In this document: piece by piece, positions 1 through 64,000 of the stretch
Numbering within the stretch: the stretch's first letter is position 1
How the letters are laid out: every line of letters starts with the position of its first letter
Origin: Burkholderia sp. WAC0059
Lineage (GTDB): Bacteria > Pseudomonadota > Gammaproteobacteria > Burkholderiales > Burkholderiaceae
NCBI RefSeq assembly: GCF_002870125.1
Contig: NZ_PNEO01000004.1
Span: 62,001 to 126,000 of the forward strand
Direction of reading: 5' to 3'
Length of the DNA stretch: 64,000 bases
Notes under the pieces: generated by a model
What the model saw: only the letters and a program-made list of their open reading frames with translations
Database searches by the model: none
Told to the model about the DNA's origin: nothing
Made by a program: the position numbers and the translations under genes

Positions 1-2
1 CT

Positions 3-59
3 GAGGGCGTAAAACGCCGCGGTCTGTTCGAACGACAGTCGCAGGAAGTGATGCCATGA
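3..59 (+). CDS. C-terminal end of an upstream gene (possibly pcnB), partial
   Basis: An open frame of 18 codons enters from the left edge and ends in TGA at 57-59. This stop overlaps the folK start codon (ATG at 56) in an ATGA arrangement typical of translationally coupled genes. The residues are basic but too few to identify a family. In related bacteria poly(A) polymerase (pcnB) usually precedes folK, so that is the best guess, made from context only. A second frame stops at 10-12 and could equally be the true end of the upstream gene. Confidence 0.3.
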   Translation, partial: EGVKRRGLFERQSQEVMP

Positions 60-592
60 CGTTTGCCTATCTGGGCCTCGGTGCGAACCTGGGAGATGCG
101 CGCCAGGCCCTGAAAGACGCAGTGGTGTGTCTCGCGCAGCAATGCGCCGTCACCGTGCTCGCCAAGTCGGGCATATACCGCACCGCCCCGATCGATGCGG
201 GCGGCGACGACTTTTACAATTGCGTCGTGAAGCTCGAAACGAGCCTGTCCGCCCGCGCCCTGCTCGAACTCTGCCAGCGCGTCGAGCACCATTTCGGCCG
301 CGAGCGCCCCTTTCGCAACGCGCCCCGCACGCTCGACATCGACATCCTGCTCTACGGCGAACACGCAATCGCCGAACCCGACCTGATCGTGCCGCATCCG
401 CGCCTGGCCGAACGCGCCTTCGCGCTCGTGCCGCTCGTCGAGATCGCGCCGGACCTCGTCATTCCGGGGCACGGCGCGGCCAGCGCGCTGCTGCCCGACG
501 TGGCCGCCCAGCGCATCGAGAAAATCAAGCCGCCGTGCCAGTGCCTCGGGTTCGGCCGCGCGACCAAACCGGCCACGGGCTCATGCCGGTGA
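56..592 (+). CDS. folK: 2-amino-4-hydroxy-6-hydroxymethyldihydropteridine pyrophosphokinase (HPPK)
   Basis: HPPK transfers pyrophosphate from ATP to 6-hydroxymethyl-7,8-dihydropterin, the step before dihydropteroate synthesis in folate biosynthesis (cytosol). The 178-residue product starts with AYLGLGANLGD (4-14) and carries the family signature RPFRNAPRTLDIDILLYG (84-101), including the metal-binding DID. VPHPRLAERAFAL follows at 112-124. The core ends near residue 153. The last 24 residues (155-178, two Cys in CQC) are encoded by a 93-bp repeat that recurs after recN, so this tail is probably not part of the conserved fold. The stop overlaps the next gene by 10 bp, so the two are likely coupled. 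The identification is secure; the tail is unusual. Confidence 0.95.
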   Translation: MTFAYLGLGANLGDARQALKDAVVCLAQQCAVTVLAKSGIYRTAPIDAGGDDFYNCVVKLETSLSARALLELCQRVEHHFGRERPFRNAPRTLDIDILLYGEHAIAEPDLIVPHPRLAERAFALVPLVEIAPDLVIPGHGAASALLPDVAAQRIEKIKPPCQCLGFGRATKPATGSCR

Positions 593-610
593 GCGCGCCC
601 GCCCTCACCG
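518..610. repeat. 93-bp dispersed repeat, copy 1 (folK/kinase junction)
   Basis: This block aligns without gaps to 17169-17261 with about 10 mismatches (near 89 % identity), including an identical central run of 25 bases at 547-571. The centre is a 22-bp imperfect palindrome (GGTTCGGCC...ACCAAACC). This copy lies in coding sequence: it encodes FolK residues 155-178 and contains the ATG (583) and first nine codons of the downstream deoxynucleoside kinase. The other copy is intergenic. It looks like a short dispersed element or a duplicated gene junction. Confidence 0.8.
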
Positions 611-1269
611 TCACGGCGCCCGACGCGCGGCCGCCGTTTCGCTACATCGCCATCGAAGGCGCGATCGGCGCGGGCAAGACCGCGCTCGCGGCGGGGCTCG
701 CGCAACGCTGGTCGATGCAGACGCTGCTCGACGAGCCGGCCGGCAATCCGTTTCTCGAACGCTTCTACCGCGACGCCGCGCGATACGGGCTCGCCACGCA
801 ATTGCACTTCGCGCTGCAACGCGCGGCGCAGTCGCGCCGGATCGCCGGACTGCTCGCCGCGCACACGCCGCTCGTCACCGACTTTCTCGCGCAGAAGAAC
901 GACCTGTTCGCGCGCCTCGCGCTGCCCGACGACGAATGGCAGCTCTACCGCGCGCTCAGCGCGCAATTTGCCGCCGACGCGCCGCCGCCCGAACTCGTCG
1001 TCTATCTGCAGGCGAGCCCCGAGGTGCTGTTCGCCCGCATCCAGAAGCGCGCCGCGCTGGCGGAGCTGCCGATCACCGACGCGTACCTGCGCTCGCTGAG
1101 CGACAGCTACAATGAATTTTTCTACCATTACGACCGCGCCCCGGTGCTGACCGTCAGCGCCGAGCACCTGGACTCGCTCGATTCCGGCGCGGACCTCGCG
1201 CTCGTCGCCGAACGCATCGAGACGATGCGCGGCCGCCGGGAATCCTTCGTCAAGGGCACGTCGCGCTGA
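583..1269 (+). CDS. Deoxynucleoside kinase (dGK/dCK/dAK family)
   Basis: Phosphorylates deoxynucleosides to deoxynucleoside monophosphates in nucleotide salvage. The 228-residue protein has a P-loop in [13 protein letters not shown], then [15 protein letters not shown] with the glutamate expected near the substrate. [14 protein letters not shown] follows, then the lid-side segment [18 protein letters not shown]. These match the deoxynucleoside kinase family (Pfam dNK). Substrate preference cannot be read from sequence. The ATG at 583 lies inside the end of folK and inside the 93-bp repeat; the first nine residues before the conserved core come from that repeat. It sits between folK and panB and is probably co-transcribed with them. 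Confidence 0.88.
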
Positions 1270-1316
1270 GCCGCCGACGCACGCCCCGCCCTCCCTTTTT
1301 CAACGGACTGTCCGCC

Positions 1317-2135
1317 ATGACTTACTTGCAGGAAACGAGCCGCAGCGCCGTCACCGTGCCGAAGCTCCAGGCCATGCGCGACGCGGGCGAGAAGATCGCC
1401 ATGCTGACCTGCTACGACGCCAGCTTCGCCGCGCTGCTCGACCGCGCGGGCCTCGACGTGCTTCTCATCGGCGATTCGCTCGGCAACGTGCTGCAGGGCC
1501 ATTCGACGACCCTGCCCGTCACGCTCGAGCACATCGCCTATCACACCGCCTGCGTGGCGCGCGCGCAAACCTCGGCACTCGTCGTCGCCGACTTGCCGTT
1601 CGGCAGCTACGGCACGCCCGACGACGCGTTCGCGAGCGCCGTGCAATTGATGCGCGCAGGCGCGCAGATGGTGAAGCTCGAGGGCGGCGAATGGCTCGCG
1701 CCGACCGTGCGGATGCTGGTGGAGCGCGCGGTGCCGGTGTGCGCGCATATCGGCCTCACGCCGCAGTCGGTCCACGCGTTCGGCGGCTTCAAGGTACAGG
1801 GCAAGACCGAGCAGGGCGCGAACCAGTTGCTGCGCGACGCCCACGCGTTCGAGGACGCAGGCGCCCAGTTGATCGTGATCGAGGCCGTGCCTTCGACGCT
1901 AGGCTCGGCGGTCACGCAACAGGTCGGCGTGCCGACCATCGGCATCGGCGCGGGCGCCGACTGCTCGGGCCAGGTGCTGGTGCTGCACGATATGCTCGGC
2001 GTCTTTCCCGGCAAGCGCCCGCGCTTCGTGAAGGACTTCATGCAGGGGCAGCCAGACATCCAGTCGGCCGTCGTCGCGTATGTGCGCGCGGTGAAGGACG
2101 GCGCGTTCCCGGCCGCCGAGCACGCGTTCCAGTAA
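1317..2135 (+). CDS. panB: 3-methyl-2-oxobutanoate hydroxymethyltransferase
   Basis: Catalyses the first committed step of pantothenate and coenzyme A synthesis: transfer of a hydroxymethyl group from methylene-tetrahydrofolate to 2-oxoisovalerate. The 272-residue (beta/alpha)8 protein shows [31 protein letters not shown] with the Mg-binding Asp, [21 protein letters not shown], and [20 protein letters not shown] near the C-terminus. The length is normal for the family. It is 47 bp downstream of the kinase gene and shares its strand, so folK-kinase-panB looks like one operon that ends at the hairpin at 2139-2175. Confidence 0.96.
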
Positions 2136-2138
2136 ACG

Positions 2139-2175
2139 GCAAAACGCCGCCCGCAACCTGCGGCCGGCGTTTTGC
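2139..2175. terminator. Bidirectional terminator between panB and phnE
   Basis: A perfect 11-bp inverted repeat, GCAAAACGCCG at 2139-2149 and CGGCGTTTTGC at 2165-2175, with a 15-nt loop. The stem itself holds A4 and T4 runs, so it can act for both converging transcription units (panB from the left, phnE from the right). Confidence 0.75.
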
Positions 2176-2218
2176 GCCGCGGCCCTTCCTTCCGGCCTGC
2201 CTATACCCTACCTGCTAC

Positions 2219-3019
2219 CTACTGCACGCGACTGCGCAGGAACGCGGAGCCGCGCTCGGCGGCGGCGACCAGCACGAACGTGACGATCAGCAGATACGAC
2301 ACGGTCTGGTACTGGAACAGGTTCATCGCCGTCAGCAGCACGAAGCCGATCCCGCCCGCGCCGACGAAGCCGAGCACCAGCGACGAGCGCAGGTTCTCGT
2401 CGAAGCGGTACAGGCTGATGCCGAGCAGCGTCGGCAGCACGCCCGGCACCACCGCGTGCGTGAACACCTGCAGGCGGCTCGCACCGGTCAGCGTCAGCGC
2501 CTCGACCGGGCCCATGTCCATGTCCTCGATCACTTCGGAGAACAGCCGCCCGAGCATCCCGACCGAATGCACGCCGAGCGCGAGCGCGCCCGGAAACGGG
2601 CCGAGCCCGACCGCCGTCACGAACAGCAGCGCCCACACGAGGTCCGGCACCGAACGCGAGATGCTGATGGCCCCGCGCGCGAAGTAATACAACGGTCGCG
2701 CGGGGCTCATGTTCGACGCCGCGAGCATCGCGAGCGGAAATGCGAGCACGACGCCGAGCACCGTGCCGAACACCGCGAGGTCGATCGTCTCGAGAATCGG
2801 CTGGAGGCTCGGCACGAACTGGCTGAAGTCGGGCGGCATCGAGCGCGAGATGATGTCGGCCATCCCGTGCACGCCGGTGATCAGGTCCTGCGGGCGCGCA
2901 TGCACGCCCTGGCAGGCCTGCGCGAACAGCACGAGAAACGCGGCGAACGCCGCGATCTTCGAAAGCGAGCGTGTCGCCGGCGCGCGCGGCGAACGCTGCG
3001 AATGGGAAACGCTATTCAT
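2219..3019 (-). CDS. phnE: Phosphonate-type ABC transporter permease
   Basis: Inner-membrane permease of a PhnCDE-type importer for phosphonates or related P compounds. The 266-residue protein has an N-terminal hydrophobic segment (about 21-36), further membrane helices around ETIDLAVFGTVLGVVLAFPLAML and at the C-terminus. The EAA-like cytoplasmic loop is GASRLQVFTHAVVPGVLPTLL, which docks to the ATPase. The ATG at 3019 overlaps the phnC stop (ATGA), so translation is coupled. It is the last gene of phnD-phnC-phnE. No phosphonate-degrading genes are adjacent, so the true substrate is open. Confidence 0.9.
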   Translation of the reverse strand: MNSVSHSQRSPRAPATRSLSKIAAFAAFLVLFAQACQGVHARPQDLITGVHGMADIISRSMPPDFSQFVPSLQPILETIDLAVFGTVLGVVLAFPLAMLAASNMSPARPLYYFARGAISISRSVPDLVWALLFVTAVGLGPFPGALALGVHSVGMLGRLFSEVIEDMDMGPVEALTLTGASRLQVFTHAVVPGVLPTLLGISLYRFDENLRSSLVLGFVGAGGIGFVLLTAMNLFQYQTVSYLLIVTFVLVAAAERGSAFLRSRVQ

Positions 3020-3843
3020 GATTGCGCGACGTAGAGGTTTGAAATTCGCTGCATGCTGACCGACGACGCGCGTTCGTCGAATTCGACCTTGCCGCGACGC
3101 ATGCCGATCAGGCGGTCCGCGTAGCGCGTCGCCAGTTCCGGCTGGTGCAGCACCGCGACCACCGCGAGGCCGTCGTCCGTCGCGAGACGGCGCAACAGGC
3201 GCATCACTTCGTCGGCGGCTTCGGGGTCGAGGCTCGCGACCGGTTCGTCCGCAAGCACCACCTGCGGCCTCTGCGCAAGCGCGCGCGCCACCGCGACACG
3301 TTGCGCCTGGCCGCCGGACAGCGTGCCCGCGCGCTGGCCCGCCAGATGCAGCAGGCCGACCTCGTCGAGAAAACCACGCGCCGGTTCCATCTCGCTCCTC
3401 GGCAGGCGGCCGAGCGACGTCGCGAGCGAACGATGACGACCCAGCGCGCCGGTGCAGACGTTCGCCAGCACGCTGCGCCGCTTCACGAGGTTCGCATGCT
3501 GCGAAATGAGCGCGACCGGCAAACGCGCGGCGCGCAAATCCTTGCCGGACAACCGGGCAAGGTCGCGCCCGGCGACCTCGACCGTGCCGCCGGTCGGACG
3601 GTTCAGCCCGACCACGCATTTCATCAGCGTGGACTTGCCGCAACCGTTGCTGCCGAGGATCACGACCATCTCGCCGGCGCGAACGCCGAGGCTCACGCCG
3701 TCGAGGGCCGTGTGTCCGTTCGGATAACGCATTGTCAGGTTGCGCACAGCCAGCCGCGCACTACTCTCTGCGGCAGGCGCGTGAGCGCCCGACTGCGGAT
3801 GGAAATCGAGGCCCTCGGCCAGGCTATGCGGCAACGTGCTCAT
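3016..3843 (-). CDS. phnC: Phosphonate-type ABC transporter ATP-binding protein
   Basis: ATPase that powers the PhnE permease. The 275-residue protein has Walker A GSNGCGKS (64-71), Q-loop LISQHANL (112-119), signature LSGGQAQR (175-182), Walker B VVLADE (195-200) and D-loop SLDPEA. The first 30 residues before LAVRNLTMRYPNG are a family-atypical Ala/His-rich extension. The start at 3843 is preferred because it overlaps the phnD stop (TGATG on the minus strand). An open frame continues upstream but runs opposite to phnD coding sequence in another frame. It is the middle gene of phnDCE. Confidence 0.92.
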   Translation of the reverse strand: MSTLPHSLAEGLDFHPQSGAHAPAAESSARLAVRNLTMRYPNGHTALDGVSLGVRAGEMVVILGSNGCGKSTLMKCVVGLNRPTGGTVEVAGRDLARLSGKDLRAARLPVALISQHANLVKRRSVLANVCTGALGRHRSLATSLGRLPRSEMEPARGFLDEVGLLHLAGQRAGTLSGGQAQRVAVARALAQRPQVVLADEPVASLDPEAADEVMRLLRRLATDDGLAVVAVLHQPELATRYADRLIGMRRGKVEFDERASSVSMQRISNLYVAQS

Positions 3844-4742
3844 CACATCTTCGCCAGGTCGATATGCAGCGTCGACACCAGATCGCGAATCTGGTTGTAC
3901 GCGGCATCGGTTTGCGGAACGGTCTTCAGCGAGTTGCCTTCGTTCGCCGCCAGGAACTTCTGGTCGGCTTCCGGCAGCTCGTGGAAGTCCAGGTTCTGCA
4001 GCACGCTCGTCAGCTTCGCCTTGAAAGCGGCCGGCAGATCGCCGCGTACCGCGAACGGGTCCTGCGGAATCGGGTCCGACTTCCACAGCGTGATGAACTG
4101 CGACGGGTCGTATTCGTTATGCAATTGCGCGCTCGCGATTTCGTCGCTGTTCAGCTCGCCGGACTCGACCTTGTGATTGCGGATCGCTTCGAACGACGCG
4201 GTATGGCTGCCCGCGTAGACGCCCTTCACGCCCTTGTCCGGATCGATGCCGTTCTTGCTCAGGCCGTAGGCCGGGAACAGGTGGCCGGACGTCGACGCCG
4301 GGTCCGAATACGCGAACGAACGGCCCTTCACGTCGGCGATCGTCTTGATGCCGCTGCCCGGCCACGTCACGATCGACGCGTAATAGCTGGCCGGCTTGCC
4401 GTTGTCGTCGGAGAAGCCTGCCACGGCCTGTGCATGCGCGACCTGGTGCGCGAGCACATAACCGAGCGGGCCGAATTCGCCGAATTCCAGCTTGTCGTTG
4501 CGCATCGCTTCGATTTCGGCGTTATAGCTGGTCGCAACATAGAGCTGGATGTTGCAGCCGATCTTCTGGCCGATCAGCTTCGCAAGATCCGTATAAACCG
4601 GCAGCAGACGCGCGGTCGATTCGTACGGCTCGACGCCGAAGCGCACGGTGCCATCGTTCGGGCACACTGCACCGGCTGCGTGGGCGGCGCCGACCAGGCC
4701 GGCGTAAACCGTCATTCCTGCGAGGAAGTGGGAAATTTTCAT
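3843..4742 (-). CDS. phnD: Phosphonate-type ABC transporter substrate-binding protein
   Basis: Periplasmic binding protein of the phnDCE importer. The 299-residue precursor begins MKISHFLAGMTVYAGLVGAA, a signal peptide with likely cleavage after AHA (residue 22). VRFGVEPYESTARLLPVY then opens the PhnD fold, and the ligand-contacting YSDPASTSGHLFPAYGL is in the middle. The ATG at 4742 is chosen because it places the signal peptide at the N-terminus; an open frame extends to 4874 but lacks coding character. It is the first gene of the operon, with a possible operator hairpin upstream. Family members bind phosphonates, phosphite or phosphate esters; the ligand here is unknown. Confidence 0.9.
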   Translation of the reverse strand: MKISHFLAGMTVYAGLVGAAHAAGAVCPNDGTVRFGVEPYESTARLLPVYTDLAKLIGQKIGCNIQLYVATSYNAEIEAMRNDKLEFGEFGPLGYVLAHQVAHAQAVAGFSDDNGKPASYYASIVTWPGSGIKTIADVKGRSFAYSDPASTSGHLFPAYGLSKNGIDPDKGVKGVYAGSHTASFEAIRNHKVESGELNSDEIASAQLHNEYDPSQFITLWKSDPIPQDPFAVRGDLPAAFKAKLTSVLQNLDFHELPEADQKFLAANEGNSLKTVPQTDAAYNQIRDLVSTLHIDLAKM

Positions 4743-4856
4743 GTCGTCGTCGTTGATCGCGCATTGCGAGGGTTGGGACGAGCCGATCATAGGAGGCGAA
4801 TGTGATGGAACCGTGACGCAGCCAGAAAAAGGTACAGACGTATAGTCGACTGGATA

Positions 4857-4888
4857 ATCGCACCCTGAATTCACCGATACGGTGCGAT
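4857..4888 (-). promoter_or_regulatory. Nested inverted repeats upstream of phnD (possible operator)
   Basis: ATCGCACC at 4857-4864 pairs with GGTGCGAT at 4881-4888 (8-bp arms, 16-nt loop). The right arm overlaps a second palindrome, CACCG-ATA-CGGTG, at 4872-4884. The element lies 115-146 bp upstream of the phnD start in a locally AT-richer gap (4743-5034) that holds no other recognisable feature. A repressor site for the transporter operon is plausible but inferred. Confidence 0.4.
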
Positions 4889-5034
4889 CTCGGCGTTAGC
4901 CAGCACAAGGTAAATAAAAGGTTTCTCGCGCAATGTATTTGTATGCCATTACGCTGAGGAATAACGCGGAATGCCGACGTCCTTGTCGTTTTTTGAAATC
5001 GGACGAAAATCGCCCGAATAAGCCGGATTCCGAA

Positions 5035-6930
5035 TTAATCGGAGTTTTCGCCCGATGGCGTCGCGAGCCGCGCGGGCAATGCGCCGCGCAGCGCATTGCA
5101 TAACAGCAGCGCGTCCGCGTTCAGCACGTCGTCGCGCGTCAGCACGCGCTCGGCCGCGCCGAACGCGGAGTCGTCGAGCAGCGCGCCGCGCATCACGCCC
5201 GGCAGCAGGCCGGACGCGAGTGGCGGCGTCCACCAGCGTCCGTCGCGCTTCACGAACACGTTCGAGCGGCCGCCTTCGGTCAGCTCGCCGCGCATGTTGA
5301 AGAACAGCATGTCGAATGCGCCGCGCGCCTCGGCCTCGCGCCACGCGCGGTCGAATTCGGCGCGGCGCGTCGTCTTGTGGCGCAGCAGCGGGTCGTCCGG
5401 CGACGTGGCGGCCAGTCCGCAGTCCGGCGCCAGCAGCACGTCGACACTCGCGGACGCGAGCGGAGCCAGCGCCGCCGCCGTCAACGCCGCGCCGCCGCGC
5501 TTCGGCAACGCGACGCGCAACCGGTGCGCAACGCCATCCGGCAGCGCACGGCACTGCGCGGCAAGCCGGGCGCGCAGCGCTGCTTCGTCGTAATCGAAAT
5601 CGAGCCACGCGGCGCTCGCCGCGAGCCGCGCGAGATGCCGGTCCAGATGACGGACGCCTTCCGCGCGCGTCGCGTACAACGTCTCGATCAACTCGAAACC
5701 GGGATCGACGTCGGTCAGGAAACGCGCCTTCAGCCGGCATTCGTCGTATTCGTCGTCGGCAACGCTGTCGAGCACGATGCCCGCGCCGACACCCATCTGT
5801 GCGGACCGCACGCTGCCCTCGCCGGCAGGGCCGACGTCCAGCGTGCGAATCGCGACCGACAGGCAGAAGTCGCCGCACGCCGAAGCGGCGTCCGGCGCGT
5901 CGAGCCATCCGATCGCGCCGGTATAGAGCCCGCGCGGCCCGTGTTCGAGCGCGTCGATCAGTTGCAGGGTCCGGTGCTTCGGCGCGCCGGTGATCGAGCC
6001 GCACGGAAACAGCGCGCGCACGATGCCGGCGAACGGCGTGAGCGCGCGCAACGTCGCCTCGACCGTCGACGTCATCTGCCAGACCGACGCATACGGCTCG
6101 ACGCCGAACAGCGCGGGCACCCGCACGGAGCCCGGCTGCGCGACGCGCGACAGGTCGTTGCGCAGCAGGTCGACGATCATCACGTTTTCCGCGCGATTCT
6201 TGGGATCGTTCGCGAGCGCCGCGGCCGTCGCGCGGTCGCGTTGCGGGTCCGCGTCGCGCGCGGCGGTGCCCTTCATCGGCCGCGCGCGCAGCGTATCGCC
6301 GTGCTTCTCGACGAACAGTTCCGGCGAGCACGACAGCACCCAGCGGTCGCCGGGCAGCGCGACCAGCGCGCCGTAGCGCACCGGCTGGCGCGCGCGCAGC
6401 CGCCGGTACAGCGCCAGCGGCGTGCCGAACACGTCGAACGCGAGCCGGTACGTGTAATTCACTTGATACGAGTCGCCGGCCTGCAGCGCCGCGTGAATCG
6501 CGTCGATTGCGTGTGCGAACCGCTCGCGCGTCACGCCGGGCCGCAGCCGCGCGATGCCGGCCGGCGCCGGCTCAGCGGAGCCCGTGTCGCGCGCGGCGAG
6601 CCATGCGTCCGCTTCGTCACGCGCGAGCCGTTCGCAGCGCGAGAACAATAAAAAACGCAGCACGGCGTCGCCGCCATGCTGCGTCTCTTTCCCGATGCCC
6701 GAACGCCGCCCGAGCTGCAGATCGCGCCCGAACTCGTAATCGGCCAGCACGACCGCGTGGAGCCCGTCGCGCAGATCCGCGCGCGCCGCTTCGCACAGCG
6801 CGTCCAGATCCGCCGCGCGGCCCGCGTGTTCGCGGACGAACCCCGTATACAGACGGCTCGTACGGCGCGCGGCCGTGGCGTCGCAGTCGTCCAGCAGCGC
6901 GAACGCCGCGCCGCCCTCGTGCGCCTGCAT
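5035..6930 (-). CDS. pabB: Fused aminodeoxychorismate synthase component I / aminodeoxychorismate lyase (PabB-PabC)
   Basis: Makes 4-aminobenzoate for folate: the N-terminal part converts chorismate (with ammonia from a PabA partner) to aminodeoxychorismate, and the C-terminal part releases pyruvate. The 631-residue protein has the chorismate-binding domain with DSYQVNYTYRL, ARPMKGTAARD (catalytic Lys), DPKNRAENVMIVDLLRNDL and GSITGAPKHRT. A class-IV PLP domain starts near residue 410, with HKTTRRAEFD (candidate PLP Lys) and MRGELTEGGRSNVFV. The fusion is common in Burkholderiales. It is 24 bp downstream of dnaJ on the same strand and may be read through from the heat-shock operon. No pabA is in the window. 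Confidence 0.93.
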   Translation of the reverse strand: MQAHEGGAAFALLDDCDATAARRTSRLYTGFVREHAGRAADLDALCEAARADLRDGLHAVVLADYEFGRDLQLGRRSGIGKETQHGGDAVLRFLLFSRCERLARDEADAWLAARDTGSAEPAPAGIARLRPGVTRERFAHAIDAIHAALQAGDSYQVNYTYRLAFDVFGTPLALYRRLRARQPVRYGALVALPGDRWVLSCSPELFVEKHGDTLRARPMKGTAARDADPQRDRATAAALANDPKNRAENVMIVDLLRNDLSRVAQPGSVRVPALFGVEPYASVWQMTSTVEATLRALTPFAGIVRALFPCGSITGAPKHRTLQLIDALEHGPRGLYTGAIGWLDAPDAASACGDFCLSVAIRTLDVGPAGEGSVRSAQMGVGAGIVLDSVADDEYDECRLKARFLTDVDPGFELIETLYATRAEGVRHLDRHLARLAASAAWLDFDYDEAALRARLAAQCRALPDGVAHRLRVALPKRGGAALTAAALAPLASASVDVLLAPDCGLAATSPDDPLLRHKTTRRAEFDRAWREAEARGAFDMLFFNMRGELTEGGRSNVFVKRDGRWWTPPLASGLLPGVMRGALLDDSAFGAAERVLTRDDVLNADALLLCNALRGALPARLATPSGENSD

Positions 6931-6954
6931 CGCTACCCTACCCGTGACGTCACA

Positions 6955-8100
6955 TCAGTCGAAGAAACTCTTCACCCGGTCGAACCAGCTCTTGCTCTGC
7001 GGGCTGTGCCGCGCGCCGCCCTCGACGAGCGACTTCTCGAACTGCTGCAGCAGATCGCGCTGCTGGTCAGTGAGCTTGACCGGCGTTTCGACCTGCACGT
7101 GAACGTACAGGTCGCCGGCGATGCTCGAACGCAGCCCCTTGATGCCCTTGCCGCGCAGCCGGAACGTCTTGCCCGACTGCGTGCCCTCGGCCACCGGGAA
7201 CGTCGCGCGGCCGGCGAGCGTCGGCACCTCGATCTCGCCGCCCAGCGCCGCCGTCGTGAACGGAATCGGCATCTGGCAATGCAGGTCGTCGCCGTCGCGC
7301 TCGAATACCGGGTGCGACTTGATGTGAATCTCGACGTAGAGGTCGCCCGACGGCCCGCCGTTGATGCCCGGCTCGCCGTTGCCGGCCGAGCGGATGCGCA
7401 TGCCGTCGTCGATGCCGGCCGGAATCTTCACTTCGAGCGTCTTGGTTTCCTTCACCTTGCCCGCGCCGTGGCAGTTCGCGCAGGGCTCGGGAATCCAGCT
7501 ACCGGTGCCGTGACACTTCGGGCAGGTCTGCTGGATGCTGAAAAAGCCCTGCGACATGCGTACCGCGCCGGAGCCGTGGCAAGTCGGGCAGGACTCGGGC
7601 TTGGTGCCGGCCTTCGCGCCCGAGCCGTGGCAGACCTCGCAGGTGCTCCAGCCCGGCACGCGAATCTGCGTGTCGTAGCCGTGCGCGGCCTGCTCCAGCG
7701 TGATCTCCATGCTGTAGCGCAGGTCCGCGCCGCGATACACCTGCGGGCCGCTGCGACCGCCGGCGCCGCGCGCACCGCCGGCCGCCGCCTGGCCGAAGAT
7801 GTCGCCGAAGATGTCGCCGAACGCGTCGGCGAAGCCGCCGAAGCCCTGCGCGCCGGCCGCGCCCCCCATATTCGGATCGACGCCCGCGTGCCCGTACTGG
7901 TCGTAGGCCGCGCGCTTCTGCGCATCCGAGAGCATCTCGTAGGCTTCCTTCACCTCCTTGAAATGCTCTTCCGCATCCTTGTTGTCCGGATTGCGGTCGG
8001 GGTGGTACTTCATCGCCAGCTTGCGATAAGCCTTCTTGATTTCGTCGTCGCCCGCATTCTTCGCGACGCCCAGAACCTCGTAGTAATCCCGTTTCGCCAT
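6955..8100 (-). CDS. dnaJ: Chaperone protein DnaJ
   Basis: Hsp40 co-chaperone that delivers unfolded clients to DnaK and stimulates its ATPase. The 381-residue protein has the J domain with the HPD triad ([10 protein letters not shown], about 31-40) and a Gly/Phe-rich linker with [18 protein letters not shown]. Four zinc-binding repeats follow in order ([32 protein letters not shown]), then the C-terminal substrate-binding domains. It follows dnaK after a 229-bp gap that contains a terminator-like hairpin, so dnaJ may be expressed at a lower level or from its own promoter. Confidence 0.97.
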
Positions 8101-8259
8101 ATCGGTTCAACACCGGCCGCGCCCCTGCGCGCGCGTCCGCTCCTTGTGAATGCCTCAGTCTCGCGACCCGTGTCGCCGCCCGCGCAGGCGGCCGCCAGAA
8201 AACAAATGTGCCCGGCGAACCCGAAGGTCCGCCAGGCGCTTGCCATGCGGCGCGCGCCG

Positions 8260-8307
8260 AAAAGCGCGCGCTGCGGACGGCCGCGCCGCGCCCGTTACAG
8301 CGCGCGG
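8260..8307 (-). terminator. Terminator/attenuator-like hairpin between dnaK and dnaJ
   Basis: GCGCGCGCTG at 8264-8273 pairs with CAGCGCGCG at 8298-8306 (9 bp). Read on the minus strand, the stem is followed by TTTT (8260-8263 region). The loop of about 24 nt is long. It lies just after the dnaK stop and could cause partial termination that sets the dnaK:dnaJ ratio. Apart from this hairpin I see nothing clear in 8101-8329. Confidence 0.4.
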
Positions 8308-8329
8308 CGCGGCGGCCCGTTCCACTCGA

Positions 8330-10294
<1,965 letters not shown>

Positions 10295-10384
10295 GTTTCG
10301 TAATCTCCAGATTTGATCGCTGCGGAGGGCCGCCCCGCCGTGCCTTCGCACCGGGCGCCCGCCTTCAATTCAGAACTGCCGTCA

Positions 10385-10412
10385 AGATTGGGACCGCCGC
10401 ATCGTTTTCAAG
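10385..10412 (-). promoter_or_regulatory. dnaK: Sigma-32 (RpoH) type promoter for dnaK
   Basis: On the minus strand CTTGAA (10412-10407) is followed after 14 nt by CCCAATCT (10392-10385). This matches the heat-shock consensus CTTGAA-N13-15-CCCCATNT at all but one fixed position. The -10 end is about 90 bp from the dnaK ATG. The -35 element lies inside a large palindrome (10397-10430). Confidence 0.7.
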
Positions 10413-10430
10413 ACCCTTGACGCGATGCGG
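10397..10430. promoter_or_regulatory. 34-bp palindrome over the dnaK heat-shock promoter
   Basis: Outer arms CCGCATCG (10397-10404) and CGATGCGG (10423-10430) enclose inner arms TCAAG and CTTGA around a 3-nt centre. The inner right-hand arm and the sigma-32 -35 box share sequence. It is not the CIRCE element recognised by HrcA. It could be an operator, or a hairpin at the 3' end of the grpE message (no T-run follows). Confidence 0.45.
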
Positions 10431-10583
10431 TCTTTAATTTTTCCGACCGCGCCCGCCATGCGCGCCGAAGCGGGACGGACCGCGTCTAACCGGCCCCGAG
10501 CCACGCCCTGAAACGTCCTGCGCATCTCGAGGCCGCCCGAAACCCGCCGACGGCCCGTGGCGAGCACAGACCTTTCTTTTCGC

Positions 10584-11126
10584 TTACTTCGGCTGTGCGA
10601 CGGTGACGAGCGCCGGACGCAGCACGCGCTCGGCGATCACGTAGCCCTTCTGCAGCACGGTGACGACCGTGTTGGGCTCCTGATCGGCCGGCACCATCGA
10701 GATGGCCTGGTGGCGATGCGGGTCGAACTTCTCGCCGACCGGGTTCAAGGCCACGACGCGGCCCTTCTCGAGCGCGCCGGCCAGTTGCTTCAACGTCAAC
10801 TCGACGCCTTCGCGCACCCTGGCGAGATCGCTGGAATTGTCGGCGAGCGCAGCCTCGAGGCTGTCGACGACCGGCAGCAGATACTCGGCGAAGCTCTCGA
10901 TGGCGAACTTGTGGGCCTTCGCCACGTCGTCCTGCGCCCGGCGGCGCACGTTCTCGGTTTCGGCCTTCGCGCGCAGGAAGTCTTCCTGCAGTCCGGCGAT
11001 CTTCGCCTCGGCTTCGGCGAGCGCCGTCTCCGCGCCGCCCGGCGCGGCGGCTTCCTGGCCGGCCGCGGCGGAAGCAGGTTCTTGCGCGGGCGTCGGGTTC
11101 GTCGGGTTGTCTTGCGTGTTTTCCAT
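10584..11126 (-). CDS. grpE: Nucleotide exchange factor GrpE
   Basis: Releases ADP from DnaK to reset the chaperone cycle. The 180-residue protein has a low-complexity acidic/Ala-rich N-terminus from [11 protein letters not shown] to about residue 45. A long coiled-coil helix follows ([39 protein letters not shown]), then the C-terminal beta domain with [19 protein letters not shown] and [16 protein letters not shown]. The ATG at 11126 fits the family; the frame stays open upstream but has no coding character. It is the first gene of grpE-dnaK-dnaJ, with a heat-shock promoter 105 bp upstream. Confidence 0.95.
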
Positions 11127-11230
11127 GTCGCTGAACGTCGTTAACAAGAAATTGGAGGAACGGGGCCGGTTCCGCCGGCCGGCCGGACTGCCGCCGGCAC
11201 GGCGCGGCCCGCCGTGCGCAATGTCGCTCC

Positions 11231-11258
11231 ACTTGGGGGGCGGATCGGCGATTTCAAG
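11231..11258 (-). promoter_or_regulatory. grpE: Sigma-32 (RpoH) type promoter for grpE
   Basis: Minus strand CTTGAA (11258-11253), 14-nt spacer, CCCCAAGT (11238-11231), close to the RpoH consensus CTTGAA-N13-15-CCCCATNT. The spacer length is identical to the dnaK promoter. It lies about 105 bp before the grpE ATG. The surrounding gap 11127-11459 holds this promoter, a C/G-rich stretch and a candidate promoter on the other strand. Confidence 0.7.
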
Positions 11259-11339
11259 GGCCGGCAGCCGCTTTTTTTGCGGCGCCGCCGGGCGGAAATC
11301 CGCCGTTACACCGCTTACCCGCACCCCGCCAGATTGAAA

Positions 11340-11368
11340 TTGAGTACGGGCAAACACTGACCTACACT
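11340..11368 (+). promoter_or_regulatory. Candidate sigma-70 promoter for the 53-residue small gene
   Basis: TTGAGT (11340-11345), a 17-nt spacer, then TACACT (11363-11368), giving 4 of 6 matches in each box. It points at the small gene beginning at 11460 and is divergent from the grpE promoter. Confidence 0.45.
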
Positions 11369-11459
11369 GAAAGCTTCCGGCGCGGCGGGGTCCGGGTAAA
11401 CCGGTCCCCGCCGTGCCGGACAGCTTTCATTTCCATGCTGGAATTCCCGGGGGAGCACC

Positions 11460-11621
11460 GTGAAACTGACCCTTGCAATATCGGCGGTCGCCCTGGTGCT
11501 CATTGCCGGAACCACGACCATCTGCATGTCCGGCGCCGTCAACTACAACACGACCGAGTACGGCGCGGTTCACGCGACGATCGAATCGCTCTTCAGTCCT
11601 CACGCGAAAGTTTGTCGATAG
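11460..11621 (+). CDS. Small exported or membrane protein, unknown function (53 aa)
   Basis: A GTG start at 11460 is preceded by a GGGGGAG ribosome-binding site about 6 nt upstream. The 53-residue product begins MKLTLAISAVALVLIAGTT, a basic start plus hydrophobic core typical of a signal peptide or single membrane anchor. A short polar tail follows with two Tyr and two Cys (C22, C52). Third-codon positions are mostly G/C, as in neighbouring genes. It runs tail-to-tail with hslR, and the last 29 bp overlap the hslR 3' end. I do not recognise the family. A candidate promoter lies at 11340-11368. Confidence 0.6.
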   Translation: MKLTLAISAVALVLIAGTTTICMSGAVNYNTTEYGAVHATIESLFSPHAKVCR

Positions 11622-12000
11622 TCCGCCGGTCGCGCTTGGTCGGCCGCCCGTGCAGCACGGCGGCCGGTTCCCGGAAAAGCCGCCGCCGCGCCTCTTCGGC
11701 CGTGCGCTTCGCGCGGCTTTCCGCCGTTTCCGCATAGAGCGTCTGCGCGATGCTGGCGGGACCGCGCACCTCGCAGAGGCCGAGCACGTCCACTTCCCAC
11801 ACCTGCTCGACGACGGCGATCGTCACGCGATCGCCGACACGCACATCCTTCGACGCCTTCACGGCGTCCCCGCCGATGCGCACGCGCCCCTTCGCGACGG
11901 CATCGGCCGCGAGCGAGCGCGTCTTGAAGAAGCGGGCCGCCCAGAGCCACTTGTCGATGCGCAGCCGCGCGGTCGGTTCGGTCGATACCTTGTAGTTCAT
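11593..12000 (-). CDS. hslR: Heat shock protein 15 family S4 RNA-binding protein
   Basis: Hsp15 binds free 50S subunits carrying a nascent chain and helps recycle stalled ribosomes. The 135-residue protein has the S4 domain RLRIDKWLWAARFFKTRS with VAKGRVRIGGDAVKASKDVR near residues 12-55, then a basic C-terminal tail (RLFREPAAVLHGRPTKRDRR), as in the family. The ATG at 12000 sits directly downstream of a triple 11-bp direct repeat. The gene lies between hemH and the grpE region and points the same way as both; its own heat-shock promoter was not seen. Confidence 0.88.
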   Translation of the reverse strand: MNYKVSTEPTARLRIDKWLWAARFFKTRSLAADAVAKGRVRIGGDAVKASKDVRVGDRVTIAVVEQVWEVDVLGLCEVRGPASIAQTLYAETAESRAKRTAEEARRRLFREPAAVLHGRPTKRDRRTIDKLSRED

Positions 12001-12006
12001 ACGATT

Positions 12007-12039
12007 CGTCCGGGTTGCGTCCGGATTACGTCCGGGTCG
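12007..12039. repeat. Three tandem 11-bp repeats upstream of hslR
   Basis: CGTCCGGGTTG, CGTCCGGATTA and CGTCCGGGTCG follow each other directly at 12007-12017, 12018-12028 and 12029-12039. They end 7 bp before the hslR start codon, where the ribosome-binding site would be expected. Probably slippage-derived; any effect on translation is unproven. Confidence 0.7.
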
Positions 12040-12110
12040 GATAGCCGTCTGCGCCGCAGGATTCGGGCCGCGGCCCAGGCGGCCGATCAGGTTGCCATCC
12101 AGGCCGCCAT

Positions 12111-13178
12111 TCAGGCCGCCGCGCCGGCCGGCACCGCGGCCTGCACGGGCCAGCCCTGCAGATGCTGCGCGACGATTTCGCCGAGCGCGGCAATCCAGGC
12201 CGGCGCGGCGTTCAGGCACGGGATACGGTGGAACGCCTGACCGCCCGCGTGCAGGAACTCGTCGCGCACCTCCATGCCGATCTCCTCGATGGTCTCGAGG
12301 CAGTCGGCCGTAAACCCGGGGCAAAACACGTCGGCGCGCCGCACGCCCGCCTCGCCCAGTTCCTTCAGCGTCGGCGCCGTGTACGGCTGAAGCCACTGCG
12401 CGCGGCCGAACCGCGACTGGAACGCGACGCGGCATTCGACGGGCGAGAGCTCGAGCGCATGCATGAGCAGCGCGGCCGTCTGCTGGCACTGGTCATGATA
12501 GGGGTCGCCGAGATCGAGCGTGCGGCTCGGCACCCCGTGAAAGCTGAGCACGAGCCGGTCGCCCGCGGCGAAATCGGGGCGGCCGTGCTGCTCCCAGTAG
12601 TGCCTCACCTGCGCGGCCAGCGCGCCGATATAGGCAGGATGGTCGTGATAGCCGCGCACGGTGCGCACTTCCGGCTGGTTGCGCATGCGCCGCAGCGCCG
12701 CGAACGCGGCGTCGAACGCCGTCGCCGTGGTGGAGGACGAATATTGCGGATACATCGGCATCAGCAGGATCCGCTCGGCGCCGGCCAGCTTGAGCTGGTT
12801 GAGCATGGCCGGGATGTCGGGGGTGCCGTAGCGCATCGCGTAATCGACGAGCACGGCGTAATCGTTCAGTTGCAGCAGATGCCGCAGGCCGTCGGCCTGC
12901 TTCTGCGTGTGCACGCGCAGCGGCGAGCCCTCGGCCGTCCAGACGGCCGCGTATTTCTTCGCCGACGCCCGGCCGCGGCCGGGCAGGATCAGCGCGCGCA
13001 GCACGATCTGCCAGAGCGGCGCCGGAATCTCGACGACGCGCGGGTCGGACAGGAACTGCGCGAGATAGCGGCGCACCGCGGGCGGCGTCGGCTCGTCGGG
13101 CGTGCCGAGATTGATCAGCAGCACCGCGACGCGATGCGCGCCGGCGGATTGCAGGGGCCGCTCCAGATCGAAACGCAT
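12111..13178 (-). CDS. hemH: Ferrochelatase
   Basis: Inserts Fe2+ into protoporphyrin IX, the last step of haem synthesis, at the inner face of the membrane. The 355-residue protein has [16 protein letters not shown] at the N-terminus and [14 protein letters not shown] in the middle. The catalytic His is in [12 protein letters not shown] (near residue 214), and the C-terminal motif is [17 protein letters not shown]. The start [10 protein letters not shown] at 13178 agrees with Burkholderia relatives as I recall them. The C-terminus has a short low-complexity Ala/Val tail. The gene precedes hslR on the same strand. Confidence 0.96.
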
Positions 13179-13229
13179 AGGCCGAAAGCTGGCCGTGCCC
13201 CAAGGCACGGCGTCGTTGCACGAAGTCTC

Positions 13230-13235
13230 ATTATA
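13230..13235 (-). promoter_or_regulatory. hemH: Candidate -10 box for hemH
   Basis: A perfect TATAAT on the minus strand 52 bp upstream of the hemH ATG. No good -35 is visible at 16-18 nt. A 7-bp hairpin, CCGTGCC/GGCACGG (13193-13210), would lie in the 5' leader. Confidence 0.5.
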
Positions 13236-13290
13236 GCGGCCGGACAACGGCCGGCCCGGCGAGACGGGAAGCGCCGCGGGAAACCCGCGC

Positions 13291-14310
13291 CTAATTCTGG
13301 CTGAGCGCGAGCGAGAGCAGCCGCGCCGTGATGTCGACGATCGGGATGACGCGGTTGTAGGCCATCCGGGTCGGGCCGATCACGCCGAGCGTGCCGACGA
13401 TCTGGCCGTTCACCTCGTAGGGCGCGGTGACGACGCTCATCTCCTCAATCGGCACGAGGTTCGACTCGCCGCCGATGAAGATCTGCACGCCCTGCGCGTG
13501 GCTCGACACGTCGAGCAGTTGGAGCAGGCTCGTTTTCTGGTCGAACACGTCGAAAAGCTTGCGCAGCCGCGCCATGTCCGAGGACAGGTCAGCCACTTCG
13601 AGCAGGTTGCGCTCGCCGGAGATCAGCACGGTCTCGCCGGCCTCGGCCTCGTCGGCGCTCGCAACGACGGCCGCGTGCATGAGCGCCGTCATGTCGCTGC
13701 GCAGCGCGTCGATTTCCTCGCGCAGCCGCACGCGCACCTCGTCGAACGAAAGCCCGGCGAAATTCGCGTTGATGTAATTGGACGCCTCGGTCAGTTCCGA
13801 GAGCGAGAAGTCGCGCTGCGTCGCCATGATGCGGTTTTGCACGTCGCCTTCGGGCGTCACGACGATGAGCAGGATGCGCCTGTCGGACAGGCGCATGAAT
13901 TCGATCTGCCGGAAGACGTGGCTGCGCCGCGGCGTGAGCACCACGCCGGCGAACTGCGAAAGGTTGGACAGCACGCTCGCGGCGGCGGCCACCACCTTCT
14001 GCGGCTCGCCGGGGCGCAGCGTGGTCTTCACGATGCGCACGACCGCTTCCTCATCGGCCGCGGACTCGACGGTGAGCATCGTGTCAACGAAGAGCCGGTA
14101 GCCGCGCGGGGTCGGGATGCGCCCGGCCGACGTGTGCGGGCTCGCGACGAGACCCAGCTCCTCGAGGTCCGACATCACGTTGCGGATCGTCGCGGGGCTC
14201 AGTTCCAGCCCGGAAAAGCGCGACAGCGTGCGCGAACCGACCGGCTGACCCTCGGCGATGTATCGCTCGATCAACGTTTTGAGGAGAGTTTGGGCGCGCG
14301 GGTCTAACAT
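13291..14310 (-). CDS. hrcA: Heat-inducible transcription repressor HrcA
   Basis: Repressor of class I heat-shock genes; it binds CIRCE elements, typically before groESL in beta-proteobacteria. The 339-residue protein has an N-terminal winged helix ([20 protein letters not shown], then [19 protein letters not shown] and [16 protein letters not shown]). A central GAF-like dimerisation domain follows, with C-terminal [19 protein letters not shown]. The length is normal. A TAAAAT hexamer ends only 8 nt before the ATG and no ribosome-binding site is visible. It is divergent from nadK. No CIRCE site is seen in this window. Confidence 0.95.
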
Positions 14311-14447
14311 GGCGAAAAATTTTAGCTCAATGGCAGTCGCACCGCGAGGCGGGCCGACGCCACGGACCTGCCGCGGCGACCGCCTGCCGGATCCGGGCTC
14401 GCGCAGGCGGGCCCGACCGTCGTTACGCCGCCATTCTATCGGGAAAC

Positions 14448-14500
14448 CGCGAAAAAACCGGCGGCGGGCCAGGCCGCCTTTCGGGCCGGTTCTTTTCGCG
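14448..14500. promoter_or_regulatory. Long inverted repeat in the hrcA/nadK divergent region
   Basis: CGCGAAAAAACCGG at 14448-14461 pairs with CCGGTTCTTTTCGCG at 14486-14500 (14 bp with a one-base bulge). A smaller GGCGGC/GCCGCC pair sits in the loop. The arms contain an A-run and a T-run, so it resembles a bidirectional terminator, yet it sits between divergent genes and ends 24 bp before the nadK ATG. Confidence 0.5.
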
Positions 14501-14524
14501 ACCTGACTATGGTGTAATGCCGGC

Positions 14525-15427
14525 ATGCAAACCAACAGCCAGTTCAAGACCGTCGCGCTCGTCGGGCGCAGCAACACGCCGGGCATCGGCGAGCCGCTGC
14601 TCGGCCTCGCCGCGTGCATCGTCGAGCGCGGCTTCGAAGTCGTCTTCGAGGCGCAGACCGCGGCCGAAATCGGCGTGACCGACTACCGGGCGTTGACGCC
14701 GGCCGAGATCGGCACGCACGCGGACGTGGCCGTCGTGCTCGGCGGCGACGGCACCATGCTCGGCATCGGCCGCCTGCTCGCGCCGTACCAGACGCCGCTC
14801 ATCGGCATCAACCACGGCCGGCTCGGCTTCGTCACCGACATCGCCTTCGCGGACATGCGGGAAATCGTCCCGCTGCTGCTCGGCGGCCGCTTCGAGCGCG
14901 AGGAGCGCACGCTGCTCGAAGCCCGCATCACGCGCGACGGCGAACCGATCTATCACTCGCTCGCGTTCAACGACGTGGTGGTGAACCGCAGCGGCTTCTC
15001 GGGCATGGCCGAGCTGCGCGTGCACGTGGACGGCCGCTTCATGTACAACCAGCGCTCGGACGGCCTCATCGTCGCCACGCCGACGGGTTCGACCGCCTAC
15101 GCGCTCTCGTCGTCGGGGCCGATCCTGCATCCGCGGCTGCAGGGCATCGTGCTCGTGCCGATCGCGCCGCACGCGCTCTCGAACCGGCCGATCGTGCTGC
15201 CCGACGACTCGATGGTGAGCATCCAGATCGTCGGCGGGCGCGACGTCAACGTGAACTTCGACATGCAGTCGTTCACCGCGCTGCAACTCGGCGACGTGAT
15301 CGAAGTGCGGCGCTCGCGCCATACCGTGCCGTTCCTGCATCCGGTCGGCTACAGCTACTACGCGACGCTGCGCAAGAAGCTGCACTGGAACGAGCATCCC
15401 TCGCGCGAGGACGACCCCGAGGACTAA
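14525..15427 (+). CDS. nadK: NAD kinase
   Basis: Phosphorylates NAD to NADP using ATP or polyphosphate. The 300-residue protein has the diagnostic GGDGT (73-77), [21 protein letters not shown] and [20 protein letters not shown]. The length is normal. No ribosome-binding site is visible before the ATG, and a TGTAAT hexamer ends 6 nt upstream, so the mRNA may be leaderless. It precedes recN by 76 bp on the same strand, the usual pairing in this lineage. Confidence 0.97.
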
Positions 15428-15503
15428 TCAAGGGAACAGGCCGCGCGTCCGCGCATCGTCATCGCTTCCGGCTTTTCGCCCCGACTTCCCTGACAGACGA
15501 CCC

Positions 15504-17165
15504 ATGCTCCGCCATCTCTCGATACGCGACTTCGTGATCGTCGCGGCGCTCGACCTCGAATTCGACAGCGGCTTCACGGTGTTTTCGGGCGAAACGGGCG
15601 CCGGCAAATCCATCCTGATCGACGCGCTCGCGCTCACGCTCGGCGCACGGGCGGACGCGGGCGTCGTGCGCGCGGGCGCGGCCCGCGCCGACATCACGGC
15701 CGAATTCGACGCGCCGCCGCCCGTCGCGCGCTGGCTCGACGCGCAGGCGCTCGGCGACGCGCACGAAGACGGCGCGTCCGTGATGCTGCGACGCGTTATC
15801 GACAGCGGCGGGCGCTCGCGCGCGTTCGTCAACGGCACGCCGGCCACGCTCGCGCAGTTGCGCGAGGTCGGCGAAATGCTCGTGGACATCCACGGCCAGC
15901 ATGCGCACCAGTTGCTGATGCGCCCCGACGCGCAGCGCGAGCTGTTCGACGCGCACGCCGGCCTCGCCGCGACGGCGGCTGCCGTCGCGCGCGCCTGGCG
16001 GACCTGGCGCGATGCCGCGCAGGCGCTCGAAACCGCGCAGACGCGCGACCGCGAAATCGCGCTCGAACGCGAGCGGCTCGCCTGGCAGCTCTCCGAACTC
16101 GACAAGCTCGCGCCGCAGCCCGGCGAATGGGAGGAGATCAACGCGGAGCATCTGCGTCTCTCGCATTCGGCGAGTCTCATCGACGGCGTGCAGGGCGCGC
16201 TTGCCGCGCTGTCGGAATCGGACGACGCGCTCCTCTCGGGCGTCGGCGCCCTCGTCTCGAAGTTGCGAGACCTGGCCGGGATCGACCCGGCGCTCGGCGA
16301 TACGCTCGCGGCGCTGGAGCCCGCGGTCATCCAGTTGCAGGAGGCCGCGTACTCGCTCGGCCATTACGCGCAGCGTCTCGAACTCGACCCGGACCGGCTC
16401 GCGCAGGTCGAGGCGCGGCTCGACGCGCTCCACTCGACCGCGCGCAAATTCCGCCTGCGGCCCGAAGCGCTGCCCGAGGAGCACGAGACGCGGCGCGCGC
16501 AGTTGGCGGCGCTCGATGCCGCCGCCGATCTCGACGGCCTGCGCGCGTCGGCGAACGAGGCGCGCGAAGCCTGGCTCGCCGAGGCGAAGCAACTCTCGAA
16601 GGCGCGCGCGAAGGCGGCGAAGGCGCTGGGCGCGGCGGTCACGCAGGGCATGCAGGAACTCTCGATGGCAGGCGGCCGCTTCGAGGTCGCGCTGGTGCCG
16701 CTCGCGGACGGCGGCGCGCACGGCCTCGAGCAAGTCGAGTTCCGCGTGGCCGGCCATGCGGGCGTGCCGTTGCGGCCGCTCGCGAAGATCGCCTCGGGCG
16801 GCGAACTCGCGCGCATCAGCCTCGCGCTCGCCGTGATCGCGAGCGCCGCCAGCCTCACGCCGACGCTGATCTTCGACGAGGTGGACACGGGCATCGGCGG
16901 CGGCGTGGCCGAAGTCGTCGGCCGGCTGCTCCATCAGCTCGGCCGCGAGCGCCAGGTGCTCTGCGTCACGCATCTGCCGCAGGTCGCGGCGCGCGGCGAT
17001 CGTCATTTCCAGGTGTCGAAGTCGACGGACGCGGGCGGCGCCACGCTGTCGGTCGTCACGCCGCTCGACCGGCCGGGCCGCATCGAGGAAGTCGCGCGGA
17101 TGCTGGGCGGCCTCGAGATCACGGCAACCACGCGGCGCCACGCGAAGGAAATGCTCGCGGCCTAA
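15504..17165 (+). CDS. recN: DNA repair protein RecN
   Basis: SMC-like ATPase that acts on DNA double-strand breaks. The 553-residue protein has Walker A FSGETGAGKSILIDAL (28-43), VDIHGQHAHQLLM, two central coiled-coil segments rich in Arg/Glu/Ala, the signature KIASGGELARISLALA and Walker B LIFDEVDTGIGGG. CVTHLPQVAARGDRH follows near the C-terminus. I did not see a LexA box upstream. The stop is four bases before copy 2 of the 93-bp repeat. Confidence 0.97.
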   Translation: MLRHLSIRDFVIVAALDLEFDSGFTVFSGETGAGKSILIDALALTLGARADAGVVRAGAARADITAEFDAPPPVARWLDAQALGDAHEDGASVMLRRVIDSGGRSRAFVNGTPATLAQLREVGEMLVDIHGQHAHQLLMRPDAQRELFDAHAGLAATAAAVARAWRTWRDAAQALETAQTRDREIALERERLAWQLSELDKLAPQPGEWEEINAEHLRLSHSASLIDGVQGALAALSESDDALLSGVGALVSKLRDLAGIDPALGDTLAALEPAVIQLQEAAYSLGHYAQRLELDPDRLAQVEARLDALHSTARKFRLRPEALPEEHETRRAQLAALDAAADLDGLRASANEAREAWLAEAKQLSKARAKAAKALGAAVTQGMQELSMAGGRFEVALVPLADGGAHGLEQVEFRVAGHAGVPLRPLAKIASGGELARISLALAVIASAASLTPTLIFDEVDTGIGGGVAEVVGRLLHQLGRERQVLCVTHLPQVAARGDRHFQVSKSTDAGGATLSVVTPLDRPGRIEEVARMLGGLEITATTRRHAKEMLAA

Positions 17166-17168
17166 AGC

Positions 17169-17261
17169 GAGAAAATCGGGTCGCCGTGCCGGCGCCCCGG
17201 GTTCGGCCGCGCGACCAAACCGACCACGGGCGCATGCCGGTGAGCGAGCCCGCCCTCGCCG
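17169..17261. repeat. 93-bp dispersed repeat, copy 2 (recN/glnE gap)
   Basis: Gap-free match to 518-610 with about 10 mismatches and an identical 25-base core at 17198-17222 containing the imperfect palindrome GGTTCGGCC...ACCAAACC. It includes a counterpart of the kinase start (ATG CCG GTG AGC) but no gene follows. It fills most of the gap between the converging recN and glnE and may help end transcription. Confidence 0.8.
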
Positions 17262-17297
17262 GCGAGGCCGAAGCGACGCCTCCCTACGGCCGGAAAT

Positions 17298-20201
17298 TCA
17301 GCACCGCTCGCCGAACACCCTGCGCCAGAGCGCGAGCACGGCGTCGCGCTCGCCGGCCACGCGCTGCGGCTCGACCCTCGCCGCGTCCATGCCTTCGAGC
17401 CGCAACTGATGCTGGAGCTTGCGGTAGGTGCGGTAGGCCGCGCCGATCGTCTCCGCCTCCGCCGCGCTCATGAGCCCGAAACGCGAAACATCGCGCAGCA
17501 GCGCGATGTTGCCGGTGTTGCGGATCAGCGCCGGGTCCCGGGCCGCGTGGAGCAGCACCCAGTATTGGACCAGGAATTCGATGTCGACCATCCCGCCGCG
17601 GTCGTGCTTGAGATCGAAGCGACCCGTGCGGTTCGGATGCCCGTCCTCGACGCGCGCGCGCATTCCGACGATTTCGCCCGCAAGCGCGCCGGCCTCGCGC
17701 GGCGCCGTCAGCACCCGGACGCGGATCGCCTCGAACTGCGCGCCGATCTGCGCGTCGCCGGCGCAAAAACGCGCGCGCGTGAGCGCCTGGTGCTCCCAGA
17801 CCCAGGCGGTGTTCGCCGCGTCGCCCTCGCGTAGCTGATAGCGGCGGAACGCGTCGAGATCGGTCACGAGCAGCCCCGACTCGCCGTTCGGCCGCAACCG
17901 CAGATCGATGTCGAACAGCGTGCCCGCGCCCGTCGCCGTGGTCAGCCACGTGATGAGCCGGCGCGCGAACATCGCGTAGACCTCTGGCGCGTGCTCGTCG
18001 GGGTCGTCGTACAGAAAGATCAGGTCGAGATCGGACGCGTAGCCGAGCTCCTTGCCGCCGAGCTTGCCGTAGGCGATCGCGGCGAAGCGCGGCACCTCGC
18101 GATGGCGCCGCGCGAACTGTTGCCAGACGGCCTCGATCGTCACGTCGAGCATGGCGTCGGCGAGCTCGGAGAGCCGGTCGCTCACGTGCTCGACCGAGAG
18201 CTGGCCCGCCAGATCGATGAGCAGGATGCGGAACACCTCGGCCTGATGCGCGTGACGCAGCAGGTCCATCTGCTGCTCCATGCCGTCGGCCGCCGCGAGA
18301 CGCGCGCGCAGCGCGCGCTTGAACTCGGGCCAGTCGAACGGCGTGGCGATGACTTCGTCGTCGAGCAGTTCGTCGAGCAGTTGCGGATGGCGGCACAGGT
18401 AGCCGGCCGCCCAGCGCGACGCGCCGAGCACGGCGAGCACGCGGTCGAGCGCGCCCGGATATTCGGTGAGGAGCGCGAGATAGGCGCCGCGCCGGCCGAT
18501 GGCTTCGAGTAGGTCGAAGAGCCGCGCGAGCGTGTCGCCGCGGCGCGCGCGCGGCTCGATCGAACGCGCCGCCTCGAGCGCGCGCTGGGCCACGCAGTCG
18601 AAGCGCACCCGGCTGCTCTCGGGCAGGCCGAGGTAGCGCGCCGACCGGTAGACGCCGCGCAGCCGCGCGAGCAGCGCGTCGGCGTCGTCGATGCCGAGCT
18701 CGGCGAGCCGCGCGAGCAGCACGTCCTCGCCGCCGTCCTCGGCCAGCGCGCCGCTCCAGACCCAGGCCGCCGCGCCGTCCTCGGGCACCGCGCAGCCGCC
18801 GTAGCCGTTCACCTTGTCGGCGAAAATCTGGTCGAACTGCCGGGCGACCTTGCGGCGATGCCCGTCCAGCACGTCCATCAGCGCCGCGTAGCCGTCGAAG
18901 CCCATCGCGCGGGCCAGCGCCTCGCGCTCGTCGTCCTGCGCCGGCATCGAATGGGTCTGCGCGTCGTCCCGGTACTGCAGCCGGTGTTCGAGCCTGCGCA
19001 GGAAGCGGTAGGCGTTCGCGAGATCGTCGCGCACGCCGGGCGGGACGAGCCCGCGCGCCGCCGCGTGGTCGAGCACGGCCAGCGTCGGGCGCACGCGGAA
19101 ACCGGCGTCCTGGCCGCCGCGGATCAACTGGAACACCTGGGCGCTGAACTCGATCTCGCGGATGCCACCGCGGCCGAGCTTGATGTCGTCGGCCTTGTCG
19201 GGCCGCATCGCCGCGCGGCGCTGCGCCTCCTGGCGAATCTGCAGATGCAGCGAGCGGATCGCGCCGATCGCGCCGAAATCCAGATAGCGGCGGTAGACGA
19301 ACGGCCTGACGAGCGCGTCGAGCTGCTTCGCGAGCCGCCGCTGCGGCTCGCCGGCCCGGCCCGGTTCGCGGCCGGACAACAGCCGCCCCTTGATCCAGGC
19401 GTAGCGCTCCCACTCGCGGCCCTGCACGTAGAAATACTCCTCGAGCATGCCGAGGCTGCAGACGAGCGGCCCCGAATCGCCGTTCGGCCGCAGCCGCATG
19501 TCGACGCGAAAGACGTAGCCGTCGGACGTCACGTCGTTGAGCGCGGCGATGAGGCGTTTGCCCACGCGCGTGAAGAAGTCCTGCGTCGCGATCGGGGCAC
19601 GCGTGCCGCCGGCCGTCTCGCCGTCGTCTTCGTAGACGAAGATCAGGTCGATGTCCGACGAGACGTTCAGTTCGCGGCCGCCCAGCTTGCCCATGCCGAC
19701 CACGCCGAGCACGAGCCGCTCGCCGTGCGGGCCGCGCGGCTCGCCGAACAGCGCCTCGAGGTCGGCCGTGACGACGGCGAGCGCGCGCTCGAGCGCGACT
19801 TCGGCCAGGTCGGTCATCGCGCCCGTGACCTCGGCCACGTCGGCCGCGCCGGCGAGATCGCGCGCCATCACCGCGCAGAACACCTCGGTGCGCAACTGGC
19901 GCAGGGCCTTCTTCAGTCGATGATCATCGGCGAGCGGCGCGGCGGGCGATACCCGACCGTCCGCCTCTCCTGCCGCACCCGCCTCTCCTGCCGCGCCCGC
20001 CGTACCCGCCACGTCCGCCGAACCGGGCAGCGCCCCTCCGGCCGCCGCCGCGCACAGCGCGTCGAGCCGCGCCTCGATGCACTCGCGCGTCACCGGCGCC
20101 GCCGCGAGGGCGGCGACGAGGCCGGGCAATTCGGGACGGGCGGCGCCGGCGCGCGCCGCATAGCGGGAATAGCGGGAACCTGGGAACGGAGTGTCGGTCA
20201 T
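17298..20201 (-). CDS. glnE: Bifunctional glutamine synthetase adenylyltransferase/deadenylase
   Basis: Controls glutamine synthetase by attaching or removing AMP, responding to PII and glutamine. The 967-residue protein has two nucleotidyltransferase domains with paired motifs GMGKLGGRELNVSSDID (about 169-185) and AYGKLGGKELGYASDLD (about 705-721), each followed by a GlnD-PUb helical domain. The first 90 residues hold an Ala/Gly-rich tandem region (about 57-82) encoded by near-identical 15-bp DNA repeats (about 19960-20030). The start at 20201 (MTDTPFPGSRYSRYAAR) is preferred; an open frame continues upstream without coding character. Divergent from yhdP. Confidence 0.95.
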   Translation of the reverse strand: MTDTPFPGSRYSRYAARAGAARPELPGLVAALAAAPVTRECIEARLDALCAAAAGGALPGSADVAGTAGAAGEAGAAGEADGRVSPAAPLADDHRLKKALRQLRTEVFCAVMARDLAGAADVAEVTGAMTDLAEVALERALAVVTADLEALFGEPRGPHGERLVLGVVGMGKLGGRELNVSSDIDLIFVYEDDGETAGGTRAPIATQDFFTRVGKRLIAALNDVTSDGYVFRVDMRLRPNGDSGPLVCSLGMLEEYFYVQGREWERYAWIKGRLLSGREPGRAGEPQRRLAKQLDALVRPFVYRRYLDFGAIGAIRSLHLQIRQEAQRRAAMRPDKADDIKLGRGGIREIEFSAQVFQLIRGGQDAGFRVRPTLAVLDHAAARGLVPPGVRDDLANAYRFLRRLEHRLQYRDDAQTHSMPAQDDEREALARAMGFDGYAALMDVLDGHRRKVARQFDQIFADKVNGYGGCAVPEDGAAAWVWSGALAEDGGEDVLLARLAELGIDDADALLARLRGVYRSARYLGLPESSRVRFDCVAQRALEAARSIEPRARRGDTLARLFDLLEAIGRRGAYLALLTEYPGALDRVLAVLGASRWAAGYLCRHPQLLDELLDDEVIATPFDWPEFKRALRARLAAADGMEQQMDLLRHAHQAEVFRILLIDLAGQLSVEHVSDRLSELADAMLDVTIEAVWQQFARRHREVPRFAAIAYGKLGGKELGYASDLDLIFLYDDPDEHAPEVYAMFARRLITWLTTATGAGTLFDIDLRLRPNGESGLLVTDLDAFRRYQLREGDAANTAWVWEHQALTRARFCAGDAQIGAQFEAIRVRVLTAPREAGALAGEIVGMRARVEDGHPNRTGRFDLKHDRGGMVDIEFLVQYWVLLHAARDPALIRNTGNIALLRDVSRFGLMSAAEAETIGAAYRTYRKLQHQLRLEGMDAARVEPQRVAGERDAVLALWRRVFGERC

Positions 20202-20310
20202 CGGGGAAAGGGCGTCGTTCGTTGCGCCTGCGGGCGGCGCGGCCGGCCGGACCGGGGGGCGGGCGCCCCGCGCGGGACGGGCGCCGGACGGTCGTGGCCG
20301 CAGTCCCCTG

Positions 20311-20319
20311 TGATACAGT
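20311..20319 (+). promoter_or_regulatory. yhdP: Candidate extended -10 promoter for yhdP
   Basis: TG-A-TACAGT, an extended -10 element, lies 44 bp upstream of the yhdP ATG in the glnE/yhdP divergent gap. No convincing -35 is present, as expected for extended -10 promoters. Confidence 0.4.
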
Positions 20320-20362
20320 CCAACGTTAGTCCGCAACGCTACCACACCCCATCCGTCGCAGC

Positions 20363-23300
20363 ATGTCCGAGCGAAACGATTCCTCCCGCCCGCCCACCGG
20401 ACAACGTGCCAGTGCCGCTGCGAAGGATCATGCCGTATTGCGACATCTGCTGCGCGCCATTCTGGCCGCCGCGCTCGTGGCTTACTTCGTCGCGGCCGCG
20501 CTGTACTTCGGACTGCGTTACGCGGTTCTGCCCCACGTCGACGACTGGCGCCCCCGCATCGAAGCCCTCGTCTCGGACCGGCTGCACGCGCAGGTCCGCA
20601 TCGGCAAACTGTCTCCCCGCTGGTCGGGCTTCCAGCCCGGCGTCGACATCGCGAACCTCACGATCCGCGACCCCGACGGCACGCTCGCGCTGAACGTCCC
20701 GCACGCGAGCGCGAGCATCGCCTGGCGCTCGCTCGTCGAATTCGCGCCGCTCCTCTCGAGCCTCGCCGTCGACCGGCCCGACGTGCTGATCGAGCGCGAC
20801 GCCGGCGGCGCGCTGCGCATCGCGGGCGTGCCGGCGCCGGGCGACCACACGGGCAACCCGACCTTCACCACCTGGCTCATGCGCCAGCAGGCCATCGTGC
20901 TGCGCGGCGGCACGCTGCGCTGGCGCGACGCGACGCGCAGCGTGCCGGAGCTCGCGCTGCGCCACATTCGCCTCGCCATCCTCAACGACGGCGACACGCA
21001 CCGCTTCGCGCTGCAAGCGCCGGCCGAAGGCACCGTGCTGCACGGACCGCTCGACTTCCGCGCGCGCTTTCGCGACGCGCGCCTCGCGCAGGCCGGCAAT
21101 CCCGCCAACTGGAGCGGCGAGGCCTACCTCTCGACGGGCCCCGTCGATCTGCCGACGCTCGCGCGCTACGTCCGCCTGCCGATCACGACCTACGCGGGCC
21201 GCATCGACAACGCGATCTGGGTCGACTTCGCGGGCGGTCGCCTCACCTCGGCGAGCGGCCGGCTCGACGGCACCGACGTCGCGCTGCGCGTGCGGGCGAC
21301 CCAGCCGCGCCTGAACCTGCCCGTCGCGCATTTCGACTGGCAGCTCCACGACCGCCCGGGCGACTACACGCTGCACCTCGCCCACCTGCGCGCGGAACTG
21401 AGCCAGCCCCCGCTCGAGGACGGCACGCCCGTCATCCGCACGCTCGCGCTCGCCACTCTCGATGCGCGCTTTCGCCAGCAGTCGGCCAGCGCGGGCCAGC
21501 TCTTCAGCGTGCGCGGCGACCGCATCGACCTCGGCCTGCTCGCCGAATTCATGCGGGCGCTGCCGCTGCCGGAGCGCGTGCAGGACGAACTCGTGCGCTT
21601 CGACCCGCGCGGGCTCGTCGCCAACTACGACATCGCGGTCGAGCGCGCCCGGCCGCCCGACGCCGGCCCGGCCGCCGCGCCCGCCAGCGCGTCGGACGTC
21701 GGGCCGATCATCCACTACCGCTTCAAGGCCGACCTGCAGGGCATCAGCGTGGCCGCGCAGGAGCCGCCGCCGGGGCTGACCCGGCTCAACCACCCGCACG
21801 CGGGCCTGCCCGGCTTCGAGAACCTCTGGGGCCGCATCGACGCCGACGAGACGCGCGGCACCCTCACGCTCGACACGGCCGACGCCGCCGTCACGTTGCC
21901 GGGGCTCTTCGACAATCCGCGTCTGACCTTCGACCGCCTGAACGGCGCGGCAAGCTGGACCGTGGCGCCGCAACCGTCGCCGGGCGAGCCGCACAAGGCG
22001 TTCCAGGTGAACGTCGCGCGGTTCGGCCTGCAAAACGCCGACCTCGACGCGACGCTCGCCGCCCACTACACGAACCCCGGCCACGGGCGCGGCGCGCTCG
22101 AGCTCACGGCCGACCTCGCGCGCGTCGCGCTGCACCGCATCCCCCATTACCTGCCCACGAGCGTCAACGAGAAGCTGCGGACCTTCCTCGGCCACGCGCT
22201 CGTCTCCGGCAACGCGACGGGCGCCACCGTCGAGGTGCGCGGCGACCTCGACCAGTTCCCCTACACGCGCGACCCGACGGCCGGTCGGTTTCGCGTCGTC
22301 GCGCCGTTCTCGGCCGGGCGCTTCGACCCGTCGCCGTACCCGCTGCACCGGCTGCGGGACGGCACGCCCGACGTATGGCCGGCGTTCGACGGCATCGACG
22401 GCGTGTTCCGCATCCGCGAGAACCTGCTGCGCTTCGACATCGCGCGAGCACGCTACCGCAACGTCGTGCTCGCGAACGTGAACGGCCGGATCGGCGACCT
22501 CGGCTCGCGCGCCTCCGACCTCGTCATCAGCGGCACGGGCCGAGGCCCGCTCGCCGACATGCTCGACTACACGAACCGCAGCACGCTCGCCGCTCTCTCG
22601 AACCATGCCGGCGAGAAAGTGCACGCGCAGGGCCCGGCCACGCTCGCGCTCACGCTCGCCATCTCGCGCGCGCTGCGGCCCGCGCCGATCGGCGTGAAGG
22701 GCGCGCTCGGCTTCCGGAACGATCAACTCGAGACGGGCGACCTGCCGCCCGTCTCGAACCTGACGGGCCAGGTCCGCTTCACGAACCGCAGCGCGCAGCT
22801 CGAGCGCGTCGCCGGCCGCTTTCTCGGCGGCGCGGTTCGCGCGACGGGCGGCCTGCGCGGCGCCGATTACGCGTTCAACGTCTCGGGCCAGGTCGCCGTC
22901 GACGCGGCGCGCGGGCTCAATCTGCACGGCCCGGTCGCCGCCGCGCTCGCGCGCATGAGCGGCAGCGCGCCTTACGCGTTCAGCCTGCGCGGCACGCACG
23001 GGCATCTGCCGGACATCACGGCCAGCTCGGACCTCACCGATCTCGCGCTCGACCTGCCCGCGCCGTTCGGCAAGGCGGCCGGCACGCCGATGCCGTTCAG
23101 CTTTTCGTTCACGCCGGGGCCGGCCGACGCGATGCAGACGGGGCCGAAAACGGAGCCGAAAACCGCCGGCCTGCAGCAGGCGAACCTGCGATTCGGCCCG
23201 CTCGCGGCCGCCTACGTGCTCAGCCACGTGCCGGGGCAGCCGCCGCAGGTGGTGCGCGGCGCGATCGGCCTGAACCGGCCGGCCGACCTGCCCGCCGACG

Positions 23301-24664
23301 GCGTCAGCGCCACGGCCGATCTGCCGGCGTTCGACGCGGACGCCTGGGCACAGGTGGTCCGGCAGTGGCGCGACAGCGCCCACGACGCCCCGGCCGGCGA
23401 GACGGCGGGTGCCGAAAGCGCTCGCCCGAGCCGGGCCGGTGCCGATGCGGCGGCGGCCGTGGCGGCGCCCGCCTCCGCGCCGTTCGTGCCGACGGGCGCC
23501 ATCGCCCAGTATCTGCCGTCGCGCTTCGCGGTCCACGTCGGCACGCTGACGCTGCTCGAGCGCCACTGGGAAAATCTCGTGATCGGCGCGTCGCGCAGCG
23601 GCAACCAGTGGCAGGCCAACGTCGCGTCGAACCAGATGTCGGGACACCTCGACTGGCAGCCCGGCGCCGCGGCCGGCGCCCCCGGCACGCTGCGCGCGCG
23701 GCTCGCGCGCCTCGTCGTGCCGGCCGCGACGGACGACGATCTGCTGGGCCAGGCGATCTCGACGCCCGCGCAGAACATGCCGGCCATCGACCTCGTCGTG
23801 AACCAGCTCATCGTGCGGAACCACGATCTCGGCGAGCTGCACGTTAACGCGCACAACTTCGACGAAAACGGCGTGCCGGTCTGGCAGCTCGACACGCTCG
23901 ACCTCGACAACCCGGCCGCCCGCCTGACAGCGACCGCCAACTGGCGCACCGGCACGCCATCCGCCGGCGCCGCAGCGGCGACCGGTGCGCCGCCGCGGCG
24001 CACCGCGCTCGACTTCCGGCTCGACATCCGCAACGCCGGCGCGCTGCTCGACCGCGCCGGCCTGCCGCGCACCGTCGCGGGCGGCGCCGGCGTGCTGTCG
24101 GGCAAGGTCGACTGGCGCGGCGGCCCGACCGCCATCGACTACCCGACGCTCGACGGCAACCTGAACCTCGACCTGCACCAGGGCCAGATCCTGAAGGTCG
24201 ATCCCGGCGCCGCCAAGCTGCTCGGCGTGCTGAGCCTGCAGGGCCTCGCGCGCTTCGCGACCCTCAATTTCCGCAGCGTGCTCGGCAAGGGCCTGCCTTT
24301 CGCCAGCATGACGGGCAGCGCCCAGATCCGCGACGGCATCGGCAGCACCCACGACTTCCGGGTCGTCGCCTCGCCGGTTCGCGTCGACATGGCCGGCTCC
24401 GTCGACCTCGCGCGCGAAACCCAGGCCCTGCACGTGCACGTGACGCCGACCGTGAGGCCCGACGCCGCCGTGGTCGCCGCGGCGGCCATCAACCCGCTGC
24501 TCGGCCTCGGCGCGCTGGCGGCGGATTTCGCGCTGTCGCACTCCATCGCGGCGGCTTTCGCGTTCGACTACGCCATCACCGGATCGTGGTCGCAACCGCA
24601 CGTCGAGCGACTGCGCGGCGATCAGGGTAAGATGGATGCGCAAACGCCGATGGCGGCGCGTTGA
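20363..24664 (+). CDS. yhdP: YhdP/AsmA-like inner-membrane phospholipid-transport protein
   Basis: A very long (1433-residue) AsmA-like protein of the YhdP family (DUF3971 with AsmA-like C-terminal region). Family members (YhdP, TamB, YdbH) bridge the periplasm and move phospholipids to the outer membrane. One N-terminal membrane helix is present (LLRAILAAALVAYFVAAALY, about 29-48). A long periplasmic beta-rich body follows, and the C-terminal AsmA-type segment contains LDLHQGQILKVDPGAAKLLG and FRVVASPVRVDMAGSVDLA. A low-complexity Ala/Pro region occurs near residue 1010-1045. It is followed by the amidase and tldD genes on the same strand, a conserved neighbourhood. Confidence 0.9.
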   Translation: MSERNDSSRPPTGQRASAAAKDHAVLRHLLRAILAAALVAYFVAAALYFGLRYAVLPHVDDWRPRIEALVSDRLHAQVRIGKLSPRWSGFQPGVDIANLTIRDPDGTLALNVPHASASIAWRSLVEFAPLLSSLAVDRPDVLIERDAGGALRIAGVPAPGDHTGNPTFTTWLMRQQAIVLRGGTLRWRDATRSVPELALRHIRLAILNDGDTHRFALQAPAEGTVLHGPLDFRARFRDARLAQAGNPANWSGEAYLSTGPVDLPTLARYVRLPITTYAGRIDNAIWVDFAGGRLTSASGRLDGTDVALRVRATQPRLNLPVAHFDWQLHDRPGDYTLHLAHLRAELSQPPLEDGTPVIRTLALATLDARFRQQSASAGQLFSVRGDRIDLGLLAEFMRALPLPERVQDELVRFDPRGLVANYDIAVERARPPDAGPAAAPASASDVGPIIHYRFKADLQGISVAAQEPPPGLTRLNHPHAGLPGFENLWGRIDADETRGTLTLDTADAAVTLPGLFDNPRLTFDRLNGAASWTVAPQPSPGEPHKAFQVNVARFGLQNADLDATLAAHYTNPGHGRGALELTADLARVALHRIPHYLPTSVNEKLRTFLGHALVSGNATGATVEVRGDLDQFPYTRDPTAGRFRVVAPFSAGRFDPSPYPLHRLRDGTPDVWPAFDGIDGVFRIRENLLRFDIARARYRNVVLANVNGRIGDLGSRASDLVISGTGRGPLADMLDYTNRSTLAALSNHAGEKVHAQGPATLALTLAISRALRPAPIGVKGALGFRNDQLETGDLPPVSNLTGQVRFTNRSAQLERVAGRFLGGAVRATGGLRGADYAFNVSGQVAVDAARGLNLHGPVAAALARMSGSAPYAFSLRGTHGHLPDITASSDLTDLALDLPAPFGKAAGTPMPFSFSFTPGPADAMQTGPKTEPKTAGLQQANLRFGPLAAAYVLSHVPGQPPQVVRGAIGLNRPADLPADGVSATADLPAFDADAWAQVVRQWRDSAHDAPAGETAGAESARPSRAGADAAAAVAAPASAPFVPTGAIAQYLPSRFAVHVGTLTLLERHWENLVIGASRSGNQWQANVASNQMSGHLDWQPGAAAGAPGTLRARLARLVVPAATDDDLLGQAISTPAQNMPAIDLVVNQLIVRNHDLGELHVNAHNFDENGVPVWQLDTLDLDNPAARLTATANWRTGTPSAGAAAATGAPPRRTALDFRLDIRNAGALLDRAGLPRTVAGGAGVLSGKVDWRGGPTAIDYPTLDGNLNLDLHQGQILKVDPGAAKLLGVLSLQGLARFATLNFRSVLGKGLPFASMTGSAQIRDGIGSTHDFRVVASPVRVDMAGSVDLARETQALHVHVTPTVRPDAAVVAAAAINPLLGLGALAADFALSHSIAAAFAFDYAITGSWSQPHVERLRGDQGKMDAQTPMAAR

Positions 24665-24713
24665 GCGAAGTCATCGGCCGCGCCGTTTTTCCGGGTTTTC
24701 CAGGGAACCGTTG

Positions 24714-25562
24714 ATGAGCGAATTGCAGAGTCCCTCCACTCCGTTTCGCGTGGCCGCGCTGCAGATGGTCAGCGCCCCGGAACGCGAACGCAATCTGGCC
24801 GAGGCCGGACGCCTGATCGGCGAGGCCGCCGCGGCCGGCGCGCAGTTGGTGCTGCTGCCCGAATACTTCTGCTTCATGGGCATGAAGGACACCGACAAGC
24901 TCGCGATTCGGGAGCCGTATCGCGACGGCCCGATCCAGCGTTTTCTCGCCGATGCCGCGCGCGAGCACGGCGTCTGGGTGATCGGCGGCACGATGCCGCT
25001 CATGGTGCCGGGCCCGGCGCCCGAGCCGAATCGCGTGCTGAACACGACGCTCGTGTTCGATCCGCGGGGCAACGAGGTCGCGCGCTACGACAAGATTCAC
25101 CTGTTCAGCTTCGAGAAGGGCACCGAATCGTTCGACGAGGCGCGCACGATCCGCCCCGGCGCCGAGGTGCGCACGTTCGACGCGCCGTTCGGCCGCGTCG
25201 GCCTCTCGGTCTGCTACGACCTGCGCTTTCCCGAGCTGTACCGCCGCCTGGGCGATTGCGCGCTGATCGTCGTGCCGTCGGCCTTCACGTACACGACGGG
25301 CCGGGCGCACTGGGAGACGCTGCTGCGGGCCCGCGCGATCGAAAACCAGTGCTACGTGCTCGCGGCCGCGCAGGGCGGCAAGCACGAGAACGGCCGCCGC
25401 ACCTGGGGGCACAGCATGCTCGTCGATCCGTGGGGCGAAATCGTCGCCGTGCGCGACGAGGGCGCGGGCGTCGTGGCCGGCGAAATCGATCCGGCCCGCC
25501 TGGCCGACGTCCGCGCGAGCCTGCCCGCCTGGCGGCACCGCGTGCTCGACGGAACCGGCTGA
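24714..25562 (+). CDS. Nitrilase-family carbon-nitrogen hydrolase (deaminated-glutathione amidase-like)
   Basis: A 282-residue nitrilase-superfamily amidase with the catalytic triad Glu50 (LVLLPEYFCF), Lys127 (RYDKIHLF) and Cys167 (GLSVCYDLRFPELYRRL). The FSFEKGTESFDEA and CYDLRFPELYR motifs resemble the Nit1/Nit2 branch, whose bacterial members hydrolyse deaminated glutathione or act as omega-amidases; the exact substrate is inferred. The ATG at 24714 begins MSELQSPSTPFRVAALQM; an in-frame open stretch to 24636 overlaps the end of yhdP and is disfavoured. It lies between yhdP and tldD, a common arrangement in proteobacteria. Confidence 0.88.
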   Translation: MSELQSPSTPFRVAALQMVSAPERERNLAEAGRLIGEAAAAGAQLVLLPEYFCFMGMKDTDKLAIREPYRDGPIQRFLADAAREHGVWVIGGTMPLMVPGPAPEPNRVLNTTLVFDPRGNEVARYDKIHLFSFEKGTESFDEARTIRPGAEVRTFDAPFGRVGLSVCYDLRFPELYRRLGDCALIVVPSAFTYTTGRAHWETLLRARAIENQCYVLAAAQGGKHENGRRTWGHSMLVDPWGEIVAVRDEGAGVVAGEIDPARLADVRASLPAWRHRVLDGTG

Positions 25563-25655
25563 ACCGACCGGCCAACCCTGCCGCCCCTGAATTCCGGCCT
25601 TGATTAACGGCATCCCCGTCCGAATCTACGTCACGAACCTTTTCCTCTCGCCCGC

Positions 25656-27122
25656 ATGAACATTATCGAACCCGGTATCCGCAACCTCGCCACCGCGAAG
25701 GACGCGCTCCTCACCCCCTACGGCCTCGACGAAACCGTGCTCACGCGCACGCTCGCCGAAATCTTCACGCATCGCGTCGACTACGCCGACCTCTACTTCC
25801 AGACCACGCGCAGCGAGGCCTGGAGCCTGGAGGAAGGCATCGTCAAGTCGGGCAGCTTCAGCATCGACCAGGGCGTCGGCGTGCGGGCGGTGTCGGGCGA
25901 GCGCACCGCGTTCGCCTACTCGGACGACCTCTCGCCCGAGGCGATCCGCGAGGCCGCGATCGCGACGCGCGCCATCGCGAAAGCCGGCGGCGGCAAGCAC
26001 AAGGTCAAGGTGGCGTCGTCGCTCACGGGCGTGGCGGGGCGCGACCTGTACCTGCCGGCCGACCCGCTCAACTCGCTCGACGCGACCGCGAAGGTGAAAC
26101 TGCTCGAACGCATCGAGCAGATGGCCCGCGGCCGCGACCCGCGCATCACCCAGGTGATGGCGGGCCTTGCCGGCGAATACGACATCGTGCTCGTCGCGCG
26201 CAGCGACGGCGCGCTCGCCGCCGACATCCGGCCGCTCGTGCGCCTGTCGCTGACGGTGATCGCCGAGCAGAACGGCCGCCGCGAAATCGGCAGCGGCGGC
26301 GGCGGCGGCCGCTTCGACTACCGCCACTTCACCGACGAGGTGCTCGCGAAGTACGTCGACGACGCGGTGCACTCGGCGCTCGTCAACCTCGACGCGCGGC
26401 CCGCGCCGGCCGGCTCGATGACGGTCGTGCTCGGCCCCGGCTGGCCCGGCGTGCTGCTGCACGAGGCGATCGGCCACGGGCTCGAGGGCGACTTCAACCG
26501 CAAGGGCTCCTCGGCGTTCGCGGGCCGCATCGGCGAGCGGGTGGCCGCGAAGGGCGTCACCGTCGTCGACGACGGCACGCTGCCGAACCGGCGCGGCTCG
26601 CTCAATATCGACGACGAGGGCAACCCGACGCAGTGCACGACGCTGATCGAGGACGGCATTCTGAAGGGCTACATCCAGGACTCGCTGAACGCCCGGCTGA
26701 TGGGCATGCCGGTAACGGGCAACGCGCGCCGCGAATCGTACGCGTCGCTGCCGATGCCGCGCATGACCAACACCTACATGCTCAACGGCGACCGCGATCC
26801 GCAGGAAATCATCGCGTCGGTGAAGAACGGCCTCTACGCCGTGAACTTCGGCGGCGGCCAGGTCGACATCACGAACGGCAAATTCGTGTTCTCGGCCTCC
26901 GAGGCCTACATGATCGAGAACGGCAAAGTCACCTACCCCGTGAAGGGCGCGACGCTGGTCGGCAGCGGCCCGGAATCGCTCAAGTACGTGAGCATGATCG
27001 GCAACGACATGAAGCTCGACAGCGGCGTCGGCGTCTGCGGCAAGGAAGGCCAGAGCGTGCCCGTGGGCGTCGGCCAGCCGACGCTGCGCATCGACCGGAT
27101 GACGGTCGGCGGCACGGTTTAG
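25656..27122 (+). CDS. tldD: Metalloprotease TldD
   Basis: Metal-dependent peptidase subunit that works with TldE/PmbA to trim small peptides such as unfolded or modified peptides. The 488-residue protein carries the zinc motif in [14 protein letters not shown] (HExxxH) in its middle, an N-terminal domain with [20 protein letters not shown], and C-terminal [22 protein letters not shown]. The length is normal. The partner gene tldE/pmbA is not in the window. Transcription probably ends at the hairpin at 27166-27198. Confidence 0.96.
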
Positions 27123-27165
27123 CCGCGCCGGAACGCGCCAAAAACGCCTGACTTGCGCATCGGGC

Positions 27166-27198
27166 GCCGAAAATACGCGGATTATCCGCATTTTCGGC
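27166..27198 (+). terminator. Terminator-like hairpin after tldD
   Basis: GCCGAAAAT...GCGGA pairs with TCCGC...ATTTTCGGC around a TTA loop, a 14-bp stem with a two-base bulge. The T-run lies inside the stem rather than after it. It sits 44 bp past the tldD stop and just before the aroG promoter. Confidence 0.6.
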
Positions 27199-27207
27199 CC
27201 CAATGAC

Positions 27208-27236
27208 TTGCCAGCCGGGCACGATCGGGTTATAAA
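27208..27236 (+). promoter_or_regulatory. aroG: Sigma-70 promoter of the aroG leader
   Basis: TTGCCA (27208-27213), exactly 17 nt, then TATAAA (27231-27236), each box matching consensus at 5 of 6 positions. Transcription would start near 27243, about 40 nt before the leader-peptide ATG. This is one of the best sigma-70 matches in the window. Confidence 0.75.
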
Positions 27237-27283
27237 GCAAGTCAACCTCTTTCGACGAACGATAGCTCAGACCGTTTTTCGCC

Positions 27284-27355
27284 ATGTCCGCCACCAAGTT
27301 TTACTTTTACTTTTTTTGGCATCTCAGGCCGCTGGCGGATCGAGAGGGTTGTTAG
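27284..27355 (+). CDS. aroG leader peptide, rich in Phe/Tyr/Trp (23 aa)
   Basis: An ATG at 27284 opens a 23-codon frame ending in TAG at 27353-27355. Residues 5-12 are KFYFYFFW: seven aromatic codons in a row (4 Phe, 2 Tyr, 1 Trp). This is the hallmark of an attenuation leader whose translation senses charged aromatic tRNAs. The peptide sits between the aroG promoter and a strong terminator, and its own coding sequence contains two of the pairing segments of the attenuator (see 27287-27412). A stable function for the peptide itself is not expected. Confidence 0.88.
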   Translation: MSATKFYFYFFWHLRPLADREGC

Positions 27356-27412
27356 CACGCGCAAGACCCGGATACACGAAGAACCGCCAGCGAAGCCTGG
27401 CGGTTTTTTTTT
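27287..27412 (+). promoter_or_regulatory. Transcription attenuator controlling aroG
   Basis: Four mutually exclusive segments are visible. Segment 1 TCCGCCA (27287-27293) pairs with TGGCGGA (27333-27339). Segment 2 CTGGCGG (27332-27338) pairs with segment 3 CCGCCAG (27384-27390). Segment 3, as AACCGCCAG, pairs with segment 4 CTGGCGGTT (27397-27405) to form the terminator. The aromatic codons (27296-27319) directly follow segment 1. A ribosome stalled there would cover segment 1, allow 2:3 pairing and give read-through; fluent translation would favour termination. All pairings were checked base by base. Confidence 0.85.
27382..27412 (+). terminator. Attenuator terminator before aroG
   Basis: A perfect 9-bp stem AACCGCCAG/CTGGCGGTT (27382-27390 and 27397-27405) with a CGAAGC loop is followed by an uninterrupted T9 run (27404-27412). 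It is a strong intrinsic terminator 57 bp before the aroG ATG, so it must be conditionally bypassed for aroG expression. Confidence 0.9.
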
Positions 27413-27469
27413 GCCCCCTTTAACCGAACACCCTGCAACACACGCTACGAAAAGGATTGGGAGAAAACC

Positions 27470-28543
27470 ATGCCCCCCCACAACACCGACGATGTCCGTA
27501 TTCGCGAACTGAAGGAACTCGCGCCGCCCGCGCACCTGATCCGCGAGTTCCCGTGCTCCGAAGCCGTATCGGACCTGATCTACAACGCGCGCGCCGCGCT
27601 GCACCGCATCCTGCACGGCCAGGACGACCGGCTCGTCGTCGTGATCGGCCCCTGCTCGATCCACGACACGAAGGCCGCCGTCGACTATGCCCGCAAGCTC
27701 GTCGAGCAACGCCGGCGCTTCGCCGGCGAGCTCGAGATCGTGATGCGCGTGTACTTCGAAAAGCCGCGCACGACGGTGGGCTGGAAGGGCCTCATCAACG
27801 ACCCGCACCTCGACAACAGCTTCCAGATCAACGACGGCCTGCGCACCGCGCGCGAGCTGCTCATGCACATCAACGAACTCGGCCTGCCCGCCGGCACCGA
27901 GTACCTCGACATGATCAGCCCGCAGTACATCGCGGACCTGATCTCGTGGGGAGCGATCGGCGCGCGCACGACCGAATCGCAGGTGCACCGCGAACTGGCC
28001 TCGGGGCTTTCGTGCCCGGTCGGCTTCAAAAACGGCACCGACGGCAACGTGAAGATCGCCATCGACGCGATCAAGGCCGCCTCGCAGCCGCATCATTTCC
28101 TGTCGGTCACGAAGGGCGGCTACTCGGCGATCGTCTCGACGGCCGGCAATGAGGACTGCCACGTGATCCTGCGCGGCGGCAAGGCGCCGAACTACGACAC
28201 CCAGAGCGTGGGCGCGGCTTGCAGCGACCTCGAAAAGGGCGGCCTCGCGGCGCGCCTGATGATCGACGCGAGCCACGCCAACAGCTCGAAGAAGCACGAG
28301 AACCAGATTCCCGTCTGCGCCGACATCGGCCGGCAGGTCGCGGCCGGCGACGAGCGCATCGTCGGCGTGATGGTCGAATCGCATCTCGTGGCAGGTCGCC
28401 AGGACCTGAAGGAAGGCTGCGAGCTGACCTACGGCCAGAGCATCACCGACGCCTGCATCGGCTGGGACGACAGCATCGCCGTGCTCGAAGGGCTCGCCGA
28501 GGCAGTGAAGCAGCGCCGGCTCGCACGCGGCCGCGCGGACTGA
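27470..28543 (+). CDS. aroG: 3-deoxy-7-phosphoheptulonate synthase (DAHP synthase, class I)
   Basis: Condenses phosphoenolpyruvate and erythrose 4-phosphate, the entry step of the shikimate pathway. The 357-residue protein is of the AroF/G/H type: VVVIGPCSIHDTKAA, MRVYFEKPRTTVGWKGLIND, WGAIGARTTESQVHRELASG, VGFKNGTDGN, LMIDASHANSSKKHENQ and MVESHLVAGRQDL. The N-terminal extension carrying the allosteric site is present, but which amino acid inhibits it cannot be told from motifs. A GGATTGGGAG ribosome-binding site precedes the ATG. Expression is probably set by the leader-peptide attenuator upstream. Confidence 0.96.
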   Translation: MPPHNTDDVRIRELKELAPPAHLIREFPCSEAVSDLIYNARAALHRILHGQDDRLVVVIGPCSIHDTKAAVDYARKLVEQRRRFAGELEIVMRVYFEKPRTTVGWKGLINDPHLDNSFQINDGLRTARELLMHINELGLPAGTEYLDMISPQYIADLISWGAIGARTTESQVHRELASGLSCPVGFKNGTDGNVKIAIDAIKAASQPHHFLSVTKGGYSAIVSTAGNEDCHVILRGGKAPNYDTQSVGAACSDLEKGGLAARLMIDASHANSSKKHENQIPVCADIGRQVAAGDERIVGVMVESHLVAGRQDLKEGCELTYGQSITDACIGWDDSIAVLEGLAEAVKQRRLARGRAD

Positions 28544-28567
28544 GCGCGACGACGGCGAACGTCGTGA

Positions 28568-28605
28568 AAGCCCGGCCGCGCCCTTGCGCGCGGCCGGGCT
28601 TTTTT
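28568..28605. terminator. Terminator between aroG and the adenosyltransferase gene
   Basis: A GC-rich stem (AAGCCCGGCCGCG with CGCGGCCGGGCTT) followed by TTTTTT on the plus strand, 25 bp after aroG. The A-rich left foot gives a weaker T-run on the other strand, so it may also serve the converging gene that ends at 28631. Confidence 0.85.
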
Positions 28606-28630
28606 GCGTCCGGCGCAATCGCCCTGCCGT

Positions 28631-29179
28631 TTACCGCCGCGCGCGGCGCTCGTGCCGCCAGAGCACGTCGCCGACGCCTTCGGTCCGATTGAGCACCCGG
28701 GCCAGCACGAACAGCAGGTCCGAGAGCCGGTTCGCATAGCGGCGCGGCCCGTCGGCCGATGCGCCGAGCGCGACGATCGAGCGTTCGGCCCGCCGGCACA
28801 CGGTCCGGCACACGTGCGCGAGCGCCGCCGCGCGCGAGCCGCCCGGCAGGACGAACTCCGCGAGCGGCGGCAAATCGGCGTTCCAGTCCGCCAGCCAGCC
28901 GTCGAGCCGCGCGAGATGCGCGTCGCCGATCAGCGCGTGGTCCGGCAGGCACAGTTCGCCGCCAAGGTCGAAGAGGTCGTGCTGGATGGCCGTCAACGCC
29001 GCTCGCGCGTCGTCGGGCAAGGCCTCGCAGAGCAACACGCCGATCTGCGAATTCAGCTCGTCGACGTCGCCGATCGCGGCGATGCGAGGGTCGTCCTTGC
29101 GCACGCGGCTGCCGTCGCCGAGCCCCGTCGTGCCGTCGTCGCCGGTGCGCGTCGTGATTTTGCCGAGTCGGTTACCCAT
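28631..29179 (-). CDS. PduO-type cob(I)alamin adenosyltransferase
   Basis: Transfers the adenosyl group of ATP to cob(I)alamin to form adenosylcobalamin. The 182-residue protein has KITTRTGDDGTTGLGDGSRV at the N-terminus (ATP-binding loop), GDVDELNSQIGVLL and FVLPGGSRAAALAHVCRTVC. CRRAERSIVAL and YANRLSDLLFVLARVLN complete the PduO-type ATR signature. The ATG at 29179 follows a GAGG site; the frame is open further upstream but without coding character. It is not in a cobalamin operon and is flanked by aroG and a flavoprotein gene on the opposite strand. Confidence 0.92.
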   Translation of the reverse strand: MGNRLGKITTRTGDDGTTGLGDGSRVRKDDPRIAAIGDVDELNSQIGVLLCEALPDDARAALTAIQHDLFDLGGELCLPDHALIGDAHLARLDGWLADWNADLPPLAEFVLPGGSRAAALAHVCRTVCRRAERSIVALGASADGPRRYANRLSDLLFVLARVLNRTEGVGDVLWRHERRARR

Positions 29180-29295
29180 GATGATGTCGCCCTCGTTCGT
29201 CCGGCCCATCGCGTGCCGCAATCCCGTGCGTAGAAACGAAACTATGGCGGCGCCCGACTTCATGCACCGCAGCAATGGCGGCGTATCGATCGGCG

Positions 29296-29301
29296 TAGAA
29301 T
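29296..29301 (+). promoter_or_regulatory. Candidate -10 box for the D-lactate dehydrogenase-type gene
   Basis: TAGAAT, 45 bp before the GTG start at 29347, in the gap divergent from the adenosyltransferase gene. No clear -35 is visible. Confidence 0.35.
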
Positions 29302-29346
29302 AAAACGCACTCAAATCAGAATACGTCAATCAACGGAGACACCCGC

Positions 29347-30762
29347 GTGAACCATCCCGCCCCGCCGGCGTCCCTGCGCCGCCCCTTCCCCGCCGCACTG
29401 CTCGATCAACTGACCGCCGCGTTCGGCCCGCGCGTCTCGACGGCCGGCGCCGTGCGCGCCCATCACGGCCGCGACGAGTCCGCGTTCGATCCGCAACTGC
29501 CCGACGCCGTCGTCTTCGCGCGCTGCACCGAGGACGTCCAGACCGCCGTGCGCCTCTGCGCGCAGCACGACGTTCCCATCATCGCATACGGCAGCGGCTC
29601 GTCGCTCGAAGGACACCTGCTCGCGGTGCAGGGCGGCGTGAGCATCGACCTCTCGGAAATGAACCGGGTCCTGTCGATCGACGCCGAAGACCTCACCGTG
29701 ACGGTCGAGCCCGGCCTCTCCCGCAAGGCGCTGAACGAAGCGCTGCGCGACACGGGCCTCTTTTTCCCGATCGATCCGGGCGCGGACGCGAGCATCGGCG
29801 GCATGGCCGCGACGCGCGCCTCGGGCACCAACGCCGTGCGCTACGGCACGATGCGCGAGAACGTGCTCGGCCTCACCGTCGTGCTGGCCGACGGCCGCGT
29901 CATCAAGACCGGCTCGCGCGCGCGCAAGTCGGCGGCCGGCTACGACCTCACGCGGCTCGTCGTCGGCTCGGAGGGCACGCTCGGCATCATCACCGGCGTC
30001 ACGCTGCGGCTCTACCCGCTGCCCGAGGCCATCTCCGCCGCGGTCTGCACGTTCGGCTCAATGACCGAGGCCGTGCGCGCCGTCATCGAGACGATCCAGA
30101 TCGGCGTGCCCGTCGCGCGCGTGGAGTTCATCGACCCGCTCGCGGTCCGCGCCATCAACCACCACTCGAACCTCGCGCTGCGCGAGGCGCCCACGCTCTT
30201 CTTCGAGTTCCACGGCACGGCCGCGGGCGTCGAGGAGCAGGCGCAGCTCGTACAGGAAATCGCCGCGCAGAACGGCGGCGAAGGCTTCGAATGGGCGACG
30301 CGTCCCGAGGACCGCAGCCGCCTCTGGAACGCGCGGCACAACGCCTACTTCGCGATGCTCCAGCTCAAGCCCGGCAGCCGCGCGCTGTCGACCGACGTCT
30401 GCGTGCCGATCTCGCGGCTCGCCGAATGCGTGGCCGGGACCGAGGAGGATCTGAAAACCTCGCCGCTGCCCTGCCCGATCGTCGGCCACGTCGGCGACGG
30501 CAACTTCCACGTCGCGATCCTCGTCGATCCCGCGAAGCCCGGCGAGATGGAGGAAGCCGAGCGCCTGAACCATCGCATCGTGCGCCGCGCGCTCGCGATG
30601 GACGGCACCTGTACGGGCGAGCACGGCATCGGCCTGCACAAGATCGACTTCCTCGTCGAGGAGCAGGGCGCCGATACGGTCGACACGATGCGCTCGATCA
30701 AGCACGCGCTCGATCCGCGCAATCTGATGAATCCGGGCAAGATTTTTTCCTGGGGCGCCTGA
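29347..30762 (+). CDS. FAD-linked oxidase, D-lactate dehydrogenase (cytochrome) type
   Basis: A flavoprotein of the FAD_binding_4/FAD-oxidase_C family that oxidises 2-hydroxy acids, most likely D-lactate, passing electrons to the respiratory chain. The 471-residue protein has the PCMH FAD loop IIAYGSGSSLEGHLLAVQGG, GADASIGGMAATRASGTNAV and GSEGTLGIITGVTLRLYPL. C-terminal GHVGDGNFHVAIL and GTCTGEHGIGLHKIDFL hold the catalytic-site His/Glu motif. The start is GTG at 29347 with GGAG upstream. It precedes glcD by 64 bp; the two are paralogues, so substrate assignment (lactate versus glycolate) rests on family resemblance. Confidence 0.85.
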   Translation: MNHPAPPASLRRPFPAALLDQLTAAFGPRVSTAGAVRAHHGRDESAFDPQLPDAVVFARCTEDVQTAVRLCAQHDVPIIAYGSGSSLEGHLLAVQGGVSIDLSEMNRVLSIDAEDLTVTVEPGLSRKALNEALRDTGLFFPIDPGADASIGGMAATRASGTNAVRYGTMRENVLGLTVVLADGRVIKTGSRARKSAAGYDLTRLVVGSEGTLGIITGVTLRLYPLPEAISAAVCTFGSMTEAVRAVIETIQIGVPVARVEFIDPLAVRAINHHSNLALREAPTLFFEFHGTAAGVEEQAQLVQEIAAQNGGEGFEWATRPEDRSRLWNARHNAYFAMLQLKPGSRALSTDVCVPISRLAECVAGTEEDLKTSPLPCPIVGHVGDGNFHVAILVDPAKPGEMEEAERLNHRIVRRALAMDGTCTGEHGIGLHKIDFLVEEQGADTVDTMRSIKHALDPRNLMNPGKIFSWGA

Positions 30763-30826
30763 ACCGTTACGTGGCAGGCAATCCCCGCGCAAGCCGGACG
30801 AAAACAGAACGCCGGGCGGAGGAGAC

Positions 30827-32305
30827 ATGAACGAAACGGCCGACCTGTCAGCCCGTCAGCGCGAAGTCGTGCAGGCCCTGCAGGCCGCGCTGCCCGCGCA
30901 TTGCCTGCTCTACCGCGAGGAGGACACCGTCGCCTACGAATGCGACGGGCTCACCGCCTGGCGGCGTCTGCCGCTCGCCGTCGTCCTGCCCGAAACCGAG
31001 GCCCAGGTGCTGCGCATCGTGCAGATCTGCCGGCGGCTCGCGGTACCCGTGGTGCCGCGCGGCGCCGGCACGGGCCTCTCCGGCGGCGCCCTGCCGATTC
31101 GCGAAGGCATCGTCGTCTCGCTGGCCCGCCTGCGCACTATCGTCGAGGTGGACCCCTACGCGCGCACGGCCACGGTGCAGCCCGGCGTGCGTAATCTCGC
31201 GGTCTCCGAGGCCGCCGCGCCCTACGGGCTCTACTACGCGCCCGATCCTTCGTCGCAGATCGCCTGCACGATCGGCGGCAACGTCTCGGAGAATTCGGGC
31301 GGCGTCCACTGCCTCAAGTACGGGCTGACGGTCCACAACGTGCTGCGCGTGCGCGCGGTGACGATGGACGGCGAGATCGTCGAGTTCGGCTCGCTCGCGC
31401 CCGATGCGCCGGGGCTCGACCTGCTCGCCGTGACGATCGGCAGCGAAGGCATGTTCGCGCTCGTGACGGAGGTGACGGTCAGGCTGATTCCGCGTCCGCA
31501 GACGGCGCGGGTCGTCATGGCCAGCTTCGACGACGTCGTGAAGGGCGGCGAGGCCGTCGCCGGCATCATCGCGGCCGGCATCGTTCCGGCGGGCCTCGAA
31601 ATGATGGACAAGCCGGCCGTGCGCGCCGTCGAGGACTTCGTCCACGTGGGCTACGACCTCGACGCGGCCGCGATCCTGCTGTGCGAAGCCGACGGCACGC
31701 CCGAGGAAGTCGCCGACGAAATCGCGCGCACGACGGCCGTGCTGCGCGAGCGCGGCGCGACGCGCATCCAGGTCTCGCGCAGCGAGGCCGAACGGCTCGA
31801 ATTCTGGTCGGGCCGCAAGAATGCCTTTCCGGCGGCGGGCCGCCTGTCCCCCGACTACTACTGCATGGACGGCACCGTGCCCCGCCGCAGCATCGGGCCG
31901 CTGCTCGCGTGCATCCACGACATGGAGGAAAAGTACGGACTGCGTTGCATCAACGTGTTCCATGCCGGCGACGGCAACATGCACCCGCTCATCCTGTTCG
32001 ACGGCGCCGATCCCGACGAATGGCGCCGCGCCGAGGCGTTCGGCGCCGACATCCTCGAAACCTGCGTCGAGCTGGGCGGCACGGTGACGGGCGAGCACGG
32101 CGTCGGCATCGAGAAGATCAATTCGATGTGCGTGCAATTCTCGCCCGAGGAGAGCGACGCGTTTCACGCGGTCAAGTGCGCGTTCGACCCGGCCGGCCTG
32201 CTCAATCCCGACAAGGGCATCCCCACGCGTGCGCGCTGCGCCGAGTACGGCCGCCTGCACGTGCGCGGCAACCGGCTGCCGCATCCCGAACTGCCGCGGT
32301 TCTAG
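30827..32305 (+). CDS. glcD: Glycolate oxidase FAD-linked subunit GlcD
   Basis: Catalytic flavoprotein subunit of membrane-associated glycolate oxidase, which converts glycolate to glyoxylate. The 492-residue protein has VPVVPRGAGTGLSGGALPIR in the FAD domain, CTIGGNVSENSGGVHCLKYG, TIGSEGMFALVTEVTVRLIP, NVFHAGDGNMHPLILFD and VTGEHGVGIEKINSMCVQF. GGAGG precedes the ATG closely. glcE and glcF follow on the same strand, which supports the glycolate assignment over D-lactate. No glcC regulator or glcB malate synthase gene is adjacent. Confidence 0.92.
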   Translation: MNETADLSARQREVVQALQAALPAHCLLYREEDTVAYECDGLTAWRRLPLAVVLPETEAQVLRIVQICRRLAVPVVPRGAGTGLSGGALPIREGIVVSLARLRTIVEVDPYARTATVQPGVRNLAVSEAAAPYGLYYAPDPSSQIACTIGGNVSENSGGVHCLKYGLTVHNVLRVRAVTMDGEIVEFGSLAPDAPGLDLLAVTIGSEGMFALVTEVTVRLIPRPQTARVVMASFDDVVKGGEAVAGIIAAGIVPAGLEMMDKPAVRAVEDFVHVGYDLDAAAILLCEADGTPEEVADEIARTTAVLRERGATRIQVSRSEAERLEFWSGRKNAFPAAGRLSPDYYCMDGTVPRRSIGPLLACIHDMEEKYGLRCINVFHAGDGNMHPLILFDGADPDEWRRAEAFGADILETCVELGGTVTGEHGVGIEKINSMCVQFSPEESDAFHAVKCAFDPAGLLNPDKGIPTRARCAEYGRLHVRGNRLPHPELPRF

Positions 32306-32417
32306 CGGCGAAGCCGTCTCGTTCCCAGCCGCAACCGGCCTCAAGACCTCGCCGGAACGCCCACGCGCGGGTCGACCCGCACGCTCACCGGGTCATTCCC
32401 TTACGGGTCGGCGCCGG

Positions 32418-32445
32418 TTGCGGGCGCGAACGCGGCCGATACAAT
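32418..32445 (+). promoter_or_regulatory. glcE: Candidate promoter for glcE-glcF
   Basis: TTGCGG (32418-32423), 16 nt, TACAAT (32440-32445), 28 bp before the glcE ATG. The -10 is good and the -35 weak. It lies in the 168-bp glcD-glcE gap, so glcEF may have a separate promoter. Confidence 0.45.
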
Positions 32446-32473
32446 CGAAAAGAACGACAACGAATACGAGACC

Positions 32474-33562
32474 ATGGAAGAGGACGACATCGTCGCCGTC
32501 TGGTCCGGGCGCGTCCGCTCGGCCAGCGCCGGGGGCAGGCCGCTGCGCCTGCGCGGCGGCGGCACGAAGGACTGGTATGGTGAGCAGACCGAAGGAGAAA
32601 CGCTGGACACGCGCGCCTGGCACGGCATCGTTTCCTACGATCCGGCCGAGCTCGTCGTCACCGCGCGCGCGGGCACGCCGCTTGTCGAAGTCGAGGCGGC
32701 ACTCGCCGAATGCCGGCAGATGCTTGCATTCGAGCCGCCGCATTTCGGCGCGGACGCGACGTTCGGCGGCTGCATTGCCGCCGGCCTCGCCGGACCGCGC
32801 CGGGCCAGCGCCGGCGCGCCGCGCGATTTCGTGCTCGGCGCGGTCGTCATGAACGGTCGCGGTGAGGTGCTGCGCTTCGGCGGCCAGGTCGTGAAGAACG
32901 TCGCCGGCTACGACGTGTCGCGCCTGCTGGCCGGCTCGCTCGGCACGCTCGGGCTCATCCTCGAACTCTCGGTCAGGGTGCTGCCGCGCCCGCAGACCGA
33001 AACCACGCTCCAGTTCGACACGAACGCGACGGACGCGGTGCGCCGGCTCAACGAATGGGGCGGGCGCCCCCTGCCGATCGCCGCGAGCGCCTGGCGCGAC
33101 GGCACGCTGGCCGTGCGTCTCGAAGGCGCGGAAACGGCGGTCAAGGCGGCGCGCCTCGCACTCGGCGGCGAGGCCGTCGACGCGGTGGACGCCGCGCGCT
33201 TCTGGGTCGCGCTACGCGAGCAGACCGACCCGTTCTTCGCCTCGGTCGGGCCCGGCGAGGCGCTGTGGCGGCTCGCGCTGCCGTCCGTCGCCGAGCCGCT
33301 GCACCTGCCCGGCGCGCAACTGATGGAATGGGGCGGCGCGCAGCGCTGGTGGATCACCGACGCCAACGCGCAGACCGTGCGCGCGAGCGCAAACCAGGTA
33401 GGCGGCCACGCGACGCGATTCCGCGCCGGCATGCACTACGACCGCGGCGACGGCGTGTTCGCCCCGCTGCCCGCGCCGCTCATGAAAATCCATCGCGGCC
33501 TGAAAGCCGCCTTCGATCCGGCCCGTATCTTCAATCGCGGCCGCCTGTATCCCGACTTCTGA
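32474..33562 (+). CDS. glcE: Glycolate oxidase FAD-binding subunit GlcE
   Basis: Second flavin-binding subunit of glycolate oxidase. The 362-residue protein has the N-terminal PCMH-type FAD domain (LRLRGGGTKDWYG, ELVVTARAGTPLVEVEAALA, GADATFGGCIAAGLAGPRR, GGQVVKNVAGYDVSRLLAGS, GTLGLILELSVRVLPRP). The C-terminal region is shorter than in GlcD and lacks the catalytic His/Glu segment, as usual for GlcE. It is 8 bp upstream of glcF. The start at 32474 is the first ATG in frame and gives the normal length. Confidence 0.92.
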   Translation: MEEDDIVAVWSGRVRSASAGGRPLRLRGGGTKDWYGEQTEGETLDTRAWHGIVSYDPAELVVTARAGTPLVEVEAALAECRQMLAFEPPHFGADATFGGCIAAGLAGPRRASAGAPRDFVLGAVVMNGRGEVLRFGGQVVKNVAGYDVSRLLAGSLGTLGLILELSVRVLPRPQTETTLQFDTNATDAVRRLNEWGGRPLPIAASAWRDGTLAVRLEGAETAVKAARLALGGEAVDAVDAARFWVALREQTDPFFASVGPGEALWRLALPSVAEPLHLPGAQLMEWGGAQRWWITDANAQTVRASANQVGGHATRFRAGMHYDRGDGVFAPLPAPLMKIHRGLKAAFDPARIFNRGRLYPDF

Positions 33563-33570
33563 GCGGCGCG

Positions 33571-34800
33571 ATGCAAACCCATCTCGCGGACTTCATCCGC
33601 CACACGCCCGACGGCGACGAGGCCGACGCGATCCTGCGCCGCTGCGTGCATTGCGGCTTCTGCACGGCGACCTGCCCGACCTATCAACTGCTCGGCGACG
33701 AGCTCGACGGACCGCGCGGGCGCATCTACCTGATCAAGCGGATGGCGGAGGGCGCGCCGCCCACGCGCAGCACGCTCACGCATCTCGACCGCTGCCTCAC
33801 CTGCCGCGGCTGCGAAACCACCTGTCCGTCGGGCGTCCAGTTCGGACGGCTCGCCGAGATCGGCCGCAAGCTGGCCGAGGAACGGGTCGAGCGCCCGCTG
33901 CGCCAGCGCCTCGCGCGCCGTCTGCTTTCCGGCTTTCTGCCGCGCAGCACCGTCTTCTCGGCGGCCATGCGCGTGGGCCGGCAGGTGCGGCCGCTGCTGC
34001 CGCGCACGCTGCGCGACAAGATACCGGTGCTCGCGCCGCCGCTCGCCTGGCCCCGCGCACGGCATGCGCGCAGGATGCTGCTGCTCGCCGGCTGCGTGCA
34101 GCCCGCGATGATGCCCAACGTCAACACGGCGACGGCGCGCGTGCTCGACGCGCTCGGCATCGAAACCGTCGTCGCGCCGCGGGCCGGCTGCTGCGGCGCG
34201 ATCCGGCTGCATCTCGGCTACGTCGACGACGCGCTCGACGACGCGCGCGCCAACGTCGACGCCTGGTGGCCCTACGTCGAGGACGGCGTCGAGGCGATCG
34301 TCATGAACGCGTCGGGATGCGGCGCGACGGTCAAGTCGTACGCGCACCTGCTGCGCAACGATCCGGCCTACGCGAAGCGGGCGCAGCGCATCGTCGGACT
34401 CACGCGCGACCTCGGTGAAATCCTGCCCGCGTTCGAGAACGCGCTGATCGACGCGACGCGGCCGCGCGACGTGCATGCCGTCGCCTACCATCCGCCCTGC
34501 ACGCTGCAGCACGGCCAGCAATTGCGCGGCGGCGTCGAGCGCGTGCTCGGCGCGCTCGACATCGACGTGCGTCTGCCGGCCGACAGCCATCTGTGCTGCG
34601 GGTCGGCCGGCACCTACTCGCTGCTGCAGCCGAAGCTCTCGTACGCGCTGCGCGACCAGAAGCTGGGCCGTCTGCGCGCGCTGGAACCGCAGATGATCGT
34701 CTCGGCCAACGTCGGCTGCATCGCGCATCTGCAAAGCGGCACGACGCTGCCGGTCGTCCACTGGATCGAGCTCGTCGAGCACCTGCTGACGACGGCGTGA
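33571..34800 (+). CDS. glcF: Glycolate oxidase iron-sulfur subunit GlcF
   Basis: Fe-S subunit that carries electrons from GlcD/GlcE toward the quinone pool. The 409-residue protein has two 4Fe-4S ferredoxin motifs, C25/C28/C31/C35 (CVHCGFCTATCP) and C75/C78/C81/C85 (CLTCRGCETTCP). Two CCG-type cysteine-rich domains follow (LLAGCVQPAM with RAGCCGAIRLH, and YHPPCTLQHGQQ with HLCCGSAGTY). It starts 8 bp after glcE and closes the glcDEF set. Confidence 0.93.
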   Translation: MQTHLADFIRHTPDGDEADAILRRCVHCGFCTATCPTYQLLGDELDGPRGRIYLIKRMAEGAPPTRSTLTHLDRCLTCRGCETTCPSGVQFGRLAEIGRKLAEERVERPLRQRLARRLLSGFLPRSTVFSAAMRVGRQVRPLLPRTLRDKIPVLAPPLAWPRARHARRMLLLAGCVQPAMMPNVNTATARVLDALGIETVVAPRAGCCGAIRLHLGYVDDALDDARANVDAWWPYVEDGVEAIVMNASGCGATVKSYAHLLRNDPAYAKRAQRIVGLTRDLGEILPAFENALIDATRPRDVHAVAYHPPCTLQHGQQLRGGVERVLGALDIDVRLPADSHLCCGSAGTYSLLQPKLSYALRDQKLGRLRALEPQMIVSANVGCIAHLQSGTTLPVVHWIELVEHLLTTA

Positions 34801-34838
34801 ACAACAGCATGAACTCCGGCCCGTCACGAACGGTTCCG

Positions 34839-34844
34839 TATAAT
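34839..34844 (+). promoter_or_regulatory. yggS: Candidate -10 box for yggS-proC
   Basis: A perfect TATAAT 68 bp before the yggS ATG, just after glcF. No matching -35 at 16-18 nt. Confidence 0.45.
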
Positions 34845-34912
34845 TGGCGCGACGCATTCAACCCGCCCGCCCTGCCCGAACGCTCCCGGACACGCCACCG
34901 TCCCCACGCCCG

Positions 34913-35623
34913 ATGACCACCGATCTCGCCCACAACCTCGACGCCACGCACCGGCGCATCGCAGAGGCGGCCCGCGCGGCCGGCCGCGATCCCCGCTCGA
35001 TCGCACTGCTCGCCGTCTCCAAGACGTTTCTCGCCGAAGACGTGCGCGCGGCCCACGCGGCCGGCCAGCGCGCGTTCGGCGAGAATTACGTGCAGGAGGC
35101 GATCGCGAAGATCGAGGCGCTCGCGGACCTGCGCGCCGGCCTCGAATGGCACTTCATCGGACCGCTGCAATCGAACAAGACGCGGCCCGTCGCCGAGCAT
35201 TTCGACTGGGTCCATTCCGTCGACCGGCTCAAGATCGCGCAGCGCCTCGCCGAGCAGCGGCCGGCCGGGCTGCCGCCGCTCAACGTCTGCCTGCAGGTGA
35301 ACGTGAGCGGCGAGGCATCGAAGAGCGGCGTCGAGCCGGCCGAGGCCGCACACGTGGCGCATGAAATCGCGGCCCTGCCGCAATTGCGGCTGCGCGGGCT
35401 CATGTCGATCCCGGAGCCGGCCGCCGGGCTCGATGCGCAACGCGCGCCGCACCGTCGACTGCGCGAACTCTTCGACGCGCTGCGCGCCGACGGACTCGCG
35501 CTCGACACGCTCTCGATGGGCATGTCCGCCGATCTCGAGGCGGCCGTGCTCGAAGGCGCCACGGTCGTGCGGATCGGCACCGCCATCTTCGGCGCGCGCG
35601 ATTACGGCCACGCGTCCCGTTAG
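34913..35623 (+). CDS. yggS: YggS family pyridoxal phosphate homeostasis protein
   Basis: Cytosolic PLP-binding protein that helps control vitamin B6 and amino-acid pools; no catalytic activity is established for the family. The 236-residue protein has the PLP lysine K37 in LLAVSKTFLAEDVRAA, then FGENYVQEAIAKIE, WHFIGPLQSNKTR, CLQVNVSGEASKSG, LRGLMSIPEP, LSMGMSADLEAAV and VRIGTAIFGARDY. The ATG at 34913 is preferred over an upstream TTG. proC follows, the usual yggS-proC pairing. Confidence 0.94.
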   Translation: MTTDLAHNLDATHRRIAEAARAAGRDPRSIALLAVSKTFLAEDVRAAHAAGQRAFGENYVQEAIAKIEALADLRAGLEWHFIGPLQSNKTRPVAEHFDWVHSVDRLKIAQRLAEQRPAGLPPLNVCLQVNVSGEASKSGVEPAEAAHVAHEIAALPQLRLRGLMSIPEPAAGLDAQRAPHRRLRELFDALRADGLALDTLSMGMSADLEAAVLEGATVVRIGTAIFGARDYGHASR

Positions 35624-35682
35624 TCATCAACCCGCGCGGCCGCGCCGAAGGCAGCCGCGCCCTTTTCGTCACGCATCCCATC

Positions 35683-36498
35683 ATGAAAATCGCCTTCATC
35701 GGCGGCGGCAACATGGCCTCCGCACTCATCGGCGGGCTGATCCGGCAGGGCGTCGCCGCCTCGGACCTGTACGCGATCGATCCCGACGAAGCCGCGCGCG
35801 CGCGCAGCGCGCAGCAGTTCGGCATCGGCACCGGCGCGTCGGCCGACGCGGCGCTCGCCGCCTACGACGCCGTCGTGCTCGCGGTGAAGCCGCAGGTCGT
35901 GAAGACGGTGGCGCAGGCGCTCTCGCCGTGGCTCTCGTCGCGCCAGCTCGTCATCAGCATCGTGGCCGGCATCCGCAGCGCCGACCTCTCGCGCTGGCTC
36001 GGCGGCCACGCGCGCATCGTGCGCACGATGCCGAACACGCCCGCGCTGATCGGCATGGGCGCGACGGGCCTCGCGGCGGGCGGCGGCGTCGACGAGGCCG
36101 ACCGCGCGCTGGCCTCGTCGGTGCTCGGCGCCGTGGGCCAGACCGTCTGGGTCGACGACGAGGCGAAGATCGACGCCGTCACGGCGATCTCGGGCAGCGG
36201 GCCGGCCTACGTGTTCTATTTCATCGAGGCGCTGGAAGAGGCGGCCCGCCGCCTCGGCATGGACGCGGCACAGGGCCGCGCGCTCGCCGCCGCGACGTTC
36301 GCAGGCGCGGCGCAGCTCGCGCTGCAGTCGGACGAACCGCCTTCGGTGCTGCGCGAGCGCGTGACGTCGAAGGGCGGCACCACGGCCGCGGCGCTCGCGT
36401 CGTTCGACGCGTCGGGCATCAAGGAAGCGATCGTGCGCGGCGCGCTGGCCGCCGACGCGCGCGCGAAGGACATGGGCGAGGAATTCGGGCGGCAGTAA
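35683..36498 (+). CDS. proC: Pyrroline-5-carboxylate reductase
   Basis: Reduces pyrroline-5-carboxylate to proline with NAD(P)H, the last step of proline synthesis. The 271-residue protein has the Rossmann start IAFIGGGNMASALIGGL, AVKPQVVKTVAQ, VRTMPNTPALIGMGATGL, ISGSGPAYVFYFIEALEE and the signature VTSKGGTTAAALASFDASG near the C-terminus. It is 59 bp after yggS on the same strand. A 7-bp GC palindrome (36505-36520) follows the stop in the gap to the converging ubiA. Confidence 0.96.
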   Translation: MKIAFIGGGNMASALIGGLIRQGVAASDLYAIDPDEAARARSAQQFGIGTGASADAALAAYDAVVLAVKPQVVKTVAQALSPWLSSRQLVISIVAGIRSADLSRWLGGHARIVRTMPNTPALIGMGATGLAAGGGVDEADRALASSVLGAVGQTVWVDDEAKIDAVTAISGSGPAYVFYFIEALEEAARRLGMDAAQGRALAAATFAGAAQLALQSDEPPSVLRERVTSKGGTTAAALASFDASGIKEAIVRGALAADARAKDMGEEFGRQ

Positions 36499-36561
36499 TC
36501 GGGCCGCGCCGCCCGGCGCGCATTCGATGAAAGCGCCACCGACGCAGCGGCTTCAGCGGCC

Positions 36562-37428
36562 TCAGCGGCCCGCCGCGACGAGGTAATGCGCGGCGATCCC
36601 CACGAACAGCACGCCGCCGAGCCAATTGTTGTGCCGGAACGCCGCAAAGCACGGCATCCGCTCGCGGCCGCGGATCAGCGTGTAGTGATAGACGGCGCAG
36701 CCCGCAGCGGCAACCCAGCCGAGCCAGTACAGCGGCCCGAAGCCGAGCGCGACGCCGAGCCCCGCGTAGATGGCGAGCGTCGCCGCGTAGCAGAGCATGA
36801 TGGCGAGCACGTCGAAGCGGCCGAACGTAATCGCGGACGTGCGAATGCCGATCCTGACGTCGTCGTCGCGATCGACCATCGCGTATTCGGTGTCGTAGGC
36901 GACCGACCAGAACACGTTCGCGACGAGCATGAGCCACGCGAGCGGCGGCACCTGGTTTTGCACGGCCGCGAACGCCATCGGAATGCCGAAGCCGAACGCG
37001 ATGCCGAGATAAGCCTGCGGAATCGCGAAGAAGCGCTTCGTGAACGGATACGAGGCCGCCACGAACACGGCCACGACCGAGAGCTGTCGGGTCAGCGCGT
37101 TGAGCGGCAGGATCAGCAGGAACGACAGCGCCGCGAGCCCGGCCGCGATCGCGATGGCCTCCCAGGCGCGAATGCGGCCCGAGGTGATCGGCCGCTCGGC
37201 CGTGCGCTTGACGTGGCGGTCGAAGTCGCGATCCGCGTAATCGTTGATCGCGCAGCCGGCCGAGCGCATCAGCACCGTGCCGATCGCGAAAATGGCGAGC
37301 AGCGACGGCGCCGGATGACCGCCCGAGGCGATCCACAGCGCGTTGAGCGTCGGCCACAGCAGCAGCAGGCTGCCGATCGGCTTGTCCATGCGCACAAGGC
37401 GCAGATAGAGCGGGAGTCGGGCGAACAT
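36562..37428 (-). CDS. ubiA: 4-hydroxybenzoate polyprenyltransferase
   Basis: Inner-membrane enzyme that prenylates 4-hydroxybenzoate in ubiquinone synthesis. The 288-residue protein begins [20 protein letters not shown]. It has the first Asp-rich motif [19 protein letters not shown] and the second [19 protein letters not shown], and about eight hydrophobic helices. The ATG at 37428 fits the family; an open frame continues upstream across the dps terminator and is rejected. It is the last gene of the - strand run recG-oxyR-small genes-dps-ubiA, separated from dps by a strong terminator. No ubiC is adjacent. Confidence 0.94.
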
Positions 37429-37558
37429 GGCGAAATCGGGCAAAACGGCGCGGCGCGCCTGTCGGGCGTCTATTGTAGGCCAGACGGAGGCCAGCCCCGT
37501 GCCTTCCCGGGCCGGCGCGATCGGCCTGAACCCGTCCGGCGCACGCGGGCGCCTCCCA

Positions 37559-37590
37559 TAAAAAAACCGGCCGGGATCGCTCCCGGCCGG
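37559..37590 (-). terminator. Strong intrinsic terminator after dps
   Basis: A 10-bp perfect stem CCGGCCGGGA/TCCCGGCCGG (37567-37576 and 37581-37590) with loop TCGC, followed on the minus strand by a T7 run (37566-37560). It separates dps from ubiA. Confidence 0.92.
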
Positions 37591-37624
37591 CCATTCGTCC
37601 AACACGCCGCCCAAAACCGATCGA

Positions 37625-38113
37625 TCAGGCGAGCATCGAGCGCAGCATCCATGCGGTCTTTTCATGCGTCTGCATGCGCTGCGTCAGCAGGTCGGCGGTC
37701 GGCTCGTCGTTCGCCGACTCCGTGGCCGGGAAAATCTCGCGCGCCGTGCGCACCACCGCTTCCTGGCCCTCGACGAGCTGGCGGATCATCTCCTCGGCGG
37801 CCGGCACGCCGTCCGCCTCGGGGATCGACGAGAGCTTGCCGAAATCCTTGTAGCTACCCGGCGCGAACACGCCCAACGCGCGAATGCGCTCGGCGATCAG
37901 GTCGACGGCCGTCGCCAGTTCGGTGTACTGGGTTTCGAACATCAGGTGCAGCGTGTTGAACATCGGCCCCGTGACGTTCCAGTGAAAGTTGTGCGTCTTC
38001 AGGTAAAGCATGTAGGTGTCGGCGAGCAGGCGCGACAGCCCTTCCGCGATCTTCTTGCGGTCCTTGTCGCTGATGCCGATGTTGACGTGCTGCACGGTGG
38101 ATTTTTTTGCCAT
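37625..38113 (-). CDS. dps: Dps family DNA-binding ferritin
   Basis: Dodecameric mini-ferritin that oxidises and stores iron and protects DNA during oxidative stress or starvation. The 162-residue protein has the inter-subunit ferroxidase site in [20 protein letters not shown] with the downstream Glu/Asp ([20 protein letters not shown]). The basic N-terminus (MAKKSTVQ) could contribute to DNA binding. AAAGGA lies 6 nt before the ATG. It is downstream of oxyR and two small genes; OxyR control is likely from context. The usual co-transcribed catalase-peroxidase of some relatives is not present. Confidence 0.96.
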
Positions 38114-38249
38114 GACGATTCCTTTGGACAGTGAGACGAACCCGGCCCGGCATCCGGCGAACCCGCGGCGCGGGCCGCCGTTCGCGGACGCTCGAACGGG
38201 GGTCAGTGTAGCGTAGAAAGCTTGTGCATCCGTCCCCGGACGCGCGCGG

Positions 38250-38429
38250 TCAGCCGCCGAACGCGCGCTGCAACCCTTGCGCGACGAGAACGACGAAACC
38301 GCTGCCGACGATCGCGAATCCCACGGTTCGACGTACCGCCGTCGAGGCGCGCACGAGCGGGCCCTGCGCGGCAATCGCGCCGGCGGCGCTGCCGGCGGCT
38401 TCAACCGCCATCGTCATCATCCGGATCAT
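38250..38429 (-). CDS. Small membrane-protein candidate upstream of dps (59 aa)
   Basis: An ATG at 38429 is preceded by AGGGAG with 7-nt spacing. The 59-residue product starts [20 protein letters not shown] and ends with a basic turn (ASTAVRRT) plus a hydrophobic stretch [19 protein letters not shown] (about 41-59), suggesting a C-terminal membrane helix. Codon third positions are G/C-rich like real genes here. It lies 61 bp after another small gene and 136 bp before dps, all on one strand. I do not recognise the family; a role linked to the oxidative-stress genes is only positional inference. Confidence 0.6.
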
Positions 38430-38490
38430 GGTCGTTCTCCCTGGCTTCAAACGTCTTCGAAAAAAACAGGACACGCGGGCGTGTGGTCGC

Positions 38491-38640
38491 TCAGAAAGCC
38501 AGCGCGCGATCGACGAGCAACGAAAAGGCGACCGTGCGCAGGCCCTTTTCAGGCGCCGTGGGCGCCGCTGCGAGCGCGGCCGCGCCTGGCGCTTGAGTCT
38601 CGGACTGGGGAACGGCGGACGACGGAACGGTCTGATGCAT
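38491..38640 (-). CDS. Small protein of unknown function (49 aa) downstream of oxyR
   Basis: An ATG at 38640 is preceded by a near-perfect ribosome-binding site GAGGAGG with 5-nt spacing, among the best in the window. The 49-residue product begins MHQTVPSSAVPQSETQAPGA and has an Ala/Pro-rich low-complexity middle. It ends in a possibly amphipathic segment LRTVAFSLLVDRALAF. Codon use resembles neighbours. It is the first gene after an AT-rich regulatory island (38688-38745) and precedes a second small gene. No family recognised. Confidence 0.6.
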   Translation of the reverse strand: MHQTVPSSAVPQSETQAPGAAALAAAPTAPEKGLRTVAFSLLVDRALAF

Positions 38641-38687
38641 GGTTTCCTCCTCGAAAAGCCGGCCAATGATCGGCGGGCCATGGAAGG

Positions 38688-38745
38688 AACTATAACAAAG
38701 CTATTGTTTTATAGTTTTTGATTTATTTTATCTATTCAATAGGCG
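38688..38745 (-). promoter_or_regulatory. AT-rich island with ATAG/CTAT repeats (possible OxyR-regulated promoter)
   Basis: About 55 bp of strongly AT-rich sequence in an otherwise GC-rich window. It holds CTAT at 38690, 38701 and 38732 and ATAG at 38711 and 38739, spaced by 11, 10 and 21 bp. This includes the palindrome CTAT-N6-ATAG (38701-38714). The spacing follows one face of the helix, like OxyR/LysR-type tetramer sites (ATAG-N7-CTAT units), but no unit matches exactly. Minus-strand -10-like TATAAA and TATAGT are inside. It lies between oxyR and the small genes leading to dps. Confidence 0.45.
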
Positions 38746-38817
38746 GTCTTCCGCGCCTGGCAAGTCCCTTCCAGCCCGATCCGGCGGCGCCTCCGGGCGA
38801 AGCGCCGCCGTGTCCGT

Positions 38818-39780
38818 TCAGGCCATCACGACCGACGACGCGTCCAGCTTCTTCACGCCCGGCAGGTCGCAGGCGGTGATCGCCTCGCAGATCGCCTCGA
38901 TCGCGGGCATCCGCGTGAAGCTCTTGCGCCAGGCCAGCACCACGCGCCGGTCCGGCACCGGATCGTCGAACGCGACGTAGGAAAGCAGGCCGGCGTCCAC
39001 GCCGCCCGCGTGCGGCTTGACCTCGTGCACCGACATGCGCGGCAGCACGGTAATGCCGACGCCGCTCGCGACCATATGGCGGATCGTCTCGAGCGAGGAG
39101 CCCTCGAACGTCTTCTGGATACCGTCGGCGTTCTGCGAAAAACGCATCAGCTCGGGGCACACGCCGAGTACGTGGTCGCGAAAGCAGTGGCCGCTGCCGA
39201 GCAGCAGCATGGTTTCCTGCTTGAGGTCGTCGGGGTTGATCTTCGAGCGCCGCTCCCAGGCGTGGCCCGACGGCAGCGCGACGACGAACGGCTCGTCGTA
39301 GAGCGGACGCAGCGTGAGGCCGGTTTCGGGGAACGGCAGCGCCATGATGGCCACGTCGATCTCGCCCTGTTTGAGCAACTCGATCAGTTTGAGCGTGTAG
39401 TTCTCCTGGAGCATCAGCGGCATCTGCGGCACGCGCTTGATCATCTGCTTGACGAGCGTCGGCAGCAGGTAGGGCCCGATCGTGTAGATCACGCCGAGTC
39501 GCAGCGGCCCCACGAGCGGGTCCTTGCCCTGCTTGGCGATTTCCTTGATGGCGAGCGTCTGCTCGAGGACGCGCTGGGCCTGGGTCACGATCTGCTCGCC
39601 GATCGGCGTCACGCTGACTTCGCTCGTGCCGCGTTCGAAAATCTGCACGTTCAGCTCGTCTTCGAGCTTCTTGATCGCCACCGACAGCGTCGGCTGGCTC
39701 ACGAAGCAGGCTTCTGCCGCCCGTCCGAAGTGCCGCTCGCGCGCGACCGCGACGATGTATTTCAGTTCAGTCAGCGTCAT
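38818..39780 (-). CDS. oxyR: Hydrogen peroxide-sensing regulator OxyR
   Basis: LysR-type activator that senses H2O2 by disulfide formation. The 320-residue protein has the N-terminal helix-turn-helix (HFGRAAEACFVSQPTLSVAI). Redox cysteines C199 and C208 lie in GSGHCFRDHVLGVCPEL, identical in position to E. coli OxyR. SSLETIRHMVASGVGITVLP is in the effector domain. The frame is complete. It lies between recG and the small genes/dps. A good OxyR half-operator is 27 bp upstream of the start, fitting autoregulation. Confidence 0.97.
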   Translation of the reverse strand: MTLTELKYIVAVARERHFGRAAEACFVSQPTLSVAIKKLEDELNVQIFERGTSEVSVTPIGEQIVTQAQRVLEQTLAIKEIAKQGKDPLVGPLRLGVIYTIGPYLLPTLVKQMIKRVPQMPLMLQENYTLKLIELLKQGEIDVAIMALPFPETGLTLRPLYDEPFVVALPSGHAWERRSKINPDDLKQETMLLLGSGHCFRDHVLGVCPELMRFSQNADGIQKTFEGSSLETIRHMVASGVGITVLPRMSVHEVKPHAGGVDAGLLSYVAFDDPVPDRRVVLAWRKSFTRMPAIEAICEAITACDLPGVKKLDASSVVMA

Positions 39781-39806
39781 TGGGGACCAATCAGAAGGGA
39801 AATTCG

Positions 39807-39821
39807 ATAGGTTCTAGTTAT
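39807..39821. promoter_or_regulatory. oxyR: Putative OxyR binding site upstream of oxyR
   Basis: ATAG-GTTCTAG-TTAT fits the OxyR half-operator consensus ATAG-NTNNNAN-CTAT at every fixed position but one. The second ATAG...CTAT unit of a full operator is not evident on either side. Its distance of 27 bp from the oxyR start suits negative autoregulation. Confidence 0.5.
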
Positions 39822-39901
39822 ACACCGATGAGGCCGATTCGCCAACCTCCGGCGCGCCGGCGGCGCAAAAAACGGGACTGGATCAATCGCCGGCGCCGCG
39901 G

Positions 39902-39919
39902 CAGGCCGGTTCCGGCCTG
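39902..39919. terminator. Inverted repeat downstream of recG
   Basis: CAGGCCGG-TT-CCGGCCTG, 27 bp past the recG stop. There is no T-run directly after it on the minus strand (a T6 run is 30 bp further on), so it is a weak terminator candidate. Confidence 0.35.
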
Positions 39920-39945
39920 GGGGACAAATCGCCCGAATCGCCCGT

Positions 39946-42270
39946 TCAGGCCTTCAGATACTGCTCGCGCGCGCCGAGCCAGCGGTTCAGGTGCTGGACG
40001 ACGACGTGCGGGTGGTCGGCAAGCAGCCGGTCGGCCGCGCCGCGCGCCGGCTCGATGAGCCAGGCGTCGTGCTCGAGGTCGGCGAACCGCAGCATCGCGG
40101 CCCCCGACTGGCGCGCGCCGAGGAACTCGCCGGGCCCGCGGATTTCGAGGTCGCGGCGCGCGATCTCGAAGCCGTCGGTCGTCTCGCGCATGGTCTGCAG
40201 CCGCGCGCGGCCGGCGATCGAAAGCGGCCCGCTGTAGAGCAGCACGCAGACCGACGCCACGCTGCCGCGCCCCACGCGGCCGCGTAGCTGGTGCAGTTGC
40301 GCGAGACCGAAGCGCTCGGCGTGTTCGATCACCATCAGCGAAGCGTTCGGCACGTCCACGCCGACCTCGATCACCGTGGTCGCGACGAGTAGCTGAACCT
40401 CGTTGCGCGTGAACGCATCCATCACGGCGGCCTTCTCCGCGGGCGCGAGCCGTCCGTGCACGAGGCCGACGCGCAGCTCCGGCAATGCGGCGACGAGCGT
40501 CTCGTAAGTCTCGACGGCGGTCTGCAGTTGCAGCGTCTCGCTCTCCTCGATGAGCGGACAGACCCAGTAGACCTGGCGGCCCGTCAGCGCGGCCTCGCGC
40601 ACGCGCGCGATCACCTCGTCGCGGCGCGCGTCGGCCACGAGCTTCGTCAGCACCGGCGTGCGGCCCGGCGGCAATTCGTCGATCGTCGAAACGTCGAGGT
40701 CCGCGTAGTAGGTCATCGCGAGCGTGCGCGGGATCGGCGTCGCCGACATCATGAGCTGGTGCGGCTGGAACTCGCGGCCGGCGTCGGCGGCGCCGCGCGC
40801 GTTCTGCGCCTTCGCGCGCAGCGCGAGCCGCTGCTCGACGCCGAAGCGGTGCTGCTCGTCGACGATCACGAAACCGAGCCGCGCAAACGCCACGGCATCC
40901 TGGATGATCGCGTGCGTGCCGATGACGAGCTGCGCCGTACCGAGCGCGGCCGCCTCGAGCGCCGAACGCTTCGCCTTCGCCTTGAGGCTGCCCGCGAGCC
41001 AGGCCACCTGCACGCCGAGCGGTTCGAGCCAGTCGCGCAGCTTGCGCGCGTGCTGCTCGGCGAGAATTTCGGTCGGCGCCATCAGCGCAGCCTGGTAGCC
41101 GGCGTCGATGGCCTGGGCGGCGGCCAGCGCCGCCACCACGGTCTTGCCGCTGCCGACGTCGCCCTGCAACAGCCGCTGCATCGGATGCGGCTCGGCGAGG
41201 TCGCGCGCGATTTCGGCGACGGCGCGCTGCTGCGCGCCCGTCAGCCCGAACGGCAGCGCGGCATAGAGGCGCGAGACGAGCGAGGCCGGCGCTACGTCCA
41301 ACCCCGTGCCCTGTGCATTACCCGATTTCGCGTCCGCTGCGCGCAGCGGCATCGCCGGAGCCGAGCGCGTGCGGCGCTCGGCCTGCGCGCGCTTGAGCGA
41401 GAGCTGCTGCGCCAGCAGTTCCTCGAACTTGATGCGCGTCCACGCCGGATGCGTGCCGTCGACGAGCGCGGTCTCGTCGGCATCGACGTCGGGATGGTGA
41501 AGCGTGCGCACGGCGTCCATGAGGCCCGGCACGCCGAGCGGCTCCAGATAGTTACGCGCGACGGATTCGGGCAGCAGCTCGGGCAGCGACGTGCGCGCCA
41601 GCGCGTTGTCGATCGCCTTGCGCAGATAGGCCTGGCTCACGCCGGCCGTCGTCGGGTAGACGGGCGTGAGGGCCTGCGGCAGCGGCGTGTCGTCGTCGAC
41701 GACGCGCACGGCCGGGTGCACCATCTCGAGCCCGAAGAACCCGCCGCGCACGTCGCCGCGCACGCGCAACCGCTTGCCCAGCGCCATCTGCGCGACCTGC
41801 GAGCCGTAGAAGTTCAGGAAGCGCAGCACCAGCTCGTGGCCGGCGTCGTCGCGCAGCTTCACGAGCAATTGGCGGCGCGGCCGGTACGCAATCTCGTTGT
41901 CGAACACCACGCCTTCGGTCTGCGCGATGCCGCCGGGCAGAAGCTCGCCGATCGGCGTGAGCGTCGTCTCGTCCTCGTAGCGCATCGGCAGATGCAGCAC
42001 GAGATCGATGTCGCGCGCGAGCCCGAGCTTCGCGAGGCGATCGGCCGTTTTGGCGGCGGCGGGCTTGTCTGCCGCCTTCGCGCGTCCCGCCTTGCCGCCT
42101 CCTTCCGCGCCTTTCGGCGCGCGGGACTTCGATGCCCCGGCCCCCCTCGGCGTGGCCGGCGCCGCATCGCTGTCGGCTGCGGACTCGCGCGTCCCGCCCG
42201 AGAGACCGGACTCGGACTCGGAATCGGCGGACATCGGATCGGGCATCGAACGGCGGACGGACGAGGGCAT
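39946..42270 (-). CDS. recG: ATP-dependent DNA helicase RecG
   Basis: Branched-DNA helicase that reverses stalled forks and processes recombination intermediates. The 774-residue protein has a wedge/OB-type N-terminal domain ([20 protein letters not shown]), Walker [32 protein letters not shown] in motif [13 protein letters not shown] in motif [20 protein letters not shown] and [15 protein letters not shown] in motif VI. The first 75 or so residues are a disordered Ser/Ala/Lys-rich extension before [10 protein letters not shown]. Start choice is uncertain (42270, 42246 or 42234); 42270 follows a TATTGT -10-like box. Divergent from queA. Confidence 0.93.
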
Positions 42271-42417
42271 GGGCGGCTTCGCAAGTACAATATCGGCTTT
42301 CCGGCGGGGCGCGCAGAGCGCATCGGCGATCAGGACGACAAGGCGGACGACGGGGCGGACGACGAAGCGCGCGTCGCGCGCGAACCGCCCCGCCGTTGCG
42401 CCGTCCCGCAATCATAG

Positions 42418-44919
<2,502 letters not shown>

Positions 44920-45149
44920 GCGGAGGGCGATGCGGCGAAATGCCCCGTCTCGTCCGATCCGGCTTCGCCCTAACCGCCCCATTTATTACGAAACCCCTTC
45001 GCAACCTGACCGTCCGGCACATTCCGTCGGACGCCGGCCCGGCGATAACAGCTTGATCGGAAAGCGCATTTGCCTCCACGTCGAGAAAGGAGCCGGTGGT
45101 AGAATGTCGGGCTCGACTTTTCTGATCGTGTAACCACGGAGAGACCAAC

Positions 45150-45473
45150 GTGTCGTTCATTTCCAACGCCTTCGGGCAAAACGCTGGCGGAGCCAGCTCC
45201 AGCCTGATGAGCTTCCTGCCGCTGATCCTGATGTTCGCCGTGCTGTACTTCATCATGATCCGCCCGCAAATGAAGCGTCAGAAGGAGCACCGCAACATGC
45301 TGTCCGCCATGGCCAAGGGTGACGAAGTCATCACGAACGGCGGCATCGTCGGCAAGGTGACGAAGGTGAGCGATGCCTACGTCGGCGTCGAAATCGCGGA
45401 AGGTACCGAGATCACCGTGCAGAAGTCGGCCGTCACGACGGTTCTGCCCAAGGGCACGATCAAGTCGCTGTAA
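45150..45473 (+). CDS. yajC: Sec translocon accessory subunit YajC
   Basis: Single-span inner-membrane protein associated with SecDF. The 107-residue protein starts at GTG 45150 after ACGGAGAG. It has a membrane segment LMSFLPLILMFAVLYFIMI (about 18-36) followed by RPQMKRQKEHRNMLSAMAKG and GGIVGKVTKVSDAYVGVEIA, typical of the family. The 230-bp gap before it holds a TAGAAT hexamer at 45100-45105 that may be its -10 box; otherwise I see nothing distinct there. It precedes secD by 123 bp. Confidence 0.95.
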   Translation: MSFISNAFGQNAGGASSSLMSFLPLILMFAVLYFIMIRPQMKRQKEHRNMLSAMAKGDEVITNGGIVGKVTKVSDAYVGVEIAEGTEITVQKSAVTTVLPKGTIKSL

Positions 45474-45596
45474 GCGACTGATCCGGCCGCGCCCGGCATC
45501 GCGCCGGGCCGCCCCTCGCCCCGGGCCGCATACCAGCGGAGAACCGGCCTCCCGCGCCGCTTTCCCAGGCAACCCCCTCCCCCGTTGGGCCATCCC

Positions 45597-47630
45597 ATGA
45601 ACCGTTACCCTCTCTGGAAATATGTCGTGATGCTGGTGGCACTCGCCATCGGCGTCCTGTACACATTGCCCAATCTCTTCGGCGAAGCGCCGGCGGTGCA
45701 GGTGACGAGCGGCAAGGCCACCGTCCAGCTCGACGCCGGCACGCTCTCGCAGATCGAATCCGCGCTCGCCGCGAGCCACATCGCGGCCGACGACGTCACG
45801 TTCGACAACGCCTCGAGCAACGCGAACATCCGCGTGCGCGTCGCCGACACCGACACGCAACTGCGCACGCGCGATCTGCTGCAAAAGACGCTGAACAGCG
45901 ACCCGACCGATCCCGACTACGTCGTCGCGCTGAACCTGCAAAGCGCGTCGCCGCGCTGGCTGACCGCGCTGCGCGCGCTGCCGATGTACCTCGGCCTCGA
46001 CCTGCGCGGCGGCGTGCACTTCCTGCTGCAGGTGGACATGAACGGCGCGCTCGTCAAGAAGCTCGACTCGGACGCCTTGGACGCGCGCACGCTGCTGCGC
46101 GACCGCGACATCCGCGACGGCGGCGTGAACCGCGTCGACCAGTCCGTCGTCGTCGACTTCGCCGACGCGGCGACGGCGAACACCGCGCGCACTGCGCTCA
46201 CGACCGGCGTGTCCGAGCTGCAATGGGCGACGCAGAACGGGCCCCAAGGCGACTACCAGCTCGTCGGCACGTTCACGCCGGCCGTGCGCAACGCGGTGGA
46301 GGCCGCCGCGCTCCAGCAGAACATGACGACGCTGCACAACCGCGTGAACGAGCTCGGCGTGGCCGAGCCGATCATCCAGCAGCAGGGCAGCGACCGCATC
46401 GTGGTCGAGCTGCCGGGCGTGCAGGACACCGCGAAGGCGAAGGAAATCATCGGCCGCACGGCAACGCTCGAAGCGCGCCTCGCCGACCCCGACAACCTCC
46501 ACCCGAACCCGGGCGACCCCGTGCCGCCCGGCGACGAGCTCTTCACCGAAGGCAACCAGGCGCCGGTGATGCTGAGAAAGCAGGTGATCTTCACGGGCGA
46601 CCGCATCATCGACGCCTCGGCCGGCTTCGACGATCACCAGCGCCCGGCGGTCAACATCCGCCTCGACGCGGCGGGCGGGCGCGCCGTGCAGAGCATCTCG
46701 CGCGACAACATCGGCAAGCCGATGGCGATGGTGCTGTTCGACAACGGCCGCGGCCAGGTGCTCACGGTCGCGACGATCCAGTCCGAGCTCGGCGACCGCT
46801 TCCAGATCACCGGCCAGCCCACGCCGCAGGCCGCCGCCGACCTCGCGCTGCTGCTGCGCGCGGGCTCGCTCGCGGCGCCGATGAACATCATCGAGGAACG
46901 CACGATCGGCCCGAGCCTCGGCGCGGACAACATCCACAAGGGCTTCGACTCGGTGGTGGGCGGCTTCATCGCCATCGCCGTGTTCATGACCGTCTACTAC
47001 ATGCTGTTCGGCATCATCTCGGTCGTCGCGCTGTCGGTGAACCTGCTGCTGCTCATCGCGGCGCTCTCGATGCTGCAGGCCACGCTGACGCTGCCCGGCA
47101 TCGCCGCCATCGCGCTCGCGCTCGGCATGGCGATCGACGCGAACGTGCTCATCAACGAGCGCATCCGCGAAGAGCTGCGCCGCGGCGCGCCCCCGCAGCT
47201 CGCGATCCAGAACGGCTACAAACACGCCTGGGGCACGATTCTCGACTCCAACGTGACGACGCTGATCGCGGGCCTCGCGCTGCTCGCGTTCGGCTCGGGC
47301 CCGGTGCGCGGCTTCGCGGTCGTGCACTGCATCGGCATCCTGACCTCGATGTTCTCGGCGGTGTTCTTCTCGCGCGGCCTCGTGAACCTCTGGTACGGCG
47401 GCAAGAAGAAGCTGAAGTCGCTCGCGATCGGCCAGGTCTGGCGGCCGGCGGCCGACGCCGGCCAGGCGGCGCTCGCGGACGAGACCGGTACGGCGCCGGT
47501 CGCGGCCGGCGCCGCCGCGAAAACGCAGAAGGCGGCGAAGCCGGCACGCACGGGCAAGCCCGTGGCGCGCCGCCGTTCGGGCCCGGACAGCCCGGGTTCG
47601 ACGTCCGGCAAACCGGGCTCGTCCCGCTGA
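45597..47630 (+). CDS. secD: Protein translocase subunit SecD
   Basis: With SecF forms a proton-driven motor that completes export of proteins after SecA/SecYEG. The 677-residue protein has an N-terminal helix (WKYVVMLVALAIGVLYTLPN) and the periplasmic P1 domain with LGLDLRGGVHFLLQVDM. The conserved D4 region GLALGMAIDANVLINERIRE is seen as ALGMAIDANVLINERIREEL in the last bundle of five helices. The C-terminus has a basic Ala/Lys/Arg tail (about 620-677) longer than in E. coli. The ATG at 45597 (MNRYPLWK) is preferred to one four codons upstream. Confidence 0.96.
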   Translation: MNRYPLWKYVVMLVALAIGVLYTLPNLFGEAPAVQVTSGKATVQLDAGTLSQIESALAASHIAADDVTFDNASSNANIRVRVADTDTQLRTRDLLQKTLNSDPTDPDYVVALNLQSASPRWLTALRALPMYLGLDLRGGVHFLLQVDMNGALVKKLDSDALDARTLLRDRDIRDGGVNRVDQSVVVDFADAATANTARTALTTGVSELQWATQNGPQGDYQLVGTFTPAVRNAVEAAALQQNMTTLHNRVNELGVAEPIIQQQGSDRIVVELPGVQDTAKAKEIIGRTATLEARLADPDNLHPNPGDPVPPGDELFTEGNQAPVMLRKQVIFTGDRIIDASAGFDDHQRPAVNIRLDAAGGRAVQSISRDNIGKPMAMVLFDNGRGQVLTVATIQSELGDRFQITGQPTPQAAADLALLLRAGSLAAPMNIIEERTIGPSLGADNIHKGFDSVVGGFIAIAVFMTVYYMLFGIISVVALSVNLLLLIAALSMLQATLTLPGIAAIALALGMAIDANVLINERIREELRRGAPPQLAIQNGYKHAWGTILDSNVTTLIAGLALLAFGSGPVRGFAVVHCIGILTSMFSAVFFSRGLVNLWYGGKKKLKSLAIGQVWRPAADAGQAALADETGTAPVAAGAAAKTQKAAKPARTGKPVARRRSGPDSPGSTSGKPGSSR

Positions 47631-47645
47631 CCCCCGGAGAAGAAC

Positions 47646-48599
47646 ATGGAATTTTTCCGCATCCGTAAAGACATTCCGTTCATGAAGCGCGCGTTGATCT
47701 TCAACGCGATCTCGCTCATCACGTTCATCGCCGCGGTGTTCTTCCTCGTGCATCGCGGGCTGCACCTGTCGATCGAATTCACGGGCGGCACGGTGGTCGA
47801 GGTGCAGTATCCGCAGGCGGCCGATCTCGAATCGGTGCGCGGCTCGCTCGCGAAGATCGGCTACGGCGACTCCGAGGTGCAAAGCTTCGGCACCTCGCGC
47901 GACGTGCTGATCCGTCTGCCGATGCGCGCCAACCTCAGCTCGGCGCAGCAGAGCGACCAGGTGATGGCCGCGCTGACGACCGCCGATGCCCAGGTGCAAC
48001 TGCAGCGCGTCGAGTTCGTCGGCCCGCAGGTCGGCAAGGAGCTCGCGACCAACGGCCTGCTCGCGCTCGCCTGCGTCGTGGTCGGCATCGTGATCTACCT
48101 GTCGTTCCGCTTCGAATGGAAGTACGCCGTGGCCGGCGTGATCGCGAACCTGCACGACGTCGTCATCATTCTCGGCTTCTTCGCGTTCTTCCAGTGGGAG
48201 TTCTCGCTCTCGGTGCTCGCCGCCGTGCTCGCGGTGCTCGGCTACTCGGTCAACGAGTCCGTGGTCATCTTCGACCGGATTCGCGAAACCTTCCGCCGCG
48301 AACGCAAGATGAGCGTGACCGAGGTGATCAACCACGCGATCACGAGCACGATCTCGCGGACCATCATCACGCACGGCTCGACGCAGATGATGGTGCTCTC
48401 GATGTTCCTGTTCGGCGGCCCGACGCTGCATTTCTTCTCGCTCGCGCTGACCATCGGCATCCTGTTCGGCATCTACTCGTCGGTGTTCGTCGCGGCGGCG
48501 CTCGCGATGTGGTTCGGCGTGAAGCGCGAGGATCTGATCCGCGAAAAGAAACAGCAGCAGCACGATCCGAACGACCCGAACGCGGGCGCGCAGGTTTAA
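47646..48599 (+). CDS. secF: Protein translocase subunit SecF
   Basis: Partner of SecD in the inner membrane. The 317-residue protein has FFRIRKDIPFMKRALIFNAI at the start and LSIEFTGGTVVEVQY in the periplasmic domain. GYSVNESVVIFDRIRETFRR is the SecF counterpart of the SecD proton-path motif, and about six helices are present. It starts 15 bp after secD with a GGAG site. A GC-rich hairpin at 48632-48655 ends the queA-tgt-yajC-secDF run. Confidence 0.96.
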   Translation: MEFFRIRKDIPFMKRALIFNAISLITFIAAVFFLVHRGLHLSIEFTGGTVVEVQYPQAADLESVRGSLAKIGYGDSEVQSFGTSRDVLIRLPMRANLSSAQQSDQVMAALTTADAQVQLQRVEFVGPQVGKELATNGLLALACVVVGIVIYLSFRFEWKYAVAGVIANLHDVVIILGFFAFFQWEFSLSVLAAVLAVLGYSVNESVVIFDRIRETFRRERKMSVTEVINHAITSTISRTIITHGSTQMMVLSMFLFGGPTLHFFSLALTIGILFGIYSSVFVAAALAMWFGVKREDLIREKKQQQHDPNDPNAGAQV

Positions 48600-48631
48600 C
48601 GACGCGCGGCGCGATACCCTGGTCGCGGCGG

Positions 48632-48655
48632 GGGCCGGTTCAATCGAACCGGCCC
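48632..48655 (+). terminator. Hairpin after secF
   Basis: A perfect 10-bp stem GGGCCGGTTC/GAACCGGCCC with an AATC loop, 33 bp after secF. Only TCGTCGTTT follows, not a clean T-run. Confidence 0.65.
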
Positions 48656-48993
48656 TCGTCGTTTCCGGGGTCGCCGAAGGAAGCGCCGGGGAGGTCGCCG
48701 CAAGGCGCCACGGCGCGGAACCGGCGGGCAGCGGCGGGCAGCGGCAACCGGCCGGGCGCGCACGAACGGCGAGAACCCCGGCACCGGGACGCGATCCGGT
48801 GGAGAATGGCGAGCGCGCTGCGCAGCGTTCGCGCGCCGACCGGACCGCCGCATGCGGCGAGGAAAGGCCGCCGGTCCGCCCGGCTTGCGCGGCGCCGCCG
48901 CGCGTTTGGTAACATGGCGCGAGTTCGCCCGTGCCCGGGCGGACCTGCCGGCACCGCCTCCCCCGTTTTCGTCGCTTTGGGTCATCTGCTCGC
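48656..48993. other. Gap between the secF hairpin and pqiA, no gene seen
   Basis: About 340 bp without a convincing gene on either strand. It contains a direct duplication of GGCGGGCAGC at 48723-48742 and a TAACAT hexamer at 48910-48915 that could serve as a -10 box for the pqi operon. Long open frames here are composition-driven. Confidence 0.5.
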
Positions 48994-49680
48994 ATGGCTG
49001 AGGACAAACTGATCGCGTGTCACGACTGCGATGCGCTGCTCGAGAAGCCGCGTCTGGCCGACCGTCAGACCGCGCGCTGCCCGCGCTGCCGCGCGATGCT
49101 CTATCAGAGCGCATCGACGAAGCTCGACTGGATCAGCGCGATCACGCTCGCCGCGCTCATCACGTTCGTGATCGCGCAGTCCTTTCCGATCGTCGAACTC
49201 GAAGCGAACGGCATCACCTCGCGCTCGAGCCTGTTCGGCGCGCTCGTCGTGCTCTGGGAAGAGGACATGCAGATCATCGCGGTCCTGGTGTTCTGCGCGA
49301 CGGTCCTGTTCCCGCTGACCGAGATGGTCGCGCTGCTCTACGTAATGCTGCCGGTACGACGCGGCCGCATCCCGCCCGGCTTCAACGCGGTGCTGCGTGC
49401 GATCCAGTTCGTGCGCCCCTGGGGCATGCTCGAAGTGTTCATGCTCGGCGCGCTCGTCACGATCGTGAAGATGGCGAGCCTCGCGCGCGTCATTCCCGAA
49501 ACGGCGCTGTTCGCCTTCGGCGCGCTCACGCTGATGCTCACCGTCGTCGTCACGTTCGACCCGCGCACGCTCTGGGACATCGCCGACGCGCTGCGCGCCG
49601 GCCGCTCGCCGACCCCGGCGCCGTCGCCGCCGGGCCGCCGCGAGCCGCATCTGGCCGGACCGGAGACGAATCCCCGATGA
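48994..49680 (+). CDS. pqiA: Paraquat-inducible protein A (first copy)
   Basis: Inner-membrane protein of the Pqi envelope-spanning lipid-transport system. The 228-residue protein has a zinc-ribbon pair, CHDCDALLEK and CPRCRAMLYQ (residues 9-40). About four membrane helices follow, with the family segments ITLAALITFVIAQSFPIVEL and PWGMLEVFMLGALVTIVKMA. E. coli PqiA contains two such modules in one chain; here they are split into two tandem genes. Its stop overlaps the next ATG (ATGA). Confidence 0.92.
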   Translation: MAEDKLIACHDCDALLEKPRLADRQTARCPRCRAMLYQSASTKLDWISAITLAALITFVIAQSFPIVELEANGITSRSSLFGALVVLWEEDMQIIAVLVFCATVLFPLTEMVALLYVMLPVRRGRIPPGFNAVLRAIQFVRPWGMLEVFMLGALVTIVKMASLARVIPETALFAFGALTLMLTVVVTFDPRTLWDIADALRAGRSPTPAPSPPGRREPHLAGPETNPR

Positions 49681-50360
49681 ATTACCTGAGCGCGCGCCGG
49701 GCCGGCCTCGCTTCGTGCCACGCGTGCGGCCACCTCCAGCCGCTCGCGCGGCCCGCCGCGCCGAACGCGCGGCAGGCGCCGCAGCGCTGCGCGCGGTGCG
49801 GCGCGACCATGCACTCGCGCCGCCCGGACAGCCTCGCGCGCACATGGGCATTCCTCATCGCCGCGGCCCTGCTCTACATCCCGGCCAACCTGCTGCCCGT
49901 CATGCACACGGCGTCGCTCGTCGGCAGCGAGGACGACACGATCATGAGCGGCGTCGTCTACTTCTGGACCTCGGGCGACTGGCCGCTCGCCGTCATCGTC
50001 TTCGTGGCAAGCATCCTCGTGCCGATGCTCAAGCTCTCCGTACTCACGCTGCTCGCGTGCACCGCGCAGCGCCGCTCCACGTGGCGGCCCGTCGAGCGCG
50101 CGAAGCTCTACCGGCTCGTCGAGTTCATCGGCCGCTGGTCGATGCTCGACGTGTTCGTCATCACGCTGACCGTCGCGCTCGTGCGCTTCCGCTCGCTCGC
50201 GGTCATCACGGCGGGACCGGGCGCGATCGCGTTCGGCGCGGTCGTGATCCTGACCATGCTCGCCTCGAAACAGTTCGACCCCCGGCTGATCTGGGACCCG
50301 ATGAACGACGAGACCTCGCCTTCGCCCCGGCCGCACTCTCAGGACCCCCTTCATGAATAG
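49677..50360 (+). CDS. pqiA: Paraquat-inducible protein A (second copy)
   Basis: Second PqiA-type module of 227 residues: zinc ribbon CHACGHLQPL and CARCGATMHS (14-45), then four membrane helices including WAFLIAAALLYIPANLLPVM, GDWPLAVIVFVASILVPMLK and RWSMLDVFVITLTVALVRF. It overlaps the first copy by 4 bp and pqiB by 8 bp, so all are probably translated in sequence. Together the two genes correspond to one full-length E. coli PqiA. Confidence 0.92.
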   Translation: MNYLSARRAGLASCHACGHLQPLARPAAPNARQAPQRCARCGATMHSRRPDSLARTWAFLIAAALLYIPANLLPVMHTASLVGSEDDTIMSGVVYFWTSGDWPLAVIVFVASILVPMLKLSVLTLLACTAQRRSTWRPVERAKLYRLVEFIGRWSMLDVFVITLTVALVRFRSLAVITAGPGAIAFGAVVILTMLASKQFDPRLIWDPMNDETSPSPRPHSQDPLHE

Positions 50361-51975
50361 CCCGCAAGGACCGACCGAACCGACACCGCCCCGCCTGCCC
50401 GCGCCCGACATCGTGCCGCCGCGCCGCTGGCTACCCTCGCTCGTCTGGATCGTGCCGCTCCTCGCCGCGCTCGTCGGCGTCGCGCTCGTCGTCGAATCGA
50501 TCGCGAAGCGCGGGCCCGTCATCACGATCAGCTTTTCGAGCGCCGAGGGCATCGAGCCGGGCAAGACCCAGGTCAAGTACAAGGACGTCAACATCGGCTC
50601 GGTCCGCTCGGTCAAGCTTTCGCCCGACCTCTCGCACGTGCTCGTCAGGGTGGAGCTGACCAAGGACGCCGAGCCGTTCGCCGTGAAGGACAGCCGCTTC
50701 TGGATCGTGCGCCCGCGCATCGGCGCGAGCGGCGTCTCGGGGCTCGGCACGCTGCTCTCGGGCTCGTACATCGGCACCGACGCCGGCCGCTCGAAGGCGA
50801 AGGAGACCGACTTCGTCGGCCTCGAGACGCCGCCCGCGGTCACGCTCGACGAAAAGGGCCATCACTACACGCTGCACGGCGACTCGCTCGGCTCGGTCGA
50901 CATCGGCTCGCCGATCTTCTACCGGCGCGTGCAGGTGGGCCAGGTGACGGGCTTCTCGCTCGACCAGGACGGTACGGGCGTCACGCTGCAGGTCTTCATC
51001 AACGCGCCCTACGACCAGTACGTGGGCACCAACACGCGCTGGTGGCACGCGAGCGGCGTGAACCTGCAGCTCGATTCGAGCGGCTTCAAGCTCAACACGC
51101 AGTCGCTCGCCACCGTGATCGTCGGCGGGCTCGCGTTCCAGACGCCGCCCGGCCAGGCGAAGGGCCCGCAGGCGCCGGACGGCCAGACCTTCGAGCTCGC
51201 CGGCGACCAGAGCGACGCGATGCGCGACCCCGACGGCCCGCCGATGCACGTCGTGATGAACTTCAACCAGTCGCTGCGCGGCCTCGCCGTCGGCGCGCCG
51301 ATCGATTTCCGCGGCATCGTGCTCGGCCAGGTCACCGACATCGGCGTCGAGTACGACGCGAAGACGCACAACTTCACGATGCCCGTCACGATGGACGTCT
51401 ACCCGTCGCGCCTGCTGCGCCACGCGGACGGCTCGCTACCGGCGCCGAACACGCCGCAGAGCCGCGAGCTGCTGCGCGAGCTGATCGCGCACGGCCTGCG
51501 CGGCCAGTTGCGCACGGGCAACCTGCTCACGGGCCAGCTCTACGTCGCGGTCGATATCTTCCCGAACGCCGCGCGCGCGTCGGTGGACCTGACACAGGAC
51601 CCGATCACGCTGCCGACCATACCCAACACGCTCGACGAGCTGCAGCTCCAGATCGCCGACATCGCGAAGAAGCTCGACCAGGTGCCGTTCGACCAGATCG
51701 GCAACAACCTGAACAGCTCGCTCAAGAACGCCAACCAGTTGTTCTCGCAGCTCAACACCCAGTTGCTGCCGCAGGCGCGCGACACGCTGGCGGCCGCGCA
51801 GCATACGTTCGGCGCGGCCGAATCGACGCTGCAGCAGGATTCGCCGCTGCAGTCCGACGTCCACGAGGCGCTCCAGCAGCTCACGCGCACGCTGCAGTCG
51901 CTCAACGCGCTCTCCGACTACCTGGAGCGCCACCCCGAATCGCTGCTGCGCGGCAAACCAGGAGATCAGCCATGA
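50353..51975 (+). CDS. pqiB: Paraquat-inducible protein B (MCE/MlaD-domain protein)
   Basis: Inner-membrane-anchored MCE protein whose hexamers form a tube across the periplasm for lipid movement. The 540-residue protein has one N-terminal helix (SLVWIVPLLAALVGVALVVE, about 29-48) and three MCE domains: ITISFSSAEGIEPGKTQVKY, YTLHGDSLGSVDIGSPIFYR and VMNFNQSLRGLAVGAPIDFR. A C-terminal helical, partly coiled-coil region follows (LDELQLQIADIAKKLDQVPF onward). The ATG overlaps pqiA; the stop overlaps pqiC. Confidence 0.94.
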   Translation: MNSPQGPTEPTPPRLPAPDIVPPRRWLPSLVWIVPLLAALVGVALVVESIAKRGPVITISFSSAEGIEPGKTQVKYKDVNIGSVRSVKLSPDLSHVLVRVELTKDAEPFAVKDSRFWIVRPRIGASGVSGLGTLLSGSYIGTDAGRSKAKETDFVGLETPPAVTLDEKGHHYTLHGDSLGSVDIGSPIFYRRVQVGQVTGFSLDQDGTGVTLQVFINAPYDQYVGTNTRWWHASGVNLQLDSSGFKLNTQSLATVIVGGLAFQTPPGQAKGPQAPDGQTFELAGDQSDAMRDPDGPPMHVVMNFNQSLRGLAVGAPIDFRGIVLGQVTDIGVEYDAKTHNFTMPVTMDVYPSRLLRHADGSLPAPNTPQSRELLRELIAHGLRGQLRTGNLLTGQLYVAVDIFPNAARASVDLTQDPITLPTIPNTLDELQLQIADIAKKLDQVPFDQIGNNLNSSLKNANQLFSQLNTQLLPQARDTLAAAQHTFGAAESTLQQDSPLQSDVHEALQQLTRTLQSLNALSDYLERHPESLLRGKPGDQP

Positions 51976-52619
51976 AGCCCATCCGGCGCCCCGCCTCCGC
52001 GCCCCGCGCCTGCCTCGCGTCGCGCGCCGCCGGCGTCGGCACGGCGACGGCCAACCCGCCCTGGCTCATCGCGCTCGCGCCCGTGGACGTGCCGGCCCTG
52101 GTCCAGAAGAACCAGCTCGTCGTCCAGCGGGACGCGGCCCGCGTCGACGTGCTCGAACAGGAACGCTGGGCCTCGCTGCCCGGCGACGAGATCCGCCGCG
52201 CGCTCTCGGGCGACCTCATGCGCCAGCTCGGCACGATCGACGTCTACGGCACGCCCTATCCGGGCAACCTGCCGGTCTACCGCGTGAGCGTCAACGTCGC
52301 GCGCTTCGAGTCGTGGCCCGGCTCGCACGCGCTGATCGACGCCGTCTGGAGCGTGCGCTCGCTGCGCGCGCGGACCTCGATGACCTGCCGCAGCGTGATC
52401 AGCGAGCCGGTCGGCGCCGGCTACGAAGCGCTCGTGGACGGGCATCGCCGCGCGGTGGAAGCGCTCGCCACGGCGATTTCGGGCGGCGTGCGCACGCTGG
52501 CGGACGCGCCGCCCGCCAATCGACTGACAAACGCGTCGTCGTCGGACGAGGGCATGACGAGCATCGCCTGCCCGGTTGCGGCACCCAGCGCCGGCATAGA
52601 GGGCCAGCCGGCCGGCTGA
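51972..52619 (+). CDS. pqiC: PqiC/YmbA family protein lacking a lipoprotein signal
   Basis: Outer-membrane partner of PqiB in the Pqi system (ABC-transport auxiliary family). The 215-residue protein has the conserved body LIALAPVDVPALVQKNQLVV, WASLPGDEIRRALSGDLMRQ and YRVSVNVARFESWPG, and VWSVRSLRARTSMTCRS. PqiC proteins normally begin with a lipoprotein signal, a Cys lipobox and a FYTL-like segment. Here the N-terminus (MKPIRRPASAPRACLASRAA) has no hydrophobic core and joins the body directly. Neither alternative frame supplies the missing part. An internal deletion is likely, so attachment to the outer membrane is doubtful. The start overlaps the pqiB stop (ATGA). Confidence 0.82.
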   Translation: MKPIRRPASAPRACLASRAAGVGTATANPPWLIALAPVDVPALVQKNQLVVQRDAARVDVLEQERWASLPGDEIRRALSGDLMRQLGTIDVYGTPYPGNLPVYRVSVNVARFESWPGSHALIDAVWSVRSLRARTSMTCRSVISEPVGAGYEALVDGHRRAVEALATAISGGVRTLADAPPANRLTNASSSDEGMTSIACPVAAPSAGIEGQPAG

Positions 52620-52754
52620 CGTCTGCGCGACGGCCGGCCGGCTGAGCCATGCTGACCGGTCGCCCGTCCCCAAAGGCTCGCCCAGAGCTCACCCAAGGCG
52701 CTCCTTCGGCCCCGAACGGCGCGTAGCCGCCCCGGAAGCGGCCGCGCACCCGCG

Positions 52755-52760
52755 TACAAT
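52755..52760 (+). promoter_or_regulatory. Candidate -10 box for the RNA methyltransferase gene
   Basis: TACAAT, 32 bp upstream of the ATG at 52793. No clear -35. Confidence 0.35.
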
Positions 52761-52792
52761 AGCGCCTTCCTGCAGCGTCCCCGGCCTTCCCC

Positions 52793-54130
52793 ATGTCCTT
52801 CGAATTCTTCGTTCCCTGCCCGCGCGGGCTCGAATCCGCGCTCGCCGCCGAGCTGGCCGAAACGGGCGAGCGCCGCCTGCCGCCCGGCGCGCTCGTCACG
52901 GGCGCCGAAGTGCCCGGCGGCGTGCATCTGCGCGGCAACTGGGCCGCCGGCATGGCCGCGAACCTCCATTCGCGACTCGCGAGCCGCGTGCTGCTGAAAA
53001 TCGCGCAACGCCCCTATCGCAGCGAACACGACATCTATGCGCTCGCGCACGAGCAGCGCTGGGAGCAGTGGTTCTCGGCGAACGAGACGCTGCGCGTGGA
53101 CGTCACGGCGATCAAGTCGCCGCTCAGGAGCCTCGAATTCGCGACGCTGCGCGTGAAGGACGCGATCTGCGACCGGCTGCGCGAGGTAAGCGGCGCGCGG
53201 CCGAGCATCGACACGGCCGAGCCCGACGTGCGCGTCTTCGCATTCCTCACGGCCACCGACTGCACGCTCTACCTCGACACCTCCGGCGAACCGCTCTTCA
53301 AGCGCGGCTGGCGGCTCGACAAGGGCGCGGCGCCGCTGCGCGAGAACCTCGCGGCCGGCATTCTGCGGCTCACGGGCTGGACGCCCGGCACGCCGCTCTA
53401 CGATCCGATGTGCGGCAGCGGCACGTTCCTCGCCGAGGCGGCCCAGGTCGCGCTCGACATCGCGCCCGGCATCGAGCGGCGCTTCGGCTTCGAAAAACTG
53501 AAGCAGTACGACAAGGCCGCCTGGCGCCATCTGAAGGACGCCGCGCTGCAGGCGCGCGAGGCGGCCCGCGCGGAGAAGCGCGACCTGCTGATTTTCGGCA
53601 GCGACATCTCCGGCGACATGATCGAGAAGGCGCGCGCGAACTTCGCGCGCGCGGGGCTCGCCGGCGTGCCGCTCAAGCAGCTCGACGCGCGGGGCATGAC
53701 GGCGCCGGCCGCGACGCCGGGCATACTCGTCGCGAACCCGCCCTACGGCGAGCGCATCGAGGTACGCGGACGCGGTCCGCGCGGCGAGGCGCGCCCGACG
53801 GGCCGCGAACTGCGCGCCGGCGGGGACGGCGATGAAGAAGGCTTTCGCCGCGCCCGGCCCGACGAAACCGACGGCGAATTCTTCCAGGCGTTCGGCGACG
53901 CGCTCAAGCAGCGCTTCACCGGCTGGCACGCGTTCGTCCTCACCTCGGACCGCAAGCTGCCGGGCCAGATGCGCCTGCGCGAATCGACGAAGACGCCGCT
54001 CTACAACGGCGCGCTCGAATGCCGGCTGTTCCGCTTCGATCTCGTGGCCGGCAGCGTGAGGCAGCGGGCGGGCGCAACGGGCAGCCGCGACGCCGGCAGC
54101 GACACGAGCAGCGACGCACCGCAGGCGTAG
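52793..54130 (+). CDS. THUMP-domain class I RNA methyltransferase (RlmL N-terminal type)
   Basis: SAM-dependent methyltransferase expected to modify guanine N2 in 23S rRNA or a similar RNA, by similarity to the N-terminal half of E. coli RlmL. The 445-residue protein has a THUMP region (about 1-160, SRLASRVLLKIAQRPYRSEH) and the RlmL linker KRGWRLDKGAAPLRENLAAG. The SAM motif DPMCGSGTFLAEAAQ and the catalytic NPPYGERIE follow. A hydrophilic Arg/Gly/Glu-rich stretch (about 325-362) interrupts the domain after NPPYGER. The C-terminal tail is low complexity. The RlmK half is absent, so only a single activity is expected. Confidence 0.88.
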   Translation: MSFEFFVPCPRGLESALAAELAETGERRLPPGALVTGAEVPGGVHLRGNWAAGMAANLHSRLASRVLLKIAQRPYRSEHDIYALAHEQRWEQWFSANETLRVDVTAIKSPLRSLEFATLRVKDAICDRLREVSGARPSIDTAEPDVRVFAFLTATDCTLYLDTSGEPLFKRGWRLDKGAAPLRENLAAGILRLTGWTPGTPLYDPMCGSGTFLAEAAQVALDIAPGIERRFGFEKLKQYDKAAWRHLKDAALQAREAARAEKRDLLIFGSDISGDMIEKARANFARAGLAGVPLKQLDARGMTAPAATPGILVANPPYGERIEVRGRGPRGEARPTGRELRAGGDGDEEGFRRARPDETDGEFFQAFGDALKQRFTGWHAFVLTSDRKLPGQMRLRESTKTPLYNGALECRLFRFDLVAGSVRQRAGATGSRDAGSDTSSDAPQA

Positions 54131-54216
54131 CAGGCACACCGCGCGCGAATCGGGGGCACGTTCATGGGCGCGCGCCCGCTGCCGGCGCGCGTCCGGCAGC
54201 ACCGGCTTTCCCCCGG

Positions 54217-54222
54217 TAAAAT
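54217..54222 (+). promoter_or_regulatory. Candidate -10 box close to the nudJ start
   Basis: TAAAAT ends 8 nt before the ATG at 54231. If used, the transcript would start at or next to the start codon (leaderless). No ribosome-binding site is visible. Confidence 0.4.
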
Positions 54223-54230
54223 GCCGTTCC

Positions 54231-54731
54231 ATGAAACAGGAAACCTGGGCGCCACACGTCACTGTGGCGGCGATCGTCGAGCGCGACGGACGCTTTCTCG
54301 TCGTCGAAGAGCACACGGCGGCCGGGCTGCGGCTGAACCAGCCGGCCGGGCATCTGGAGCCGGGCGAGACGCTCGTCGAGGCCGTCGTGCGCGAAACGCT
54401 CGAGGAAACGGCGCATCCGTTCGCGCCCGAGGCGCTCGTCGGCGTCTACATGACGCATTTCGGGCAACCGGGCGAAAGCGGCGCGACCTATCTGCGCTTC
54501 ACCTACTGCGGCCGTGCGGACGAGGCGGTCGCGGGACGCGCGCTCGACCCCGACATCGTCCGCACGCACTGGATGAGCGCCGACGAGTTGCGCGCCGCGA
54601 GCGCGCGGCACCGCACGCCGCTCGTCATGCGCTGCGTCGAGGACTTTCTCGCCGGCCGCCGCGTGCCGCTCGACTTCGTGCACACGCACGCGGTCGCGCC
54701 GGGTTTCCGGACACCGGGCAGTCAGTCATGA
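54231..54731 (+). CDS. nudJ: Nudix hydrolase, NudJ-like
   Basis: Hydrolyses nucleoside or thiamine-precursor pyrophosphates in the cytosol; the E. coli relative NudJ acts on HMP-PP and nucleotides. The 166-residue protein has the Nudix box [20 protein letters not shown] (40-59), in which the final Gly of the consensus is replaced (ETAH). [18 protein letters not shown] opens the fold. The stop overlaps the mnmA start (ATGA). E. coli also pairs nudJ with mnmA, which supports the name; the exact substrate is not shown by sequence. Confidence 0.85.
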
Positions 54732-55867
54732 GCAAGCAAAGGGTCGTGGTGGGCATGTCGGGCGGCGTCGATTCGTCGGTGACCGCGTGGCTGCTCAAGG
54801 AGCAGGGGTACGACGTCGTCGGTCTCTTCATGAAGAACTGGGAAGACGACGACGACAGCGAGTACTGCTCGACGCGCGAGGACTGGATCGACGTGGTGTC
54901 GGTCGCGGACCTCCTCGGCATCGACGTCGAGGCCGTGAACTTCGCGGCCGAGTACAAGGACCGCGTGTTCGCGGAGTTCCTGCGCGAATACTCGGCCGGC
55001 CGCACGCCGAACCCGGACGTGCTCTGCAACGCCGAAATCAAGTTCAAGGCGTTCCTCGACCACGCGATCTCGCTCGGCGCCGAAACGATCGCGACCGGCC
55101 ACTACGCGCGCGTGCGCGAGCGCGACGGCCGCTTCGAACTGCTCAAGGCGCTCGACCACACGAAGGACCAGTCGTACTTCCTGCACCGCCTGAACCAGGC
55201 GCAGCTCTCGAAGACGATGTTCCCGCTCGGCGAGATCCCGAAGACGAAGGTCCGCGAGATCGCCGCGCAAATCGGCCTGCCCAACGCGAAGAAAAAGGAT
55301 TCGACCGGCATCTGCTTCATCGGCGAGCGTCCGTTCCGCGAGTTCCTGAACCGCTATCTGCCGACGAAGCCCGGCCCGATGAAGACGCCCGAAGGCAAGG
55401 TGGTCGGCGAGCACATCGGTCTCGCGTTCTACACGTTCGGCCAGAGAAAGGGCATCGGCCTCGGCGGCAGCCGGGACGGCAGCGGCGAGCCGTGGTTCGT
55501 CGCCGGCAAGGACATCGCCTCGAACACGCTCTACGTCGTGCAGGGACACGATCATCCGTGGCTGCTCTCGCACGTGCTCGGCGCGGGCAACGTGAGCTGG
55601 GTCGCGGGCGAGCCGCCGGCCGGCGGCCACGCGTGCGGCGCGAAAACGCGCTATCGCCAGGCCGACGCGGCCTGCGCGTTCCGCGCGGCGCCCGCGGAAG
55701 ACGCCGGCGCGTTCGAGCTGCACTTCGACGCCGCGCAATGGGCCGTCACGCCGGGCCAGTCGGCCGTGCTCTACGACGGCGAGGTCTGCCTCGGCGGCGG
55801 AATCATCGAATACGCGGCCACGGCCCAGCCCCGCGCCCAGGCCGCGCCGGCGCACGCCGCGGCCTGA
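54728..55867 (+). CDS. mnmA: tRNA-specific 2-thiouridylase
   Basis: Thiolates uridine-34 of Lys, Glu and Gln tRNAs using sulfur relayed by TusE and ATP. The 379-residue protein has the PP-loop [18 protein letters not shown] (7-24). Catalytic cysteines are C100 ([12 protein letters not shown]) and C196 ([10 protein letters not shown]). It also has [20 protein letters not shown] and the C-terminal beta-barrel with [19 protein letters not shown]. An Ala-rich tail of about 15 residues ends the protein. Coupled to nudJ. Confidence 0.97.
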
Positions 55868-56217
55868 GCGCCGCGACACGGGCTCGGGCCGGTCCTGGCG
55901 AAGCGCCGTCGGAGGACGGGCGCACGATACGCCGGCTTCGGCGCACGCCTTCCTCCGGGCACGTCGCCGCGGCCGCCGTGGGTGACTTCTTCGCCCTCCT
56001 CCGCTTTTTCCTTCTTCCGTCCTTTTCCTCTTTTCCTGTCCGTTATCGGGGACGCGTCCCGCTGAAACGCCCCTAAGCGCCCCTAAACCCACCGCCGTCT
56101 GCTCGATTCCTCACTCGTTTCACGAACTTACGGCATCATGTGCGCGCATCCCGTGCCTGCCGGCTCAGGAGATAAGGCCGGCGCGGCGCGTTCGTCCCGT
56201 TCAAGGAGTCCCCAATA
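55868..56217. other. Gap between mnmA and the GltB-like gene, with polypyrimidine tract
   Basis: 350 bp without a convincing gene. The main feature is a run of nearly pure pyrimidines at about 55986-56040 (C/T on the plus strand with few interruptions) followed by a short direct repeat of GCGCCCCTAA-like units (56067-56088). An AAGGAG site at 56199-56204 serves the next gene. No clear promoter or terminator was found. Confidence 0.5.
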
Positions 56218-57852
56218 ATGTTTTCGAGACGCTATCTCGCCCTGTGGTGCTTCGGGCTGCTGTTCGCGGCCTGCGCCGTCGCGGCGCTCTTCCATCGGCT
56301 GTCCTGGCTGTGCGCCGTCGTGCCGGCGCTGCTCGTGCTGCTCGGCCTCTACGACCTCTCGCAGCAGCGCCACGCCATCCTGCGCAACTATCCCATCTGG
56401 GGCCATCTGCGCTTCATATTCGAATTCGTGCGGCCCGAAATCCGCCAGTATTTCGTCGAGGACGACACCGACGGGCGGCCGTTCTCGTGGCAGCAGCGCA
56501 GCATCGTCTACCAGCGCTCGAAGAACGCGGTCGACAGCCGCCCTTACGGCACGGAACTCGACGTGGCGGCAATCGGCCACGAATGGATCAGCCATTCGCT
56601 CGCGCCGACGACGCTCGACGACTGCGACTTCCGCATTCTCGTCGGCGGCACGCGCGCGCAACCGTACTCGATGTCGATCTTCAACATCTCGGCGATGAGC
56701 TTCGGCGCGCTGTCGGCCAACGCGATCCGCGCGCTGAACCTCGGCGCGAAGAAAGGCCATTTCGCGCACGACACGGGCGAAGGGTCGATGTCGAAATACC
56801 ACCGCGAGCACGGCGGCGACATCATCTGGGAAATCGCCTCCGGCTACTTCGGCTGCCGCAACGACGACGGCACGTTCAACCCGGAGAAGTTCGCGCGCCA
56901 GGCCGCCGAACCCCAAGTGAAGATGATCGAGGTAAAGCTCTCGCAGGGCGCGAAGCCGGGCCACGGCGGCGTGCTGCTCGCGGCCAAGGTCACGCCCGAG
57001 ATCGCCGAGACGCGCGGCATCCCGCTCGGCAAGGACTGCGTCTCGCCCTCGCGCCACACCGAATTCTCGACGCCGCGCGGACTGCTCGAATTCGTCGAGC
57101 GGCTGCGCACGCTCTCGGGCGGCAAACCCACGGGCTTCAAGCTCTGCATCGGGCATCCGTGGGAATTCTTCGGCATTGCGAAGGCGATGCTCGAAACGGG
57201 CATCCTGCCTGACTTCATCGTCGTGGACGGCGCCGAGGGCGGCACCGGCGCGGCGCCGCTCGAATTCACCGATCACATTGGCACGCCGCTTCAGGAAGGA
57301 CTGCTGCTCGTGCACAACACGCTCGTCGGCATCGGCCTGCGCGAGAAGATCCGCATCGGCGCGAGCGGCAAGATCGTGACCGCGTTCGACATCGCGAAGA
57401 CGCTCGCGATCGGCGCGGACTGGGTGAACTCGGCGCGCGGCTTCATGTTCGCGGTGGGCTGCATCCAGGCGCAGAAGTGCCATTCCGACCGCTGCCCCAC
57501 CGGCGTCGCGACCCAGGACCCGGTGCGCCAGCGCGCGCTGAACGTGCCCGACAAGGGCGAGCGCGTGTTCAACTTCCACGCCAACACGCTGCATGCGCTG
57601 AAGGAACTGATCCAGGCCGCCGGCCTTGCCGGACCGCAGGCGCTGCGCGCGCACCACATCGTGCGGCGCGTCTCGTCCTACGAGGTGCGGCTGATGTCGG
57701 AACTGCTCAAGTACCTGCAGCCGGGCGACCTGCTCGACGGCCGCTATCGGTATCAGTTGTACGAGAAGTGGTGGCCCATCGCGCGCAGCGATTCGTTCGC
57801 GCCGCAATTGGAGGAGGAAAGGGCCGGCAAGGAGGCCGCGCTCGCCGTCTGA
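56218..57852 (+). CDS. Membrane-anchored FMN/Fe-S glutamate synthase-like oxidoreductase
   Basis: A 544-residue protein with two N-terminal hydrophobic segments (LALWCFGLLFAACAVAALF and LSWLCAVVPALLVLLGLYDL, about 7-46), then the FMN-binding central domain of glutamate synthase (GltB type). Visible motifs are ISAMSFGALSANAIRALNLG, SQGAKPGHGGVLLAAKVTPE, VVDGAEGGTGAAPLEF and TAFDIAKTLAIGADWVNSAR. The Fe-S cysteines C415, C421 and C426 (GCIQAQKCHSDRCPTG) are present. It lacks the glutaminase and NADPH subunits, so glutamate synthesis is not assured; the electron donor and substrate are unknown. Monocistronic, converging on gst. Confidence 0.85.
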   Translation: MFSRRYLALWCFGLLFAACAVAALFHRLSWLCAVVPALLVLLGLYDLSQQRHAILRNYPIWGHLRFIFEFVRPEIRQYFVEDDTDGRPFSWQQRSIVYQRSKNAVDSRPYGTELDVAAIGHEWISHSLAPTTLDDCDFRILVGGTRAQPYSMSIFNISAMSFGALSANAIRALNLGAKKGHFAHDTGEGSMSKYHREHGGDIIWEIASGYFGCRNDDGTFNPEKFARQAAEPQVKMIEVKLSQGAKPGHGGVLLAAKVTPEIAETRGIPLGKDCVSPSRHTEFSTPRGLLEFVERLRTLSGGKPTGFKLCIGHPWEFFGIAKAMLETGILPDFIVVDGAEGGTGAAPLEFTDHIGTPLQEGLLLVHNTLVGIGLREKIRIGASGKIVTAFDIAKTLAIGADWVNSARGFMFAVGCIQAQKCHSDRCPTGVATQDPVRQRALNVPDKGERVFNFHANTLHALKELIQAAGLAGPQALRAHHIVRRVSSYEVRLMSELLKYLQPGDLLDGRYRYQLYEKWWPIARSDSFAPQLEEERAGKEAALAV

Positions 57853-57859
57853 ACCCGCA

Positions 57860-57884
57860 AAGCCGCCCGCCGGGCGCGCGGCTT
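57860..57884. terminator. Hairpin between the converging GltB-like gene and gst
   Basis: AAGCCGC (57860-57866) pairs with GCGGCTT (57878-57884) around an 11-nt GC-rich loop that can itself pair. It is 8 bp after the GltB-like stop and 17 bp before the gst stop, so it can serve both directions. Confidence 0.5.
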
Positions 57885-57900
57885 CGCGCCGCGCGTCCGG

Positions 57901-58512
57901 TCAGTCTCGCGGCACCGTGTCGATAAACGACTGCCGCTGCGAGAGCTTCGCGAAGTGCCGCTCGAGGTTCGGATAGCGCTCGCGCCAGTCGAGCCCCGGC
58001 ATCCGGAAGTCGAGATAGCCGAGCGCGCAACCGAGCGCGACGTCGGCGAGCGTGTAGCGGTTGCCCGCGCACCAGGTCTTGCTGCCGAACCCCTGCGACA
58101 TCGCGATCAGCCCTTCGTCGATCTTGCGCTGCTGGCGCGCCAGCCAGCTTTCGCTGCGCTGCTCCGGCGCGCGCAGCACGTTTTCCAGACGCACCGCCAC
58201 GGCGGCGTCGAGCACGCCGTCGGCGAGCGCCTCCCAGCAGCGCACCTCGAGACGCTCGCGCCCCGACGGCGGAATCAGCTTGCCGACCGGCGAAAGCGTA
58301 TCGACGTATTCGCAGATCACGCGCGAATCGAACACCGCCTCGCCGTCCTCCATCACGAGGCACGGCACCTGGCCGAGCGGATTGAAGTCGTGGATCGAGG
58401 CCTGCTCGCCCCAGACGTCGTCGAGTTCGAACCGGTAGTCGATTTTCTTTTCGGCGAGCACGATCCGCGCCTTGCGGACGAACGGGCTGCCGAGCGAACC
58501 GATAAGTTTCAT
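57901..58512 (-). CDS. Glutathione S-transferase family protein
   Basis: A 203-residue protein with the thioredoxin-fold N-terminal domain (MKLIGSLGSPFVRKARIVLA, the Ser/Pro active-site region; NPLGQVPCLVMEDGEAVFDS with the cis-Pro and the ESR/DSR glutathione-binding motif). The alpha-helical C-terminal domain contains NRYTLADVALGCALGYLD (N-capping box). A role in detoxification or thiol metabolism is likely; the substrate is unknown. GGCAGGTG lies before the ATG. It is divergent from pepP, with a 292-bp gap that carries a LacI-type palindrome. Confidence 0.9.
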   Translation of the reverse strand: MKLIGSLGSPFVRKARIVLAEKKIDYRFELDDVWGEQASIHDFNPLGQVPCLVMEDGEAVFDSRVICEYVDTLSPVGKLIPPSGRERLEVRCWEALADGVLDAAVAVRLENVLRAPEQRSESWLARQQRKIDEGLIAMSQGFGSKTWCAGNRYTLADVALGCALGYLDFRMPGLDWRERYPNLERHFAKLSQRQSFIDTVPRD

Positions 58513-58647
58513 CGCACCTGCCTTTTCTGAAATCCGGCGAAAGTATACGTTGGATTCATCGAGTTCTGACGCCGGACAAATGGCGCAAGCCCGGCGCGCG
58601 CGGCGCGGCCGCAAGCCGCGAACGGCAGCGCCTTGCGGGTCTTGATT

Positions 58648-58659
58648 GGAAACGTTTCC
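58648..58659. promoter_or_regulatory. Perfect 12-bp palindrome GGAAACGTTTCC (LacI-type operator candidate)
   Basis: GGAAACGTTTCC has the central CpG and symmetry typical of LacI/GalR-family operators. It lies in the gst/pepP divergent gap, 136 bp from the gst start and 146 bp from pepP. No LacI-family gene is in the window, so the regulator would be encoded elsewhere. The rest of the gap 58513-58804 shows only a pepP -10 candidate. Confidence 0.4.
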
Positions 58660-58792
58660 TCAACCGCCGCACCCGGTAATCGTCCGCGGGCGACTTCCGC
58701 TGTTTCCCGCCCCACGGGGCTGCCGCATCCCGCCGCTGCGGCACTGAAACCCCATCCCAACCCCACCCAAACCCGACAAGCGGCCCCGGCGC

Positions 58793-58798
58793 TACAAT
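58793..58798 (+). promoter_or_regulatory. pepP: Candidate -10 box directly before pepP (leaderless mRNA?)
   Basis: TACAAT ends 6 nt before the ATG at 58805, which places the expected transcription start at the start codon itself. No ribosome-binding site precedes the ATG. The -35 is unclear. Confidence 0.45.
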
Positions 58799-58804
58799 CG
58801 CACG

Positions 58805-60247
58805 ATGACCACGACGCCCTCCCTCTCCTCATCCGACTCCGCCGGCGCAAGCGCCGTCCGGAGCGGCCCCGACGGCACCGCCGATCTCTACCGGGCCCGC
58901 CGCGCGCGCGTGCTCGCCGCGCTGCGCGCGCAAGGCGGCGGCGTCGCCATCGTGCTGACCGCGCCCGAGGCGCTGCGCAACCGCGACGCCGACTATCCGT
59001 ACCGGCACGACAGCTACTTCTACTACCTGACAGGCTTCACCGAGCCGCAGGCGCTGCTCGTGCTCGACGCGAACGCGAGCGGCGACGAACCGGCGTCGAT
59101 CCTGTTCTGCCGCACGAAGAACGCCGAACGCGAGACCTGGGAGGGCTTTCGCTACGGTCCCGAGGCCGCCCGCGAGGCGTTCGGCTTCGACGCCGCCTTC
59201 CCGTTCGATGAAATCGACGCGCACCTGCCGCGGCTCATCGCGAACCGGCCCGCGCTGCACTACGCGCTCGGCGCCTCGTCCGCCTTCGACGCGCAGGTGC
59301 GCGGCTGGCTCGACGCGGTGCGCGCCCAGGGCCGCAGCGGCGTCACCGCGCCGCACGCGGCGTTCGACCTGCTGCCGCTGCTGGACGACATGCGGCTCGT
59401 CAAGGACGACCACGAACTCTCGGTGATGCGCCGCGCATCGCGCATCTCGGCCCTCGCCCACCGGCGCGCGATGGCCGCCTGCCGGCCCGGCGTGCACGAA
59501 TACGAACTCGAGGCGGAACTGCTTTACGCGTTCCGCAAGCATGGCGCGCAGGGGCCCGCCTACAACTCGATCGTCGCGGCCGGCGCGAACGCCTGCGTGC
59601 TGCATTACCCGGCCGGCAACGCCGTGGCGCGCGCGGGCGACCTCGTGCTGATCGACGCGGCCTGCGAACTCGACGGCTATGCCTCCGACATCACGCGCAC
59701 GTTCCCGGCGAGCGGGCGCTTCAGCGGTCCGCAGCGCGAGCTCTACGACATCGTGCTTGCGGCGCAGTACGCGGCCGTCGAGGCGACGCGCGCGGGCGTC
59801 GATTTCAACGCGCCCCACGACGCGGCCGTGCGCGTGCTCGCGCAGGGGTTGCTCGACACCGGCATCGTCGACCGCTCGACGTTCTCTTCGGTCGAGGACG
59901 TCGTCGCCGAGCGCGCCTACGCGCGCTTCTACATGCACCGGACCGGCCACTGGCTCGGCATGGACGTGCACGACTGCGGCGACTACCGCGAGCGCGGCAC
60001 GCACGTGCCGGCGAGCGCGACGCCGCCGTGGCGCACGCTGCGCGCCTCGATGACGCTCACCGTCGAGCCCGGCCTCTACGTGCGCGCCGCGCCCGACGTG
60101 CCCGAGCAGTACTGGGACATCGGCATCCGCATCGAGGACAACGCGATCGTGACCGAAACGGGCTGCGAACTGATCACGCGCGACGTGCCCGTCGAAGCCG
60201 ACGAAATCGAGGCGCTGATGCGCGACGCGCAGGCCGTTGCCGTATGA
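58805..60247 (+). CDS. pepP: Xaa-Pro aminopeptidase
   Basis: Manganese-dependent peptidase that removes N-terminal residues preceding proline. The 480-residue protein has the AMP_N domain (PYRHDSYFYYLTGFTEPQAL) and the creatinase-fold catalytic domain. Metal ligands sit in LIDAACELDGYASDITRTFP (two Asp), HRTGHWLGMDVHDCGDYRE (His), LTVEPGLYV (Glu) and GIRIEDNAIVTETGCEL (Glu). The stop overlaps the next gene (ATGA). In E. coli pepP is also next to ubiH, so the neighbourhood is conserved. Confidence 0.95.
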   Translation: MTTTPSLSSSDSAGASAVRSGPDGTADLYRARRARVLAALRAQGGGVAIVLTAPEALRNRDADYPYRHDSYFYYLTGFTEPQALLVLDANASGDEPASILFCRTKNAERETWEGFRYGPEAAREAFGFDAAFPFDEIDAHLPRLIANRPALHYALGASSAFDAQVRGWLDAVRAQGRSGVTAPHAAFDLLPLLDDMRLVKDDHELSVMRRASRISALAHRRAMAACRPGVHEYELEAELLYAFRKHGAQGPAYNSIVAAGANACVLHYPAGNAVARAGDLVLIDAACELDGYASDITRTFPASGRFSGPQRELYDIVLAAQYAAVEATRAGVDFNAPHDAAVRVLAQGLLDTGIVDRSTFSSVEDVVAERAYARFYMHRTGHWLGMDVHDCGDYRERGTHVPASATPPWRTLRASMTLTVEPGLYVRAAPDVPEQYWDIGIRIEDNAIVTETGCELITRDVPVEADEIEALMRDAQAVAV

Positions 60248-61578
60248 CGACGACGGCCCGACGCAGCTCATCCGCATTCGGGGCGGAGCGCCAGACCGGC
60301 GCGAACGCCGCCGCTTCCGCCTCCGCCGACGACGCGAATTCGTCCCCGGCCGACGACGCGCCGTTCGACTACGACGTGACGATCGTGGGTGCCGGGCCGG
60401 TCGGCCTGGCACTCGCTGGCTGGCTCGCGAAGCGCACGGCGACGCAGTCGCTTTCGCTCGCGCTCGTGGACGCGCGAGAACCCGCCGACAGCGCCTCGGA
60501 CCCGCGCGCCATCGCCGTCTCGCACGGCAGCCGCACATTGCTCGACGCGCTCGCGTGGCCGCGCGACGCGACGCCGATCGAGCGCATTCACGTCTCGCAG
60601 CGCGGCCACTTCGGCCGCACGCTGATCGACCGCGCCGATTACGGACTGACCGCGCTCGGCTACGTCGCGCGCTACGGCGCGATCGTCGAGGCGCTGGCCG
60701 CCGCCGTGCGCACCACGCCGGCCCGCTGGCTGCACGCCACGCGCGCGTTCGCGCCGGCGCCCGACGGCGAGGGCGTGACGCTGTCCGTCGAAAGCGCCGC
60801 CAGCGGCGCGCGCACACTGCGCACGCGCATCCTCGTGAATGCCGAAGGCGGCCTGTTCCGCCGCCCGCCCGCCGGGGACGACGCCATCGAGGCCGCATCC
60901 CGGCCGGCCGACGAGCGTCTCGACGACGAAACGAAACGCACGCGCGATTACGGCCAAACGGCGCTCGTCGGCGTCGTCACGGCGGCGGCACCGCGACCGC
61001 ACGTCGCCTGGGAACGCTTCACGCCCGAGGGCCCGATCGCGCTCCTGCCGATGGGCGGCACGCGCGGCGCCGACTACGCGCTCGTCTGGTGCTGCGCGCC
61101 CGCCGAAGGCGCGCGCCGCGCGCAACTGTCCGACGAAGACTTCCTCGCCGAGCTCGACATCGCGTTCGGCGCGCGTATGGGCCGCTTCACGGCCGTCCGG
61201 GGCCGCGCGGCCTTCCCGCTCGGCCTGTCCGCGCTCGACACGCTCGTGAAGGGCCGCATCGTCGCGGTCGGCAACGCGGCCCAGACGCTGCATCCGGTGG
61301 CGGGCCAGGGGCTCAACCTCGGCCTGCGCGACGCCCACGCGCTCGTCGACGCGCTCGCGCAACACGGCGCGACGCCACTCGCGCTCGCCGAATTCGCGCG
61401 GCGCCGCGCGCTCGACCGGCGGCTCACGATCGGCGCGACCGACACGCTCGCGCGCCTCTTTACCGTCGATTCCCGGCCGCTCGCGACGCTGCGCGGCCTC
61501 GCGTTGACGGCGCTCGAGTTCGCGCCGCCCGTCAAGACGGCGCTCGCGCGACACATGATGTTCGGCCAGCGTCGCTGA
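60244..61578 (+). CDS. ubiH: UbiH/UbiF family FAD-dependent ubiquinone-biosynthesis hydroxylase
   Basis: Flavin monooxygenase that hydroxylates the ring during ubiquinone synthesis. The 444-residue protein has the FAD motif DVTIVGAGPVGLALAGWLA (near residues 40-60, after a disordered Ala/Ser-rich N-terminus) and DPRAIAVSHGSRTLLDAL. GRIVAVGNAAQTLHPVAGQG followed by LNLGLRDAHALVDAL is the second FAD contact with the family's GxDxxH-like region altered to GNAAQTLHP. The position after pepP suggests UbiH; the ring carbon modified is inferred. Coupled to pepP by ATGA. Confidence 0.88.
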   Translation: MTTTARRSSSAFGAERQTGANAAASASADDANSSPADDAPFDYDVTIVGAGPVGLALAGWLAKRTATQSLSLALVDAREPADSASDPRAIAVSHGSRTLLDALAWPRDATPIERIHVSQRGHFGRTLIDRADYGLTALGYVARYGAIVEALAAAVRTTPARWLHATRAFAPAPDGEGVTLSVESAASGARTLRTRILVNAEGGLFRRPPAGDDAIEAASRPADERLDDETKRTRDYGQTALVGVVTAAAPRPHVAWERFTPEGPIALLPMGGTRGADYALVWCCAPAEGARRAQLSDEDFLAELDIAFGARMGRFTAVRGRAAFPLGLSALDTLVKGRIVAVGNAAQTLHPVAGQGLNLGLRDAHALVDALAQHGATPLALAEFARRRALDRRLTIGATDTLARLFTVDSRPLATLRGLALTALEFAPPVKTALARHMMFGQRR

Positions 61579-61652
61579 CCCGGCGCCGGCCCGCTCCAGC
61601 CCCGAATTCGCCGGCCGGACGCTCAAGTCCGCTGGCGCCATCCCGTTAACGC

Positions 61653-61658
61653 TAAAAT
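61653..61658 (+). promoter_or_regulatory. dusB: Candidate -10 box for dusB-fis
   Basis: TAAAAT, 68 bp before the dusB ATG, in the 148-bp gap after the hydroxylase gene. No clear -35. Confidence 0.4.
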
Positions 61659-61726
61659 ACGCGTTTCCCCTTTCGTTTTCGCCACCGCGCCGCCCAGCGC
61701 GGCGGCATGGATTTCGCCCGCGCGTC

Positions 61727-62794
61727 ATGCTCACTCTCGGCCGCCACATTCTGCGCAACAACCTGTTCGTCGCCCCGATGGCGGGCGTCACGGACCGGCC
61801 GTTCCGCCAGCTCTGCAAGCGTCTCGGCGCGGGCTACGCGGTCTCGGAGATGGTCGCCTCGAACGCGCAGCTCTGGAAGAGCGAGAAGACGATGCGGCGC
61901 GCGAACCACGCCGGCGAGGTCGAGCCGATCGCCGTGCAGATCGCGGGCGCCGACCCCGCGATGATGGCCGAGGCGGCGCGCTACAACGTCGCCAACGGCG
62001 CGCAGATCATCGACATCAACATGGGCTGCCCAGCCAAGAAGGTCTGCAACGTCGCCGCGGGCTCCGCGCTGCTGCAAAACGAGCCGCTAGTCGCGCGCAT
62101 CGTCGGCGCGGTCGTGAACGCGGTCGGCGTCGGCCCCGACGCGGTGCCCGTCACGCTGAAGATCCGCACGGGCTGGAACCGCGAGAACCGCAACGCGCTC
62201 GCCGTGGCGCGCATCGCCGGGGACGCCGGCATCTCGATGCTGACCGTGCACGGCCGCACGCGCGCCGACCTCTACCACGGCGAGGCCGAATACGAGACCA
62301 TCGCCGCCGTGAAGGCCGCCGCGCGCATTCCCGTCGTCGCGAACGGCGACATCGACTCGCCGCACAAGGCCCGCGACGTGCTGGCCGCCACGGGCGCCGA
62401 CGCGCTCATGATCGGCCGCGCCGCCCAGGGCCGCCCCTGGCTCTTTCGCGAAATCGCGCATTTTCTCTCGACCGGCGAGCTGCTGCCGCTGCCGCGCGTC
62501 GACGAGATTCAGGCCATCATGAACGAACACCTCGAGGACCACTATGCGTTCTACGGCGAGTTTGTCGGCGTGCGCACCGCGCGCAAGCACATCGGCTGGT
62601 ACACTCGCGGCCTTCGCGGCGCCCACGCGTTCCGGCACCGCATGAACACGCTGGACACCACGCGCGAACAGCTCGCCGCCGTCAACGCGTTCTTCGACGG
62701 GCAAAAGGCGTTTTCCGAGCGTCTCGTGTATCTCGACGAAACCGGCGACGACGCGCGCGGCGAGTCCGAAACCACCGATCGACTGGCAGCATGA
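61727..62794 (+). CDS. dusB: tRNA-dihydrouridine synthase B
   Basis: FMN enzyme that reduces uridine to dihydrouridine in tRNA. The 355-residue protein has FVAPMAGVTDRPFRQLCKRL, IIDINMGCPAKKVCNVAAGS with catalytic Cys101, LTVHGRTRADLYHGEAEY and VVANGDIDSPHKARDVLAA, then ALMIGRAAQGRPWLFREI. The stop overlaps the fis start (ATGA). The dusB-fis operon is conserved from enterics to Burkholderia. Confidence 0.97.
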   Translation: MLTLGRHILRNNLFVAPMAGVTDRPFRQLCKRLGAGYAVSEMVASNAQLWKSEKTMRRANHAGEVEPIAVQIAGADPAMMAEAARYNVANGAQIIDINMGCPAKKVCNVAAGSALLQNEPLVARIVGAVVNAVGVGPDAVPVTLKIRTGWNRENRNALAVARIAGDAGISMLTVHGRTRADLYHGEAEYETIAAVKAAARIPVVANGDIDSPHKARDVLAATGADALMIGRAAQGRPWLFREIAHFLSTGELLPLPRVDEIQAIMNEHLEDHYAFYGEFVGVRTARKHIGWYTRGLRGAHAFRHRMNTLDTTREQLAAVNAFFDGQKAFSERLVYLDETGDDARGESETTDRLAA

Positions 62795-63024
62795 GCAAGC
62801 ACAACATCGAACAATGCGTTCGCGAGAGCCTCCGCATCTACTTCCGGGATCTCGACGGCGCCAACCCGCACGACGTCTACGACATGGTCATGTCGTGCGT
62901 CGAAAAACCGATGCTCGAGGTGGTACTCGAGCAGGCCGGCGGCAACCAGTCGCTGGCGGCCGACTACCTCGGCATCAACCGCAACACGCTGCGCAAGAAG
63001 CTGCAACAGCACGGCCTGCTGTAG
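62791..63024 (+). CDS. fis: DNA-binding protein Fis
   Basis: Nucleoid-associated factor that bends DNA and activates rRNA and other promoters. The 77-residue protein is shorter than E. coli Fis (98 aa) at the N-terminus, as usual in beta-proteobacteria. The C-terminal helix-turn-helix [20 protein letters not shown] plus [14 protein letters not shown] is intact, with the dimer helix LEVVLEQ before it. It overlaps dusB by 4 bp and is 40 bp upstream of purH. Confidence 0.97.
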
Positions 63025-63064
63025 CGCCCAGCTCCCCGACCCCACCGGCCTTACCGTTCCCATC

Positions 63065-64000
63065 ATGATCAAGCAAGCGCTCATCTCCGTTTCCGACAAG
63101 TCGGGCATCGTCGATTTCGCGAAGTCGCTCTCGGCGCTCGGCGTGCGGATCCTGTCGACCGGCGGCACCGCGAAACTGCTCGCGGACGCCGGCCTTCCCG
63201 TCACCGAGGTGGCCGACTACACGGGCTTTCCGGAAATGCTCGACGGACGCGTGAAAACGCTGCATCCGAAGGTGCACGGCGGCATCCTCGCGCGCCGCGA
63301 CCTGCCCGAGCACATGGCCGCGCTCGAGAAGCACGACATCCCGACCATCGACCTGCTCGTCGTGAACCTCTATCCGTTCGTGCAGACCGTCTCGAAGGAC
63401 GAGTGCACGCTCGAGGACGCGATCGAGAACATCGACATCGGCGGCCCGACCATGCTGCGCTCGGCGGCGAAGAACCACCGCGACGTGACCGTGATCGTCG
63501 ATCCGGCCGACTACGCCGTCGTACTGGAAGAAATGCGCGCGAACGGCAACGCGGTCGGCTACGCGACGAACTTCCGCCTCGCGACCAAGGTGTTCGCGCA
63601 CACCGCGCAGTACGACGGCGCGATCACGAACTATCTGACGAGCCTCACCGGGGAGCTTCAGCACAAGTCGCGCAACGCGTATCCGGCCGTGCTGAACCTC
63701 GCGTTCGACAAGGTGCAGGACCTGCGCTACGGCGAGAACCCGCACCAGAGCGCCGCGTTCTACCGCGACCTCGCCGTGCCGGCCGGCGCGCTCGCGAACT
63801 ACCGCCAGCTCCAGGGCAAGGCACTCTCGTACAACAACATCGCCGACTCCGACGCGGCCTGGGAATGCGTGAAGACGTTCGACGAGCCGGCCTGCGTCAT
63901 CGTCAAGCACGCGAACCCGTGCGGCGTGGCCGTCGCCGGCGACGCGCACGACGCCTACGCGAAGGCGTTCCAGACCGACCCGACCTCGGCGTTCGGCGGC
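63065..64000 (+). CDS. purH: Bifunctional AICAR formyltransferase/IMP cyclohydrolase, 5' part
   Basis: Last two steps of IMP synthesis. The first 312 residues are visible, open to the window edge. The MGS-like IMP cyclohydrolase domain (about 1-150) has [47 protein letters not shown] and [17 protein letters not shown]. The AICAR formyltransferase domain begins with [14 protein letters not shown] and includes the catalytic-region KHANPCGVA (281-289). The ATG at 63065 gives the family N-terminus. Truncated only by the window end. Confidence 0.97.

Follow-up and report, generated by a model that had tools for sequence, protein, structure and literature searches.

The window, a 64,000-nucleotide stretch of the genome of Burkholderia sp. 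WAC0059, contains the DAHP synthase gene aroG and, upstream of it on the same strand, tldD. The region between the two genes holds a promoter, a short open reading frame (ORF) rich in aromatic codons, four pairing segments and an intrinsic terminator (Table 1). The aroG product scores 596 bits against the NCBIfam AroG equivalog model NF006723 (cut-off 568); two related DAHP synthase subfamily models, one of them named AroH, also exceed their own cut-offs for this protein. We located the promoter and the terminator by reading the sequence and by folding; an automated scan listed neither, and it omitted the promoter because its −10 rule requires T at position 6. An earlier, sequence-only reading of this DNA had described the same parts, and its coordinates for the promoter, the ORF, the pairings and the terminator proved right when the sequence was read again. 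This holds for the near-consensus promoter (TTGCCA-17-TATAAA), for the 23-codon aromatic leader ORF at 27284-27355 and for the three alternative pairings among four segments. The terminator was likewise found where that reading had put it, except that the run of nine T said to follow it was miscounted: seven T come after CTGGCGGTT, and nine are reached only by including the two inside it.

Table 1. Features of the aroG upstream region and its flanking genes (positions in the window)
Feature	Position	Strand	Remarks
tldD	25656-27122	+	NCBIfam equivalog above cut-off; upstream neighbour of the attenuator region
Leader promoter TTGCCA-N17-TATAAA	27208-27236	+	From sequence; TTGCCA 27208-27213, 17-nt spacer, TATAAA 27231-27236
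Leader peptide ORF MSATKFYFYFFWHLRPLADREGC, 23 codons plus stop	27284-27355	+	ATG 27284, TAG 27353-27355; without Shine-Dalgarno site
Segment 1 TCCGCCA	27287-27293	+	Able to pair with segment 2
Putative stall codons TTT TAC TTT TAC TTT TTT TGG (F Y F Y F F W)	27299-27319	+	
Segment 2 GCTGGCGGA	27331-27339	+	Antiterminator 5' arm
Segment 3 AACCGCCAG; as AACCGCCAGC	27382-27390; 27382-27391	+	Arm common to antiterminator and terminator
Segment 4 CTGGCGGTT	27397-27405	+	Terminator 3' arm; with T run spans 27397-27412
T run	27404-27412	+	Nine T, first two within CTGGCGGTT
Intrinsic terminator	27382-27412	+	3:4 stretch folds at -19.2 kcal/mol
aroG, DAHP synthase, 357 aa	27470-28543	+	ATG 27470; putative regulated gene

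Leader-peptide attenuation, as known from E. coli, combines a short ORF carrying codons of the pathway, alternative hairpins and a terminator before the first structural gene. At the sequence level, the aroG upstream region has the attributes of such a system: a short ORF, of predicted translation, rich in end-product codons; an antiterminator and a terminator that share an arm and are mutually exclusive; a terminator followed by a biosynthetic gene; and stall codons and a stop codon placed appropriately relative to segment 2. We regard a ribosome-mediated transcription attenuator controlling aroG as the best explanation, with a probability of about 0.9. RNA polymerase would start at the 27208-27236 promoter and a ribosome would follow on the leader ORF. 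With charged Phe, Tyr and/or Trp tRNA in short supply, the ribosome would stall at the aromatic codons and cover segment 1; segment 2 would then be free to pair with segment 3, the terminator would be blocked and aroG transcribed. With the tRNAs charged, the ribosome would reach the stop codon just past segment 2 and mask this segment, segments 3 and 4 would pair, and transcription would end in the T run. Transcription would also end if the leader were not translated, 1:2 and 3:4 forming together. That ribosomes stall, that the RNA switches and which of the three tRNAs matter are what we infer from this arrangement.

Conservation was analysed in a genus set comprising the window genome and 34 others (n = 35). 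An aromatic leader ORF lies 5' of aroG in all 35 genomes, so that the absence of conservation in close relatives, which the sequence-only reading had named as grounds for rejecting an attenuator, was looked for and not found. A strict test, requiring the ORF together with a perfect terminator stem, is passed by 33 of the 35; the two misses are L030, which has a frame-shifting one-base deletion, and L032, which has a G-U pair in the stem. The 34 leaders without a frame break contain 12 distinct 21-nt codon runs, 11 of which encode FYFYFFW and one FYFSFYW. Third-position T/C differences occur across the genus at five of the seven aromatic codons, TTT/TTC and TAC/TAT being synonymous, and the Trp codon TGG is kept in 34/35 members and both Tyr codons in 33/35. 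Four leaders (L004, L009, L025 and L029) have an extra base after TGG that shifts the frame of segment 2, the nucleotides of which are unchanged. The first half of the ORF is thus conserved as codons and the second half as RNA. Segment 1 reads TCCGCC or its wobble form TTCGCC in most genus members (TCCTCC in L014), and as such it is unrecognisable in other families. The promoter is retained in all 35 members, each having TATAAAG and TTGnnn at 17-18 nt, with TTG(C/T)CA in 31. The parts, their order and their conservation are shown by the sequences themselves. The mostly synonymous codon changes, the pairing segments kept despite frame shifts, the stop near segment 2 and the kept promoter strongly support the original proposal of a trp/phe-type leader-peptide attenuator ahead of aroG.

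Several minor features were observed in the same genus set. The L030 leader lacks one T from the T-rich codon run, so that the Trp codon is lost and the stop lies far downstream; the deletion may be genuine or a homopolymer sequencing error. Directly after segment 2, ATCGAGAGGG (27339-27348) is kept in 34/35 genus members in any reading frame and may lengthen the 1:2 hairpin. Just 5' of the aroG ribosome-binding site, ACGCTACG (27441-27449) is present in 23/35 genus members.

A chance origin of the arrangement is ruled out by conservation and by shuffling. None of 20000 two-base-block shuffles of 27200-27472 yielded a terminator together with an ORF in which 7 or more of 10 residues are aromatic, and shuffles of 90 upstream regions from the order gave 0/1800. 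A run of five F/Y codons by itself is not rare, with 6 matches at four genomic places versus 12 for the reversed control pattern; therefore, the weight of the case rests on conservation. Two other five-F/Y runs of the window genome were considered and rejected, L310 being the T tail of a different hairpin and L313 lying outside any short leader-type ORF. A further candidate, L314 (G000:C37:1923-1940), was also set aside: no terminator was seen behind its small ORF, and the next gene is, judged by eye, apparently unrelated to the pathway. The small ORF of L314 has six consecutive Phe codons in a T-rich stretch. Rfam 15 includes amino-acid leader families, and none of its families matched within the window at the gathering score; the best score for 27180-27480 was 17.8 bits, to NsiR1 (gathering 39).

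The distribution of the element was explored with a structure-only pattern made of segments 2, 3 and 4, the query containing neither the peptide nor aroG. This pattern matches 36 of 250 genomes of the order, and its reversed form 1. Thirty loci were retrieved from this search, the window and two loci already known being included, and in 25 of them a DAHP synthase gene follows an aromatic leader ORF; the weakest of these is L069, with 4 of 10 residues aromatic, and the five loci lacking this combination are L059, L060, L073, L075 and L081. A slightly tighter pattern, run on named public genomes, gave at least 123 matches in at least 119 stretches. Among the matches listed, 86/123 have an aromatic leader ORF and then DAHP synthase, 4/123 have the leader with the gene position beyond the retrieved stretch, 4/123 have DAHP synthase but either a weak leader or an upstream end that is cut off, and 29/123 have neither leader nor DAHP synthase. 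Carriers among the matches listed include Burkholderia, Paraburkholderia, Caballeronia, Trinickia, Pararobbsia, Limnobacter, Polaromonas, Rhodoferax, Variovorax, Ramlibacter, Hydrogenophaga, Rubrivivax, Ideonella, Aquabacterium and Xenophilus. Those listed from outside the beta-proteobacteria are Solimonas (L262), a Lysobacterales bin (L246), Kiloniellaceae (L271) and a Terrimicrobiaceae bin (L274), the last possibly a binning error.

To estimate prevalence in the order, we used 104 genomes besides that of the window that have an aroG-type DAHP synthase (E ≤ 1e-120; 55/160 genomes are without one). Fourteen of the 104 were carriers from the structure search, and the other 90 were tested separately: 17 pass the strict test and 21 a looser one. 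This amounts to 31/104 carriers by the strict test or 35/104 by the looser one, in 13/32 families. The strict test is positive for 0/1800 shuffles, 0/90 reverse complements and 0/5 paralogues; it misses carriers with imperfect stems (families f20 and f49), as it does L030 and L032 within the genus. Nothing convincing was found in the sample for 18 of the 19 other families; family f30 has no carrier among the 104 genomes and one, L074, outside the sample. Within the order, the element thus has a wide but patchy distribution. Outside the order, 103/143 genomes of the class matched, and the best-scoring 28 upstream regions were considered. Three of these best 28 (L089, L093 and L103) contain an ORF in which 5 or more of 10 residues are aromatic, a test passed by 77/5800 shuffles and 1/29 reverse complements. 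L089 has a matching terminator beside the aromatic ORF and L093 and L103 do not, which leaves 1 of the best 28 convincing.

The geometry of the leaders was compared in a set of 76. The distance from the last aromatic codon to GGCGG is 5-17 nt (8-15 nt in 71/76), and that from the GGCGG start to the stop codon is 10-31 nt in 75/76. Judged by the size of the ribosome footprint, the former spacing would put segment 2 at or just beyond the edge of a stalled ribosome, and the latter means that a ribosome at the stop codon could mask segment 2. The five-base core of the 2:3 and 3:4 pairs can form in 74-76 of the 76 leaders per column. Beyond this core, the first two columns allow 2:3 pairing in 66 and 65 leaders and 3:4 pairing in 72 and 71; the third column allows 2:3 in 58 and 3:4 in just 19. 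One column (x) varies in a concerted way, being T/A/T in segments 2/3/4 of 50 leaders, C/G/C in 13 and mixed in 13, the first two states representing a three-way change across the segments.

When segment 3 was permuted among the 31 distinct sets, the observed pairing was reached in 2/5000 permutations for 2:3 and in 0/5000 for 3:4. When each of the 13 families is represented by a single row, the observed value is attained by a median fraction of 0.12 of the permutations for 2:3 and of 0.005 for 3:4. Among the matches listed for public genomes, the x pair of 2:3 is possible in 83/92 leaders versus 16/29 of those with neither leader nor DAHP synthase, and 259/5000 permutations over three columns reach the observed 2:3 value. 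The covariation of 2:3 is modest, and only suggestive once relatedness is limited, whereas the 3:4 signal holds. Since the near-invariant GGCGG core is common to segments 2 and 4, most support comes from conservation.

Full-length RNA folds contain the terminator in 14/14 leaders. When the 5' part is masked and segment 4 is present, 11 of the 14 prefer 3:4 at equilibrium, and 2:3 is retained by L001 (the window), L038 and L048 only. Therefore, in most leaders the switch would have to be kinetic, with the order of transcription being important. The presence of the terminator in every full-length fold would also suit a fixed terminator that merely tunes the basal level of aroG, without any switch. 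Such an element explains neither the presence of an aromatic ORF, nor the spacing between this ORF and segment 2, nor the conservation of segment 2, and we consider it very improbable. Another explanation is that the terminated leader RNA or the peptide acts mainly in trans, in the style of S. meliloti rnTrpL/peTrpL, the attenuation of aroG being secondary. The available text of PMC7298713 provides a precedent for a trans-acting attenuator product, and the terminated product predicted for aroG would be a short RNA with a U run at its end. However, the peptide beyond the aromatic run differs between families and even changes frame within the genus; this variability disfavours a peptide with a conserved target of its own, and we find a main role in trans unlikely.

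A ribosome-mediated attenuator is itself compatible with a variant in which stalling effectively senses one amino acid, most likely Phe, the Tyr and Trp codons being passengers. Phe codons are present in 76/76 leaders, 3/76 having Phe only, and the Phe-Tyr-Phe codons of C. glutamicum aroR are said, in the part of the literature available to us, to go with a response to Phe and not to Tyr. On the other hand, counted over the whole peptide, 57/76 leaders have Phe, Tyr and Trp and 15 more have Phe and Tyr, and the genus has kept Trp in 34/35 and both Tyr codons in 33/35 members. We treat the single-amino-acid variant as a serious option, though less likely than not, and combined sensing of Phe, Tyr and Trp by one leader as plausible.

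Two modes of initiation appear to be represented among the leaders. In the window, 47 nt separate the −10 box from the leader ATG, a distance outside the 6-9 nt used as the sign of a leaderless mRNA. A Shine-Dalgarno match of at least 3 nt is absent from 32 of the 38 family-f1 leaders among the 76, and the longest match in the other 38 is 4 nt. Outside Burkholderia-type genomes (a group delimited by the lack of FYFYFFW and of family f1, and thus including a few Burkholderiaceae, e.g. L248 and L273), 80/104 distinct leaders have a −10-like TAnnnT hexamer whose end lies 6-9 nt upstream of the start codon; L057, L174, L191 and L196 are examples. In 67 of those 80 the hexamer is preceded by TGn, the usual form being TGCTACATT. 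The mean count of TAnnnT per position in these 104 leaders is 20 at 6-9 nt versus 0.48 at 10-53 nt. This position of the hexamer predicts leaderless leader-peptide mRNAs, transcription outside Burkholderia-type genomes most likely starting at the leader AUG. We lean towards a broader picture in which entry into the shikimate pathway is, in a large part of the beta-proteobacteria, under a pan-aromatic attenuator with two initiation forms: most of the carrier lineages sampled would be leaderless, their mRNA beginning with its own AUG, so that sensing would set in at nucleotide 1 and rely on leaderless initiation, and the Burkholderia-type would have a ~40-nt 5' leader without Shine-Dalgarno site.

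The kind of regulation is known. The trp, pheA and pheST attenuators of E. coli are named in the available text of PMC11802643, and the aroG leader resembles them in its ORF with pathway codons, alternative hairpins and terminator. It differs in its target, aroG, in mixing Phe, Tyr and Trp codons, in having the stop after segment 2, in lacking a clear Shine-Dalgarno site and in having no match to Rfam 15 at the gathering score. A DAHP synthase attenuator is on record for Corynebacterium glutamicum, where aroR-aroF is controlled through a leader peptide (PMC11802643, PMC4046766, as far as their accessible text goes); the aroR leader holds Phe and Tyr codons and is said to respond to Phe limitation, not Tyr (PMC11802643). 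This system shares with ours an aromatic-codon leader peptide ahead of a DAHP synthase gene but, compared by its description only, belongs to another phylum and has fewer aromatic codons. Other cases are predicted. The accessible part of PMC8632094 presents the uORFC-13-1 motif, a Phe-coding upstream ORF and terminator before Acholeplasma aroF, and cites an older attenuation hypothesis for E. coli aroF; by its description, uORFC-13-1 is a prediction confined to Acholeplasma and environmental sequences. From the Merino website data, the accessible part of PMC1173090 gives putative terminators upstream of DAHP synthase-tyrA operons in Vibrio and a putative attenuator for a Bordetella parapertussis supraoperon with aroQ-pheA and tyrA; as described there, these are tyrA-screened predictions concerning other genes or other lineages than Burkholderiales aroG. 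The Sinorhizobium meliloti trpL transcript, according to the excerpted text of PMC7298713, starts at the ATG of the leader ORF, like the leaderless mRNAs predicted here outside Burkholderia-type genomes, but this rnTrpL/peTrpL system is a Trp leader before trpE(G) in an alphaproteobacterium.

We found no description of the Burkholderiales aroG leader in the open-access papers searched, subscription papers being mostly outside this coverage; PMC5688073, in its accessible part, has a supplementary table of 82 short 5'UTRs of B. cenocepacia, which may hold an aroG entry. As far as the searches reach, the beta-proteobacterial spread, the mixing of Phe, Tyr and Trp codons and the lack of a clear Shine-Dalgarno site for initiation are new, and the element is set apart by its pan-aromatic codons and by the leaderless form predicted for it.

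Textbook control of DAHP synthase, derived from E. coli, consists of repression by TyrR and TrpR and of feedback inhibition. In Burkholderia sp. WAC0059 and many beta-proteobacterial relatives, a shortage of Phe, Tyr and Trp probably activates aromatic amino-acid synthesis, of which aroG encodes the first enzyme. If true, a conserved attenuator at the DAHP synthase step would be an alternative solution in many environmental and plant-associated beta-proteobacteria, and a single leader would possibly integrate three amino acids. The leaders found in nature (Phe only; Phe and Tyr; Phe, Tyr and Trp; leaderless or not) offer a comparative series for the effects of codon content and initiation mode on the attenuator response. 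The small leader ORF merits annotation in many genomes, and the element could serve as a regulatory handle for production of aromatic compounds in Cupriavidus or Paraburkholderia hosts.

The leader was also sought at related genes. The window genome has a second DAHP synthase gene, its product being 60% identical to that of aroG, and no aromatic leader was found there. Five further DAHP synthase paralogues are likewise without a leader, three of them from genomes in which the main copy has one. In the same genome as the window, no aromatic ORF was found 5' of trpE, the pabB-like gene or the prephenate dehydratase gene, these three having been examined and their identities checked with protein family models. 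Two members of family f23 (G056:C1:2636360-2638529 and G186:C1:2562483-2564629) carry a tandem pair of DAHP synthase genes behind one aromatic leader.
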